Origin: Argyresthia goedartella
Lineage: Eukaryota; Arthropoda; Insecta; Lepidoptera; Argyresthiidae
Direction: 5' to 3'
NCBI GenBank assembly: GCA_949825045.1
Contig: OX463822.1
Location: forward strand, 33,978,703-34,042,702
Length of the DNA: 64,000 bases
The number at the start of each line of letters is the position of its first letter. The stretch's first letter is position 1. The notes under the pieces were generated by a model that was given only the letters and a program-made list of their open reading frames with translations, was not told where the DNA came from and searched no databases. A program made the translations under genes and the position numbers. Shown one piece after another: positions 1 to 64,000 of the stretch.

Positions 1-520
1 ATATCCTAAATACTGTCGGTTGAAAGCAGTTCTTGTTGACACCAAGTCTGGACTGGATCCTGAGACGTGAGAGTTGATATACCCTCTGTGGTAGTTCAGC
101 GCTTGGCTGGCTGCGGCTAGATCTGGTGTGGAGTTGGAGGCCAACCCGTTTGATGGGTACGGCGGAGGAGGCTTATACACATTTACGTAATGCAGTTGCG
201 GGTTCAGTTCCGTCTGCACGTTAGGGTTGACGGCGAACGGCGTATAGTTATTATGTCCTAAAAACTTGAGACCGTAGGGGTAGTCCTCGCTCGCTGTGAC
301 TGCTTGGTTGACGGAGACGGTGTGTCTCGTGACGTCGGGGAAGTGTATCCTGTGTATATCGGGGTGCGATCCGTAAACGAGCGGTTTGGTGTTGTTGGCC
401 ATCTGCGCATGCGTGTGGTGGTTCTGGTATCGCAGCTGGGCCTCTTGCCTCTGCTGCTGGTATTTGTGCTGGATCGCGGTTTCGTAGTCGGGTGCGGGCC
501 GGTACGAGGGGAGGAGGGCT
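1..520 (-). CDS. Pez: Pez exon 5: linker with PPxY and SSPDLV motifs, runs off the window
   Basis: The acceptor is ...GGTTCCAG before base 520. The first base completes the Arg codon begun in exon 4, then 173 codons are open to base 1. Visible landmarks in order are YRPAPDYETAI, PPPPYP (a WW-binding PPxY), STPDLAA and SGSSPDLVS. The same motifs occur in the same order in the linker of human PTPN14, which fixes the identity. The other frames through this stretch give open readings that are shadows. The splice donor lies outside the window. Confidence 0.88.
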
Positions 521-3500
521 CTGGAACCGACATCATGTTATGATTATAATGCGGTTTTTACCGGCTTGAATTGTTTAGACGTCTTAGTATCGTCAGAGTA
601 AATAAAATGCTAAAGAGAGATCAGTTCGCGAGAGCGAGCGGGACAGGCGACAGTCATCGAAATATTGGTATCTGTCTCGCTATCCTGGAATGCGCGTGAC
701 GCTGTCTGTCTCTGGTCTCGGTTTCCTGTGGCGATCGCGTTAGCATGAGCTACAATATAACATCGCCGAGGGCCTAACAATGGTCCCCTAACTATACAAT
801 AGAAAATTGGGTGGCTGGAAGGAGAGCCTTGCATAATTTTAGCAGGGTAAAGATCGGTCAGAATGCCAAAGGCCGAGCGTTGCTTATTTTGGGTTGTGGC
901 TAGGGCGCTTATAGCAAAGCGGGGCCTTCGAGTTAGTACTCTTAGAATAAAGTAAGACTCAGATTTACTTCGCAAGCACGGCGCCGGGTGCCGCTTATGA
1001 TAATGCTATAGTTCGAAGGCGTCACTCTTGGTACCACAAGCGAGAATATTAGCGACACGACCCCTGTACCAAGAAACGTGACAGCTACAATGATGCAAGT
1101 CTCGGCTTTCGGCCGCTAGCGTGTCCTTACCTAGCAGGCGCGGCGCCGGGCGCTGGCGGCTGCTTGGGATATTGTTGCAGCTCCAGACATGAGGTGGAGT
1201 GAGCTCTGTGCGCGGCGGTGAGCGGCAGCGGTGCGGCGCCGCGCGATACCGAGTCGAGCGTCTCGCGGCTTTCTGAGAGGCCGTGCTCCTACAGCACAAT
1301 GATATTGTAATGAGAGTTTCATGAAAAAATCATTCGTGATTCGGTTAAAGGAAAATCCAATAAATAAGTAGATAAGATAGAGTCCAAGATTGCGACAAAC
1401 ACGCCGAAAAACGCCATTAAAACACGATTATTATGTGATTTATTGCTATTTTTAAATTAATATATTATTTTATTTTATTTATATATTAGACACATCTCGC
1501 CTATGCGTCAATTACAGATGTGCGACAGCATTCACAAAGTTGCACTAGTAGGTAAAGTAGTGAATAGATTACAACATGAAATTACAAACATACAATATAA
1601 GAGAAACATGACAAAGATCTGAAAAATATTAGCTTATCAATTATTAAGTGCAAATAAGAGAATAGTATGTGATAAAATTCATTTTGATTGCGATAAACAA
1701 CCAATTACACGTACAAAATATATGAATTATTAGGTTATTGGCGTAATTGACTATAAACAAACAAACAAACATTTACATAAACATTTACATACAGGCACAT
1801 ACATTGCTTCTGGCCCCACACTAGGATACCCTGTGTCGTGGTAACCAGAAACAGCGACGTCACACACATATAAACATCCAAGACCTGGGGATTGTTTTCT
1901 TTTTTTTCATTACCCCCAGCCGGGGATCGAACCCGGGACCTCTCGCATGGTAGGCAGAGCCACAACCGCTGCGCCACAGAGGCCGTCTGAATAACAGTAT
2001 GAATAACAGTAGGATGCAGCATTTTACGTTTCAATGTGGCGGGAGTATCATTAAATATATCAATTTCCAGGGAACTTTCGCACATATTGTAGTCCTTTTG
2101 TATACGATATAGCGGAGCAGACTCGCCGACATTAGTTCTAACATAAGGTAGTTGAAACGTGGGTGTGACACGGGTATTTCTAATGTTCGGTTTAGGGAAT
2201 AAGATATTCAACTTTTCCAACAGTAGCGGTTCCGACACAGAGTTGTTTGCTAGTTTGCTCAAGAACGTTATGTCTAAATATTTTCTTCTGAGGCTCAGTG
2301 TATTTAACTTAAAGTGGTTCAGTCTGCCCTCGTAATCAGTACGGGTGCTGATACCGTCTTTGTATGCCAAGAACCTAGTAAATGAGTGCTGTACTCTTTC
2401 GAGACGGTTAGAGTGTACTTGATATAGGGGTTCCATTTTTGGCTGGCGTATTCGAGTCGAGACCGTCCCAGAGCAGTATAGAGGGTCAACAAGCTTTCAG
2501 TTCTTTTAAGCTTACTACCTACTCTTTTCAAAAACCCTAACATTTTATTGCTCTACTCACAGACATAATCTATGTGGAATGAAGTTTAACTTGGAGTCAA
2601 GTATCACACCAAGATCTCTAATCGAGCTCACCTCCCCCACCAATGCTCCGGCTATATTGTAGGTAGTCGGAACGATGTTCATGTTATTTGTGAATTTGAT
2701 ATGGAAACACTTCCTTACGTTAAGACACATCTTGTTACATAGACACCAATCGTTGATCCTATTCAAGTCCTGCTGAAGCAACTGTGAGTCAGACGCTGAT
2801 TTAATAACTTCATAAAGCTTCAAATCATCAGCAAAGAGAAGGCATTTACTATGTTTCACCATCCCAACAATGTCATTAATAAAAATATTAAATAAAATAG
2901 GACCCAAGTGTGAACCCTGCGGGACACCTGAGGTAGCCCTATATGAAGTTGAGTAGAAACCATCCTTTACCACCCTAAGCCATCTGTCTCCCAGGTTTGA
3001 TCTGAACCACCCCCAAACCGCTCCAGTAATACCAAAAGTGTGTTTAAACTTATTAAGGAGAATTTCGTGATCTACCTTATCAAATGCGCTACTGAAATCC
3101 GTATATATGGCATCAGTTAGCTGGCCTTTATCGATGGCAATAGACACATCATTTACAAAGCACATCAAGTTGCTTGTAGTCGATTTCTTCGAAACAAAAC
3201 CGTGCTGTAATGGCGTTAGTGATTCTTTTACGTGCCAAACCAAGTTGGAATATACGAGACGTTCAAATACCTTGGAAAATATTGATAGAATTGATATACA
3301 GGAATTACATTGGTTTCTTTCCATTTCGATGGAAATGTAGATGAATTAATGGACTCATTGAAAATCAGAAGAATTGGATAAGCTAGGTTTTTAGCGCATC
3401 TTTTTATAAATAGAGCAGGAATGCCATCTGGGCCAGCAGCTTTACTAGTATCTAGAGACTTCAGCTCTCGATAGATGTAATTTTCAAATATGTTTAGTCT

Positions 3501-6500
3501 CGAGAAAGTGGAATTAGAAGTGTTTAATTGGACACAGGTCACGGATGGAGATGTGGGGTGTGTGTTATCCAAGAATACTGAGGAGAAGTGGGAAGCAAAC
3601 AGATTACAGATATCAGAGTTATTGTCAGCGGAGTTTCCGTTTAAAGTCATTGTTGAAGGGTAAGCTGACATCCCTTTTCGAGAATCTTTGACGAATGACC
3701 AAAACCTCTTTGGAGCATACCTTAGGCTATCCTCGATGGAAGATACATACATTTTGTAATCTTCATTTATTTTGGTCTGAACTCGAGATCGAAGTAAAAA
3801 AAATCCAAACTATCGCGGGGATTCTTAGTTTTCTTATAAATACTGCGCCTTTTCTCTTTTTCGCGTATCATTCTGATCAGTGCAGGACTAAACCACGCAG
3901 GACAGTTATGGCGACGTTTTCTGGTCCTCGGTACAGTATCTTTGATAATAGTATTTAAGTTTTCATAGAACGCCGCAACCATTGCATTCACATCACAAAT
4001 ATCACCAAATATATGTTTCCAGTCAATACCATGCAAACGCGCGTTTACAACCTCGTAATCAGCCTTTAAAAAACTATGAGTAGCGAACTGCTTTGGTTTA
4101 AGTGTGCTCTGTGATACACTTTGTTTGATTTCCAATTGAAGAGTTGGGTGAAATCTGTCTAAGTTACTAAGATTATCAATAGCTTCTGTGAGAGCCAAGC
4201 CTATAAAATTACATAAAACTAGATCGAGCGTATTACCAGCTATATTAACAAAGGAGTTCAATTGATGCAGATTGTTATGCGACATAAAATCGAAAAGTGT
4301 AATAGCCGGTCCTTCATTACATTTAGACGGCTTTGCCCACAACGATGTTGCATCTAAAGTCCATTTGACGGCATCAATATTAAAGTCCCCGAACAGCAGT
4401 AGTTTATTGCTTTTCAGACATAGAGATAGTTTATCACTCACACCATCAAGGAATGACTCATACACTGATTTCTTGCTATTAGGTCGAACATAAGCAACAC
4501 CAATAATGTACTTTTCACAGGGATTCAATGGATGATGGACCGACACCCAAACATCATCAGCACCACCTACAAGATGCTGCATCCCAGTAGAGACTAGACT
4601 GTTAGAGACAGCAATAAAACAACCACCTCCTTTAGCGAGTTTTGTACAAGACAAATCTCTATCGTGACGATAAATTGTGTAACTTGGAGCAAGTATTTCT
4701 GCATCAGCTATACCATACCATAGCTATACCATCCTTGAGCCATGATTCGGTAACAACTATCACGTCGTAATGGCAGGAATAAGAAGCCATTTTTAGGTCA
4801 TGCAGTTTAGTGCATATGCCGCCTATATTCTGATAATAAATATTGAAGACAAGGCTGTACGTCCGGTCAATATTCCATGTTTTAGGCAGGGGTTGGTTAC
4901 ATTTTCAGGACGTCATGAAGAGTTTATTTGCAGAGCTTGAGCATCCTTATCTTTGCGTACCAATACCCGACCATTACGTGTCCAGACGAATTGATAACCC
5001 TTGTCTTTGGATGCCTTTCTAGCGGCCGCGTGAAGGTGTTTAGCTGTAGGTAAAATGCTGGTAAAACCAAATGTATCAAATTCTCACTTCCAAATGTCAG
5101 GCAAGTTGGGACCAGTTTCGTGTTGGACAGCAATACGTTAGAATTAGTAAATGACACGAAGTTTCTTGGAATAACCATTGATAACAAATTGCAGTGGGGA
5201 ACCCACGTAGAAAAATTGGCTGGTAAATTAAGTTCTGCGGCTTACGCTGTTAGGAACATCAGACAAAACACGGATGTGGCTACATCTAGGCTAGTATATT
5301 TTAGTTACTTTCATAGTGTCATGTCCTATGGTATCTTGTTGTGGGGGAAAGCAGCGGATATTCAAACTATTTTTATTTTACAGAAAAGAGCTATTCGAGC
5401 AATTTATAATTTAAAACGCACAGACTCCTTAAGACAGCTTTTTAAAGAAATTGACATACTAACTGTAGCTAGTCAATTTATTTTCGAAAATATAATGTAT
5501 GTACGCAAGAATCTTACATTTCCCAAACTTAGCGATAGCTGTAATGTTAACCTAAGAAATAATCACAGACTACTTGCGCCCCGGTTTAGACTCGCGAAGG
5601 TTAGCAATTCTTTCAAGGGTCAAGGCATTCTCTACTACAACAAGATACCTCTGGAGATCTTGAAATTGCCATTTGAGCAATTTAAAATCCATGTTAAAGC
5701 GACTTTGTCGAAAAAGGGATATTACAATGTTCAAGATTACTTAAATGATGGGCCTGTATGGGGTTAATCTGGCTCAACAAAGACCTTGCTGTTAATAATT
5801 TTGTAATTATTTATTCCTGCTTATTAATTATGATAATAACTAAATATTATATTTTGTATTAGTTAAACATAAGCAATTTTCAAAAAGAGATCTAAAAATC
5901 AATCTGTGGGAGTTTCTACGCCCTTCTTCTCCCACAGTGGTCCAATGTAGAGAAGTGGCAAAAAATTACGATTGCTAAGTATATGTAAATATCGCCAGTA
6001 ATAAAGAAATTTGGAATTTGAATTTGGTGATAAGTGTTCTGAGACGAAGACAGCTGTTTTCTCTCCCATATTATGTACACACAGCAAAATACCAGCTCAG
6101 TTGTGCCCGTATTTAGCCAGTTATTCCGTATTTCATTTTGCGTGACATGAAGCTAGTAATAGGTGCACATTCTGTCAATATTACAAGTTACTTTCGGTAC
6201 TGAACTCTAAACAAATTTTAATGACAGTTGAAGGGGCCTGTCGCTAATGCAGCAATCAGATTAGCGCTGGAATGCACAACGCGTAATCAATATAATTAAA
6301 GTGTTCGCGCATGACTAACACACTATATCGTGACGGACGGTATTGCATAAACATGCACAATACTACAGGTACTACGCGCCAGTTTCACCATGTGGTTAAA
6401 CCACGAGTAGTAGATTGTAGTTGTAGATTGAGATAACGTTCACGCAATGTTGTAGTAATCTCGTGAACGTAACTAATAATTATCAAACAGTAAATACTAT

Positions 6501-9500
6501 TTTCTTATGAGCACATTCTCTCGCTCACTAAATCTTGCAAATTATTTCAGTCATTTAGTGATCATAAATTAGTAGATTGAAAAATTATGACAGCTCTTTT
6601 ACGATTTCTGAGAACTACAAATGAAGAATAATCTAAGAGTGACTCCACATCCTAATTGCGTGATTAACTTACATTGAGCGGCTTGTATGATTCACCCAAG
6701 TGCATTGGTGGGAACTTACCTCGTAGCTCTAAATTGACGAGATTCTCCTGCGGTAGTGCACAACACACCCCTCCCGCCTCCTCACACACCTCCACTACCA
6801 CAGGAAGCTACTCAGTTATGCGCAATAAATACGTCACGAATATTTTTATAACCGGTGATCTTATTATGCTCGTTTCGAATTAACAACTAGGTGCAGCTAC
6901 ATTAGTATTCCGCACACGTAACAAGAATGTAACGGTTCGATATATCAATAGTCAATAGTCAATAGTCAAAGTACTTTATTACTGTAGATATTTACATATA
7001 CTTAGCAAACGTCATTTTTTGCCTCTTCTCTACATTGGACCACTGTGGGAGAAGAAGGGCGTAGAAACTCCCACAGATTTATTTTTAGATCTCTTTTAAA
7101 AATAGGTTGTGCTTAACTAATACAAATATGAAAAATTTAATTGTTATGATTAATAAGCAGGAATAAATAATTACAAAATTATTAACAGCAAGGTCTGTGT
7201 TGAGCCAGATTAACCCCATACAGTCCTGTCATTTAAGTAATCTTGAACATTGTAATATCCCTTTTTCGACAAAGTCGCTTTAACATGCTTTTTAAATTGC
7301 TCAAATGGCAATTTCAAAATCTCCAGAGGTATCTTATTGTAGTAGAGAATGCACTGACCCTTGAAAGAATTGCTAACCTTCGCGAGTCTAAAACGGGGCG
7401 CACATAGTCTGTGATTATTTCTTAGGTTAACATTACAACTGTCGCTAAGTTTGGAAAATGTTGTAAGGTTCTTGCGTACATACATTATATTTTCGAAAAT
7501 AAATTGACTAGCTACTGTTAGTATGTCAATTTCTTTAAAAAGCTCTCTTAAGGAGTCTGTTCGTTTTAAATTATAAATTGCTCGAATAGCTCTTTTCTGT
7601 AAAATAAAAATAGTTTGAATATCCGCTGCTTTCCCCCACAACAAGATACCATAGGACATCACACTATGAAAGTAACTAAAATATACTAGCCTAGATGTAG
7701 CCACATCCGTGCTTTGTCTGATGTTCCTAACAGCGTAAGCCGCAGAACTTAATTTACCAGCCAATTTATCTATGTGGGGTCCCCACTGCAATTTACTATC
7801 AATGGTTATTCCAAGAAACTTCGTATCATTTACCAATTCTAACGTGCTGTTGTCTAACACCAAACTGGTCTCAACTTGCTATATATCGATGATATTACCA
7901 CTCATTCTTAGCGTACGATTCATCCGGTAGTTAATACAACTATGTGACAAACTTCGTGGAGCTGGCCCCCTGTCACGCAAAAAGATCATTTGAATTATCG
8001 GTTTAGTTAAAATCCTAAAACTAAACCAGAGGCTTAGCCCCCCAAAATTACAAAACAAATCGACATAAAATAAAAATAAATGAGGGGAGAGGGGACTTGA
8101 GCCCCCCAAAGTTGCAAGTCCAACAGCTCGGCGCTTCACAATATGAATGTAGTGAACGCGAAGGGAGCTAAAACCCCCTAATTTTAGCGTGGCTTAGCAT
8201 CTCACTCTAGTACAAAATCTACCTGAAAGGTAGTGGTGCGTCTTGTCTCCTTTCCTTGCTGATGGCGCATGTAGAAGGTATGCTGCTGCACACAAGCCCG
8301 CCACACATACTTGCCGAGCTCGGCGGTGCATAGTGTGAATGCGCAGGAGTCTGACGGGGTTGCGCATTCGATGCTGAACGTCCGCTTGTGGTTGATCACG
8401 TTCGTTATGTCCATCCACCTGAAACAGGCAGGTTGGTTTTGCGTAGCAATCGAGACAACTATACAAACCTATTGAGGTGTCTTAAAATTATAATAAGAGC
8501 GATTCCCAAGCTGGCTCGGCGCGAGTTGATGGAGTGTGTTGGGCTGGTGTCCAGCATAGCTGTCAGAAGTTTTTTAACTACCCTTATATGAAGACCATAT
8601 GTTAACATCTCAAAAACAGTTAGCAAATATGGGTGATGGATTTTTGCTAATGCATGAAAATACCGGGACCTATAAACGGATCAGTTCGTGTAGTATATTC
8701 AGGAGGTTGGTATCAGCGTGATGATCTAAACCCGATTGAGCACGCCTGGGATGAGCTGAAGAGGCTAGTTAGAAGCCGCAAACCACCACCTACCACTCTA
8801 AGGGCACTAAAACAGGCCCTGATAGAAGAACGGGAGAATATTACCCAACATCGGGTCCGACACTTCGTGTTCAGTATGTCAAGCCAGCTCGAAGCTGCAG
8901 TCAGAGCTCATACTAAGAGTTTCAAACCCTTTCTTAATAAAAATAAATATAATACAAGATAAAATTAAAATAACACACAGCGGCACCCCTTTTTCCATAC
9001 GGGGTGGCAGAAGCACAATTGTGCCCACTTTTATCCAATTATTCGATACTCCATTTTGCGTGATAGGGGGCTAGCCCACCGCCGCAGCGATGGAGCGATG
9101 AAGGTTTCTTCACGATGGTTTCCATCACCGTATAGAAGAAAGATAAAACACAATATTAAATATAAGTCAAGAAACTAATCAACTTCTCATGTGAATATGT
9201 AACTACTTATTAAGTTGCGTAAATAAATAATTTACATACCTACCTATTTAGGGTTACCTCGTATGAAACAGAAATAATATATTTTAAGATAAAACCTAAA
9301 CGAATGTTACTAAAATAAAGTTTTTATTGACAGAGCGATCAAAGCATCTCCCTTTCAGCCTGGGCAAAAATGCTTTCGTTAGTATGTCCCAAGGATATTT
9401 TTTGCCGATTCAGACTTTTTAATTTTTTCAAAATAGCGGAGATATGGGGTTGAAAATGTAAAAATACCGCTACAGCCCAAACGGCTGGGCAGATTTTAAC

Positions 9501-12500
9501 AAATTCGGTGTTGTTGGATTTGCAGAGACCGTGAGATTGACATAGGCCAGGGGTCGGCGACCTGCATCTCGCGAGACGCATGCGGCTGCTTCGATGTAAA
9601 GTTGCGGCTCTCTAGTTTCATGGGATGTGTTTAATTATATCATTTTATTAGCTAAACCAATCGATTTATTATTTGATCACCTACTTATTTTATTATACCA
9701 GCAGTTTATAAATAAACAATAAATATGAGCGCCTGCAAGACTTCTAAAGGCAAAAACATTACTTTAGCCATCGAATTTACTACAGATTATTGTCTAGAAA
9801 TAATTTATTATTCATACATTCTTAGCGGATCACCCACAACAAATTTTTAAAAGCGATCTAAAAATCAAGCTATGGATATGTAAATATCTACAGTAAAGAA
9901 GAAATAAGAATTTTGAATTTTAAACAAAACTAAATTCTTAGTAGCTCTTTAAATTTTGTGAAATTTTGTAAATTGTTACTTTTGGCCAGGTCATAAGTTT
10001 GTTCGTCAGAAGTTCAGCTTTCCACAAACAGACTCGCGAGGTCTACAGCTCACAGAGCCACTATTTTTATTAGCCAGATTTTGAATAGTCCATCTTTCAT
10101 GACAGTGGCTAGCTCATCGCCTCAACTAACGAGTCGGTACTGCACTTATGGCAGGACTTATTCCCCGGTACCACAGAATACATAATGCAGTACATCGCGC
10201 GAATCACGCGATTGTACATGGGAAATATTTTCATCTTGAATGATATCTAACTGGCCGACAATACTCATTGTACTACATGGGTAAGTGAGTCGGCTTTTTG
10301 CGGCTTAACAGTAAGTGCTAGGTAGGAGGTTAATGTCACAAGTGATGTGGGCGAATTCCATTTAATCTCCGTTCTAGGTCGCACATGACATGACCAATTA
10401 CAATATGACGGAATTTTATAGGCAACAGTTTAATCGCGTGGGTTTGAATTAAATTAGGTCGTTTGAAAAGTGCGCACAACTGTTGCTTCTGCCACACCAT
10501 ATGGGAGAACGCGGGATGCTCCGTTATTGTTATTTGTTTTTGGTATTCGGTAATTTGATATAAGCAATACATTTTTGTTGCTCTGCTAACCGTCTGCGCT
10601 AACTGACGGCAAAAAGGGGGCGTCAAGCGATGGGCTAGCTCCCTGTTAATGAAAATAAAATATTTAATTGCTGGATAAATCAAATTAACCTATGTTGTCA
10701 CAGATCTCACTTACATTTTGGTATGAACTTTTAAAACTGCTTCAACCATATCCTTGGCCTAGGTAAAGGAAGTTTTCGATTATTTCGTCATCCCAATCAT
10801 GTAAAGAAAATCATAAGTTAACATCATTATGACTGAATATTTTATTAATGAAGCTCACCTATAGAAATGCGGAGTATCGCTCGTCTCCCTCAGTAGCATG
10901 ATGCCATTCAGCGACACCGCAATAGTGACCTCGTGCTGCTTATTCTGATCCTGGGCTACAAACATCTCCTGCCCGTACCCCCGGAGCTGCTGGCACGCGC
11001 TGATGAAGCCTTCTTCGGCTTGAGCCTGCAAACATGTGTGGGTTTATCATCTTCATCCTGCTCTGCCCACATTGACTTACTGCTGGGTATAGTGCCAATC
11101 TTCACAGTCCTTTGCCAACGGGCAAGTGACCTTCTTACTTCTTAGACTTAGTCGAAAACTATAGCTATCCTCTCTGTTTTGGGAAGATCTTTGGAACCAT
11201 AATTAATTCTTGCGTCACTCAACTAATTACAGTCCAGCTTGCAAAAATCCAGCACGGATTTCGCCCTGTTCCACAGTTACCAACCAGTTCAACTTTGACA
11301 ATTACGTATCATCAACTTTGGACAAAAATAAGCAAGTTGATGTGACTTATTTTGACTTCAAGAAAGCTTTTGAATCAGTCCATTACGATGTGCTGCTGCA
11401 AAAATTTGGTGCCATAGGCTTCACTCGTAATTTACCCAAACTGTTTGCTAATTACATAATTTGCCAATAGGTTACAGTATTTACAAGTTTCTGGCATGAA
11501 TTAAGTGACCTTTTACACCTGTTGTGGAGTTAGTCAGGTTAGCACCCTTGGCCCTACCCAATTTCTTATTATAATCAATGATCTTCCCGAAGTTGTTGAG
11601 ACTGCTGAGTGTCTCATGTTCGCGGATGATTTGAAGATGTACATGACGTTGGGTTGTGGCAGCAAGACATTGATAGGAGGGTGAATTGAAGTAAGATAAA
11701 TAGCTTGTTCTTCAACTCGGATCATGACTCCAATCTGCCATGACTTCGAGCCCAATGCAAAATATTTCGTCTATAGGGGTAAAATATGTTATATATTTTA
11801 CGGAGTCTGAAATTAAGATGACCCATTTAAATAACAAAAATGTGAATAATACATATGTTGAGTCTACAATATACTTCTGAACAAGTAAAGATGATATGAT
11901 GAGGAGAGAACATCCGAGATGAAATTTATGAAGACAGAGAAAAGAAGAGGAGAGAGAATATCAACCTTTGGGACTCCCGAAAAAAGGTCACACCACTCCG
12001 TCGAAGTCACCTCCGACTTGATACGTTCCTGGCGATCTCTCAGTTAAGAGTCGAACCAGCTAGCAGAGACGGAGGACATATTCAGGGACTTTAGTATCTC
12101 AACGAGAATATCGAAATCGACGCAGTTAAAGGCGCTGCTGAAATCAAGCAGTGCAAGCACAGTGAGCCGTTTCTCGTCCATCGCATACTTAATGTCATTG
12201 ATGACTTTAAGTAAGGCCGTGACAGTGCTATGACCCGGCCTAAAACAGAATTGGAGTTGATTCAGTACGTTGTTTTAGGATAGGTAGGAGGATAGCTGAG
12301 AATGTACATTGGATTTAAGGACTTTGGATAGGATAGGCAGAATGGAAATTGGACGAAATCCTTTATAAAAGGAGGGATTATATGTTTTGGGTAATAGGAT
12401 AACTAAGACTTTTTTCACACATTAGGGAAGGAACCATTGGAGACAGAGAAGTTTATTATATATGTGATAGCTGGAAGAAGCTCCTCGAGCACGCTGCTGA

Positions 12501-15500
12501 TAATTTTAGAGCAGATATTATCATCACCCACAGCTTTGGAGGAAATGGGGAGCACTGCTTTCTCCGCATCAATTTCGACAAGTCTAAAGTCAAATGGGGT
12601 AGAGGTGGAAGCGGACCTAGCGCATGCGACATAGTTACGCGACACATCTTTTGCAGTGGGATCCATGAGGACAGAGGAAGCTGGGAAAATATTGTTGAGA
12701 CCGTTGAGATCAACATTGCCATTTTACTTCATCCTGAGACTTACCGACACCAAGCGTTCTAAGGAATTTCCAAACTTGAGCAGGTGTGTATCTTTCGATA
12801 CACTAAAATATATAATGGCGCTTGGCATCACGACACATGCGATTACAGAGGTTTCGAAAGCACTTGAAAGTGGCAGGGTTCTCGGCTGTAGGCTCCTTTT
12901 TGTACTGGCATTTGGCTGTGTTCCTTTTAGCCATCAAACGCTTGATAACGCCGGTAATCCAGGGTGCCGGAAGGTGTTTCACCTTAACCTTTTTGACCGG
13001 TTCATGCTTGTCAAACAGTCCCAGAATAATTGCGTTGAAGTGGTGGATTTTGTCATCAACTGTCTCACTAGAGATAATAGGTGACCAGTCAATCGACGTG
13101 GGGATTTAAGGGATGCAGAATCAATACCCTTGAGGCAACGAATTCGCATAGATTTTGCTCTGCTCTTGGGAGGCTTAATCTTGTATGAGAGGTAAATCAG
13201 ATCATGATAAGAAAAAGGAGAGTTAAATTGTCCATGTGTCGCAAGTCCAAGTAAGAAACTATTATAAGATCAAGAAGGGAGGGATTGCAATGTGGTTGGA
13301 AATTAATAGCATTGAGAGGAAGAATATGTAAATTGAAAGAGTTTACAATGGAATGGAGTTTAGAAGAGCGGGGATAATTATTAAGAAGATATGTATTAAA
13401 ATCGTCGAGAATCATGGTATCATTATAAAGAGGAGTCAGCATGAGAAAAGTCTCAAAGTGGTCAAATTAATCAATATGAAGAGAGGGATTGTGGAGAACT
13501 CCGAGCAGAACTTTACTATGGTGAAGATAGATTTCAAGGAACAGATATTCTGCTGATTCGAGTCCTAATTCGGGGAGGCACTAATAACTCTGCAAGGGAT
13601 ATCCGAGCGAAGGTAAATATTAGCTACACCGTCATTCGCTTTGTGCTGGAGCTGGAAACAAGGCAGCGAGTACATAGTAGATGGTAAAGCCGGCTTGAGA
13701 AAGGATTCAGATAAATACAAGACTATCATCCACATGTTTACTACTGAACGACTCGAGTAGGTCCGGATTACTGGAGTGAATGCTCTGGGCGTTAATATGA
13801 ACAATATTAAAATTATCAAAACCCATACATTTGTGACATTGATAATGTACGCATTAAGAAAATGTCATAATCGCATTCTAAAAACAGCCAAAGTGTAGAT
13901 GAACTATTTTTACTTGCACCGAACCTAGGTTAAATTGAGAATAAGTAGTAGAATTTCAAAAATATATTAATATAACATGACAACGTTAATATTAAGTAGA
14001 CTAAAGAGGGGTACTGTGATACTTATAACATGTTATGTATTATATCATAAATAACCCTGCCTAAAAAATATTTGGGTTCGAAAAATCTTATCTCTCAATG
14101 TACGACTAGACGTATTCTGCATTTGGGCTCGTACATAATAAACGGCACTCCTATCGCGAGAGAAACTAAAATACGTGACTAAGGACTGACTTTGGATACA
14201 GAACTGACTTTTAACGATCGTTTTACAGGAGACTTGAAAGAGATTAGAGATGCATTGCGACCGCTACGATGGGCGCCAAACGCCGCATTTGACAGTCAGT
14301 CTCCAAACAAAATAGGTGCCACCGACAAGCCAAAAACGGCATTCCGCGCCCCTCGGAGCGGTCGCGATGCAATCCCCAGTGCAGGATTAGGCCCTAGGTC
14401 GCTTGGATTTATTATAAGGTAGGCCAGGCTCTTCAGTGGTGTGTCAACAGTTTACAAAGTCCAATAACATTGTACAATGCCTTTGTCACCTGATGGGACC
14501 CACATGAGAACAAATACAAGCTAATGCTGGAAAAAGTCCAGCATAAATTCGCAAGATCTCTGTATAAGATGATATATGGGTATTATCCGCACTTATTTCT
14601 GTCTTTATTCGTGGCAGGAATAGTGGGAGTTAACACCGTAGGGTTGAGAAGGAAGTTAGCGTTACTAATCTCTTTGCACTAATAAAGTGGACAGTCATGC
14701 CTACAGTCCTGCAAGGCTGTACCTTATCGGCTCCCAGCCGCTACATAATGTTGCGCTCCCGACCGTCATTCGCGACGGGTACGGGTGTTGCGTGTACGCG
14801 CCCACCTTCCAGCCACTGGCATTGGGGACAGCGTCTTTGACGATTTGTTCAAGTAGTCACGTATTTATAAATAATTTCGAATCGTTGAATTATAGTCGAA
14901 TTATAATCAATAGTAATTTTATATTTATTATTTAATATTAATATTATTATTTCTGGGTCAGGGGTCTACAAAACTAGCACTACCTAAAATAGCCTTGAAT
15001 TTTTATTTTATTACTATTCACATATGTTGCTGTAAGTGTGATATGGTTTAATAAATAAATCTATACAGACAAAAGCATTTGTTTGTAGAAACATTCAATT
15101 CAATTTAATTTGTTTATAATTGTAATTGTAATATACAGTATACATTCCATTTCTTTACAAAGGTGGGCCTGAACAAATATTACCTATATACACAAACAAG
15201 TATGAGCAAGGAAACTGCAAGGCAAACAAACTAGCCTAAACAGGTGCAATATGGATTTGGCCCTCCACCTTTCTCGCTACTATCAGCTGAAACAATATGC
15301 AACATTATAAATTATGGGCAGCCAGGCTGGACTGCAAGAACAACAAAAATTTCAATTTCATTTACACCAGATACAACCATAAAGTCAAAAATAACCTGAT
15401 GACACTACCGCGCAGTAAAATAATACTACCTGGCCTGATAACAGGCCACTGGACATTCAAAGAACACCTTAAAAATTATAAGGTGCAACAGAAAGGTATT

Positions 15501-17102
15501 ATAAGACATTATATTACACTTTTAGACAGTTAAATGGTAGACAAGGTTGATATTAGGGATGCTACGGAAATGGTTTTATCGGAAACAGAATCAGATGATA
15601 TGGATTTAGTTTACAAACCAAAATTGTAAATGGAATCAGAATCGAAGAAGGAAGGCAGAACAGATCAATTAGTTAAGTGTTTGGCTTCATTGTTCACAAA
15701 CATCCTTTGACTTTTGATCCAACAGAATCACATGATCTAACCTTTAGTTAGTATTTACAGTTAACCAAAAGCCAAGTTAAGTCACAGGATGGTACTGTAA
15801 TTAACATAGTGTCCCGCATTTTCCGATAGGAGGTGGCAGAGGCACAACTGCGCTCACTTTTAGCCAGTTATTCAATACTCCATTTTTGCGTGTCAGGGGG
15901 CTATCGCCGCAGCTATGGAGTGATGAAGAATTCCTCACAATGGTTTCCATCACCGTTAGAAAGCCATATAATGTACTTAATGGACTGTAATTCAATTTAA
16001 TAATGTTAATACATACTAACATTACAGACTCAAGCTTGGCTCATATCTAATCTTTTTATAGCTTTGGGTGTGAGGCAACCAACAGAAGTGTCTATGACAA
16101 ATATAATGAAGTAAATTGTTAGTGCTGTGTAAATATTTTTTTCCATGTAGTAGACATGGAAAAAACACACTATCTTCTCAAAGACATTGAAGGAATCAAA
16201 TATTTTTAGACCGAACTTGAGATCAGATATCTAGAAAACTAATTTGGGACACGAAGAGAAGATATATATGAATAATAATATGTTACTTGTCTTTGTTAAA
16301 TAATGTTAAACATATTGGGTTGCAAAAATTTTCAAGACAGAATTAGTATTAAGAAATGTACTTACACTTAAAAATACATATAATTTTTAAATGATTTTCT
16401 ATTATTACTAGGAAATCTATTTGAATGGTATTATGATTTCTTTATTTGTTTATTATTTAAATTAATTACCTGAGACATGTTATGCAGAGTCATGTGATGC
16501 TGTATCACAGCTGACGTGAGCCACTCCAGCTTCCCAGAGTCCGCCAGAGAACTGCTCTCAATAACCAGACCACCATCTATCATCTGCTTTGGAAAAGTCA
16601 ACAAATTCTTCAAGTATTCCACCGTGTGCCGCTCCCGATCATGGTTACCATACTCCGCTTGCCGGGAATAAGAAGCGAGCAACACAGCTTGCTGACAATC
16701 ACAAATAATGCGGCCTTCCACTAAATCATTCTTCAACTGAAGAAAGTAGTGATACCGCGTTACCTCATCGGTGATCAGACTGGTTCCTGAGACCACGTAA
16801 TACATAACACGCAGGTACAGCTGATGTGATGATGCATATTTGTCCAATTGGCGTTTTAGAGGACGTTCCAGTTGGACCCAGCGACATTGCTGACTTCTGT
16901 TGATAAAGCGGAGGCCGAAGAATTCTGGCTGGTTGATGGCTTGCCTCTGGCAGACGTTGTCTAGACATTCTTGCCCCGTAGAGTCCACGGAAAGGGTGCA
17001 ATCTGCGACACCACCATCGAGTAATTCGACGCTGATCACAAATAGATTCTTGGACGCTACGTTGTACTGCCGGGTCTTCTTTAGCTTCAGCTTGAAAGGC
17101 AT
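1..17102 (-). CDS. Pez: Pez, FERM-domain protein tyrosine phosphatase (PTPN14/PTPN21 family), 5' part of gene
   Basis: Gene-level entry. The coding sequence is join(16470-17102, 10859-11025, 8223-8418, 1131-1288, 1-520) on the complement, open at base 1. All four introns are GT-AG and the phases fit (0, 2, 0, 2), giving 558 codons without a stop. The order is an N-terminal FERM domain (exons 1-3), then a low-complexity linker with a PPPPYP motif. This matches PTPN14, PTPN21 and Drosophila Pez as I know them. Family members are cytoplasmic or junctional phosphatases acting in Hippo signalling: PTPN14 binds YAP through PPxY motifs and Drosophila Pez works with Kibra. The catalytic phosphatase domain would lie left of the window. 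A small extra exon in an intron cannot be excluded, but none is needed. Confidence 0.9.
521..1130 (-). other. Pez intron 4
   Basis: This 610-base GT-AG intron (donor GTAAGG, acceptor TTCCAG) is the shortest in the gene. I see no repeat or coding homology in it. Confidence 0.7.
1131..1288 (-). CDS. Pez: Pez exon 4: start of linker
   Basis: The exon lies between acceptor GTGCTGTAG and donor CTAG/GTAAGG. It is 158 bases long, starts in phase 0 and ends with two bases that pair with the first base of exon 5. It is GC-rich, unlike the intron around it, and encodes EHGLSESRETLDSVSRGA followed by an Ala/Pro/Gln-rich stretch. The start resembles the Ser/Asp-rich segment after the FERM domain in PTPN14. 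Phase agreement on both sides is the main support; sequence similarity is short. Confidence 0.8.
1289..1752. other. Pez intron 3, unremarkable AT-rich part
   Basis: No coding signal or repeat family recognised. Intron 3 as a whole (1289-8222) is 6.9 kb and is expanded by the elements listed below. Confidence 0.6.
1753..1988 (-). mobile_element. tRNA-derived SINE, copy 1
   Basis: Read on the minus strand, it begins with GCCTCTGTGGCGCAGCGG (A-box-like) and GGTTCGATCCCCGG (B box), as in a tRNA head. A shared body follows (GTGTGACGTCGCTGTTTCTGG) and the tail is rich in TGTTTGTTTG. Copies 20485-20625 and 38341-38490 share head and body. This is the most complete of the three. It sits at the 3' end of the LINE at 1990-5045. 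Confidence 0.8.
1990..5045 (-). mobile_element. LINE-A, non-LTR retrotransposon, nearly full ORF2 but broken
   Basis: The element reads right to left. The C-terminus of an ORF1 (about 5045-4924) ends in the type of segment seen in jockey/CR1-group ORF1 proteins (motif YQFVWTRNGRVLVRKD). An apurinic-type endonuclease follows (about 4840-4100, motifs DVIVVTESWL, GDFNID), then a linker and a reverse transcriptase (about 3750-2000). It lacks most of ORF1 and any recognisable 3' UTR. A LINE-B copy abuts its 5' end and a SINE its 3' end. It lies in Pez intron 3, parallel to the gene. Confidence 0.85.
2000..4840 (-). pseudogene. LINE-A ORF2: endonuclease and reverse transcriptase, frameshifted
   Basis: The longest open pieces are 3767-4654 (endonuclease), 3228-3752 (linker), 2557-3324 (reverse transcriptase with SGVPQGSHLGPILFNIFIND and the FADDLKLY active site) and 2319-2543 plus the right part of 1735-2436 (C-terminal region, SRLEYASQKWNP). 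The pieces are in different frames. Near 3300 about a dozen residues of the usual NYRPIS region are missing. The endonuclease start is also disrupted, near 4700. The element is therefore inactive. The active-site Asp pair is intact. Confidence 0.82.
5046..6035 (+). mobile_element. LINE-B copy B1 (3' part of ORF2 and 3' UTR)
   Basis: The 215-residue open frame 5120-5767 is the C-terminal part of a LINE reverse-transcriptase ORF ([44 protein letters not shown]). A 3' UTR follows, with the hairpin GTGGGAGTTTCTACGCCC...CTCCCAC and a TTTGGAA-type tail. It is 5'-truncated, as most copies here are. The same family recurs at 6946-7878, 9836-9945, 17565-18510, 39470-40829, 43362-44860, 54250-55375, 60993-61660 and 61860-62160. 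Confidence 0.85.
6036..6945. other. Pez intron 3, no gene
   Basis: About 900 bases of AT-rich intron. Bases 6098-6160 match part of the short interspersed repeat R1 (the TTAGCCAGTTATTC...TTTTGCGTGA core also seen at 8963-9130 and 15805-15975). Nothing else was recognised. Confidence 0.55.
6946..7878 (-). mobile_element. LINE-B copy B2 (3' part)
   Basis: The open frame 7210-7863 (217 codons) aligns end to end with the B1 frame and is the least damaged C-terminal ORF2 fragment of the family here. The 3' UTR reads down to a tail of repeated TTGACTA units near 6946-6970. It is truncated just upstream of LVNDTKFLGI. B1 and B2 are convergent copies about 0.9 kb apart, so they form a large inverted pair inside Pez intron 3. 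Confidence 0.85.
7940..8205. repeat. Interspersed repeat fragment with R1-like core
   Basis: It contains GAGCTGGCCCCCTGTCACGCAAA, the reverse of the R1 core at 8963-9130, and two GCTTAGCCCCCCAAA / TTGAGCCCCCCAAA-type motifs in direct orientation. The family is not known to me. Confidence 0.4.
8223..8418 (-). CDS. Pez: Pez exon 3: end of FERM domain (F3 lobe)
   Basis: Acceptor TGTTTCAG, donor TTTCAG/GTAGAT. The exon is 196 bases: the first base completes Arg, then 65 codons to a phase-0 end. It encodes WMDITNVINHKRTFSIE and ends near VQQHTFYMRHQQ. This matches the human PTPN14 stretch that starts RWNDMGNITHNKSTI and ends with an RHKFY motif, the C-terminal helix of a FERM F3 lobe. Its distance from exon 4 (6.9 kb) reflects element insertions. 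Confidence 0.88.
8490..8600 (+). repeat. R2 interspersed repeat, fragment
   Basis: Shares GGAGTGTGTTGGGCTGG...CTGTCAGAAGTT and following bases with the longer R2 copy at 19740-20290 and the fragment at 39335-39450. Confidence 0.45.
8620..8962 (+). pseudogene. Tc1-like transposase, C-terminal fragment
   Basis: The frame ending at 8962 reads YQRDDLNPIEHAWDELKR then a Pro-rich turn and SMSSQLEAAV. This is the final catalytic block of Tc1-type DDE transposases, with the last Glu in PIEHAWDE. Just upstream, in another frame, is GDGFLLMHENTG, which looks like the HDNARPH block with the catalytic Asp changed to Glu. About 30 residues between the blocks are lost or shifted. No terminal inverted repeats were found. 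Confidence 0.75.
8963..9130 (+). repeat. R1 interspersed repeat
   Basis: Matches 15805-15975 over most of its length: GGTGGCAGAAGCACAATTG, then TCCAATTATTCGATACTCC, TTTTGCGTGA, and GGTTTCCATCACCG at the end. Shorter matches lie at 6098-6160, about 7955-7980 (reverse), 47930-47975 and 53380-53445. There is no coding potential. It is probably a non-autonomous element. Confidence 0.55.
9131..9835. other. Pez intron 2, possible hAT-type terminus
   Basis: Mostly unremarkable. At 9548-9590 the sequence CAGGGGTCGGCGACC followed by GCATGCGGCTGC resembles the ends of hAT-type elements as I remember them. I found no matching second end, so this may be a fragment. Confidence 0.35.
9836..9945 (+). mobile_element. 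LINE-B 3' tail fragment
   Basis: About 100 bases match the end of the LINE-B 3' UTR (AAAGCGATCTAAAAATCAA, ATATGTAAATATCTACAGTAAAG, TTTTGAATTTT tail). The hairpin part of the UTR is deleted. Confidence 0.65.
9946..10858. other. Pez intron 2, no gene or repeat recognised
   Basis: A 115-codon open frame on the minus strand (10336-10683) has no recognisable domain and looks fortuitous. Bases 10070-10110 share the GCTAGCTCATCGCC motif with bases near 53050. Nothing else is seen. Confidence 0.5.
10859..11025 (-). CDS. Pez: Pez exon 2: FERM domain, F2/F3 junction
   Basis: Acceptor ATGTTTGCAG, donor TATAG/GTGAGC. The exon is 167 bases, starts in phase 0 and leaves two bases (AG) that exon 3 completes as Arg. 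It reads AQAEEGFISACQQLRGYGQE and continues with MFVAQDQN and GIMLLRETSDTPHFYR. Human PTPN14 has the equivalent of LDGFGQEIFPVKDNHGN and YRW at the same places. Conservation and phase on both sides make this exon secure. Confidence 0.88.
11180..11660 (+). pseudogene. LINE reverse transcriptase fragment, decayed
   Basis: Broken frames contain IQHGFRP, QVDVTYFDFKKAFESV, LGPTQFLIIINDLPEV and FADDLKMY in the order of reverse-transcriptase motifs 2 to 5. The 86-residue frame 11210-11470 covers the first part. Stops and frameshifts separate the blocks. It lies in Pez intron 1, antisense to the gene. Confidence 0.75.
11900..13830 (-). mobile_element. Jockey-like LINE, heavily decayed
   Basis: Reading right to left: endonuclease start (HINAQSIHSSNPDLL near 13800), endonuclease middle (ILDDFNTYLLNN... 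in 13197-13442), linker (in 12415-12666), then reverse transcriptase near 12250-11950 (FRPGHSTVTALLKVINDI, LTVLALLDFSSAFNCVD). Many stops. It probably began as a near-complete ORF2. Open frames at 12656-13109 on the plus strand are shadows. Confidence 0.72.
13831..14235. other. Pez intron 1, AT-rich, nothing recognised
   Basis: No coding or repeat signal beyond simple AT-rich sequence. Confidence 0.5.
14236..14420. mobile_element. MITE-like inverted-repeat element (family M1), copy 1
   Basis: Left half ATGCATTGCGACCGCT...CGCCGCATTTGACAG and right half GGCATTCCGCGCCCC...AGCGGTCGCGATGCAAT are reverse complements with mismatches. A related copy, reversed, is at 33005-33240. The outer end CCCTAGGTCGCTTGG matches the reverse of CCAAGTGTCGACCTAGGG in the other copy. 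Confidence 0.6.
14425..14900 (+). pseudogene. LINE ORF2 C-terminal fragment
   Basis: Frames contain YKLMLEKVQHKFARSLYKM, the 'V-Q-x-(K/R)-F-x-R' region that follows the reverse transcriptase in jockey-group LINEs. A further C-terminal segment follows, broken by frameshifts. No 3' tail could be assigned. Confidence 0.6.
14901..15275. other. Pez intron 1, AT-rich, nothing recognised
   Basis: Runs of ATTTAATATTA and TTTAATTTG. No gene or family assigned. Confidence 0.5.
15276..15540 (+). pseudogene. Fragment of LINE RNase H / C-terminal region
   Basis: The 78-residue frame 15297-15533 contains LITGHWTFKEHLKNYKV, resembling the 'LTGH...L..HL' segment after the RNase H domain in several insect LINEs. 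It is preceded by KNNLMTLPRSKI in the expected place. The expected zinc-binding Cys/His that should follow is missing. Confidence 0.5.
15541..15804. other. Pez intron 1, no feature
   Basis: A short open frame (ATGGTAGACAAGGTTG..., about 30 codons) follows the LINE fragment. No family recognised. Confidence 0.4.
15805..15975 (+). repeat. R1 interspersed repeat, second long copy
   Basis: Parallels 8963-9130: GAGGTGGCAGAGGCACAAC, TTAGCCAGTTATTCAATACTCC, TTTTTGCGTGTCAGGGGGCTA, ATGGTTTCCATCACCG. About four fifths of positions agree by eye. Confidence 0.55.
15976..16469. other. Pez intron 1, 5' part
   Basis: AT-rich intron following the exon 1 donor CTCAG/GTAATT. No gene or repeat recognised. Confidence 0.6.
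16470..17102 (-). CDS. Pez: Pez exon 1: start codon and FERM F1-F2 lobes
   Basis: Start at MPFKLKLKKTRQYNV, chosen because human PTPN14 starts MPFGLKLRRTRRYNV; an in-frame upstream Met (17126) adds eight residues with no counterpart. The 211 codons end at a phase-0 donor (CTCAG/GTAATT). Conserved stretches include CTLSVDSTGQECLD, EFFGLRF and CRWVQLERPLKRQLDKYAS. FERM domains link membrane proteins to the cytoskeleton. Open frames on the opposite strand and in another minus frame here are shadows. The exon uses more GC than the surrounding intron. Confidence 0.93.
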
Positions 17103-17564
17103 CGCGACTAGACACCGTTTTAACACTCACATCACATAGAAAACAATCGTTACGTTACATTTAAGGCGAAAGAATGTAGGAGACGGACGACGCATCCGTT
17201 ATGTACGCTACATATTTGCTGGATTTCTTATTGGATTAGTGTTTGATACTTGGTTCGGTTGCCCAATGTGAACGGTTTTGGTGGGTGACGTAAAATTATT
17301 GGTGCAAAGCAATAAAAAATGCCAAGTAAACAATACAAAACACGAAATTCATCGCGGCCATCACATTTCAAAGTGACAGTTTTATTTTTTACTCAGAAGC
17401 GTGCGGACGGCAACGAGGGCTTTGCTTTTCAGCCTATGTCCTATGTTGCCTTAATAAATTAATGTGGAGTGGTGGCAAACCTAGAGTCTTTGGTACACCA
17501 ACACCAACGGCGCGCAGCAGGTCGGTTTTATCAAATATAAGAAACTCTATGAAGAATGTCGCAA
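17103..17564. other. Pez 5' flank
   Basis: The 5' UTR and promoter should lie here or further right, but I see no clear TATA box or initiator. The 1.5 kb between Pez exon 1 and the CPOX 3' end also carries a LINE-B copy. Confidence 0.4.
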
Positions 17565-18510
17565 AAAAACCTCACTTTTTGCCTCTTCTATACATTGGAC
17601 CACGGTGGGGGAGAAGTGGAGCGTAGAAACTTCCCACAGATTGATTTTAAGATCGCTTTTAAAAATAGGATTTGCTTAACTAATAAAAATATTGCAATGT
17701 TAATCATTATAACTAATAAGCAGGAATAAATAATTACAAAATTATTAACAGTCTGACTTGAGCTAGATTAACCCCATACAGTCCCGTCATTTAAGAAATC
17801 ATGAACATTGGAATATCCCTTTTTCTACGAAGTCGCTTTAACATGTTGTTTACATTGCTTAAATGGCAATTTCAAAATCTCCACAGGTATCTTATTGTAG
17901 TAGAGAATGCACTGACTCTTTAAAGAATTGCTAGCCTTCGCCAGTTTAAACCGAGGCACAACTAGTCTGTGATTATTTCTTAGATTAACATTACAGCTAT
18001 CGCCAAATAAGGTTCTTGTGTACATACATTATATTTTCGAACATAAATTGACTAGCTACAGTTAGTATGTCAAATTCTTTAAAAAGTTCGTTTTAAATTC
18101 TAAATTTCTCGAATAGGTCTTTTTTGTAAAGATGTAGCCACATCCCTGTTTTGTCTGATGTTCCTAACAGCGTAAGCCGCAGAACTTAATTTATCTATGT
18201 GGGGTTCCCACTGCAATTTGCTATCAATGGTTATTCCAAGAAACTTCGTATCATTTACTAATTCTAACGTGTTGCTGTCTAACACTAAACAGTGTAGGAA
18301 GCAGGAATAATTACGCATCAAAAAAGTATGCTGATAGAACCGTCAGTGACTCTTGTGTACAATGACATAAGGTTCATTTTATCTGAGCTCGAACACTATT
18401 TCACTCTGGTATTTATTCCTGCTTGAGTCACTGGTCTCAACTTGCGTGACATTTGGAAGTGAGAATTGGAATACTTGGTTTTACCAGCGTTTAAGAATCA
18501 ATAGAAACAT
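17565..18510 (-). mobile_element. LINE-B copy B3 (3' part), interrupted by a small MITE
   Basis: Same C-terminal ORF2 and 3' UTR as B1 and B2, but with several deletions: the SYGILLWGK and LFKEIDIL regions are shortened. Open pieces are 17825-18025 and 18100-18321. A foreign 140-base segment (18290-18432) splits it just upstream of the LVNDTKFLGI block. Confidence 0.8.
18290..18432. mobile_element. MITE family M2, inserted in LINE-B copy B3
   Basis: The ends GCAGGAATAATTAC and GTATTTATTCCTGC are inverted repeats. The inside (AACCGTCAGTGACT, GACATAAGGTTCATTTTATCTGAGCTCGAACAC) matches 57925-58040 in reverse orientation. The LINE-B sequence resumes on both sides. Confidence 0.6.
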
Positions 18511-19087
18511 TAGCTTTATTATGAATATCTGATCTAGGAATTTCAGAAGAAATACAATTAAAATTGACGAATCGACCAATCATAATCGCTACAAAAGACT
18601 GCTCATTTAAAATAATTGGATGATTTGTCAATGGAATTTGAAATTACCAGATGTCAGAAAAACATAATAAGGCTACTGACCGCAATGGGTCAATTAAACT
18701 AAAACTATTAATAAAATTTCATTCTTGTAATTAAAATAAGTATAAATTTATTTATTCATAAACTCTATCTTAATTAAAATTTAAAATAAACTTATAACCA
18801 TCAACCAAATTTGAACCAACATATGACTATAATTTTATATTTTGAAGATAAGTATCTAATAGAAACAAATGGGCATGCCCACACCAAAGTTTAGATATTT
18901 ACCCCCTTACATCACATACACAGCTTAACTTATATAAATTAACAGTCTGAGTACAAATTCATGCGATCCTTTAAATTTTCAATATTTTAAAACTGGCAAC
19001 ACTTGCATAACCACCATTTCTTTGGCACCTAATGGCGGCAAGATGCAAGTTTTAATTGATTCAGATGATCTAAGAATGTTAAGCAAA
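18511..19087. other. CPOX 3' flank and probable 3' UTR
   Basis: AT-rich. The minus strand has several AATAAA-like candidates (TTTATT on the plus strand near 18748-18757), any of which could be the CPOX poly(A) signal. No repeat recognised. Confidence 0.4.
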
Positions 19088-19225
19088 CTACGCCGCAGCC
19101 CGTTTATTCTGTTCCGGTGCCGGAGCGCCGACGCCGACACCGAGCCAGTCCCGAGGTTCGCGCAACACCTGCGTGAGCGCAGCCTCAGCTGACTCCGGCT
19201 TGGGTTCGTGCATATACTCCCATTT
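19088..19225 (-). CDS. CPOX: CPOX exon 7 (last)
   Basis: Acceptor AATCCACAG, phase 0, 45 codons and stop. It reads [17 protein letters not shown] and then LREPRDW, matching the RWEYMHSP and LRHPRDW of the human enzyme, which ends one or two residues later. Here a further 17 residues (from LGVGVGAP to RAAA) follow before the stop. This tail is Gly/Ala/Pro-rich and probably a lineage-specific extension. The exon lies 19.3 kb from exon 6. Confidence 0.9.
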   Translation of the reverse strand, partial: KWEYMHEPKPESAEAALTQVLREPRDWLGVGVGAPAPEQNKRAAA

Positions 19226-22200
19226 CTGTGGATTGAACGAAACAATGTTATTTTTACCCGACCTGCTCGACAATGCCACATTATATATAATGCAAACCGT
19301 ACGTTAGGTAAGCACGTTATTATAGCCGTTGACTTTTGCTGAGTCATAATGTTGTACTAAATTTTATTATAACCCGGTCGTTAATAAAATTATTTTCACT
19401 TCTCAGTGGTCTTATTGTTATTTCCTTAGTCTAATTAAAATCAATACGGAAGGCGCACGCACAGCCCAGCTCCCCGGGGCGGGGACGGAGGCGGCGTGCG
19501 GCGCAAATGGAACACATTTTACACAAAATAACAAGCGAGTGTTGCAAGAAGCTTCAATATGGTAGTAAAACTGCAAAGAACGTATAAAAATAGAAGTTAC
19601 TGTTCTATTATCTTTTCACAGCTGAACTTATGTAACCAACATCAATTTTCACTTTTAATTTACTTTCATAAAATGCTGTTCTAGAAACTTTGCTTTTTTG
19701 TTGTCTCGCAGAGAGTGAGAAAAGTAGATATACTCCTATGAGATCATTTTTCTTGGGCGCGATTAAACCCTTCACTGAGCTCTGGACTCGGTCCAAATTC
19801 CCTCGCTTCCCCCGGGAATTAACTCACAGCCTTGCAGCGCTTGGGAGTTAAATCTGGAGTCCTTTGTTATCTTCAGGATTCGATATAGCGCCCGTGACAT
19901 AATAAAATAAATAAATATAGACCATTAATGTCCCCACCGAGGGGCACGGGCTTTTACCCGGAGTAAGATCGAGCCATACTCCACCACGCTGGCTCAGTGC
20001 GGGTTGCAGGAGGGTGTCGGGCTGGCTTGTGGCAACCTGACTGTCAGATGTTATCAAGCTACCCTATTAGGGCCTCTGACACAGCTTTACGACTACTATC
20101 ACCGAGTAGCAATAGTAGCTGGGACCTACAGCTTTGACATCCGAAACACGGAAGCGCCCGAGACAAATGCCACATAGAAACGGCCATCCATCCAGTACCC
20201 GTCTCGGCTAGATGTTGCTACCGACACGAAGGTTTCCGATGTGCGAATACCGCTAGGGCGCGGATGCTCCATTGATTAATGAAATTTTACCAATCTACGA
20301 TTATGCCGCTATCGACTTCAGCGTCCAGATCTACTGAAATAGTCTGTAACTAACTGGGTTTGACGTGGGTTTGAATTACTGAATAAGTGAATAAGATAGG
20401 TAGCGATGACCATTGAGTTACAGACCAGCCGTCTGTAACTCAATGGTCATCGCTACCTATCTAAAACAAGATAAACATAAACATTTACACTAAGACACCC
20501 TGTGCCGTGGAAACCAGAAACAGCGACATCACACATAAATAAACATCCAAGACCTGGGGTTTTTTCTTTATCCCGTGGCGGGGAGCGAACCTGGGACCTC
20601 TCGCGTGTAGGCCGCGTCAAACAATAATTTCAAATGACAGCTGCCGGCACCGGCACCTCGCTCTATATAAATATTTTCAAAACATACCAAGTTTGGACTC
20701 CTCGAAGTAGGAGACGGATTAGTAAAGAGGATATATACAGACCATAAGAGTGAGTGAAATAGACTATAACTATTTTCGTGAAATTGTTATTGGTTAAGTG
20801 TGTTATTGGTGCGGCTACTTTACTACTTGATTTTGTTTAAATCTAAAATACTTACCTATAAATTGGTTCACAGTCCCCCCTGTTAGCTGTTAGCGAGCTC
20901 TACTGCCCACAGGGCAACTAGTTTATAAACTATCGACAAATTGTAAACCAGACCGACAGGGTTTAGAATTTACGTTTTTAGGGTTCCGTACCCAACGGGT
21001 AAGAACGGAACCCTATTACTAAGACTTCGCTGTCCGTCCGTCCGTCCGTTCGTCCGTCTGTCACCAGGCTGTATCTCAAGAACCTAGCTAGCTAGAGAGT
21101 TGAAATTTTCACAGATTATGTATTTCTGTTGCCGCTATAACAACAAATACTAAAAAACAGGATAAAAGAAATATTTAAGGAGGCTCCCATACAACAATTC
21201 TTTCAATACAACATACAAACTTATGGATGCACCTGGTTACGTACATGGAGTGTAAAAGTAACCGCACCAATAACTTTGTAAACAATATTTTGCAGTGTAA
21301 AATCCAAACTATTCACTCCACACCATCGCTTCCATTGAACGGTGGTACGGAACCCTTCGTGCGCGATTTAGACTCGCACTTGACCGGTTTTTTTGTTATT
21401 ACATTTCAACCTAACACGAAGACTATCTTCACCTAAGCTACCGCAGTGTTGGCCCTGGTATTTCCTTTACAATTCAAATTTAAAACAGTTCATAATTTAA
21501 CGGTTTTATTTATAAGCTAACGCGTCATATCGTGAGCAGTACGGTACAGTTTACAATTTATCGATAGCTTGTAAACTAACGATAAATAAAAGGTTAGATT
21601 ATAAACTAACTGTTTTGACAATCTTACGGTGACATATAATATATCTATTCATATGCAAATTTTTCATCTACCGAAAAGGTTGGTTCTCATAATTCGAAGA
21701 AATCGATGATTCAAATGACGACAATATTCCACTTCATTGAGTCCCTATAAACTTCCCATACAACATTTAAATGTAATTTTGACCCTTTTATGGTTCATTT
21801 TCAGTAAAACCGCTTCTTAGTGGGTACCTACCTACGTCATAGAAAGAAGTTACCCACCAAATTTCATCCTTTTAGCTTTAGCCGTTTGGCCCCTGCTTTT
21901 CATAATCATAATCATTTATTCATAACAGTAAACATACAGTAAACATACTGTTATGAATAAATGATTATGATTATGAAATCGGTTACAAGTCAATTGATTG
22001 ACGCACTTAATAATAATAATAATAATAATAATAAGAGAGCGTATCATCACGGCATAGCTTCTCGAGACAGACTTCGCCCATCTCACCCCCATCTTCACCA
22101 ACAATATCCAACCGGACAGATGTTGTGCAGGGGGCACTCGCCGATATTCCTGCACCCACTGTTGCCAGGACCAGCACGAGAATAAAGTGGACGGAAGATA

Positions 22201-25200
22201 TGAACCGCTCCATATGGCGTGCATATCTCATAGCATCTAATCTTGAACAGAATACCAGATCTTACCTACTAGAAATGCACCGCATATTTACAGTACGGAA
22301 ATTCATGGGCAAGGACCGTGATCTTTAGTAGATAAGCACTTGGCGTAAGCCCGTGTATCAGAACCTCTTTATTACAAGAGTGAAATGAAAAATTCATAAA
22401 AATATAATAATAATAATAATAATAATCTTTATTTCAGGTTAACACCCCATATCTATAAATACCTTATAACTAGAGATACATAATTTATTATAAAGACACA
22501 CACAAAATATTATTATCTAACCTGGCTAGGGATTTTAATCTTCGTTCTCGCTTCCCTGTAGCGTCCGTAAACGATACGCTCCGGCCAGTAGTCTTTGGCC
22601 AGGAATATCGTCTTGAGGTCCGCCGGCACCCGAAGTTTGAAGGACAGGAACTCCTTGGGTCTTTTTGACTCCAAAATCTCTATCTGTACCTTCGCCTCCT
22701 TGAGGCCAGCCGGTGGATTCCTCTTCAGCTTTTCCAGGATGTGACGTTCAACGTCCTCGCAGGTCTGGAGCGGCGCTTCCTGTTTTGGACCAGGATAAAG
22801 CCTTCCCCATCGACCTGCCTGCAGCTTCTGTTGTTCGGCGGCGGGCGGCGGTGGCGGGCACGGCGGGATACAGCAGCATACGAGTCTTTCTGGAGTATAC
22901 CAGAAAAAACCCCATCCGGTGCTGGTCGACTCGGCTTTGTGACGTCACGAGGCGAGGCAGTATTTGACGGCGCGGGCTTGGCAATCTGCGCAACTAGGTC
23001 AGTTGCAGTAATGGCAGTTTTGCTGACCGGCGTAATGTCGTCGCGCGCGTCGGCGATCTGCTGCGTCGGCAGCGAGGTATCAGCCTGACGCAATGCCGAC
23101 AATTCATATGATGTAATAATCTTAACTGAGACATGGTTATTGGATAGTATATCTAACTCGGAGTTCTTGGATGATCGGTACCTAGTTTGGCGTAGAGACC
23201 GCGACTACTGCTCAACTGATCAAGTAATGGGCGGTGGTGTCCTGATAGCTACGCGTAAGCACTTGCAAGTTAAATTATTGCCCCATTTCAACTCCACGGC
23301 AGAAGACCTCTGGTTATGTCTACGTATAAAACAAGCTCTTACACGTAAGTGGATAGACTTGTACCTGTGCGTGATATATTTGTGTGCACAGAACAATGGC
23401 TTGTCATTTAGTTCTCAATTATCTAATTTTCTTACTAATCTGAACAACGCTGTTTCAAATAACCCGTCCGATGCGTTCCTTATTGTTGGGGACTTTAATC
23501 TGAGCGGCATTGTTTGGGCTACCACACCTACCGATCATTCGAGATTTTACCCGTCAAATATTAGTAGTACGGACGAATTTTTGCTAACTGATGAAATGAG
23601 TGCCTTGGGTTTCGATCAGTATAACGGAATAACCAACGCGTCTGATAGAATTCTTGATCTAGTTTATTCTAATCAATTGATAACGGTATCTAAGTGTGTT
23701 GACCCTCTAACGAAAAAAATTGATTTGCATCACCTGTTCTATTGTTAAATGCTAAAGCATTCGAAACCCCATCATTAGACTACGCGCCGCGTACCCGCTA
23801 TGTATTTGACAAGGGCGATTTTGAATTAATAAATAATGCAATTAGTAGTGTCGATTGGAATGCCAAGTTTCTAACCTGTTCAATTGATGAGTGCGTTACT
23901 TTATTTAATAAATTTATATATGATCTACATAGTAAGTATATACCAATTAAAGGCATCCGTAACTATTCGTATCCTATATGGTATAATACAGCTTTAAAAA
24001 AAGCTATTAAGGAAAAGTATAAGTTTTTAGTAAAATTCAAAAAATATGGTAATAGATCAGACGAACTAACCTATATGCTTTTGCGTGACGTGCGTGAGTT
24101 AATCGCTTGGAATCGAGTTGTTATCAAAATTATATTCAGTCGACTGAGGATGCAATAATAAAAAATCCTAAGCATTTCTGGAGTTTCGTAAAAAATAGAT
24201 CTCAATCTCTATCTATCCCAAGCTCGATGACATATAATAATACTACTTTTTCTAGTGGGGAGACAATTTGTAATGTATTCTCCACATTTTTTCAGTCTAC
24301 TTTCCTTAACCCTAAGAAAGGTTTTAATTCATCTCCCTCACTTAATACTACTGCCATTGGTCATTCAACTCCTAATAATATAACCACTGATTTAGGCAAT
24401 ATTGAGGTTAACCCTATGGAAGTTAAGATTTTGCTGAATAAACTAGATACATCAAAAGCACCCGGTCCTGATAATATCTCGTCGAAATTCCTTCTAAAGA
24501 GTTCTTCAACTATCGCCTATCCAATGGCTGCCTTATTTAGTAAATCACTTTCATGTAATATTGTTCCTAGCCTATGGAAATCTGCTTTTATAACCCCAGT
24601 CCATAAGAAGGATTCTAAAACGGAAATAAGCAATTATAGACCTATATCCAAACTATGCATTATTGCCAAAGTTTTCGAAACAATAGTTTATAACCAAGTG
24701 TACGGGTCTTAAAAAATACATTTAGCCCACTTCAACATGGATTCTTGAGAGGAAAATTCACAGTGTCAAACCTCATACTCCTGAATGATTACATCACTGA
24801 AGCAATGGATAATGGTCAGCAAGTCGATGTTATATATACAGATTATAGTAAGGCGTTTGATAGAATAGATCATAATACATTGATAAATAAGCTTATTGGA
24901 ACGGGAATACATGGTGATCTGCTGAGGTGGTTTTCATCTTATATCGATAATAGATCCCAGGCTGTCGTCCTCAACAATTACGTTTCTAGTTGGGTCCCTG
25001 TTCCAAGCGGAGTCCCTCAGGGATCCCTGCTTGGTCCTTTATTGTTTATCATTTATGTGGGAGATATCGAATCGTGTTTTAATTCATCAAATCTATTGAG
25101 TTTCGCAGATGATATGAAAATTTATTCTATTATATCATCTCATGTTGATGTGATTGCCCTTCAGGCAGATCTCACTCGCTTAGAAGATTATTGCCGTATC

Positions 25201-28200
25201 AATAAATTAGAGCTGAATCCTTCTAAATGTTTCGTCTGTACTTTTACCCGTAAATTCAATGTTCTTCACACAAACTATACTTTACAAGGCCAGGATCTTT
25301 CTAGATGTTATATAATGCGTGATCTCGGTGTACACCATGACTCAAGGTTGCTCTTTGATCGTCATGTTGATAAAATTGTCAATAAAGCTTCGAAATCACT
25401 GGGTTTTGTTATGCGAATATCTAAGAGTTTTACTAATATCAAAACTATAAAACTATTATATTGTACATTTGTAAGAAGTAACCTTGAGTATGCGTCTCAG
25501 ATATGGAACCCGAACTATGCCACTTATATAGATCGTATTGAAAATATCCAAAAGCGGTTCCTGAGGTACCTATGTTTTAGAGTTAAAATTCCCTATAAAT
25601 CCAATAACTATCTAAATCTCTGTAAACAATTTCACTTTTTACCTCTTCAAAATAGGCGGAATATTGCCGATTACCTATATATGTTGAAAATAATTAATAA
25701 TGACATCGATTGTCCGGTCCTCCTGAGCAAACTTAAATTTGTTGTTCCACAGAGGTCACTCAGATTCAACCCTCCATTAAATGTGCCTAGAGCCTCAACT
25801 AACTATAGACAAAATTCATTTTTGATACGAGCAAGCAGGACTGTTAACTGTTTTAGCAAGTTGTTGGACATAGATATATTTCATACCAATATTGTCAAGG
25901 CAAGGCGGTGCCTAACCCTTAACTTTTTTAGTGCATAGTTTTTATCTTTTTTTAATATGGTTTTTGTGTCAATATCTCACTGTTTGTTTTAATTGGCAAG
26001 TGTGTCAAATATGATGAGTGTTCCCATGTTTAATTTTTGCTCTATTTCTATAAGTGAATACCTGTAATTGGCTTTCTATTTCTATTTTAGTTTTTAAAGA
26101 AATTTGTTTTATAGTTGTTGGTTTTCCAAATTTTAAATAAATAAATAAATAAATTCACATTTGAGGTCACCACAGATGCCTTCCGAAGCCTCCAACTTGC
26201 CTCGGATTTCGGTGACGTCGGCCTGCAGCCGCACGATGTCCTTCAGCAGCCGCGTGACGTCGACGTGGTCGAATGTCACCGCAGCGGCAGCTTGTTTAGG
26301 TCCCGGGCCACGTAGGTCGGAACGTCGTTGGGTTCGGTCTCCTTAAACACCCGGAAGATGTCCTGGAGATCCTTTTTCCCGCTCGCACCCCTCCGCGCCA
26401 CGAGGCGAACGGTGGTGATGGCGGTTTCGTGCAGCACGGTCTTGTCGGCGGCGATCTCAGCCTCTTTGAAGCTGGTCGAGCTGATCTGCTCCAGGGAGAG
26501 CTCGTCCATCACGTCCAGCTTCTGTTGCACGAAGGCGAGTAGCTTGTTCACCAAGATGGTGTCCGCGCGCTTGGCTGGTAAAGCCATGGTGGGATCGGTT
26601 TTCGCAAAACTAGGTCGTCGCGGTGTTACAGAGCATTGTCGCGGACGCTGCTAGGAAGCGTCCGCACGTGCCGGTGTCGTAGTTGCAACTGATCTTACTA
26701 ATGCCAATTAAATAATATCTTATTAAGCTACAATTACATTTAAAATATAATTATTAAATTATTGCATTAATTACATTTGTCAGGATGAAAACATTATTAT
26801 TGCACGATTGGTACCTAACCCAGTGAATTATGGATATTAAGACACATTTGCCTCAACAAGGGATGCCTTAACGGAATAGTAAGCCTTCTTAATAAGAAAT
26901 ATTTTTAGTTTATGCATGATAAGTTGATCTGAGTTGGTGTCTGTTATGGATTGTGGTAGTTTGTTAAAAACTTTAGATCCCATTACAAAGATAGTGTTGC
27001 CTGTTTTTACCAGACGATGTTTTGAACATTAGAAGTGAGTCATTCCTCTTGCACTGTACCTATATCCTCTCGCTGCGAGATCAGGGAATGCATCTTTATG
27101 GTGTCTAACATATTTAGCTACTTCAAATATGTATAGAGAAGGAACAGTTAGTATGCCAAGTTTAATAAAAAATAAGTAACTTTTTGCTGGGGTGCCCCAC
27201 GGCACTCATAGCATTTGGCGGACAACTTTTTTCTGTAGTAGAAATGGTCTGTCCCTGTCTGCCGATAGACCCCATAGGTCAGTACCATAGTTAAAGTGCA
27301 TGTGAGAGTAGCCGTAGTAAGCCTTTAGTACGTTATCCCTGGTAAGAGACGGTGTGAGCCTACTGATTGCGTAGAATGCATTATTAACCTTTCTGCATAG
27401 TGCATCAATATGCGCGTACCACTGCAACCCCGAGTCCAATGTGAAGCCCACAAATCGGCAAGTGTCGACAGCGGGCAGACTGACCCCCTCAATACTTAGA
27501 CATAGTGGTTCGGGTCGACTTGTGCTGAGGGAAAATTGCACTATTTGCGTTTTATCCAGGTTAAGCAACATTCCGTTACACTTGAACCAGTTAATTAGTT
27601 TGTTCGAGTTTTTCACTCAATTCCGCCACTAATGGTAGCACATATGTCATCTGCAAACATTACAAAGTTAGCCAATTGTGTTAGGTCGCTCATTAGTACC
27701 AAAAACAGGCTGTTACCTACATTTAACCCCTGTGGAAGCAATCTATCTGGAATTTAACTAGGGAGGGAGTTTTCTGTTCCCACTGCTGTGGTTTGAGTAC
27801 GCCTTGACAGAAATGGTTGAAAGAGCTCTGGTGCTGGGCCTCGTACACCGTAGTGTTGCAGTTTTCCCAGTATTACATTATGATATACGAGGTCAAATGC
27901 CCGTGAAAGATCACAAAACACTGTTGCGATCCTTCTTCCTGACTTCTGGTCCAACGGTCATGAAGTGACCAGTTGCGCCAACTTTAAGGCGCTCGGTGTG
28001 GCTGCCCGCAGGAAGGTGGTCTTCCGCCACCGATTGTGTTTCGGTTGTTTGGGGCCGCACCCGCTGAGCGAGTGCTCACGCGCGTCCCCCTGTGAGTGCT
28101 GCGGTGGCAAGCACCACATCGTGTTGTGCCTGAACCGGTCAGGCCCTTCGGACGGTCACCAGGGCCGGACTCAGGTTGGTCGGTCACAGGGCCCAACCAG

Positions 28201-31200
28201 GGCCGGACCCAGTCCCCCTCCGGGCAACGGGAGTCACCAACGGGGTGACTGGGGTACCCGCGGACGGGACCCCCCCCGAGGGGAAGGGGGCAGCGCGGGG
28301 GGTAACAGGCGGGATAGCCGGGGTTCGGTCGCCGCTGTCCAGGGTCAGCGAGGACTTCGGGCCGCTGGCTCACCGCGTGTTACGGGCGGGTGTCAGATGG
28401 CACCTATGAGTGGCGCGAAGGCTGGGTGCCCACCACCTTCTGCGCCACCCTGCCCGTCGCTCTGGGAGGCGAACAGGGAGGCGAACAGTCGGATGTCGCC
28501 CCCATTCCTAGAGCGCCCCAGGTTAGATCCGCTCTCCCCCCTCCATCCACGGTGGCCACCGGGCACACCGTTCACAGTCCGGTATGGTCGGGTACCGGGA
28601 CAGCGAGGGGCCTATTATGCGGGTTGGGACCCCCTGATGTACATACGGTCTGATATGCCACCGGTGGCATATCAGCAGCCGAGTTACCAGGCCGACGGGG
28701 GTCCCAGCGGGTTCGGATCCCGCGGAGGTTCCCGCTAGGGACACGCCGCCCACTTACAGGGTGCCGCCACTCCACAGACGGTCATGCTCCCAAACCGCCT
28801 CGGTGATAGCGTGGAGTTCGGACGGCAAATCTTGTGTGGCACGAGCACTATTGGACTCGGGGGCCCAGGGGTGCTTAGTCTCGTGCAACCTTGTAAGACG
28901 GTTGGGCATTTCGGTAAGGGAGTATCCACATTCCATTTGGGGAATTGGGAACACGGAAGTCGGTTCCGTTAAGGGAGTATGTCGGATTACTCTCTCGTCA
29001 CGGGTGGATTCATCGGTGAATCTGACGGTCACGGCATTAGTCATGCCTAATGTGATGGGCTCACACCCTCACGTACGGTTGTCGCCCTCGGTGCGACAGT
29101 TGGTCGCTGGGTTGTCACTGGCTGACCCGGAGTTCGATATTCCGGGCCCAGTAGACATTTTATTGGGTGTCGATGCCTTGGGATACCTGTTAGTGCCAGG
29201 TGTCCACGTGTTGCAGGCGACTGGTCTGGTTTCGGTCAACACCAGACTGGGCCATGCGGTAATGGGTCCGGTCATGCCGGCTGCCCCACGTCTAGCGACT
29301 CGTAGTCCCTTATTCGGTTCTGTACTCTCGGAGGTGATACAGAAGTTTTGGGAGTTGGAGGAACCACCTACGGTCTGCCGGTTGGACCCGGTTGAAGAAG
29401 AGTGTGAACAGTTTTATCGGAACAATACTGGTCGCCATCGGTCAGGTCAATTTCTCACACGTCTTCCATTCCGGAGTGATCGCCTACCGCTGGGCAGTTC
29501 ACACCATGCAGCCGAGACGCGGCTTCTGTCGATGGAACGACGCTTGAAGCGTGACGGGATTTTCCGGCAGAAGTACGTCGACTTCATGCGGGAATACGAG
29601 TCGCTCGGCCACATGTCGGTTTCGGGTATCGACTGGAAGCGTGAAGACCACTGCTTCCTGCCCCATCACGCGGTCTTGAGGACCCCGGAGGGCAAAATAC
29701 GGGTAGTGTTCGATGGATCGGCATCAACATCTAACGGCATGAACCTGAACCAGTGTTTGCATTCAGGGCCGAAGTTGAACCATGACATCGCGGATGTTAT
29801 CACACGGTTCCGTCGACACAATGTTGTGTTTGTAGCTGACATCCGGATGATGTTTAGACAGACGGTCATTCACCCTGACGATAGACGGTATCAGCTGATA
29901 CTGTGGCGAGAGAGCCCAGATCAGCCCATCAGGGTGTACGAGCTGAACACCAACACGTACGGGCTACGGTCTAGTCCTTATTTGGCGATTCGCACTCTGC
30001 GGGAGTTAGCGGATCGAGAACGGTTAAATTTCCCTAGAGTGCTCCTCTAGGTCGACGCGCGATCCTGGAGCAGGACCTCTACGTGGACGATATCTGTACC
30101 GGTGCAGATTCCGTAGAGGAGGCGCTCGCTCGACGGGACGAGCTAGTTGAGCTCTTACGGGGTGGAGGTTACGAGCTCCGGAAATGGATGTCGAACTCTC
30201 CAGAGTTACTGACTGGTCTTCCGGATGACTACCAGCAGGATCCCCACATTTTTGAAAATTTGGAAAATCCAAATATGTTGTCGGTATTAGGCGTCCAGTA
30301 CCAGCCGGTGTCAGACATGTTTTCGTATCGGGTCGAGTTGGACTCCCCGAAGGTCTGGACGAAATGGAACGTCCTTTCAACGGTGGCTAGGACATTTGAT
30401 CCAAACGGGTGGATCACCCCGGTAACATTTCAGGTCAAGTGTTTTATGCAGCAATTGTGGTCTCGACAAGCTGGTCAATGTGACCGCCTGGATCTGCCGA
30501 TTTGCGCGGAATTGTCGGAACTCTGAGGCGCAACGAGTGCGGACACAGGTCCTGACACCACGGGAACGGAACCATGCGTTGTTCGCATTGGTACGGAACG
30601 TGCAGACGGTGCACTTTAAGTCCGAACTGGACATTCTGAGACGCGGACGCGTCCAACTGAAGGGAGCTGTGGCTCGGCTCAACCCGTTTATTGACCCTCA
30701 AGGATTGCTGAGGGTAGGAGGTCGGCTGCGGAATGCCAACCTGCCTTATGCGGCTCGCCACCCGTTGTTACTCCCTAGGAAAGGGAAGTTGGTCGAACTG
30801 TTGATACAGGATCGACACATTCGGAATGGGCATGTCGGATGCCACGCCTTGATGGCGTTTCTCCAGCGCGAGTTCTGGATTCTATCGGGAAGACGCTTAG
30901 TGCGTAGCGTCGTATTTCGGTGCCTGCCTTGTTATCGGGCCAAGGCGGCTACGATGCAGCCCCAGATGGGCGATTTGCCCTCGGATAGGGTTAACGAAAT
31001 CCGGCCCTTTGCGGGTGTCGGAACGGATTTCGCGGGACCATTCATGGTCAAGTCTTCACAGCTACGGAACGCCAGATTAGTGAAGGCATACCTGTGCGTC
31101 TTCGTGTGCTTGGCCACGAAGGCAGTCCACTTGGAGGTGGTCAGTGACCTCACTACGGAGGCATTTATCGCATGTCTGGATCGGTTCGTCTCACGAAGGG

Positions 31201-34200
31201 GCCTCCCGTCATTAATCCGTTCGGACAACGGCACAAATTTTGTCGGAGCCAGGCGATATCTGCAGGAGGTCACTCAATTCCTGAACGGTAACCAGGACGC
31301 CATCGGTACGGCTTGCTCCCGACGTGGGATTGAATGGGTTTTCAGTCCGCCGGGATGTCCTCATTGGGGAGGAATTTTTGAGGCTGCGGTTAAATCGGCT
31401 AAGTCCTCTCTACGCTTTGAAGAGCTTGCGACGCTGTTCTGTAAAATTGAAATGACACTGAACTCGCGTCCGTTGTGCCCGCTCAGTTCGGATCCAAATG
31501 ACTTGGAAGCGTTGACGCCGGGTCACTTCCTGATAGGTCAGCCCCTTAACGCCCTGCCAGAATACCCATTCGGTGATGTTAAGTTAAGTCGGTTAACTAG
31601 GTGGCAGATGTTGCAGCAGATGGCTCAAGATTTTTGGAAACGGTGGTCCCTTGAGTACTTGCACATCTTGCAGCAGCGCCTTAAGTGGACTGACCGGACG
31701 AGCCCCCCTCAAGTCGGTGATTTGGTGCTGATTAAGAATGCGAACCTGCCATCATTGAGATGGAGACGAGGACGGATCGTTAATTTGTACACGGGTCGGG
31801 ATGGCACGCCTCGATCAGCAGAAGTCAAGATGGGGGACTCGGTCCTCAAGAGAGCGGTCGCAACACTTTCTCGCCTTCCTATTGATTAGGGACAGGTTCG
31901 GGCCTGTCCGGGCGGGTGACTGTTTAATATTTATGCTTCGGAACGCACCTCCTCTTGTTGCGCGACTCGGAACGGATACAGAACCGCAGCTGTCACTCGT
32001 ATCGAAACGAGAGGAGAAATTAGAGGTTATTTTTTCTCGTCGGGAGAACAAACATGTCTGCTCAGGCGTCGGGCCAGTGGTTGTAATTCGGTGTAACAAT
32101 TACCAAATACAGGCGTCGGGCCTGGTCGGAGTGCTCATCATAAACATCGTCGGGAAATAAGTAGATTCGCGTCAGCGGTTGAGTGATTCGTGGTGAAGGT
32201 TGAAGTTGTACGGTCTCCAACTCGTCGTATGCGGACGGCGACTCCTCGTGTCGGCAAGGTTCGGTTCCTCTCCTATCCCAAACTTGTGCTCCTATCCCGC
32301 ATACCTGCCTCGAATCGAGCTTTCGATCTCCGGTCTGCGACGACAAGGTAAGGTAACAATCAAGATTTTCTCTCCCGTGCTGGCAAAAACCCAGCCCCTC
32401 AAGACTCCGCGCCGTTCGGTTGAGGCGTGGAATTAATCAGCAGGATTTACTCAGTTACGACGACTTCCGATTCTAACGGTCATATTTACAATATGGCTGC
32501 TTACTGTGTGACCTTGAGATTTAACAAAACAAGAGAAAGTTTGGCAACGCTGTATCGGCACAAGACATTGTCAAGTTGGCTGGTTGCCATGGCAACATTG
32601 TTAGCTGCGTGTCAAGATCATACGGGTTTATTGTGATCTTCTCATTGAGGAAATACTTCCGAAACCTTCTTGGCGTGTTGGCATTAGGTATTGGTATCCT
32701 CTGGAGAGACATATGCATCATATTGACGTTACTACTACATATTAATAAATCAATGGTCATGTGCAAAATAAATGTCATTCTGACGCTGTCATTCCCTTGA
32801 CTCTTAGTGCGGTACAGTTTACCTAAAATTTATCGACAGTTTGTAAACTAACGAGAGAAAAAAACGTAAACTAACGGTTTTGACAATCTTACAGTGACAT
32901 ATACATCAAATTGAAAGCTATGAGGATTGATTCCACATACAGAATAGAGCTAAGCTCTGCGACTCTGTAAATATAGTTTGTGAGTGTGGACCAAGTTAGT
33001 ACCTATTTAAACCAAGTGTCGACCTAGGGCCCAAATCTCTTATGGGGAACGCATAGCGATAGCATATCGATTGTTCCGAAAGGCGCTAAATGCCGTATTT
33101 TACAGTCAGCCTCCAATCTAAATAGGCGCCGCCCGACAAACCAAATACGGCATTTTGCGTCCTTGAGAGCGATTGTTACGCGGTGGCTATACGTTTTCCA
33201 TATCAGAATAGGGTCCTAGATCTGTGACCCTAAGTACTAATCAGGTCTGAAGCTAGGACCCAGGCAGTAGACCAGAGGTATGTAACAAGAAATTATGTAA
33301 ATAATGTCTGTGACTATGTAAACCAGGTATTTGACTATAAAAGCTTAAAAACATATACGCACATACATTGCTTCTTCCTCTTCCCCCCGGACCTCGATTC
33401 GAGTAGACGTGCTCTAAAACTGTATTAAACGTTATTAAATTAAATTAAATCGTCAAAAACAAAAATTAAATAGTGCGTAAATATTAGGAGTGCAGTAACC
33501 ACAGGAGCAACTTGTTGTGCGGGCACGCGCCATATTGCGCCGCCCCCGAACCCGCCACTACTTCATCAGGCTCCTCCCTGCAACGCCCACCGAGATCTGC
33601 TTGTGAGTCACCACCTGCCTCCCGCACCACTCAGCGCGGGCGCACGCTGTGACCGCTTCCAACCACGGCTTCAGCTCCACCCACAGAAGTCGGTGAGTCA
33701 CCTGAGCTCTTGTGAGCTCTGTGCGCCTGGTATCTTGAGTTGCTGTACACGGGTCGTTAAAGCGTCCGCTCGCTGGTTTATGCTCCGCGGGCCAACTACT
33801 CAGTGCCTCTGCTTCCCTGGTACGTACGCGCTGTTAAGATGATTAAACGCACTCCGCCTGCATCGCCCGCTACGACAGCCACCAACAACTCTTCGTCCGC
33901 TTCGCCTTCGAAGAAAGGAACTTCTATTGCCTCAAGTCAAGCTGAGGATGGATCGCTCGTTTCCCACGTCACGCTCAGACACAAACAAAACCAAGGTAAA
34001 CAGTATCTCGATGACCTTAAAGGTGTTAGGGGAGACATACATACCACCTTAGATAGCTACGCCAAGGCACAGGACGAGAAGTTCTCGAAGATCATGAACG
34101 TTATAAAAGAAATTCAGACTCAGAACTCCGAAATAAAGTCCCAGAACGCTGGAATAGAGAAAGCGATCACATTTCTATCCGAGCAGTACGAAACAATGCA

Positions 34201-37200
34201 AAATAAATTAGCTGCATTGGAAGGCGAAAGAAATAAGGATCACGAATACATTTTACTCCTAGAAGAGAAAGTAGATGAGCTTCAACGGAGTGACCGAAAA
34301 GCCAATATAGAGATAAGAAATGTGCCGAAAAAAGCTGAAGAAACAAAAGAAGACCTCATAAATGTAGTGTTGAATTTAGCAAAAACCTCGGACATTAAAA
34401 TACAAAGGAGCGATATCAGGGATATTTTCAGGACACGAGGCAAGACCGACAAGACTGCGGTCATTACAGAGCTCTCCTCGTCAATTCTTAAAAATGATCT
34501 ACTAAAGGGAGTAAAGCAATTTAACAAAACTCATAAAAATAACAAACTGAACGCTTCTCATCTAGGCTTTCAAAATAATTCAACATCGGTGTTCGTAGTT
34601 GAGCAGCTGACACAAAAAGCAAACAAACTCTATTATCTGGCCCGCGACCTGAAAAAATCCAATAATTACAAGCATTGCTGGACCTCATATGGGAAAGTTT
34701 ATATGCGACTGCTGGACGACTCTCCAATTATTAATATTACATGTGAAAAGCAAGTCCATGCGCTATTAAATAAGGCATGACTACCTGCGAATGTTACTCT
34801 CGTTAGTTTCAACCTGAAAATAGTTACTACACACACTGCACTTACACTCATCCCAAACACATACGACTACAATCATATCATCCTTTACCATAACACACAC
34901 ACCTACAATTCCCATCTCACTAGACTAATCTGCGTAATTAAAATCACTGATTTTAACTGTCCTATGTCTGTTACGAATCCCCCTATTATTGTTCTTTATG
35001 TGACCACCTCTTCAAGCATTAAAACCATCATTATACTCTTCAATTATGACTAATACGGCCCAACTATCTCAGGAAATAGATAACATGCAATTGGTTAAAT
35101 CGATCAGTTGCAGCCCTGAAGAATGCATCGATCATATACCAAAAAATAAATTATCTTATAGTATAATTACTCAAAATATAAGAAGTGTTCATAGCGACTC
35201 GAATATGACAAGCTTTCAGGCTCTCCTATCGATTCTAATGTATGACTACGACATTATTATCCTAACAGAATGTTGGCTCTCAGATTTGAAAACTCCACCA
35301 AGTATGGACAACTACTCGATGTTCTGCACTAAAAGACTTATTAACCAAAACGATGGTGTAGTTGTCTATACTAAACAGAGTCTGATGTGCAAGGTTGAAG
35401 AACCCCTATTAATTGACGCATCCTGCCTGACTATTACAACACCTAACATATCCGTTGTGGGTATCTACCGTAGCCCCTCAAATACATGTGCAACCAACTT
35501 TATAAAATCACTCGATAATTTAATATCCAATCTCGATCCCTCTACGCTTCGCTTTAGATAAAACACCAAAAACAAAAACTATCACTGACTTCGGAAAAGC
35601 CGTTGCAGCTTTTGACAATGCTGACCTAAGCGAAGTGTGGCGGTCATCCGACCCGAACGAAGCAGCAGAAAAGCTGGCTGTGACAATATCCGAAATATTA
35701 GCCGATAATTCAAGAATGATCACAATTCCGAACAGAAAAAGGGTTAAACAACCGTGGATGACTCCTGGTCTTTTACGATGCATTAGGAATAGAGATAACA
35801 TGAATAAATCAGTAAAAAAGAATCCTCATAACATATTATTAAAAACCACTTATAAACGATATCGAAACTTCTGTAATAACCTTTTACACACACTAAAACG
35901 CAAGTATGACCGGTCAGAACTAGAAATCTCTCGCAAAAATCCTAAAAAACTATGGAAATCAATCAAAAGAATAGCTAAAATTCCTAACAAAAAGACAGAA
36001 GACACAACCCTACTATCTATTAAAACCACTTCTGCAGAATCTGTAGAAACTATCAATGACCATTTCGCGAATGTTGGCAAAACACTTGCTGAAAAGCTCG
36101 TTTCAAATGCGCAGTCGTCACACCGGCCCACATCGAAAATTCCTACAACCGTTCATTCTTTCGGTCTTATTGACGTAGACCCAGCTGAAGTTCATTCATT
36201 AATAATGAACCTACAGGAAGATAGCGCGGTGGGCTGGGACGGTATTTCAACAAAGTTCGTAAAACTGTCTAGATATGCTTTGGTCCCGGTCTTCTCTCAT
36301 TTGTGTAACATTTGTTTTTCTCAGGGTGTCTTTCCCAAAGTTTTTAAACGTTCCATCATACACCCGATCCACAAGGGTGGGGACAGAAAGGATATCAACA
36401 ACTATAGACCCATTTCAGTTTTAACAGTTCTGTCAAAGATACTGGAAAAGCTAATGAACAATAGACTGAAACGCTACTTAGACGACAAAAATCTCCTATC
36501 AGATTGCCAGTTTGGTTTTAGGAATGGAAGGTCAACAGAAGATGCTGTTACTGCACTTACTGACAAAGTTGTTAATGGTTTAGACAAGCGTCAAAAATGT
36601 TTGGGAATATTCCTAGACCTAGCCAAGGCATTTGACACCGTTTCTGTCCCCATCCTTCTGGATAAACTCGAAAGTTTCGGTGTGAGAGGGATCGCACATG
36701 AACTTTTTAAGGACTACCTACAAGAGAGACAACAACGAGTCAAGATAGGCCCCCACTACAGTAGTGACAGCTATGTTACCTACGGAGTACCGCAGGGCAG
36801 TGTTCTTGGCCCAACGTTGTTTCTCATATACATCAACGACCTGTGCGATCTCTCTCTGAAGGATTGCAATATTTACACTTACGCGGATGATACGGCGCTT
36901 ATATTTAATAGTAAGAGCTGGAGTGACGCGATTATCTCTGCAGAGCAGGGACTTCGCTGTGTTTCGGAATGGCTAGAAAGCAATTTGCTCACTCTTAATG
37001 TTGCAAAAACAAAAAGTATGTTCTTCTCCATACTTAAATCAAAACTTCCGGCCCTCCACGTCGGATTAAAAGCCCACTCTTGCTCTTACCCGACCAACGC
37101 CACATGCTCTTGTGAGAGAATTGAGAGAGTAGATAAAATAAAATACCTTGGTGTGGTAATTGACCAACAACTAAACTGGCTTCCCCAGATTGACTCAGTC

Positions 37201-40200
37201 GTCTCACGTGTGAGAAAATTAAGTTGGATATTTAAAAACCTTAGACACGCCATGCCTCCGGATATGCTCAGAGCGACTTACATTGCTCTGGTTCAGTCTG
37301 TACTATGTTACTGTGTAACTGTCTGGGGTGGTGCTTGTAAGACGAAGATGTTATCACTTGAAAGAGCCCAGAGATCGCTCCTGAAGGTGATGCTCATCAA
37401 ACCTTACAGATTTCCCACAACCGATCTCTTTTCCCTTGCTGATGTACTTAGTGTAAGACAACTCTATATACTCCAGTCGGTTCTCAGAAGACACCGCAAC
37501 AGTGTCAATCCAAGCAATAATCACAAGAGAAGACATGATATAATATTCAAAACACCAAGCTTTGAAACAGAATTTGCAAGAAAACAATTTACCATTCAAT
37601 CAACACTTTTGTATAATAAGGTAAACAGAATCTGTAGCATACATCCGATGCTCTCGTTTGAGTGTAAGTCCTCAGTATCAAAATTGCTCAAAACCTTGGA
37701 TTATGCACACACTGAAAAATTTCTAGTTATTGTTAAATAACATTAAAATTGTTAAATAACAATAAATTAAATACTTCACGATAATACGATTTTAACGGAC
37801 ATTTTAGAATTTAAATTATCTTAAATTATTTTTATTTTTATATTTACAGAGACATTTACGACATTTATATTTACATAGAAAATAGATTCTTACATGAACT
37901 TACGCAGATAAGACTCATCTCCTCATCCCCTGTCCCTTACACATATACACACAATACACACTACATCTCCTTCAGACACTCACAACACTCACATCTTCTC
38001 TCCACACTCACTATAGGTATACACGCTACATAACAACCCCAATTTAATATATACCCAAAATTATTAGCTTGTAAGAATATTTGATTTTAAATCTTAATGC
38101 ATAGTTATTTAACTAAACTAAATGTATATTACTGTAATATTTAATTTTATTTTATTAATTTAGAAAAGTCTGTCTACTTGCCATTATTCATCAAATTAAA
38201 GTGTATCACAATGGGAATTGCGGGGTACTTGTCATACAGATTTTATAAATCTAGTACAAGGCCCTATCGTATATTTTGTAATTGATTTCAATTTTTGAAT
38301 AAATGATTTTGTATTTGTATTTTTGTATTTGTATTTGTATTCTGGCACCACACTAAGTTACCCTGTATCGTGGCAACCAGAAACAGCGACGTCACACACA
38401 TAAAAACATCAAAGACCTGGGGAATCGTTTTCTTTCTCCCCAGCCCAGGTTCCAACCCAGGACCTCTCAGCGCCACAGAGGTCGCCGTACGTCGTACGGA
38501 CCAGGACTATGAGACTCCACTTACAGCATTGAGCGGCAACGACATCAGTATGCTCTCATACCGCGCCTGCGGAGTGTGGAGCCCGAACTTCGTGCCGCGG
38601 TCATAGATGAGGTTGAACTCCACGTAGCGGCCTCTTCGGAGGAGCTGCCACTGCCGCTGGTGGTAGCCGTACGCGTCGTCTTTGTGCTTTTGCACTGCGA
38701 ATTGGGAAAATAAAGGCTTTGAGACAGAACGTGCTGAATTGCCGGGTGAACGGGAGCGAAAATGTAATCTTGAAGGTTGGATTTACGTTTTCAGTCTTTC
38801 CGGTCTGGTCGAACTATCGTTCACAGCACGTGACACGAAGTTGACCGCGCGGGCCTGTCGATAGTCGATGAACATGTCCCTACAAACCCTAGACAATATG
38901 AATAAAACTCCTTCGTCGGCTCGTGGGATCCTCTTTGGTTCAAGCGAGTTAGCTGTTGCTTTATCATCAGCTAGGTATCATAGCCTTAGCGCAGCTAGTT
39001 AGTTAGATGGATCTGAAAGCGCGGGTCTGGTCCGGATAGTCCACGCCGTCGAATAAGATGCCGCCGACACTCAAAAAGATCGCAGAGTTGGTTGTTGCAT
39101 TAAATAATAAGTAGATGAAGAATGTTCATCTTATTAATAGCACTTACCTATAGGAATGTAGCTGGGTATCACAGCCTCAGCGCAGCTAGTGACGAAGTTG
39201 AACGCGCGGGTCTGGTCCGGATAGTCCACGTCGTCGAAGAAGATTCCGCCGACGCCGCGTCGCTCGCCGCGGTGCGGGATCGAGAAGTAGTCGTCGCACC
39301 ACTTCTTGAATCTGCGGATAAATCTCTTATTAGAGATAAGCTCGCCTTTGTACCCGTGCTGGCTTATTGCGGGTCGATGGAGGGGTGTCGGGACTGTCAG
39401 AAGTTTATAAGCAGCCCTACTACGATTAAGTCTTCTGATACAGCTTTACGACTCGACTACCGAGTCAAATTAAAATTTATTTATTACTTTAGATATTTAC
39501 ATATACTTAGGAAACGTAATTTTTTGCCTCTTCTCTATATTGGACCACTGTGGGAGAGGTAGGGTGTAGAAACTCCCACAGATTGATTTTTAGATATCTT
39601 TTAAAAATTGATTGTCTTTTATAAAACTAATACAAATATTGCAATATTAATTATTATGATTAATAAGCAGGAATAAATAATTACAAAATTAATAAAAGCA
39701 AGTTCTGTGTTGAGCCACAGTAACCCCATACAGACAAATAATTTAAGTAATCTTGAACATTGTAATATCCCCATACAGTCCCGTCACTTGATCCTCGTAA
39801 TATCCCTTTTTGACAAAGTTTTTAACATGCTTTTTAAATTGCTCAAATGACAATTTCAAAATCTCCAGAGGTATCTTATTGTAGTAGAGAATGCACTGAC
39901 CCTTGAAAGAAGTGCTAACCTCCGTGAGTCTAAACCGGGGAGCAACTAGTCTGTGATTATTTCTTTGGTTAACATCACAGCTATCGTTAAGTTTGGAAAA
40001 TGCTGTAAGGTTCTTGCGTGTAATGTAATATAATGTATATTATACATTATATTTTCGAAAATAAATTGACTAGTTACAGTTAGTATGTCAATTTCTTAAA
40101 AAGCTCTCTTAAGGAGTCAATTCGTTTTAAATTATAAATTGCTCGAATAGTTCTTTTCTGTAAAATAAAAATAGTTTGAATTTCCGCTGATTTCCCCCAC

Positions 40201-43200
40201 AACAAGATACCATAAGACATGACTGGTCTCAACTTGCCTGACATTTGTAAGTGAGAATTTGATACACTTGGTTTTAGCAGAGTTTAACAATAAATTATTA
40301 ACTATGAACCAATTCAAGGTTAAAGACAATGCACCATTAACATCATCAAAATCTTCTTTTTGTCCTTAAATTTTGAAGACCAGTGAAGTATCATCAGCAA
40401 ACAACACTATGTCATTCACTTTCTCCATCATGAAAGGCAGATCGTCATATACCAGGAATAAGAAAGGGCCTAATATAGAACCTTGTGGAACCCCAACTTT
40501 TACACCCGATCCATCAGATTTAACGCCGTTGACTTCTGCCTTTTGAATTATATTGCATTAGTATGATTTTAGTAGACCAACGCTTTATTTCTAACTCCGT
40601 TATGATTTTATATAATTAGTAGCGTATCATGATCAACACGTAGTGTGTATTGTACATGTTATATGCAAATAAATGAATATGAATATGAATATGCCTTCGA
40701 CAGATCGCAAAAAACTCCGATAGCATCCTGTGCCCCTCCCATGCAGAATACATATGAGATATAAGGGTAATACCTGCATCCGATTTCGATTTACCCCTAG
40801 TGAAACTGTATTGTTTGCCGTGGAGTACAGTATTGGATCTAGTGGCACAATTTTATGATGAAAAAGAAGTAAAATTATTGATAGAAAAGGGAGTCGAAGT
40901 AAATACAAAAAATAACTGCGGAGAAACACCATTATACCTAGCAGCATTCTATGGAAAGGAAGAGAATGTAAAAGTACTTTTGGAGGAAGCAGCAGATGTA
41001 AATGCTAGAAGCGTTAAAAGAAATACGGCATTACGTCATGCGAGCCTAATGTGATATGAAGAGACGGTAAGGGAGTTAATAAAAGGAGGGTCAAATGTAA
41101 ATATAGTAAATAAAATAGGAAGGCCCCCCTACATGAAGCAGTATTTATGAGGGAAATGGAAACGTGAGAGCAATATTAGAAGCGGGAGGGAGGTGATAAA
41201 AATGCGAAAGACCTAAAAGGATATAAACCACTACATATAGCATGCAAAACAGGAGAAAGAAGTATTACAAAAGAGATTATAAAAGAGCTAGTAAAAGCTG
41301 GAGTCAAAGTAGATCAAGAGGATAAATTTGGCATTACATAAATGTATTACGCGAGGAATGAAGAGTTGCTAGAAAAACTAAAGGAGTTATCGGAGCGGAC
41401 AGTAGATGCGATATTGAAGAAGGTTTGAAGAAATAAGAGAAAAGCTAGAATAAGCGCCATTGATTAATAAGGTACTGATGGAAGTGGAAAAAGAGCTAGA
41501 AGATATGAATGAGAAGATAAGAGAGCTAAAGATGAGCAAAAAGATCTTTCTGAAAGAGAGGGGAGTAAAAGGTTGGCTACAAGATAATAGGAATAATATG
41601 GAAAAAAGAAAGTATTATCATTAGAGGGAAAAAAAGAGCTTGATGATTTTGGAGAGTGCTTAATTGATGAAAATTAGCGTATTCGTTTCTAAAGTTTTGC
41701 ATAAAAGTAAAACAAAACGAAGGTCAACAGTTTCATCTTTTTCGCAAGAGTAGCTGATAAATGGATTTTTGGAAAAAGGGATTGGTGAGGCTCCCGAACT
41801 AAAAAAACATTTACAGGAGAAACTATGAGACAAAAAGGTGTTAACTGTAACTTGTCGATATGAGCCTGATCAGTTAGCAGATAAGCATCTATCAGACGCG
41901 TACGAGCTGTTACTAAGGTATCCAGTAAAAATAAACAACGAAAAGGAGGTGGAAAAAAATAACAGCAGTGGCATTGTATGCGAGAGTTTCATCAGACCGA
42001 CAAGTGCGGGGTCATACAATAGAGAGCCAAATTGAAGAGCTTAAGCGTAGAATTGCTGTAGATGATGGACATAAGTAATTGGAAGAATATGTATTCACTG
42101 ACGATGGCCGTAGGTCGCCAAAGGGTCAAACTTAGAGCGTGAAGGTTTAAAGAATTTACGTGATAAAGTAGCAGAAGGAAAAAAATATAAGATTTATATC
42201 TATTCACTAGATCGGTCGTCACGTGATCCTGTAGTATCAAAGAGACGTAATAGATAAATGTAAGATAGCAAGAGTAGAAATAATCTTTTCAAACAATAAG
42301 ATTGATGATACACCAGAGTCCGATTTAATAACAGCTGTGCAAGGAGCAGTAGGAAGGTTTGAGCTGAGACAAATCTTGATACGAAGCATGAGGGGAAAAC
42401 TGCATACAGCAACAGAACGTTGTGTAAGTGTTATGCTTTAATAAGCAATGCACCTTATGGTTATCGATATATACGAAAGCATATCAAAGGATGAGAAAAC
42501 AAATTTGAAATAAATGAAGAGGAAGCAAAAGTAGTGAGAGAGGTATTAGCAGCATATGGTAAAACAAAGGCGGGCCCAGTAATGCTAGAAGTTAAACAAA
42601 AAAAAAGCAACAGCCAGAAATCTCACTCTATTTACAGTACAGATGAAGATAATTTTATATACCGGCGCCGAAAATAGTTGACGAGGATTTATTTAATGTA
42701 GTACAAGATCAATTGATTGAGAATAAACAGAGAGCAAGAGTGCAGCAAAGAAAAGAGACATATCTATTGCAAAAGCTAGTTGTGTGTAAGTTTGGTGGAC
42801 GTGCTCACTGCGGAAGACGAAATTACAGCAAAGAAAAAAACATTGTGAGTACTTATTACACTTGCCTGGGTACAAGAAATTTTTACGGTAATAAGGTATG
42901 CACTAACAGATCTATTCGTGGAGAAGTTTCAGAAAAAGATGTGTGGGAAGAAGTAAAAAGTGTATTAAAAAATCCAGATAAGATGGTGAAAGAGTGCCAA
43001 GTAAAATTTCAGAACATAAGAATGAATTATTAGATGAAAGGTTTGCAAGACGTGAGAGTCAATTAAAGCAAAGTATTAAAGATTTTATAAATGATTATTA
43101 TATTCAAGAGAATACAAGTGAGGAAAAATATTTAAGGAAGGAAGACTTTAAGCAGGTAATAAAAATAATGAAGGAACGTTTAAAAGAGATTGAAGGAAAG

Positions 43201-46200
43201 AAGAAATATTTGATTGATCAAAAGGGACTAACAGCAGAAAATGAATATTATTACAAATAAAGCAATTTAGCATAAAGGGCTTTTATTCTAGTCTTAATCG
43301 GAATCGGAACACCTAGATTGGCAATCCAAATGGACTCTTTTTAGGACATTAGTAAAAAAAATGACTCCACGGCAAACAATAAGGTTTCACTAGGGGAAAA
43401 TCGACTTCGGATGATGAGCAGGGGCACAGGATGCTATCGGAGTTTTTTGCGATCTGTCGAAGGCATTTGATTGTGTTGATCATGATACGCTACTAATGAT
43501 ATAAATCATAACAGAGTTAGAAATAAAGCGTTGGGCTACTAAGATCATACTTATGCAATATAATTCAAAAGGCAAAAGTCAACGGCGTTAAATCTGATGG
43601 ATCGGGTGTAAAAGTTGGCGTTCCACAAGGTTATATATTAGGCTTTCTTATTCCTGGTATATATTAACGATCTGCCTTTCATGATGGAGAAAGTGAATGA
43701 CATAGTGTTGTTTGATGATGATACTACTTCACTGGTCTTCAAAATTTAAAGACAAAAAGAAGATTTTGATGATGTTTATGGTGTATTGTCTTTGAAGTAC
43801 AGATATTGAAATTTAAAGGATCGCCCTTGTCTCCCGTCTTGAACAGAGGTAGTAGTTTACTGTGTTTCATGAAGCTCCATCGTCAATACATTTATTGAAA
43901 ATATTAGCTAAGTGTGGGGCTATAACTAGAATTACTGAATCAATGTCTTTGACTGATATACCCCAGTCTGCAGTATTTTTTAAGTTAAGTAATCTAAACG
44001 TTTCGACAATGTCCTTGGGATATATAAGATAAAATTTAAAATACTCATTACCGATGCTAGTATTGTTTTTAAATAAAGTCTCTGCTTCATAGAGATGAAT
44101 TTCAGCGCTATGTTGTGAGTAAGGGTACATTGGTGAAAAATGTTTCGAAAGCTCGTCCTATCTTTAGGCAAAAATCCCTTGGTATAACTTTGCCAGTTTC
44201 ATGGTTTATTATTTGCCAAACTGTTTTCATTCTATTATTTAATTTTTGTATTTTTCTATTAATTTGTAAAGTTTCTGTAGTTCTACAAACCAACTTGAAA
44301 GTTTTGGAACCATTTTTAACATAGTCATGAAATTTTCTACCAAAGTTATAGGTTTTTTGTTCATAAAGGTCATACAAGAGAACTCTACTTCTATGAATTC
44401 CAAACGTTGCACAGTCATTAAATTTAGATTTACCGTTGTTGTCACTGACTTACTTTAATTTTAAAACTTTATTGATTTCTGTTTGAATAATGTTGAAGAA
44501 GTCTGAATAGATTTTGTTTGGGTTCTGTTCATTAAAATCCGGTACTGGCAAATTTATATCTAAGTTTTTCGTATATGTCTCTAGGTTATGAGATGTTATA
44601 GGCCTATAAAATGATGGATCAGTCTTATCCTTACTAGCGATTGGGAATGAAACTGTTTCACCGCCGTGATCGGTTGGTAAGCAGTGAATTAATTTTTTAC
44701 TTGTGAATGCACAGTCACAAACAAATTTTATTTAAGCAAGTTTTGCTAGTCGGCTCTAGAAATACAAGACATAAATTAGATGATTTGAATAAAGTTCTTA
44801 ATCGTTGTTTCGTGATTGCATCTACATTAAGATCGCCACAATTCATTAACTTTTTTTTGTTATTACATAGTTAAGTAGTAGCGACAGCAGTCGGGACCTT
44901 AACGTCGGCTTAACGTGATATCCGAAACACGGAAGCGCCAGAAACAAATGCCACATATAAATGGGACTCCCGTCCAGTTACCTTCTCGGTCAGATTTGTG
45001 TTAAACCTTCGATATAGCTACCGAAGTGCGAGTACCACTAAGTCCAGCAGCATCCACTGATGCTTATCTAGTATTAAGTTCAGTTCTTTTAAAACATGCA
45101 TTAACATCTAGAGTTTTACTTTGCATAATAGGAAGAGTCGTGCTCATCACAAGCCTGCTTCAACGAGAGATGGAAGTGTTTCGCGTCTTCCTCGTTCAGG
45201 TAGTAGGGCGTCAGGTCTGTGCCGCCGCCGAACCACCATTGAACACCTGGGAAGATAAATGAGGATATACAGTAAATTGATTATTGAGTCCCGTCAACCC
45301 ATATCTGGGGCTCTGGGCAGTTACAGTCACGATCCTGGTCGCGTTACGCGTAGTCCATATGACAAGATTCACTAAATATGTGTGCGTGGTGATTGCACCA
45401 TGATTATTTCGTGCGAAATGTCATAAGAGAAGTCGTAACTGGAACAAATTGCGACCGTATCTCGCTCAAGGAGGCTGCTTTCTTTACTTTTGGTCCTATA
45501 AGCAGGTTATATGAACATAAACCCGTCGGTGTTTCAGAAGTCCACTGGATATCCTCGGCCGGTAGATTCCCGACAATTTTGTCCCTCCCAAACCTGCCGT
45601 CTGCCGTCCTCGTCTTCGAAAATAACGGTCCGGAACTTAGTAGACACTTTCCGAAATTCGCTACTTTACCTAAATCAACACACTCTATGAATCAGCACAG
45701 GTCGAATTAGACACTCGCTTCTCTTGACAGTTTGGTACAGTAATGAACAAAACCAATTACAATAAAAGCTGAATTTATTACACTTCAAATAACATTTAAA
45801 TGGATTAACTAGAGTAAATAGTCTAAGGGATTAACTGAAACTAAACCACGTATGACTCTAGTTATCTACTAACTAGAATAATAATACCTACAGTAGAAAA
45901 AATATAACAGGTCTTGTGACAGATATCAGTCTTAACCTTTTAGTGAGGGGATATTGCTTAAAATTCAACAAAAATAAAGATATAAACAATTAATTACATT
46001 AAAATGACAGTAAGAACCAGCTGCAATTGTCTGACAGACAAATAGAAAACATCTAGTGGCCAGTATACTTAGAAAAGAAGTTTGTTACTATATGTAACCA
46101 AAGTGTCATTTCGCACTCGTGCCAGTTACCGCGCAACACAAAATTAGCGCAATTATATTTCGTATCGAACTGTACATGAACAAAAAGTGTCAAGAGAAGC

Positions 46201-49200
46201 GAGTATGCATTACGACATGTGCCGAATCATAAAGTGTGTCGAATTAGGGAAAGTAGCGAATTTAGGAAAGTGTCGAATGAGGGAGTGTCGATTTAGGGAA
46301 AGTAGCGAATTTTGGAAAGTGTCTACTAAGTTCCGAACCCGAAAATAATCTACCAGCTCGAATCAATTTTTTGTCTATCCTTTATTATAATATAGAAAGA
46401 AAGAAAGAAAGAGATTTATTACACACAAAAAACACACCTTACAGTAGGACAAAACAAAAAAGTATAATAAACAAAACGAAACATCTAAATAAATATTGTC
46501 AAACTAGTTGATTGAAAACGATCGCCTGTTATGCTGCTGTATGCTCCTCTTCGAAAATAATCTACCAGGTCGAATCATTTCAATAATTTGACCGAAGAAG
46601 GACAACAATGGAGATTTTTGTCTATAATTTATAATAATATTGTCAGTCTAGTTGATTGAAAACGATCGCCTGTTATGCTGCTGTATGCTCCTCTTCAAAA
46701 ATAATCTACCAGGTCGAATAATTTCAATAATTTGACCGAAGAAGGACAACAATGGAGATTGTTGTCTATCCTTTATTATAATATTGTCAGTCTAGTTGAT
46801 TGAAAACGATCGCCTGTTATGCTGCTGTATGATCCTCTTCGAAAATAATCTACCAGGTCGAATCATTTCAATAATTTGACCGAAGAAGGACAACAATGGA
46901 GATTGTTGTCTATCATTTATAATAATATTGTCAGTCTAGTTGATTGAAAACGATCGCCTGTTATGCTGCTGTATGCTCCTCTTCGAAAATAATCTACCAG
47001 GTCGAATCATTTCAATAATTTGACCGAAGAAGGACAACAATGGAGATTGTTGTCTATCCTTTATTATAATATTGTCAGTCTAGTTGATTGAAAACGATCG
47101 CCTGTTATGCTGCTGTATACTCCTCTTCGAAAATAATCTACCAGGTCGAATCATTTCAATAATTTGACCGAAGAAGGACAACAATGGAGATTGTTGTCTA
47201 TCCTTTATTATAATATTGTCAGTCTAGTTGATTGAAAACGATCGCCTGTTGTGCTGCTGTATGCTCCTCTTCGAAAATAATCTACCAGGTCGAATCATTT
47301 CAATAATTTGACCGAAGAAGGACAACAATGGAGATTGTTGTCTATCCTTTATTATAATATTGTCAGTCTAGTTGATTGAAAACGATCGCCTGTTGTGCTG
47401 CTGTATGATCCTCTTCGAAAATAATCTACCAGGTCGAATCATTTCAATAATTTGACCGAAGAAGGACAACAATGGAGATTGTTGTCTATCCTTTATTATA
47501 ATATTGTCAGTCTAGTTGATTGAAAACGATCGCCTGTTATGCTGCTTGTCGTCCAAACTCACCATCCTTATTATTCACCTCGAAGTACCTGCAGTTAAAG
47601 TGTATGAAGGACACCATGGGGCTCGGACCTGGGCCCGATAGTAAAATCAGCATTGTAGGAAAGTGTGCCCCATTTGGAAGTAGTTTTCCTCCTAAAAATA
47701 AGTGTACCTGCTGCAAGAAACCACATATTTCTGGTTAATACTCACCATCCTTATCCTTCAGTTCGAAGTACCTGTAGTTGAAGTGTATGGTGGGCACCAT
47801 GGGGTTCCGCGGGTGAATCACCGCGCTGACGCCGCACGCGAAGAACGGGAGCGCTCCGTCTTGTAGGGTTTTGCCTCTGAAGAAAAACCACATCACATAA
47901 CACGGCGCCACGCCTGTTCCCTTAACTGGTGGCGCAGGCGCAGTTGCGGCCACGTTTCGCCAGTTATCTATACTTATAAAAAAATGAATCACTGTACGTT
48001 AATCTTACTAAATCTCTTAATTGGCCCGAACATTTTCAATAATTTAAAAGAAAATAAGAAAAATCGTAGAGAAACAGCCAAATATTAAAAAATATTTTGT
48101 ATGGGAATTGGAGAAGTCTACGCTTCCTATCGCTAGATGGCGTTGGTAGCCACATTTCATTCAAATTCCTTTGTCATTGATGAATTATTAGGCAATATTA
48201 ACCTCTTTGTTGATTGTCTACCAAAAAGTTTAGCTCAGCGTAATCTAACTAATTATGTTATACCATTCCCCCTCTAAAAAGCTTATTTTATTCACTGAAA
48301 ACAGTGAATAAATAGTAGTTTATGTGACTGCTGCATAATGGAGGGCATTAAAACTCGAGAGTGGGTTTATGAAACGAGCCGAAGGCGAGTTTCATAATAA
48401 TATCACTCGAGAGTTTTAATGCCTAATTATGTACAGTTACATACACTAGTTTATCGACACACATATCATAAGCTCTCTTTGATGTGTTCAGGAACCGCAT
48501 GTTTGACCGGCATTGTGGCTCTGCAATTGTTTAGCTTGTTCTGTAGTACCAACTTCACGCAGGCGGGCGTCGGCGTTCGAAATTTGAATGTCAGTACCAA
48601 CTTCACAAACAAACTAGGGACGGCACGCGGGTGGGCGTCGGCATTCGAAATTTGATATGTAGAAAAACTACACATAATGACCATAATGTGTAGTTTTCCA
48701 GATACGAAACGAGTTTTTACCAAGTAGTTTAACATAATGCTGATCCTAACGTGCGGTTTTTGAACGCAGTAAAGAGGGTTTATGATACTTGTGTAGATAA
48801 AAGCACTTATAATCACTACTTTGGGGTTTGAATTTGGAACACACCAATACATTCGACCTCCAACTCCTTGCGCAAAAAATACTCTATACAAACTTCTTCA
48901 GCAAAGAACACTCGACATACCTAGCCTCGGTTTAGCCTAGCGGGTAGTGACCCTGCTTACGAAGCTGACGGTCCTGAATGCTGAATCCCGGTAAGGGCAA
49001 GTATTTGTGTGATGAGCATGAATATTTGTTTCTTGAGGGCGGCTTTTTCTCGAAGTCATGGTATAAAGTAAGTCATGGTATAAAGTACAATAGATAACTC
49101 TTGAATAAAACGGATTTATATCGCAGGCCGTGAATCACTCACGTCGCTCTGGATTCTAACACTTGAATCACTCGCTACGATCGTGATTCAGTCGTTAGAA

Positions 49201-52200
49201 TCCTTCACTTGCTCGTGATTCATCTATTGCCCCCGCTTTAAATCCGTCCTTTATTCACTAATTAAATAATATACTATTACCTACGTGTAAACTACTGTCG
49301 ACTTTTATTTAACGACCACTATTTTACTAGTAATTTATCGCCAATGCGACGCTTTAGGGTATGTACCACATTACTTATTTTACAATTAAATGTTATGTAG
49401 TACGAAGATCAGACAGACCAAAATCACTCTCGCTCAGTCTCTCCTTCTACCTCTCATCGATTATGCTGATGTCTGCTGGGTCAGTGCTAACGAAGAATTA
49501 CTGAACAAACTCGAACGACTTCAAAATCTCGGGATTCGGTTTATCTTTGGGCTGCGCAAATACGACCATGTATCACAGCATCGCAAAGAGCTGAAGTGGC
49601 TGCCAATACGTCTTCGTCGGGATTCTCACATCCTCAACATCCTCTACAACATTTTACGCAATCCACGCTATCCAACCTTCTTACGAGACCGTTTTCCATT
49701 TCTTTCTTCCAGCAGGCCTCGGAGAACTCACGCGCTTTCGATGCTCACAACCCCACAGCATAACACCGCGTCCTATGAGCATGGGTTTAGATTCCGGGCC
49801 ATTCAATTGTGGAATGCACTCCCCTGCACTATCAGAGACAGTCCTTCTCTTAATATATTTAAAAGTCGCGTGAAGAAGCATTACCTTTCTCTTTAGAAAT
49901 ATAGGTAGTATGTATGTATTTATTAGTATATTTATTTAAAAATTATATATATTTATATAGTATTTATGTTTAGCATGTACGAGTATATTATATGATATTT
50001 ATGTAAGCCCTCGTATATTTAGTTAATATTGTTTTATATTAGTTATTTAGATATAACATATATCTAACCATATGTTAGTTATTTAGATATGTACTAAATT
50101 ATATTGTTGTACACATTGTCACCCCTGCTCAGCAATCGACCATTCCCATCCTAATTTGGTTTGCTGGAAGAGATCTCTTATTAGAGATAAGCTCGCCTTT
50201 GTACACTATTTTTATGTAAGTCTTGTTGTCCATTATTAGTTGTGTGCAATAAAGAAATTATGAATTATGAATGAATGAAGATCAATGGGTCAGTTAGTAA
50301 CATATATATTCAACATTCCTTTTAAATAATAATAAAGGTTTATTTCGGGCCGCTCATGCCTTTTGATTAAATTAAATTAGTATACCGTTAGCTTAAATGG
50401 AATTAATTATAATTAAAATATATATTAAAACTTAAAATTTGTATACACATTATTTATATCAATTTATAAAATTAATTAATATAGGACAGGGAGTGGAACT
50501 CCACGCTGCTAGCACAATGTCTAGCTGGGAATTCTACTCGTGTGAAGACGTTCCCACCAGTGCCCCAGCAGCGGTGAAACCCATCTGTCAGCAAACGGAC
50601 TCAGAAAGCATTTGGTACTACCGCGGATATGGGTCTTTAACAAGGCGCAGCGTTTCCTAATGATTGCGTGGAATCCGTCAATCCTTGCATCCGCAAACAT
50701 GCCGGAGGCGCTGCAGTGCCGCGGCAGCCCCATCACCACCCTGAACGCGTTATTATACTGGACCCGCAGAGCGCTGCATGACCTCTGTATATAGTCGACC
50801 CACAGGCAGCAGGTGTAGAAGTTACCACGAACAGCCAGCACTCTGCGTTCCCTCTCGATGTCGTGGTTATCTTTAAGATCCTCCGAGACGTAGTGGCGCA
50901 GATATTTAAATCTATCAACTTTTTTCAAAGGAGTACCATACAGTGAGACTTACTTTCAAATAAGTTTTGTTGCCTGTCTTGAATACCATATAAGCACTTT
51001 TTTAACATTGTATCTGAGCCCATGGGCCTCGGCATATATGTTTCACAAATATGTAACAATTTACGCAGTGCCGCGGTCGTGGGACTTTTAACTTCGACAG
51101 TTTAACTTATATTAGATAATTACCTAGTAAATGTAAGATAGTCACCTTCGCTGATGACACGGCATTGGTATTCCGTGGAGAGACGTGGGAGGATGTACGA
51201 ATACATAGGGAATAGGGACTCCATAGTATTACAATGTGGCTGAATATCTGCTAACTTTAAATGTTCAAAAATCAATTTCCTCTCTTTCTCTATACGAAGC
51301 AGTAGCCAACAACCCCAAAATCTAGTAATTTATAGTCCATCGTGTATGGACTTTAATTACTAGATAGATTGATTACCCAGTTGATTCCCCGAACTGTGAC
51401 TGTTTACCTCTGACTAAAGTTTCAGGTGAAGTACCTAGAAGTCTTACTAGACAATAAACTCACAAGGGAACCCCAGATAGAACTACTAGCAACTCGCATA
51501 TGGAAGTGCATTTTGATCTTTAGGAAACTTCGACATGTTGCACCTTCACCCTTACTGAAGACAATATACACTTCGCACATGTTCAATCCATATTATCATA
51601 CTGCATACCGGTCTTGGGAGATCCAGGTAAGACTGTCGTGATTAAACTTGTAAAAGCCCAAAGGTTAAAAGTAGCAACATTCAAACCTTACCGCTCCTCT
51701 ACACAAGAACTGTATGAGTTCTGCGAACTACACACTATCCGGCAACTGTACATTGTCCGAATAGTTCCAAGAAATCACTCAGCCTCAATCTTTGATCAAG
51801 CATAACTTCTCAAAAGGAGACTAGATATTGTCATTAAACCTCCGAAACTAAAAACGATCCTTGCTAGAATCCAGTACCTGGGCAGATCTACAACAAAATC
51901 AACAAAGTACTGAATATATACATACCCCTTAAATACAAAATATAAACTATAAAGCTAAAACTCTAGTTCGTAATGGGTTAATAAAGCTAAACTATGATGA
52001 AACTGAAAAAGTCCTAGAAACTGTTGTGTAGAATATTTTTGGGACACTAATAATTAGTGTCCCAAATTATAATTACGTGTCATATATTATAATTACGGTA
52101 TAACATAATTGTTATACCGTAATTATAATATATGTTATATATTTATTTATTTCTACAACTCCATATCATTATAATGATGTGTTGATACAAAAACCTATGC

Positions 52201-54202
52201 AATTATTATTTCTAAATGATATGGGGTTGACTTAGTTTTAGTTTAGTTGATAATCTTATTTCAATTTCAACTTAAAACACAAGTTTCATAACTTAGTTTA
52301 AGGGCACCATTGTATTCTCTTCAATCCAAATTGTATGGTGAATAAATTTCATATTTACTTTCATTTACTATTTATACACTTTTAGGTATCAGGCTTCAGG
52401 ATCGTATTTGCAATACAGAGATAAGGCGTCGTACTAAGATCATCGATGTCGGCAAGCGAATCACGAGATTGAAGTGGGGAAGGGCAGGACACTTGGAAAG
52501 GAGAGATGACGGAAGGTGGACCAAGCCGGTAACAGAGTGGCTACCCAGAGCCGCAAGGCGTCCAGTGGGCAGACTGCCAGCCAAGTGGTCGGACAATATC
52601 AATATCAAAATAAACAGTGGCTGCGGGAAGCACAGGACCGGAGTAGATGGCGTGGTAAAGAGGAGGCCTATACCCAGCAGTGGGTGAATGTGGGCTGATT
52701 TGATTGATTGATTGATACACTTCCCGTCTATGTGACAGCCTTGTATTGCTGAGCTCCTCGATGAGCTGGTTCATATACAAGTTGTGAAGTTTCATATATA
52801 TGCATAGCCCCGACGTTGATATGAATGATTTCCGTCATCAGTAGACGTGACTTTTCGTTCTCAAATGTCAAATCGCATACAGGGATCGCGATTTGGAACC
52901 TTATGCCATGGTAATAATGGTTTTTGGGTACTACAGTACCCAAGTGTGCACGAGGGGATATTATTAGCGTATCGCGCGAGTGATATGAGTGATGTGAGTA
53001 TAGCATTCCATTCACGACGGAGATGTTGACTCGCTCCATTTTGAAATTGCTAGCTCATCGCCTGATCAAAATAGCAGTACCTGGATCGCATCTGTTGTAT
53101 GGCAGCCGGCGGCAGCATCCCATTCACGACGGATATGTTGACGCCCGCCTTTTCGAACACGCGGCCATCTTGTAACACGCAAGTGATGCCACCGCCGCCC
53201 TCCGCGCGCGACCACCGGTCCACTGTGAACTTTGCTTCCTGGGAATCAGAGTGAATTATGTATTGCAAGACCGGTGGCCCATTTCATAAGCAACAGGTTG
53301 TAATTTTGGATGTCTAAATTGGCAACATTGATAAGAAAAAACATGGCGTTACGCCTTTTCTCGTAACGCCATGTTTTATTACGGCGTGGCAGAGGCACAG
53401 TTTTGCCCATGTTTAGCCATCTATTCAATAATAAATTTTGCGTAAAAAAGAGTTCTCAAAAAGATAAAGTGTGCCAGTTTAGGGATGTAAAATTTTAACT
53501 TGTTAATTTATGAAAGGTCATTTAGACTCTTGATGTGAAACTATTCGCTTTAGAAACAACACTAGACTACAATAAAATATTCATTGTGAAATTAGAAAGC
53601 CTCATGCAAATAATTTCAAATAATTCAGTTAGCCAAGTGAGAGCTAAGTTAGAAAAATATGCATACCGGGGCAATTACGAACATGTCCTTGTCAAAATCA
53701 AAGTCATCAACAGTTTTTTCGTCTTCCCACGCCTACAAGCAAAACAATTTATTCATGATAAAGAAAATATTAGTTTTATATAATTATTATTTAAACAATA
53801 TTTTACAACATACGTATACACTAAGTTCCGTGGGGGGGACCCTATGCGAGCCAAGTATAAAAGGATAAAAACCATCAGGGACAATATAGTTGACCATCAG
53901 CAGCCTCTAAAATATTCTATTACCTTATCCTCTTCCTGCTCCAACGCTCTGCAGAACTCTGCCTGTATCCTCAGAATCATCAATTCCATCTGCGTCTTCA
54001 TATCACCCTGTGTCTTCTGTAGTGTCTCGATCGGTGTAATCGGGTCCGCCATGTAGTTCTTGACTTGTATGAGTTCTTTCATCTCGGCTTTGTTCCCGCT
54101 ATGTTGGTTATAGGCGGTATAGCCGGCTCCGATGACGGCAGCGGCATATAGCCTGGTGATAAAGGACATTGTAGTCAACCAACTGTCCAGCAAACCAATC
54201 AT
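19088..54202 (-). CDS. CPOX: Coproporphyrinogen-III oxidase, whole gene
   Basis: Gene-level entry. The coding sequence on the complement is join(53924-54202, 53081-53238, 47746-47876, 45120-45246, 39148-39311, 38525-38694, 19088-19225), 1167 bases, 388 residues plus stop. All six introns are GT-AG and every phase matches. The enzyme is the oxygen-dependent (HemF-type) oxidase that converts coproporphyrinogen III to protoporphyrinogen IX in haem synthesis; in animals it acts in the mitochondrial intermembrane space. Signature stretches are [68 protein letters not shown] and [19 protein letters not shown]. Introns of 0.5 to 19.3 kb are filled with mobile DNA. Confidence 0.93.
19226..19739. other. 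CPOX intron 6, left end
   Basis: Intronic. Contains a short GC-rich patch (19446-19505, with CCCCGGGGCGGGGACGGAGG) in otherwise AT-rich DNA. No gene or element recognised. Confidence 0.5.
19740..20290 (+). repeat. R2 interspersed repeat, longest copy
   Basis: Recognised by sharing blocks with three other places: CTGGCTCAGTGCGGGTT...CTGTCAGA (8490-8600 and 39335-39450) and ATCCGAAACACGGAAGCGCC...ACAAATGCCACATA (44875-45065). The stretch CGTGCCCCTCGGTGGGG, read on the minus strand, resembles the end of common lepidopteran non-LTR or SINE-like repeats. No ORF. Confidence 0.5.
20395..20461. repeat. Perfect hairpin, 31-bp arms
   Basis: Bases 20395-20425 are the exact reverse complement of 20431-20461, with a 5-base loop. 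The right arm runs into unrelated sequence just before SINE copy 2. Confidence 0.9.
20485..20625 (-). mobile_element. tRNA-derived SINE, copy 2 (partial)
   Basis: Matches copy 1 from the B-box region (GAGAGGTCCCAGGTTCGCTCC on the minus strand) through the GTGATGTCGCTGTTTCTGG body. The A-box head is missing. Confidence 0.72.
20919..21650. mobile_element. Inverted-repeat element around a GGGTTCCGTACC-type repeat
   Basis: Bases 20919-20948 (GTTTATAAACTATCGACAAA...) are inverted relative to 21550-21580 (GTTTACAATTTATCGATAGC...). The right end continues with GTTTTGACAATCTTACGGTGACATAT, which recurs at 32800-32905. It looks like one non-autonomous element carrying another inside. Confidence 0.5.
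20975..21394 (+). repeat. GGGTTCCGTACC...GACCGGTTTTTT lepidopteran repeat
   Basis: Starts TTTTTAGGGTTCCGTACCC, contains a CCGTCCGTCCGT run and CACCAGGCTGTATCTC, and ends CGCACTTGACCGGTTTTTTT. I know this sequence as a very common non-coding repeat in moth and butterfly genomes. It is the best single hint of taxon. Its transposition class is uncertain. Confidence 0.75.
21651..21897. repeat. Unclassified repeat-like intron sequence
   Basis: Contains CACCAAATTTCATCCTTTTAGC and CCGTTTGGCC, wording that I have seen in lepidopteran interspersed repeats. Boundaries unclear. Confidence 0.3.
21898..21978. repeat. Perfect hairpin, 33-bp arms
   Basis: Bases 21898-21930 are the exact reverse complement of 21946-21978, with a 15-base loop. 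The arms contain CATAATCATAATCATTTATTC, like a LINE 3' tail. Confidence 0.9.
22005..22035. repeat. (AAT)n microsatellite
   Basis: About ten AAT units. Confidence 0.9.
22036..22330 (+). pseudogene. Fragment of a transposable-element ORF
   Basis: The frame ending at 22328 reads [20 protein letters not shown], then [18 protein letters not shown] 'KWT-E-MN...' segment like this occurs near the N-terminus of some insect non-LTR ORFs, by my memory. Other parts of the ORF are absent. The family is not certain. Confidence 0.45.
22540..23102 (-). pseudogene. Unknown element ORF, C-terminal part
   Basis: Two open pieces: 22725-23102 ([15 protein letters not shown], then a Ser/Pro-rich stretch with [16 protein letters not shown] and [13 protein letters not shown]) and, after a frameshift, a C-terminal domain from [18 protein letters not shown] through [14 protein letters not shown] and [12 protein letters not shown]. 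The C-terminal pattern (short beta-like strands, 'WPE/G-I-V') recalls RNA-binding folds of retroelement ORF1 proteins; this is inference. Confidence 0.6.
23110..24712 (+). pseudogene. LINE-C endonuclease and linker
   Basis: Open pieces 23140-23748 (endonuclease, [19 protein letters not shown], residues up to the [10 protein letters not shown] block), 23742-24158 and 24107-24712 (linker and start of reverse transcriptase, [17 protein letters not shown]). The expected catalytic 'S-D-H' near 23720 reads LHHLF after a frameshift. Confidence 0.78.
24745..25938 (+). CDS. LINE-C reverse transcriptase, long intact part
   Basis: 397 codons. It covers motifs [36 protein letters not shown] and [10 protein letters not shown] (catalytic Asp pair present) and the C-terminal region [13 protein letters not shown]. 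It is separated from the upstream piece by one frameshift near 24710. Without the endonuclease and ORF1 it cannot support mobility. The function is known only from the family. Confidence 0.85.
   Translation: MRGKFTVSNLILLNDYITEAMDNGQQVDVIYTDYSKAFDRIDHNTLINKLIGTGIHGDLLRWFSSYIDNRSQAVVLNNYVSSWVPVPSGVPQGSLLGPLLFIIYVGDIESCFNSSNLLSFADDMKIYSIISSHVDVIALQADLTRLEDYCRINKLELNPSKCFVCTFTRKFNVLHTNYTLQGQDLSRCYIMRDLGVHHDSRLLFDRHVDKIVNKASKSLGFVMRISKSFTNIKTIKLLYCTFVRSNLEYASQIWNPNYATYIDRIENIQKRFLRYLCFRVKIPYKSNNYLNLCKQFHFLPLQNRRNIADYLYMLKIINNDIDCPVLLSKLKFVVPQRSLRFNPPLNVPRASTNYRQNSFLIRASRTVNCFSKLLDIDIFHTNIVKARRCLTLNFFSA
26276..26587 (-). pseudogene. Unknown element ORF, N-terminal part
   Basis: Starts [19 protein letters not shown] and is mostly helical ([16 protein letters not shown]). 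After a frameshift near 26290 the frame continues as [19 protein letters not shown] and [11 protein letters not shown], up to the LINE-C insertion. It probably forms a coiled coil. No enzyme motif. I recall such proteins as common repeats in Lepidoptera, but cannot name a family safely. Confidence 0.6.
26790..27960 (-). mobile_element. LINE fragment with reverse transcriptase (family distinct from LINE-B)
   Basis: Reading right to left: [14 protein letters not shown] (27754-27954), a gap where the FADD motif would be (broken), then 27206-27616 with [24 protein letters not shown] and [15 protein letters not shown] decayed C-terminal end follows. It meets the BEL/Pao element at 27960. Confidence 0.75.
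27965..28738 (+). pseudogene. BEL/Pao gag, C-terminal fragment
   Basis: Begins [18 protein letters not shown] and has the Cys-rich zinc-knuckle pair [13 protein letters not shown] and [13 protein letters not shown] typical of BEL/Pao gag. A long Gly/Pro/Arg-rich tail follows. The capsid-like part is absent. Confidence 0.8.
28761..30050 (+). pseudogene. BEL/Pao pol: protease and reverse transcriptase, first part
   Basis: The frame carries the aspartic protease motif [13 protein letters not shown] (around residue 32) and BEL/Pao landmarks [31 protein letters not shown] and [11 protein letters not shown]. The latter holds the first reverse-transcriptase Asp. It ends at a stop just before the YVDDI block; reading resumes in another frame. 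Protease and the first half of the transcriptase look otherwise intact. Confidence 0.85.
30060..30526 (+). pseudogene. BEL/Pao pol: reverse transcriptase end
   Basis: [17 protein letters not shown] holds the catalytic [21 protein letters not shown] and [15 protein letters not shown] follow, all family-typical. After FMQQLWSRQ the sequence jumps to the segment just before the integrase, so the whole RNase H domain is missing. Confidence 0.85.
30480..31889 (+). CDS. BEL/Pao integrase, open over 469 codons
   Basis: Zinc-binding HHCC ([10 protein letters not shown] ... CLPCYR), catalytic core with D in GTDFAGPF, D in [12 protein letters not shown] and E in [10 protein letters not shown], and a C-terminal DUF5641-type region ([23 protein letters not shown]). 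The first ATG of the frame lies inside old pol sequence, so this is a polyprotein remnant and not a separate gene. All three acidic catalytic residues are present. Confidence 0.85.
   Translation: MTAWICRFARNCRNSEAQRVRTQVLTPRERNHALFALVRNVQTVHFKSELDILRRGRVQLKGAVARLNPFIDPQGLLRVGGRLRNANLPYAARHPLLLPRKGKLVELLIQDRHIRNGHVGCHALMAFLQREFWILSGRRLVRSVVFRCLPCYRAKAATMQPQMGDLPSDRVNEIRPFAGVGTDFAGPFMVKSSQLRNARLVKAYLCVFVCLATKAVHLEVVSDLTTEAFIACLDRFVSRRGLPSLIRSDNGTNFVGARRYLQEVTQFLNGNQDAIGTACSRRGIEWVFSPPGCPHWGGIFEAAVKSAKSSLRFEELATLFCKIEMTLNSRPLCPLSSDPNDLEALTPGHFLIGQPLNALPEYPFGDVKLSRLTRWQMLQQMAQDFWKRWSLEYLHILQQRLKWTDRTSPPQVGDLVLIKNANLPSLRWRRGRIVNLYTGRDGTPRSAEVKMGDSVLKRAVATLSRLPID
32451..32799. other. CPOX intron 6, no feature
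   Basis: No coding or repeat signal recognised to the right of the BEL/Pao element. Confidence 0.4.
32800..32905 (+). repeat. Copy of the 21535-21650 repeat
   Basis: Shares GCGGTACAGTTTAC, TTTATCGACAGTTTGTAAACTAACG and GGTTTTGACAATCTTACAGTGACATAT. Confidence 0.6.
33005..33240. mobile_element. MITE family M1, copy 2
   Basis: Core with inverted halves GCGCTAAATGCCGTATTTTACAG and AAATACGGCATTTTGCGTCC. The outer end CCAAGTGTCGACCTAGGGCCC parallels copy 1 (14236-14420) in reverse. Confidence 0.6.
33839..34780 (+). CDS. LINE-D ORF1: coiled coil plus FP-like RNA-binding domain
   Basis: 313 codons from the second Met ([17 protein letters not shown]). A Ser/Thr-rich start is followed by a long coiled coil (roughly residues 60-150), then a domain with [36 protein letters not shown] and FVVEQLT. 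That domain resembles the baculovirus FP25K-type fold found in many insect LINE ORF1s. ORF1 proteins bind element RNA. The start at 33839 was preferred over 33803 because the latter lies in the 5' UTR-like region. Confidence 0.8.
   Translation: MIKRTPPASPATTATNNSSSASPSKKGTSIASSQAEDGSLVSHVTLRHKQNQGKQYLDDLKGVRGDIHTTLDSYAKAQDEKFSKIMNVIKEIQTQNSEIKSQNAGIEKAITFLSEQYETMQNKLAALEGERNKDHEYILLLEEKVDELQRSDRKANIEIRNVPKKAEETKEDLINVVLNLAKTSDIKIQRSDIRDIFRTRGKTDKTAVITELSSSILKNDLLKGVKQFNKTHKNNKLNASHLGFQNNSTSVFVVEQLTQKANKLYYLARDLKKSNNYKHCWTSYGKVYMRLLDDSPIINITCEKQVHALLNKA
35046..35561 (+). pseudogene. LINE-D ORF2: first half of endonuclease
   Basis: Contains [27 protein letters not shown] and VGIYRSPSN, the N-terminal half of an apurinic-type endonuclease. 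The second half (GDFN and SDH motifs) is missing: near 35545 the frame jumps to the linker ([10 protein letters not shown]). Confidence 0.82.
35635..37740 (+). CDS. LINE-D ORF2: linker and reverse transcriptase
   Basis: 701 open codons. Linker with [17 protein letters not shown], then [77 protein letters not shown] (catalytic Asp pair) and [16 protein letters not shown] long C-terminal region follows. Reverse transcriptase looks functional by motif. It lacks a working endonuclease, so the copy could not cut its own target. Confidence 0.88.
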   Translation: MWRSSDPNEAAEKLAVTISEILADNSRMITIPNRKRVKQPWMTPGLLRCIRNRDNMNKSVKKNPHNILLKTTYKRYRNFCNNLLHTLKRKYDRSELEISRKNPKKLWKSIKRIAKIPNKKTEDTTLLSIKTTSAESVETINDHFANVGKTLAEKLVSNAQSSHRPTSKIPTTVHSFGLIDVDPAEVHSLIMNLQEDSAVGWDGISTKFVKLSRYALVPVFSHLCNICFSQGVFPKVFKRSIIHPIHKGGDRKDINNYRPISVLTVLSKILEKLMNNRLKRYLDDKNLLSDCQFGFRNGRSTEDAVTALTDKVVNGLDKRQKCLGIFLDLAKAFDTVSVPILLDKLESFGVRGIAHELFKDYLQERQQRVKIGPHYSSDSYVTYGVPQGSVLGPTLFLIYINDLCDLSLKDCNIYTYADDTALIFNSKSWSDAIISAEQGLRCVSEWLESNLLTLNVAKTKSMFFSILKSKLPALHVGLKAHSCSYPTNATCSCERIERVDKIKYLGVVIDQQLNWLPQIDSVVSRVRKLSWIFKNLRHAMPPDMLRATYIALVQSVLCYCVTVWGGACKTKMLSLERAQRSLLKVMLIKPYRFPTTDLFSLADVLSVRQLYILQSVLRRHRNSVNPSNNHKRRHDIIFKTPSFETEFARKQFTIQSTLLYNKVNRICSIHPMLSFECKSSVSKLLKTLDYAHTEKFLVIVK
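38341..38490 (-). mobile_element. tRNA-derived SINE, copy 3 (partial)
   Basis: Shares the body (GTGTGTGACGTCGCTGTTTCTGG, minus strand) and GAGAGGTCCTGGGTTGGAACC with copies 1 and 2. The A-box head is shortened. It lies tail to tail with LINE-D and 35 bases from CPOX exon 6. Confidence 0.72.
38525..38694 (-). CDS. CPOX: CPOX exon 6
   Basis: Acceptor CAATTCGCAG, donor AATGCT/GTAAGT, 170 bases. Two bases complete the Val begun in exon 5, then 56 codons. It encodes [18 protein letters not shown], then [20 protein letters not shown] and [11 protein letters not shown], nearly identical to the human enzyme at [10 protein letters not shown] and TKFGL. This is the most conserved exon. Confidence 0.93.
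38830..38873 (-). pseudogene. Echo of CPOX exon 5, short and degenerate
   Basis: ACGAAGTTGACCGCGCGGGCCTG and the following GATAGTCGATG resemble real exon 5 at 39207-39250 (ACGAAGTTGAACGCGCGGGTCTG). Damaged by small gaps. Non-coding. Confidence 0.55.
38967..39070 (-). pseudogene. Echo of CPOX exon 5, about 100 bases
   Basis: Parallels exon 5 from the donor-proximal end (GTATCATAGCCTTAGCGCAGCTAG) through GCGGGTCTGGTCCGGATAGT. Translated, it still reads [17 protein letters not shown] against [17 protein letters not shown] of the real exon. It carries deletions and no intact donor. It lies in intron 5, 80 bases downstream of the exon. Confidence 0.8.
39148..39311 (-). CDS. CPOX: CPOX exon 5
   Basis: Acceptor TTATCCGCAG, donor CTATAG/GTAAGT, 164 bases, one base shared with each neighbour's codon. 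It encodes [37 protein letters not shown] and [17 protein letters not shown]...GGIFFDD is a hallmark of the oxygen-dependent enzyme. Confidence 0.93.
39335..39450 (+). repeat. R2 fragment with LINE-E tail-like start
   Basis: GTGCTGGCTTATTGCGGGTCG...GTCAGAAGTTT and CACAGCTTTACGACT-type bases match R2 (19980-20100). Immediately left, CTCTTATTAGAGATAAGCTCGCC is also found at 50176, in the LINE-E 3' end. Confidence 0.5.
39470..40829 (-). mobile_element. LINE-B copy B4 (reverse transcriptase to 3' end)
   Basis: Reading right to left from 40829: [11 protein letters not shown], the [11 protein letters not shown] block, [19 protein letters not shown] motif, then the C-terminal region and the 3' UTR to 39470. 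A 50-base AT-rich insertion (about 40641-40689, ending in GAATAT repeats) and several stops break it. At 40829 it abuts bacterial-type DNA. Together with 43806-44860 it appears to form one LINE on this strand that was interrupted. Confidence 0.82.
40840..41660 (+). pseudogene. Ankyrin-repeat protein gene remnant, bacterial type
   Basis: Repeats can be read as [20 protein letters not shown] / [20 protein letters not shown] / [20 protein letters not shown] / [25 protein letters not shown] / [19 protein letters not shown]. At least four ankyrin units are followed by a helical, Lys/Glu-rich tail ([20 protein letters not shown]). Stops lie at 41052, near 41150 and elsewhere. The first open piece (40800-41054) now takes its ATG and first nine codons from LINE-B. 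Ankyrin proteins are common host-interaction factors of Wolbachia-like symbionts. Confidence 0.82.
41838..42000 (+). pseudogene. Small upstream ORF of bacterial type
   Basis: Reads [20 protein letters not shown] then [18 protein letters not shown] and overlaps the start of the recombinase in another frame. The tight overlap is what one expects of a bacterial operon. The product is not recognised. Confidence 0.5.
41963..43258 (+). pseudogene. Large serine recombinase gene remnant
   Basis: The N-terminal resolvase domain starts [20 protein letters not shown], with the catalytic Ser in RVSSD. It continues [18 protein letters not shown] (the conserved Arg block) and [18 protein letters not shown]. 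The middle is broken. The end is clear: [19 protein letters not shown], a zinc-ribbon region (42713-43033) whose first CxxC reads CKFG while later Cys residues remain (HCG, YYTC), and a coiled-coil end (42994-43260). In full it would be about 430-450 residues, normal for the family. Such recombinases are found in prophages and mobile elements of Rickettsiales. Confidence 0.85.
43362..43805 (+). mobile_element. LINE-B copy B5: inverted reverse-transcriptase segment
   Basis: It begins at CTCCACGGCAAACAATA, the same LINE position at which B4 ends (40829), but in opposite orientation. It runs through [20 protein letters not shown] to ...[12 protein letters not shown]. By eye it is over 90% identical to the matching part of B4. 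It ends abruptly against the minus-strand LINE piece at 43806. Confidence 0.82.
43806..44860 (-). mobile_element. LINE-B piece: endonuclease and linker
   Basis: Reading right to left: endonuclease remnants (44860-44460), then a linker with [35 protein letters not shown] and FNKCIDDGA, ending [10 protein letters not shown] just where the PIS-motif of reverse transcriptase should begin. The endonuclease part matches 61860-62160. It completes the LINE of which B4 is the 3' part. Confidence 0.7.
44875..45065 (+). repeat. R2 fragment
   Basis: ATCCGAAACACGGAAGCGCC, GAAACAAATGCCACATA and GTGCGAGTACCACTA match 20138-20280. Confidence 0.55.
45120..45246 (-). CDS. CPOX: CPOX exon 4
   Basis: Acceptor ATCTTCCCAG, donor GCAAA/GTAAAA, 127 bases. 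Two bases complete Gly, two start the Lys finished in exon 5. It encodes [20 protein letters not shown] and [19 protein letters not shown]. The WFGGG-DLTP-Y motif lines the active site in this enzyme family. Confidence 0.92.
45247..45617. other. CPOX intron 3, right of exon 4
   Basis: An open frame (45393-45710) has no recognisable domain. The last bases (CCTCGTCTTCGAAAATAA) match a stretch of the 144-bp satellite, so this is satellite sequence cut by the next element. Confidence 0.45.
45626..46340. mobile_element. 715-bp foldback/MITE with 8-bp target duplication
   Basis: Left end CGGTCCGGAACTTAGTAGAC and right end (reverse) GGGTTCGGAACTTAGTAGAC; inverted homology continues for about 45 bases (ACTTTCC...CGCTACTTT). 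GAAAATAA at 45618-45625 and 46341-46348 is the target duplication. Joining the flanks recreates the satellite's TTCGAAAATAATCTACCAG. The right arm also carries internal direct repeats (AGGGAAAGTAGCGAATTT). An 8-bp duplication suggests hAT-type transposition. No transposase. Confidence 0.8.
46341..47545 (+). repeat. 144-bp tandem satellite, seven full units plus parts
   Basis: Units start with GTCAGTCTAGTTGATTGAAA at 46498 (variant), 46642, 46786, 46930, 47074, 47218, 47362 and 47506, always 144 bases apart; the last is cut after about 40 bases. A partial unit and a GAAAG run precede the first. Units differ by only a few bases. No ORF is conserved through the repeat. Confidence 0.95.
47557..47621 (-). 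pseudogene. Echo of CPOX exon 3 (3' part with splice donor)
   Basis: Repeats the last ~60 bases of exon 3 and its donor (GATG/GTGAGT). It reads [20 protein letters not shown] against [20 protein letters not shown] in the real exon. The first half of the exon is absent and no acceptor is visible. It begins about 12 bases after the satellite ends, in intron 3. Confidence 0.85.
47746..47876 (-). CDS. CPOX: CPOX exon 3
   Basis: Acceptor TTTCTTCAG, donor GGATG/GTGAGT, 131 bases. The first base completes Arg, the last begins Gly. It encodes [20 protein letters not shown], then [20 protein letters not shown]. The VIHP-NP...[10 protein letters not shown] block is diagnostic of the enzyme. Confidence 0.93.
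47877..48334. other. CPOX intron 2, left part
   Basis: Bases 47930-47975 (GGTGGCGCAGGCGCAGTTG...CGCCAGTTATC) weakly resemble repeat R1. The hairpin TTTATTCACTGAAAACAGTGAATAAA is at 48287-48312. No gene. Confidence 0.45.
48335..48431. mobile_element. Small foldback element
   Basis: Almost entirely self-complementary: GGCATTAAAACTCGAGAGTG (48344-48363) pairs with CACTCGAGAGTTTTAATGCC (48404-48423), with an inner stem ATGAAACGAGCC/GGCGAGTTTCAT. Confidence 0.75.
48655..48790. repeat. Repeat with copy at 62956-63070 (reverse)
   Basis: Shares CATAATGACCATAATGTGTA, GAGTTTTTACCAAGTAGTTTAACATAATGCTGATC and GTGCGGTTTT with the other copy. Confidence 0.6.
48791..49101. other. CPOX intron 2, no feature
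   Basis: Unremarkable sequence. Contains a 17-base direct repeat around GTCATGGTATAAAGTA near 49055-49088. Confidence 0.4.
49102..49257. mobile_element. 156-bp MITE
   Basis: Ends TGAATAAAACGGATTT and AAATCCGTCCTTTATTCA are inverted repeats. Inside, GTGAATCACTC and GATTCTAAC pair with GTTAGAATCC and GTGATTCA. Confidence 0.7.
49380..50275 (+). mobile_element. LINE-E, 3' part of ORF2 and 3' UTR
   Basis: The open frame 49390-49896 (168 codons) reads [20 protein letters not shown] and then [20 protein letters not shown] and [19 protein letters not shown], typical of the C-terminal end of jockey-like LINEs. The 3' UTR runs to a tail with GTGCAATAAAGAAATTATGAATTATGAATG. A second copy lies at 57417-57790. 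Confidence 0.8.
50520..50940 (-). pseudogene. LINE ORF2 C-terminal fragment (RTE-like)
   Basis: [20 protein letters not shown], then [20 protein letters not shown] and [16 protein letters not shown]. This is the conserved end of a widespread insect LINE ORF. It has a deletion between [11 protein letters not shown] and [10 protein letters not shown]. The clade assignment is tentative. Confidence 0.75.
51110..51920 (+). pseudogene. Decayed copy of a LINE-D-like reverse transcriptase
   Basis: [20 protein letters not shown] matches the [16 protein letters not shown] block of [42 protein letters not shown] and [16 protein letters not shown] follow in the same order. Stops and short deletions break the frame. 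Confidence 0.72.
51921..52379. repeat. AT-rich intron with two stacked hairpins
   Basis: Perfect hairpins TTTGGGACACTAAT/ATTAGTGTCCCAAA (52038-52066) and ATATTATAATTACGGTATAAC / its complement (52084-52131, 21-bp arms). The rest is featureless. Confidence 0.75.
52380..52716 (+). pseudogene. LINE ORF2 C-terminus with (GATT)n tail
   Basis: [40 protein letters not shown], and [19 protein letters not shown] (frameshifted) are the well-known end of RTE-type insect LINEs. It is followed directly by CCCAGCAGTGGG and GATTGATTGATTGAT, a 3' tail. Confidence 0.78.
53003..53037 (-). pseudogene. Echo of CPOX exon 2, 35 bases
   Basis: GCATTCCATTCACGACGGAGATGTTGACTCG differs at a few bases from 53115-53149 in the real exon and still reads [10 protein letters not shown]. 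It is 45 bases downstream of exon 2, in intron 2. Confidence 0.75.
53081..53238 (-). CDS. CPOX: CPOX exon 2
   Basis: Acceptor GATTCCCAG, donor TCCAG/GTACTG, 158 bases, phase 0 start and two bases over. It encodes [40 protein letters not shown] and [20 protein letters not shown] is one of the two PROSITE-like signatures of the family as I know it. Confidence 0.93.
53337..53377. repeat. Perfect hairpin, 16-bp arms
   Basis: AAAACATGGCGTTACG (53338-53353) and CGTAACGCCATGTTTT (53362-53377). An R1-like fragment (GGCGTGGCAGAGGCACAG) follows at 53383-53445. Confidence 0.85.
53446..53923. other. CPOX intron 1
   Basis: Donor GATAAG/GTAATA. AT-rich; two overlapping open frames (53535-53868) have no domain. 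No repeat recognised. Confidence 0.5.
53924..54202 (-). CDS. CPOX: CPOX exon 1: mitochondrial leader and N-terminus
   Basis: From the Met at 54202 ([12 protein letters not shown]...) there are 93 codons to a phase-0 donor; the next in-frame Met at 54169 ([20 protein letters not shown]) is an alternative giving 377 residues in total. Both N-termini are hydrophobic with few acidic residues, as expected for mitochondrial import. Near the end, DDMKT-like [19 protein letters not shown] aligns with human PDDMKTKMELLILETQAQV. The Met at 54295 was rejected because that stretch is LINE-B sequence. Confidence 0.85.
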
Positions 54203-54644
54203 TTTAGTGGTGGTTCTCAGAGGAGGGACAAATGGAGAAACGACAGTTAGTTTTAGAACTAAACCGTTGGATCTACTAAGATCGCATTTAAACAATAGAA
54301 CTCAAAGGATAAAAATAAAAAGAAGATTTTCATGGTCATAATAAAGTACTGTCTTTAACCTTGAATTGGTTCACAGTTAATAATTTATTGATAAGCTCTG
54401 GTGAAACCATGTGTATCAAATTCTCCATTCAAGTTGGGCAATCAATGGCAATCATTGGCAAGTTGAGACCAGTTTAGTGTTAGACAACAATACGTTAGAA
54501 TAAAAAAATGGCGCGAAGTTTCTTGGAATATCATATCGTTGATAGCAAATTGCAGTGGGAGCCCCAAATAGATAAATTAGCTTATACAATAAATTCTGCG
54601 GCTTACGGTGTTAGGAATATCAGACAAAACACAGATGTAGCTAC

Positions 54645-54710
54645 AGCAAGGCTAGCCTATTTTAATTGCTTTCATCGATATGAAAGTTTCTAAAATAGAC
54701 CAGCCTTGCT
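54645..54710. repeat. Imperfect hairpin inside LINE-B copy B6
   Basis: AGCAAGGCTAGCCTATTTTAATTGC... (54645-54675) is inverted in 54680-54710. Other LINE-B copies have different sequence after TTTCAT here. Confidence 0.75.
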
Positions 54711-54946
54711 AAAGCAGCCGATATTCAAACTATTTTTATATTACAGAAAAGAGTCATTCAAGCAATTTATAATTAAAAAACGCTTAGACACAGTAAGAGA
54801 ACTTTTTAAAGAAATTGGCATAGTAATTGTAGCAAGCCAAGTTATTTTTGAAAAAATATAATGTACTTACGCAAGAACCTTTCAACATTTTCCAACATTA
54901 ATGATATCTGTAAGGTTAACCTAAGTAATAATCACAGTCTAGTTTA

Positions 54947-54993
54947 GAAAGAATTGCTAACCAATGTCTAGTACATTGGTTAGCAATTCTTTC
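54947..54993. repeat. Perfect hairpin (21-bp arms) inside LINE-B copy B6
   Basis: GAAAGAATTGCTAACCAATGT (54947-54967) pairs with 54973-54993. Copies B1, B2 and B4 have only the right-hand arm's sequence (TTAGCAATTCTTTC). Confidence 0.88.
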
Positions 54994-55439
54994 AAGGGTC
55001 AATGCATTCTCTACTGCAACATGATACCTCTTAGAGCGTTTGAAATTGCCATATGAGCAATTTAAAAACCATATAAAAACTACTTTATCTAAAAAGGGGA
55101 TATTACAACATTCAATATTACATAAATGACAAGAGTGCATGAGTTAGTCTAACTCAACATAGAACTCGCTTAATACTTTTGTAATTATTTATTCCTGCAT
55201 ACTATTTGTAATACGTAATATTTGAACTAGTTAAACAAAACCTAGAGATCTAAAAATCTGTGGGAGTTTCTTCGCCCTGCTTCTCGCACAGTGGTCCAAT
55301 GTAGAGAAGAGATAAAAATGACGGTGTCTAAACATAATATGTAATATTTACTGTTAATATTTACAGAGAATAAAGAATTTTGTATATTGAAAAATTTTGA
55401 ATGTTGACAAGGTAAATCACCAAAATAATCGACGTAAAA

Positions 55440-55640
55440 GCTATGACATTGCAGCAGGCTGGCCATATAAGCTGACTAACGGACAACAAATGTACAGCAA
55501 ACACAAGGTTGGAAGGCCGATATAGAGATGCAAAGACGAACTTTCGAAATTCAACCAAAACTGGAGGAGAATAGCCAAAGACCGGACAGCCTGGCGAAAC
55601 CAGGCTAAAGCTCTTTTCAAAAGCAGAAAATAATCAAAAA
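55440..55640 (+). pseudogene. RTE-like LINE ORF2 C-terminal fragment
   Basis: Frames hold AGHIS and DNRWTANTRLEG-like text and 'NWRRIAKDRTAWRNQAKALF' broken by a shift, the same region as 52380-52680 but a different family. Confidence 0.55.
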
Positions 55641-56160
55641 TAGTCAATTGATGAAATATATGATTGATAAATGAAAATAATTACAATACACTCAGAATTT
55701 ATTTTATAGGGTTGGGTCTTATATAAGACACATTGAAATTTGAAGATTGGAGTACTTAGGTGGTTAGGGGGGGGTCCTTAGCTAACCTCTGATACCATTT
55801 TCTGATTTAGGAAACATCATTTTAGCACTTTAATTATAAAATATGTTTACGCGATTCTCGGAACGACAAATGTTAAACACAAAAGCTCCAACGTTGGATA
55901 TTGGTACATGATTTTAGTACAAATTACAAGATTTTGTTGTAATGGTAGAAATTTGCGTCGGCCATTTTGTATTTTCTGACATAACATAATGACTAGCTCG
56001 CTCATTTCATTCCGTTTCCTTCCGTGTTTCGTGAATGTTCTGTTGCGCTTTCGTTGCTGTTGCGTTTTATCCGTGATTCTCTCGACGACTTTGGCTTTGT
56101 TTACTTACTAACTACTTTATGGAGTTTTGATACCATGTTGCACCGGAGTCACGGAAGCAA
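55641..56160. other. CPOX upstream region, no gene
   Basis: AT-rich; an open frame starting at 56024 is not recognised. A GGGGGGGG run is near 55775. Confidence 0.4.
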
Positions 56161-56169
56161 ATTGCAGTG

Positions 56170-56440
56170 TTTAAAAACTAAAGATAGGTTTGTTAGGTTC
56201 ACACGTTATAGCAGACTCGGTAGCCGGAGCGAAGCGGAGCGGAGCGAGGCGACCCTCTACTCCTGGCCTCTAGTCGGAGCAGAAGCATCCCCGAGCATGT
56301 CACATCAGAACCAAATTGGTTGATTTAGGTCACTTGCTGTTTTAAAACTAAAGATAGGTTTGTTAGGTTCACACGTTACAGCAGACCCGGGAGCCGGAGC
56401 GAAGCGGAGCGGAGCGAGGCGACCCCCTACTCTTGGCAAC
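56170..56440 (+). repeat. 170-bp direct duplication
   Basis: TAAAGATAGGTTTGTTAGGTTCACACGTTA and GCCGGAGCGAAGCGGAGCGG occur at 56179-56260 and again 170 bases later (56349-56430), about 95% identical by eye. Confidence 0.85.
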
Positions 56441-56605
56441 CCCCCCTCTAACCCCTCCCCTCCTCCAACTCCCCCGAAATCCAAAAAATGTAGGCATTTT
56501 CTTCAATCTTTGGACCTCCATAACATAAAAACTAATGGTTTCCTAAAAGGGGGGTAGGTGGGGGGAACTCCCCTCCCCCTCCCCCTCCACCCCCCCTCCC
56601 CCAAA
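56425..56605. repeat. C-rich / G-rich low-complexity stretch
   Basis: Runs such as CCCCCCTCTAACCCCTCCCC and GGGGGGTAGGTGGGGGG, then CCCCTCCCCCTCCCCC. Could form G-quadruplexes on either strand. Confidence 0.8.
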
Positions 56606-57416
56606 TTCAATGTGTCTTATACAAGTACTTACCCAATTTATAAATAAGAGATAATAATTACAAATATTTACGATGAACAATAACATGTAACAATAAATTA
56701 TGTCACAATATGTAATGGAATATCCAATCAACGGCTTATCTAATCATTGGATATTCGGATGCATATTTACCTAAAGTAAATTTTTGGCTATAAAATTATG
56801 TTCTTCGATTCTTCATTTTTATTTTTAATAATAAATCCGAATGCCAGGAAAGTAATGCATACTAATCGGTTGCACAGTATGGAAGCAACTTGTTAAAAAT
56901 ATTTAGTAAAAAAAAAACATATTCAAATGCTTCTTTACTAAAATTCAATGTTTAATCCCCGATGAAAATATATAGGTGTGCTGCGCTGGAAGTGTGTAAG
57001 AGGAGGGACATGTGTGTTAGTTAAAAAAAAACAAAAACTAAGAAAAATATTTTATAAAATTTTGTACTATATCCTAATTGGGCGTAAATATTAGCTTAGT
57101 TAGAATAACATTAATCACTATCATCTATTAATAATAATAATCCTTTATTGCACAGAAAACACAGTGGAAATTATAACAGAAACAGTATGCAAAGGTGAGC
57201 TTATTTCTAAAAAGAAATTTCTTACAGCTAACCTGTGAAGAAAAGAGAAAAATAAAATATAGAGAGGTAGTCCTAGTGTACAATTAAGAGTTAAAAGAAA
57301 TAAATAAAATAAATATACTATCAAATAAATCACAATACACCCTACGTAATTACTATAAAATAAATAAATAGAATACAATAAATAAAAAGATATACATAAA
57401 TACTATGAGATACCCA
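56606..57416. other. AT-rich flank, no gene
   Basis: No coding or repeat homology except (AAT)n near 57130 with TCCTTTATTGCACAG, a LINE-like tail (minus strand) that may be the 3' end of the LINE-E copy that follows. Confidence 0.45.
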
Positions 57417-57790
57417 CTATTCGGAAGAGAGGAGATGTTGTTTCAATTTTTTCTTGAAAGTGACCAAGGATTTGCAATCCCTTATAGCGCAAGGAAGTGC
57501 ATTCCACAAACGTATTGCCCTTAACCTAAACGAGTGCTCGTAAGCAACAGTGTTGTGCTGAGCAATTGACAAAAGTGACACCGTGTGAGATCTCCGAAGT
57601 CTATCCCCTGAGAAAAGATACTCAAAACGTTCACGAAGATATGCAGGGTAGCACGGATTTCTCAAAATATTGAAGAGGAAGGAGATAATGTGCATATCAC
57701 GACGAAGTCGGATCGGGAGCCAGCCTAATTCCCTACGATATTGGGACACGTGGTCATCGTCGTCTATTACTATAATAAAATATGCATCCG
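57417..57790 (-). pseudogene. LINE-E copy 2, ORF2 C-terminus
   Basis: Reads [40 protein letters not shown] and RAIRLWNALPCAIRDCKSL, parallel to 49390-49896. The upstream part is replaced by unrelated sequence near 57790. Confidence 0.78.
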
Positions 57791-57869
57791 ATTCTATAGT
57801 CAGGCAAAACACAAAATTAACTGATTCTGGAAATGCAGGATTTTTACGATCGATACACACGTGCATTCC

Positions 57870-58145
57870 AATATTAGCCAACACATGAACATAGGTAAAT
57901 ATACATCCGATTCTATAACCTGTGGCACAAGCAGGAATAATTACCAGAGTGAAAAAGTGTTCGAGTTCAGATAAAATAAACCTTATATCATTGTGCATAA
58001 GTCACTGACAGTTCGATTCACATACTTTTTCGACGCATAAATATATCCTGCATTTGCAATAGCAGAATTTTTCGATACAAAAGTGTATACATACTATATT
58101 AGCCAACACCTTAACATTAGGTAAATATACATCTGATTATCCGAT
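57870..58145. mobile_element. MITE family M2 copy inside a direct repeat
   Basis: 57925-58040 matches the M2 element at 18290-18432 in reverse. It is flanked by direct repeats of TATTAGCCAACAC-T-AACAT-GGTAAATATACATC (57870-57912 and 58103-58140). Confidence 0.55.
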
Positions 58146-58249
58146 CTCTGCTTATGACTTACATCAGTTACATCATACATGAAACACACATAAAAGGTAG
58201 ATACTAATTTAGATGGCTATCATTAATTTGTTTTTAACATAACAATTGT

Positions 58250-58450
58250 AAATAAATGTACATCTAACTAATATTATAAATGTAAAAATAGCAATGTTTG
58301 GATGTTTGTGCCTCAATCACGGTAAAACGGCTGAACGGATTTGAAAGAAATTTAGCACAGAGATAGTTTATGAGCTAGATTAACATATAGGATATATAGG
58401 AGACTTTCCATAAACATACAGACGAAGTTACATGCATCAGCTAGTAAATT
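58250..58450 (+). repeat. Lepidopteran interspersed repeat (Helitron-like wording)
   Basis: GTTTGGATGTTTGTG, AAACGGCTGAACGGATTTG, GAAATTTAGCACAGAGATAG and the end CAGCTAGTAAATTA follow the consensus order of a very common moth repeat that I associate with non-autonomous Helitrons. Class assigned from memory. Confidence 0.5.
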
Positions 58451-58576
58451 AAATATCTTGAAGTCTAAGGACACGTTAAATGAAAATGATAGATCATGGA
58501 TCTGATTATAGCTAAAGGCTATTCGTGCAGCTGTTTTTATTACCAGGTTACTGGGTTTACATTAGAAAATATAGGT

Positions 58577-58608
58577 AAGAAATCTCTTGTTATAACAAGA
58601 GATTTCTT
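58577..58608. repeat. 32-bp perfect palindrome
   Basis: AAGAAATCTCTTGTTA joined directly to its reverse complement, no loop. It touches the left end of the mariner element. Confidence 0.9.
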
Positions 58609-59915
58609 CACAGTCAAGTCATAAGTTCTGTCACACAATAAAAACTTTTGAATTTAGAACGCTGGCCACAAAAAAGTTTATTGAATTCGAATTTCGAATT
58701 TTTCATGAAAATAAAAATGTGTACTTTTTTGAATTTTCCTCATTTTTAAATATGGAGTGGACACTTAAAGAAGACCGTGTCGCAGTTATTGCGTTGCATC
58801 GTTGCGGTTACGCGCCAATTCAGATTTTCGACTTACTGAAAAATTTGAATATAACCAAAAGATTCGTTTATCTTACCATAAAACGATACAATGGAGACTC
58901 TTGTGTAGATGACAGGTCAAGAAGTGGTCGCCCTCGCTCTGTTAGGACTCCAGCAGTGATAAAAGCTGTGAAGGCGCGAATTCAAAGAAATCCCATACGT
59001 AAGCAGAAACTGTTGGCCCTTCAGATGGGGTTAAGCAGGACCACGGTGAAAAGGGTGTTAAATGAAGACTTAGCTTACGGCATATCGAAGAAAAACAGGA
59101 CATCGTTGGGACGCTCGTTTAATGGACCTGAGACTGACGAGATGCCGCGCTTTGTTGAAGCGGTACGCGGGAAAAAAGCATCGGGAAATTCTTTTTTCGG
59201 ATGAAAAAATTTTCACCGTGGAAGAGAGCTACAACAAACAAAATGATAAGGTGTATGCACACAGCAGTGAAGAAGCGAGCAACCGTATTCCGCGTGTCCA
59301 ACGAGGTCATTTTCCATCCTCGCTCATGGTTTGGTTGGGAGTCTCTTATTGGGGCTTAACTGAGGTACATTTTTGTGAGAAAGGCGTAAAAACGAATGCA
59401 GTTGTGTATCAAAATACAGTCCTCAAGACCGTTGTGGAACCTGTTTCTCATACCATGTTTAATAACAGGCACTGGGTATTCCAACAAGATTCTGCGCCAG
59501 CTCATAGAGCGAAAAGCACACAAGACTGGCTGGCGGCACGTGAAATCAACTTCATCCAGCACGAAGACTGGCCCTCTTCCAGTCCAGATTTGAGTCCGTT
59601 AGATTACAAGATATGGCAACCCTTGGAGGAAAAGGCCTGCTCAAAGCCTCATCCTGATTTGGAGTCACTCAAGGCATCCTTGATTAAGGCAGCCGCCGAT
59701 ATTGACATGGACCTCGTTCGTGCTGCGATAGACGACTGGCCACGCAGAATAAAGGCCTGTATTCAAAATTGCGGGGGTCATTTTGAATAAACTTTATTAC
59801 CATAAGAATCTATGTTTTATTAAGTTCATTTTGCTATATAAATGTTTACATAAATAATAAACATGTCTAAATTATTTCATATTGCACATGTGACAGAACT
59901 TATGACCTGACTATG
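58609..59915 (+). mobile_element. mariner-type transposon, DD37D (maT-like), with both terminal inverted repeats
   Basis: Left end CACAGTCAAGTCATAAGTTC (58609 on) and right end, reversed, CATAGTCAGGTCATAAGTTC (to 59915); 27-base ends differ at two positions. Right flank TA; left flank TT, so the TA duplication has mutated or my border is off by a few bases. Length 1.3 kb, normal for the superfamily. It contains one transposase gene with a frameshift. Confidence 0.9.
58752..59790 (+). pseudogene. mariner (DD37D) transposase, one frameshift
   Basis: Starts MEWTLKEDRVAVIALHRCGY with a paired helix-turn-helix region, the GRPRS motif (RSRSGRPRSVRT) and a second HTH (LSRTTVKRVLNEDL). Near 59100 the frame shifts by +1. 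The rest reads ILFSDEKIFTVEE (first catalytic Asp), HWVFQQDSAPAHRA (second) and SPDLSPLDYKIW (third). There are 37 residues between the second and third Asp, which is the DD37D signature. About 345 residues if unbroken, as usual. All three Asp are intact. Confidence 0.88.
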
Positions 59916-60992
59916 TATATATATTTTTTGTGCAATAAAGTAAGTAGTCAGTAAGTAAGTACCTAACTAATATTCTATTATCATCAAACTCATGATAATC
60001 CTTATCACATGGGCAATGTTCCGAGTAATGTATTGTTTACGTATGTTTATTGATTCGTTAACAAAACGTGGTTCTCGTCACGTAGATAGGCATACGCCGG
60101 AAAAAGACAATTACTGACATGCACTGTGCACCCGTAATAAAGTTTTCGAGACTAGACCTTGGCTCATGTATAGTTTGAAATAAACAACTATCTTGCTTTA
60201 CCGATTCATTTTATCTATATGTTATCTTTTAGATACCTACGGGTGGCGGTGGAATAACTCACTTATAATGACGATTTCGTATCTTCTTGTAGGTACTGAT
60301 GTAGCTGAGAGTCTGGAAACTTCTTGCCACGATTTTAAACGACATTTTTATATACAAATGTGGCTAAAATCGTGTGAAATAAACAAAAATACAACGAGAA
60401 ATCGTGATGTTTACATGGAGCGGCGGAGCACATAGGTAGGAGGACAGCTGATAATGACATGTCACTGACAGATAAAGTGTTACTATAACGTAGAAAAAAT
60501 ATCTACTAAATAATTCCGGTGCTTTCTTAATATTTATTAGCCTAAATATAAGTTTTGCGCGCATATTATTTTTTGAACTTAGTTTAGGATTTCTTCATTG
60601 ACCGTTTTGTCAATTTATATAATTTTTTCTTATCAGATTTCGTGCAGTATGTACACATCAGCAAAACAGTACTCAATGTTCATTCGCTTTATTTAATTTT
60701 ATTATTCCCATTTGAAAATATACATGACCGTTATACTCTGTGCAATCCTTTATTCTAAAAAATTACAGTATTTAAGAACGTAACTTTCTGGGATCATGAC
60801 TGTAATTTGAATAATAAATAAATAAATAAAATAAAATTTGCTTAATGGGAACTATGAGTAAATGAAAATAAAGTTTCAACCGAGCACAAAAATAAACCTT
60901 CGACTTCAATCCTAGTTCCAGCCGAAACCGAAAATTTAAACACATGTGAAAATTTACACAATTCCCTGACTTTTTGAGCTTTATCCTCATAG
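59916..60992. other. Upstream flank, no gene
   Basis: AT-rich. Bases 60328-60378 form an imperfect hairpin (CCACGATTTTAAACGACATTT... / ...AAATGTGGCTAAAATCGTG). A TATA-like AT tract precedes a LINE-B copy. No coding signal. Confidence 0.45.
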
Positions 60993-61660
60993 GACTTGCA
61001 GTGGGGACCCCACATAGATAAATTGGCTGGTTAATTAAGTTCTGCGGCTTACGCTGTTAGGAACATCAGACAAAGCACGGATGTGGCTACATCTAGGCTA
61101 GTATATTTTAGTTACTTTCATAGTGTGATGTCCTATGGTATCTTGTTGTGGGGGAAAGCAGCGGATATTCAAACTATTTTTATTTTACAGAAAAGAGCCA
61201 TTCGAGCAATTTATAATTTAAAACGAACAGACTCCTTAAGAGAGCTTTTTCTTTCAAGGGTCAGTGCATTCTCTACTACAATAAGATACCTCTGGAGATT
61301 TTGAAATTGCCATTTGAGCAATTTAAAAAGCATGTTAAAGCGACTTTGTCGAAAAAGGGATATTACAATGTTCAAGATTACTTAAATGACAGGACTGTAT
61401 GGGGTTAATCTGGCTCAACACAGACCTTGCTGTTAATAATTTTGTAATTATTTATTCCAGCTTATTAAATAAAAATAAATCATAATTGTATTAGTTAAGC
61501 ACAACCTATTTTAAAAAGAGATCTAAAAATCAATCTGTGGGAGTTTCTACGCCCTTCTCCTCCCACAGTGGTCCAATGTAGAGAAGAGGCAAAAAATGAC
61601 GTTTGCTAAGTATATGTAAATATCTACAGTAATAAAGTACTTTTGAGTTTGAGTTTGGAA
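60993..61660 (+). mobile_element. LINE-B copy B7, internally deleted
   Basis: CTTGCAGTGGGGACCCCACATAG then the [14 protein letters not shown] block (61083-61260). About 190 bases are missing before TTTCAAGGGTCAGTGCATTC. The end of the ORF and the 3' UTR follow, closing with TTTGAG repeats. Confidence 0.85.
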
Positions 61661-61859
61661 TTTCTTAGACAACGTAATTGTTAAGATGATGAACTCAATT
61701 CTTTGTGTGTTGTACTGGCATATGAGCCACTTGCTAAATAGATCTATGTAGTAGTATTGTCTTGTTCTAGGGCTTGTACAAGCGTTTGTGATATGAAGTA
61801 TACGTGGCTAGGTCAACCACTTTAACATGATAGTAGAGCGTATCGTTTCGGGGATTAAG
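61661..61859. other. No feature
   Basis: Unremarkable sequence between two LINE-B pieces. Confidence 0.4.
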
Positions 61860-62160
61860 CAAAAATCTATATTTATATCTAAGTTTTTTGTATACCTCTC
61901 TAGTCTATAGGACGTAATAGGTCTATAAAATGATGGATAAGTCGTATCATTACTAACAACAGGGAATGAAGCTGTTTGACCGCTATGATCCGATTTTAAA
62001 CAGTCAATTACATCTTTACTTATGAATACACAGTCACAAAAAACGTCATGTAAGCAATTTTGGCTGGTAAGTGTAATTCTAGACGGCTCTAGAAATACAT
62101 GACATAAATTAAATTATTCATTCAAATCTACATTAAGATTTTTCATTTTCTTGGTCTCTA
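61860..62160 (-). mobile_element. LINE-B endonuclease fragment
   Basis: Parallels 44500-44860: TATATCTAAGTTTTTTGTATA, CCTCTCTAG, GGTCTATAAAATGATGGAT, GGCTCTAGAAATAC, ACATAAATTA. Frames broken. Confidence 0.6.
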
Positions 62161-62924
62161 GTGGGATTTCTTGCCACGGGTTAAAAATAAAGTATAGTAA
62201 AAACTACCAAACTGGTAATAGTTGTAGGAGTCTTGCCACATCATACTGCGTTTTAAAATTTAGTCTAAGGTTGGAGGGGCAAAATTATATAACTAATTCA
62301 GGACATCAAACATCACGGTCAAAACAACAACAAGGAAGGCAGAGGTACAACTAGTTCGAAAAGGATATTGCTTATATATTGTTATAAAAAAAATAGTCCA
62401 CGCCTCGTTCTCGTCTCGCTCGGTCACAGTGCAGTCTACATTGGGACCGCCCTCCTATGTGAAATAACTTGGTAAAATTAGAGCTGAAATTTTGCATGCA
62501 TACGTAAATCGGATGACAATGCAATATTTCCATTTTTTTGAAACCTGCAAAAATTGTTGGACTTTCAGACGAATCATGAATATAAAATCTCCCACATAAT
62601 AAAGTCGTTCTTATTGTACTCATGAATTAGCGCTTGCTTTAACCCAGATGTTACTACCGATCGTTTATACGATCAATTTTGTTTCATAGGATTTCTGCCT
62701 TAACTTAAAGTGTAAAGTTAAAAACTATGTAAGATTAGCCTCACTGGAGATAAAAGATCAATTTAGAAAATTTAGAGAGAGTCCAAAGGTGGTAGATGAT
62801 ATCATATCATGGTTGGACCCAACTTACCTCTCACGATACCAAGTCCAGTATTAATTTTGGAAATGGTTGAATGGAACTCATGACATGATTAATAAAGGTG
62901 ACTTGTAAGTTGTACCACATTAAT
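62161..62924. other. No gene recognised
   Basis: Bases 62705-62850 give a short open stretch (RLASLEIKDQFRKFRESPKV) on the plus strand with no family that I know. Otherwise featureless. Confidence 0.35.
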
Positions 62925-63070
62925 ATAATAATACATAATAATAATAATAATACCTCTTTACTGCGTACCAAAACCGCACGTTACGATCAGCATAATGTTA
63001 AACTACTTGGTAAAAACTCATTTCTTATCTGAAAAATTACAAATTATGACCATAATGTGTAATTGTAGCT
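62925..63070. repeat. (AAT)n microsatellite and repeat shared with 48655-48790
   Basis: AATAATAATAATAAT at 62937-62952, then ACCGCACGTTACGATCAGCATAATGTTAAACTACTTGG, the reverse of the 48.7 kb copy. Confidence 0.65.
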
Positions 63071-63247
63071 GTCGTGCGCGGTATTGCGTAGAAATAAAAC
63101 TAACCAGGGAATGGCTGCATCCAACCAGCGAAAACTTCTTCTTCTGCTTTCAAACATTCGAAGGCGTAGGCGATAAAGAAATAAAGAATTTTGATCCATT
63201 CGATAATAATTGAAAAAATACACTAATGGAGCGTTTTATAATAAACG

Positions 63248-63474
63248 GGCTGTGGTTTTAAACAGTCTCCATATTTTGGGGAATGATAGTACCCATCAAT
63301 ATGAACAACTTTCCGATCATCTGATTATAAGTTACTTTGAGAGACCCAAATTTTTTTTTCGCATGCGAAAAATGTTTCTTGTGCAAAGTTGTTCGTAATT
63401 ATGGGTACTAATTAACTAATATTCCTAAGTCACTAGCATTCCTCAAAATATGGAGACTGTTTAAATCCACAGCC
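63248..63474. mobile_element. Foldback element, 227 bp
   Basis: GGCTGTGGTTTTAAACAGTC...GGGGAATG (63248-63285) is inverted in 63437-63474. The pairing goes on inward (TAGTACCCAT.../...ATGGGTACTA and GAACAACTTT/AAAGTTGTTC). Confidence 0.8.
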
Positions 63475-64000
63475 TGTATATTAGCCACAACACACTATTA
63501 TCTCCGACGTATACTATCTACAATGAAACGCAAGTTCCTCAGACGCAAGAACAGAGAAATACTCAAATCAACTCATCAACAATAAATGTACCAAACAAAA
63601 ATGTAACTCTCTCTATCAATAATTGTACCAATGTTTTGAATGTTAACTTTTATACTTTTCATTGTCATTATTTTTAATAAAGGCTTATCTCATATTATTA
63701 TTGTGTTAATTGTTAATAATTTAAGTGTCTTAGTCTTGGGTGAACTTAAATCGTCACCTGCGACAGAAGACACTGATTTATCCCCTTGGTTAATAATCTA
63801 CTATTTATTAATGTTTCACGACAAGTTGCGGCAGTATGACGAGAAGTTTTATAACTTATACGATGATCACTAACTTATTATTGGACGGCTCAGGATGGAA
63901 GATTTAGTTAATTTTGTTTATCAGTGTCGGTCAATTTATTATTATTTCTTTATGATATTAGTTAAAAAAATGGTTTGTTTCAAATAAGTAACGAAAATAA
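63475..64000. other. Right edge, nothing assigned
   Basis: An open frame 63640-63873 (77 codons) starts with a hydrophobic run then SSPATEDTDLSPW. No family recognised; it may be chance or a fragment of an exon. Confidence 0.3.

Follow-up and report, generated by a model that had tools for sequence, protein, structure and literature searches.

How does DNA of bacterial endosymbiont type come to lie within an intron of an insect gene? A first-pass annotation of a 64,000-nucleotide stretch of the Argyresthia goedartella genome (the window) had proposed that two decayed bacterial-type genes, an ankyrin-repeat gene and a large serine recombinase, occupy positions 40830-43361 in an intron of CPOX, with LINE sequence on either side. 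The fragment is found at 34.02 Mb of a contig exceeding 34 Mb (C16). Matches to PF01218 and to a solved coproporphyrinogen oxidase (CPOX) enzyme, 2aex, which was used as the exon reference, flank the fragment, and since CPOX exons are present on both sides the fragment is intronic, as proposed. The LINE sequence on both sides was confirmed by alignment to the LINE copy L016. Coordinates of all features are collected in Table 1.

Table 1 Features of the CPOX intron and the captured fragment, in window coordinates.
Feature	Position	Strand	Basis and remarks
CPOX coding sequence downstream of intron (gene direction)	39143..39316	-	PF01218, E 3.8e-23; 2aex residues 205-262
Downstream part of interrupted LINE, left arm included	39465..40826	-	L016 1501-2065 and 2267-2956
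Left LINE arm, 505 bp	40322..40826	-	Inverted repeat; abuts phage DNA directly
Whole phage WO fragment	40827..43363	+	blastn against WO records; both ends truncated within a gene
Decayed ankyrin-repeat gene	40827..41545	+	Pfam and alignment; lacks first ~28 codons
Decayed large serine recombinase	41959..43363	+	tblastn of P0015; Pfam
Right LINE arm, 430 bp	43364..43793	+	Inverted copy of left arm; abuts phage DNA directly
Upstream part of same LINE	43788..44871	-	L016 268-1436; 6 ambiguous bases overlap right arm
CPOX coding sequence upstream of intron (gene direction)	45119..45244	-	PF01218, E 2.6e-18; 2aex residues 165-206

Phage homology starts at 40827 and extends to 43363, i.e. right up to both borders, giving a fragment of 2537 bp and placing the originally annotated ends correctly to within 3 bases. 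The endosymbiont-type origin is supported by blastn against phage records, where all six DNA-level matches (6/6) are to the Wolbachia phage WO, and by the grouping of the recombinase with a Wolbachia protein. The best WO record is just 78% identical overall. The best blastn score of the fragment against six WO loci is 1452 bits, compared to at most 36.5 bits for 23 other window stretches of equal length and at most 34.6 bits for 30 Markov-resampled sequences, hence the match is beyond chance. A collection of 72,556 plasmid records contained no match to the fragment, and an Rfam search of the whole window gave no hits.

The gene order within the fragment is that of phage WO, with an ankyrin-repeat gene that lacks its start followed head to tail, on the same strand, by a large serine recombinase that lacks its end. 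Adjacency of the recombinase to ankyrin genes characterises the sr2WO/sr3WO phage type (PMC9203015), and the fragment displays this adjacency. The ankyrin repeats claimed initially are borne out by Pfam matches to Ank_4 (E 1.4e-11, piece 40758-41051) and Ank (E 1.3e-4, piece 41180-41338). The gene is 87.2% identical, over aligned bases, to the ankyrin gene of MN180249, and carries indels and stops.

The recombinase is similarly degraded. In a tblastn comparison with its relative P0015, it aligned as five pieces spread over three frames, with stops; ~48 internal codons are missing and the gene ends at approximately residue 508 of the 549 of P0015. Stops and frame changes in both genes agree with the proposal of decay after transfer. 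The recombinase assignment itself stands, with the RVSSDRQ motif in frame and a zinc-ribbon recombinase domain above the Pfam cut-off (E 1.2e-7), while the coiled-coil end suggested alongside it matched no Pfam family above cut-off. Two pieces of the Resolvase domain were detected, with E 0.0016 and 6.5e-4, each falling slightly short of Pfam's own cut-off.

In a tree based on few columns, the recombinase piece groups with the Wolbachia protein P0012 and the metagenomic near-copy P0015 (100/99). The WO DNA matches and this tree lead us to reject an ordinary insect transposon as the source of the recombinase. The same tree, which did not include the sr3WO and sr4WO reference proteins, places the piece outside the WOVitA1 clade, and by its recombinase the fragment does not fall with the sr2WO (WOVitA1) type within that reference set. 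The fragment thus resembles WOVitA1 (KX522565) and the wRi_AMD phage (MN180249) in carrying an ankyrin gene and then a large serine recombinase on one strand, but differs from both in being truncated, decayed and nuclear, and from WOVitA1 in its recombinase. P0015, the closest recombinase, was compared as a protein only. Scans of GTDB genome contigs yielded 51 pattern stretches for the recombinase piece and 82 for P0015, with no confirmed relatives for either, hence no Wolbachia chromosome was comparable at the DNA level. Among viral contigs, two of the eight stretches found with the recombinase piece were confirmed, at 45% identity, and none of the 18 found with P0015.

We conclude that the fragment is almost certainly of WO origin and part of the nuclear genome. 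It very probably represents a phage WO-derived nuclear Wolbachia transfer (NUWT): derivation from Wolbachia or its phage is indicated by the six WO matches and the tree placement, the assembly joins host DNA to both sides (a single LINE and the CPOX exons), and the broken recombinase and ankyrin frames correspond to the disabling mutations and usual loss of function of such transfers. The fragment is most likely functionless today. Because its sequence comes from phage WO, it could have entered the host either as part of a bacterial chromosome or as DNA of the phage itself.

A comparison of four LINE copies reveals the LINE flanks to be one element, split by the fragment and partly inverted. 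The first-pass annotation had not described this inverted repeat, which ends exactly at the fragment borders: both arms terminate at the same LINE base, precisely where phage DNA starts. The insertion site lacks approximately 64 bp of LINE sequence. The left and right arms are 79% identical over 511 columns with gaps included, and 397 of the 423 ungapped positions are identical (93.85%). The closest to either arm among 33 other LINE copies reaches 92.1% over 318 positions, as against the 93.85% over 423 between the arms. Relative to these 33 copies the arms are sisters (100/99, with the bootstrap unsettled); they share 25 positions that differ from the LINE family majority, 13 of which are unlike all 33 copies. 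The locus thus presents an inverted host repeat of one origin, with a shared end base, centred on filler DNA, as is looked for in breakage and fusion.

It is likely that the fragment and the inverted arm were made in one event. In the mechanism we propose, a double-strand break would have occurred in the LINE within the CPOX intron, and end joining would have closed it, taking up stray WO DNA as filler. Two identical broken ends, those of sister chromatids, would have been joined through this filler, yielding the symmetric arms. One arm could then have broken again internally and its new end been joined across to the far side of the original break, with neutral decay afterwards. We put forward sister-end fusion as the origin of the inverted arm tentatively, as a reading with somewhat less than even support.

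The same WO fragment could have been captured in the same single event with the inverted arm produced by replication-based template switching, i.e. fold-back copying from the broken end. This is an established process, and the shortness of the inverted copy and the scarcity of shared sequence at those junctions that can be judged (as read by eye) are in keeping with it. It appears to fit as well as sister-end fusion, as both would leave the same sequence at the locus. Template switching must account for the copy stopping at the exact LINE base of the break, and we consider it possible rather than probable. A two-step history, in which WO DNA had already entered the LINE when the inverted copy arose, is unlikely: the sequence does not directly fix the order of events, but a later copy would need to end exactly at the phage border by chance. 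Separate insertion of the two arms, as members of one LINE family, beside the WO fragment is very improbable. The family is common (of 7883 candidates, 40 were scored and gave at least 55 matches), but the sister relationship of the arms against the 33 copies leads us to reject this origin, and their identical end points and the outer parts, which are complementary pieces of one element, also speak against it. Finally, contamination or misassembly, with DNA of a resident Wolbachia joined to an insect contig, is rejected as exceedingly improbable given the destroyed reading frames, the confinement of the recombinase to this locus (four matches in the assembly, all inside the fragment) and the same LINE base at both borders, even though a resident Wolbachia is still conceivable, the bacterial SSU search having scored just 5 of 9256 candidates (all ~1.78 kb and read as host 18S rRNA).

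Returning to capture by sister-end fusion or a comparable single event, the sister relationship of the arms and their common LINE end base indicate that they most likely arose with the capture, and their divergence dates it. The arms differ at 26 of 423 positions, or ~3.2% per arm. With a mutation rate borrowed from Heliconius, this would place the capture about 11 million generations ago (7-15). The description of the fragment as a dated fossil is therefore tenable in part: a date is obtainable, but it depends entirely on the LINE arms and on that borrowed rate. For many Wolbachia fragments in nuclear genomes, dating is difficult since divergence of the donor itself also enters the comparison. 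The two LINE arms of this locus, which were most likely identical at first, give a date based solely on host sequence.

Captured symbiont DNA is known from other insects, and the moth fragment is a well-resolved new example, recording that the lineage was once exposed to WO-bearing Wolbachia. NUWTs with phage WO genes, for instance those of Chorthippus parallelus, a grasshopper (PMC4675112), and of the woodwasp Sirex noctilio (PMC8962096), likewise place WO DNA with disabled genes in the nuclear genome of an insect, whereas the moth fragment has base-resolved borders and lies in an intronic LINE between inverted arms datable from host sequence. Wolbachia DNA is also present in other lepidopteran chromosomes, with 38 to 133 genes on three W chromosomes (PMC10658929). 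Those transfers comprise large gene sets, in contrast to a 2.5-kb intronic phage fragment. The locus illustrates, at close to single-base resolution, a way for symbiont DNA to enter a chromosome. Organelle DNA is captured at double-strand breaks as nuclear copies (NUMTs), and the moth fragment resembles these in that foreign DNA from the cytoplasm would have served to fill a break, but it derives from a symbiont's phage and is surrounded by a symmetric inverted host duplication. A foreign piece within an inverted host repeat provides a signature to look for in other genomes.

We further suggest, as a speculative possibility, that symbiont phage DNA acted as filler in a germ-line sister-end fusion, centred in an inverted host duplication whose arms serve as a clock, and that three WO-like fragments in the assembly may go back to a single burst of phage DNA and not to a bacterial chromosome. 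If this is true, a genome-wide search for the signature could date and order symbiont captures. A DNA search of the assembly found one copy of the fragment described here. A search for the WO head module, run without a positive control, gave no candidates and no match. Two further decayed WO-like fragments are located on contigs C7 and C22, the latter being less certain. All three derive from a single ~6-kb WO stretch, out of ~19.4 kb of WOVitA1 searched.

The insertion lies in nuclear DNA, within a host gene. Exons of CPOX (coproporphyrinogen oxidase) flank it, with PF01218 matched at E 2.6e-18 on one side and at 3.8e-23 and 3.2e-26 on the other. The flanking exons match residues 165-206 and 205-262 of the solved enzyme 2aex; as these are contiguous, the fragment is intronic in a minus strand gene, in agreement with the intronic placement made in the first-pass annotation. 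One CPOX exon stretch is followed immediately, in the gene direction, by a partial direct copy of itself (31 nt at 90% and 55 nt at 93%, spacing 185-191).

The ankyrin and recombinase gene pair had been attributed to Wolbachia-like symbionts and their prophages, and this attribution is borne out. A DNA-level search of 50,697 phage records returned six matches, all of them Wolbachia phage WO. The best is MN180249.1 (host given as wRi_AMD; 78.3% identity, 73% of the query covered), in which the matched stretch is annotated 'DNA invertase' and 'ankyrin repeat family protein'. When compared with six WO loci, the fragment reaches 1452 bits; 23 further window stretches of equal length reach at most 36.5 bits, and 30 Markov-resampled sequences at most 34.6 bits. 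WO homology is limited on the left by 40827, close to codon 29 in the ankyrin gene of WO, and on the right by 43363, which corresponds to residue 508 of recombinase P0015 (549 residues). Since the fragment ends inside both genes, it is a random piece as opposed to a defined mobile unit. The domains originally read from the sequence stand for the ankyrin repeats (first piece E 1.4e-11) and the zinc-ribbon recombinase domain (E 1.2e-7, above Pfam's cut-off), while the two Resolvase pieces both fall marginally below the cut-off.

Features of the phage insertion, its surroundings and other WO-like loci (window positions unless a contig or the LINE is named; LINE positions follow L016, another copy of the element)
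Feature	Position	Strand or orientation	Remark
Phage WO fragment	40827-43363	+	C16:34019529-34022065 (assembly 1.11 Gb, 89 contigs)
Left arm	40322-40826	-	
Right arm	43364-43793	+	
Minus strand order, part 1	LINE 268-1436		
Minus strand order, part 2	LINE 1965 back to 1501	inverted	
Minus strand order, part 3			phage DNA
Minus strand order, part 4	LINE 1501-2065 and 2267-2956		
WO-like fragment	C7:4751808-4752920 (L043 4309-5421)		baseplate J/tail I; 80% and 74% in two parts
WO-like fragment	C22:4738336-4738892; L044 4637-5635 (C22)		gwv_1089 relative, 67%
CPOX exon stretch / partial copy	39160-39253 / 38969-39068	direct	
Second inverted repeat pair	45627-45733 / 46184-46339	inverted	
Tandem units	46492-47000 onward (end of stretch examined)		
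Open LINE frame	35524-37737		
Transposase frames	58596-59790		

Gene order in WOVitA1 (KX522565) runs baseplate J, tail I, two ankyrin genes, a small reading frame and the recombinase, and in MN180249 an ankyrin gene stands before the invertase. PMC9203015 gives the sr2WO and sr3WO order as recombinase, ankyrins, connector/baseplate, and classes WOVitA1 as sr2WO. In a few-column tree of one uninterrupted 116-residue piece and 75 other rows (70 of the 120 listed proteins and five phage/viral loci, without sr3WO or sr4WO references), the recombinase clusters with P0015 and P0012 at 100/99, outside the WOVitA1 clade. P0012 is named as a protein of Wolbachia, group A, of Pogonocherus hispidulus. 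It agrees with P0015, the other of the two closest recombinases, at 383/398 positions after residue 150 and at only 91/150 before, as if the N-terminal part had been exchanged among WO recombinases. Four WO-type recombinases (P0020, P0029, P0035 and P0042) have the spider Trichonephila clavata as their listed species, and two of the four belong to 929-950 aa proteins with other domains. They represent either contamination or further transfers.

Decay since transfer, also claimed at first reading, is evident in both genes. P0015 aligns in five pieces across three reading frames with ~48 codons missing; the pieces contain 0, 7, 0, 3 and 6 stops, some of which arise where an aligned piece runs on in the wrong frame. 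The ankyrin part carries indels of -1, -1, +4 and -26 bases relative to its WO relative. Its substitutions by codon position (26/233, 27/234 and 37/234 sites) are close to the even pattern of unconstrained sequence, part of this difference being older phage evolution.

LINE sequence on either side, as previously noted, could be confirmed: both flanks map to a single endonuclease/reverse-transcriptase element (Exo_endo_phos_2 and RVT_1 in the L016 frames), and three further copies compared give the same arrangement. Among 120 listed relatives of the LINE protein, all ten species-named entries are from moths or butterflies (Plutella, Choristoneura, Parnassius, Pararge, Pieris, Mythimna and Euphydryas). 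The host is accordingly most likely a lepidopteran, although the kinship of a mobile element could in principle point the wrong way. Approximately 64 LINE bases (1437-1500) are lost at the site. Both inverted copies stop at the identical LINE base, each adjoining one phage end. Read by eye, no bases are common to the LINE and the left phage border, and 0-2 are shared where the two LINE parts meet.

We propose that phage DNA was captured at a double-strand break in the LINE. The symmetric arms suggest that two identical ends, from sister chromatids, were fused via the phage DNA; one arm would then have broken again internally (LINE 1965), and the new end would have been joined to the opposite flank of the original break (LINE 1436). 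Template switching, in place of sister-end joining and re-breakage, is the main rival and accounts for the arrangement nearly as well.

The arms are identical at 397/423 ungapped positions (93.85%). They were compared to 33 other LINE copies: 19 loci from a genome search (at least 55 matches, the window's own included; 40 of 7883 candidates scored) and 14 additional copies. The arms are sisters at 100/99, with a bootstrap that was still unsettled. At 25 positions both arms depart in the same way from the family majority, and at 13 of these they differ from every one of the 33 copies (18 with the 19 copies only). Private changes number 14 in the left arm and 11 in the right, and one column differs three ways. 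Over 318 positions, none of the 33 sampled copies exceeds 91.8% identity with the left arm or 92.1% with the right one. As each arm terminates at a phage border, the pair most likely arose at the same time as the insertion. The Jukes-Cantor distance is 0.064 (s.e. 0.013), of which half (0.032) falls to each arm. With a rate of 2.9e-9 per site per generation, borrowed from Heliconius melpomene as used in PMC11257349, the insertion would date to 11.1 million generations (6.8-15.4); chosen bracketing rates of 1.3e-9 and 5e-9 give 24.7 and 6.4 million. The fossil is thus dated as first suggested, with a date that hinges on the borrowed rate and would be too young had gene conversion occurred between the arms.

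A 9.7 kb WOVitA1 query around the recombinase found the CPOX-intron locus and two more assembly loci, both containing stops. The C7 piece is broken by a ~450 bp insert, whose translation we read as similar to the terminal part of LINE frames found elsewhere in the window. That the C22 piece is a Wolbachia fossil is less certain, since gwv_1089 matches no Pfam family above the cut-off. The WOVitA1 recombinase protein gave four assembly matches, all inside the CPOX-intron fragment; the WO head module (9.75 kb), run without a positive control, gave none.

Nuclear Wolbachia and WO insertions are already well known, and the CPOX-intron fragment adds another. They are described in Chorthippus (PMC4675112) and Sirex (PMC8962096), in filarial nematodes with enrichment near certain repeats (PMC12693587), and, for Wolbachia, on lepidopteran W chromosomes (PMC10658929). 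Among the titles listed in a narrow search of open-licence literature, none concerned this locus or symbiont DNA at the centre of an inverted duplication of host sequence.

In the intron side region there is a second inverted repeat pair, with matches of 98 and 60 nt that are 83-90% complementary, followed by tandem 144-bp units that are 95-97% alike. Near CPOX, a long open LINE frame (738 aa, RVT_1 E 2.2e-42) is possibly a young insertion. Two overlapping transposase frames (DDE_3 E 8.2e-5, under Pfam's cut-off) are read as mariner-like.
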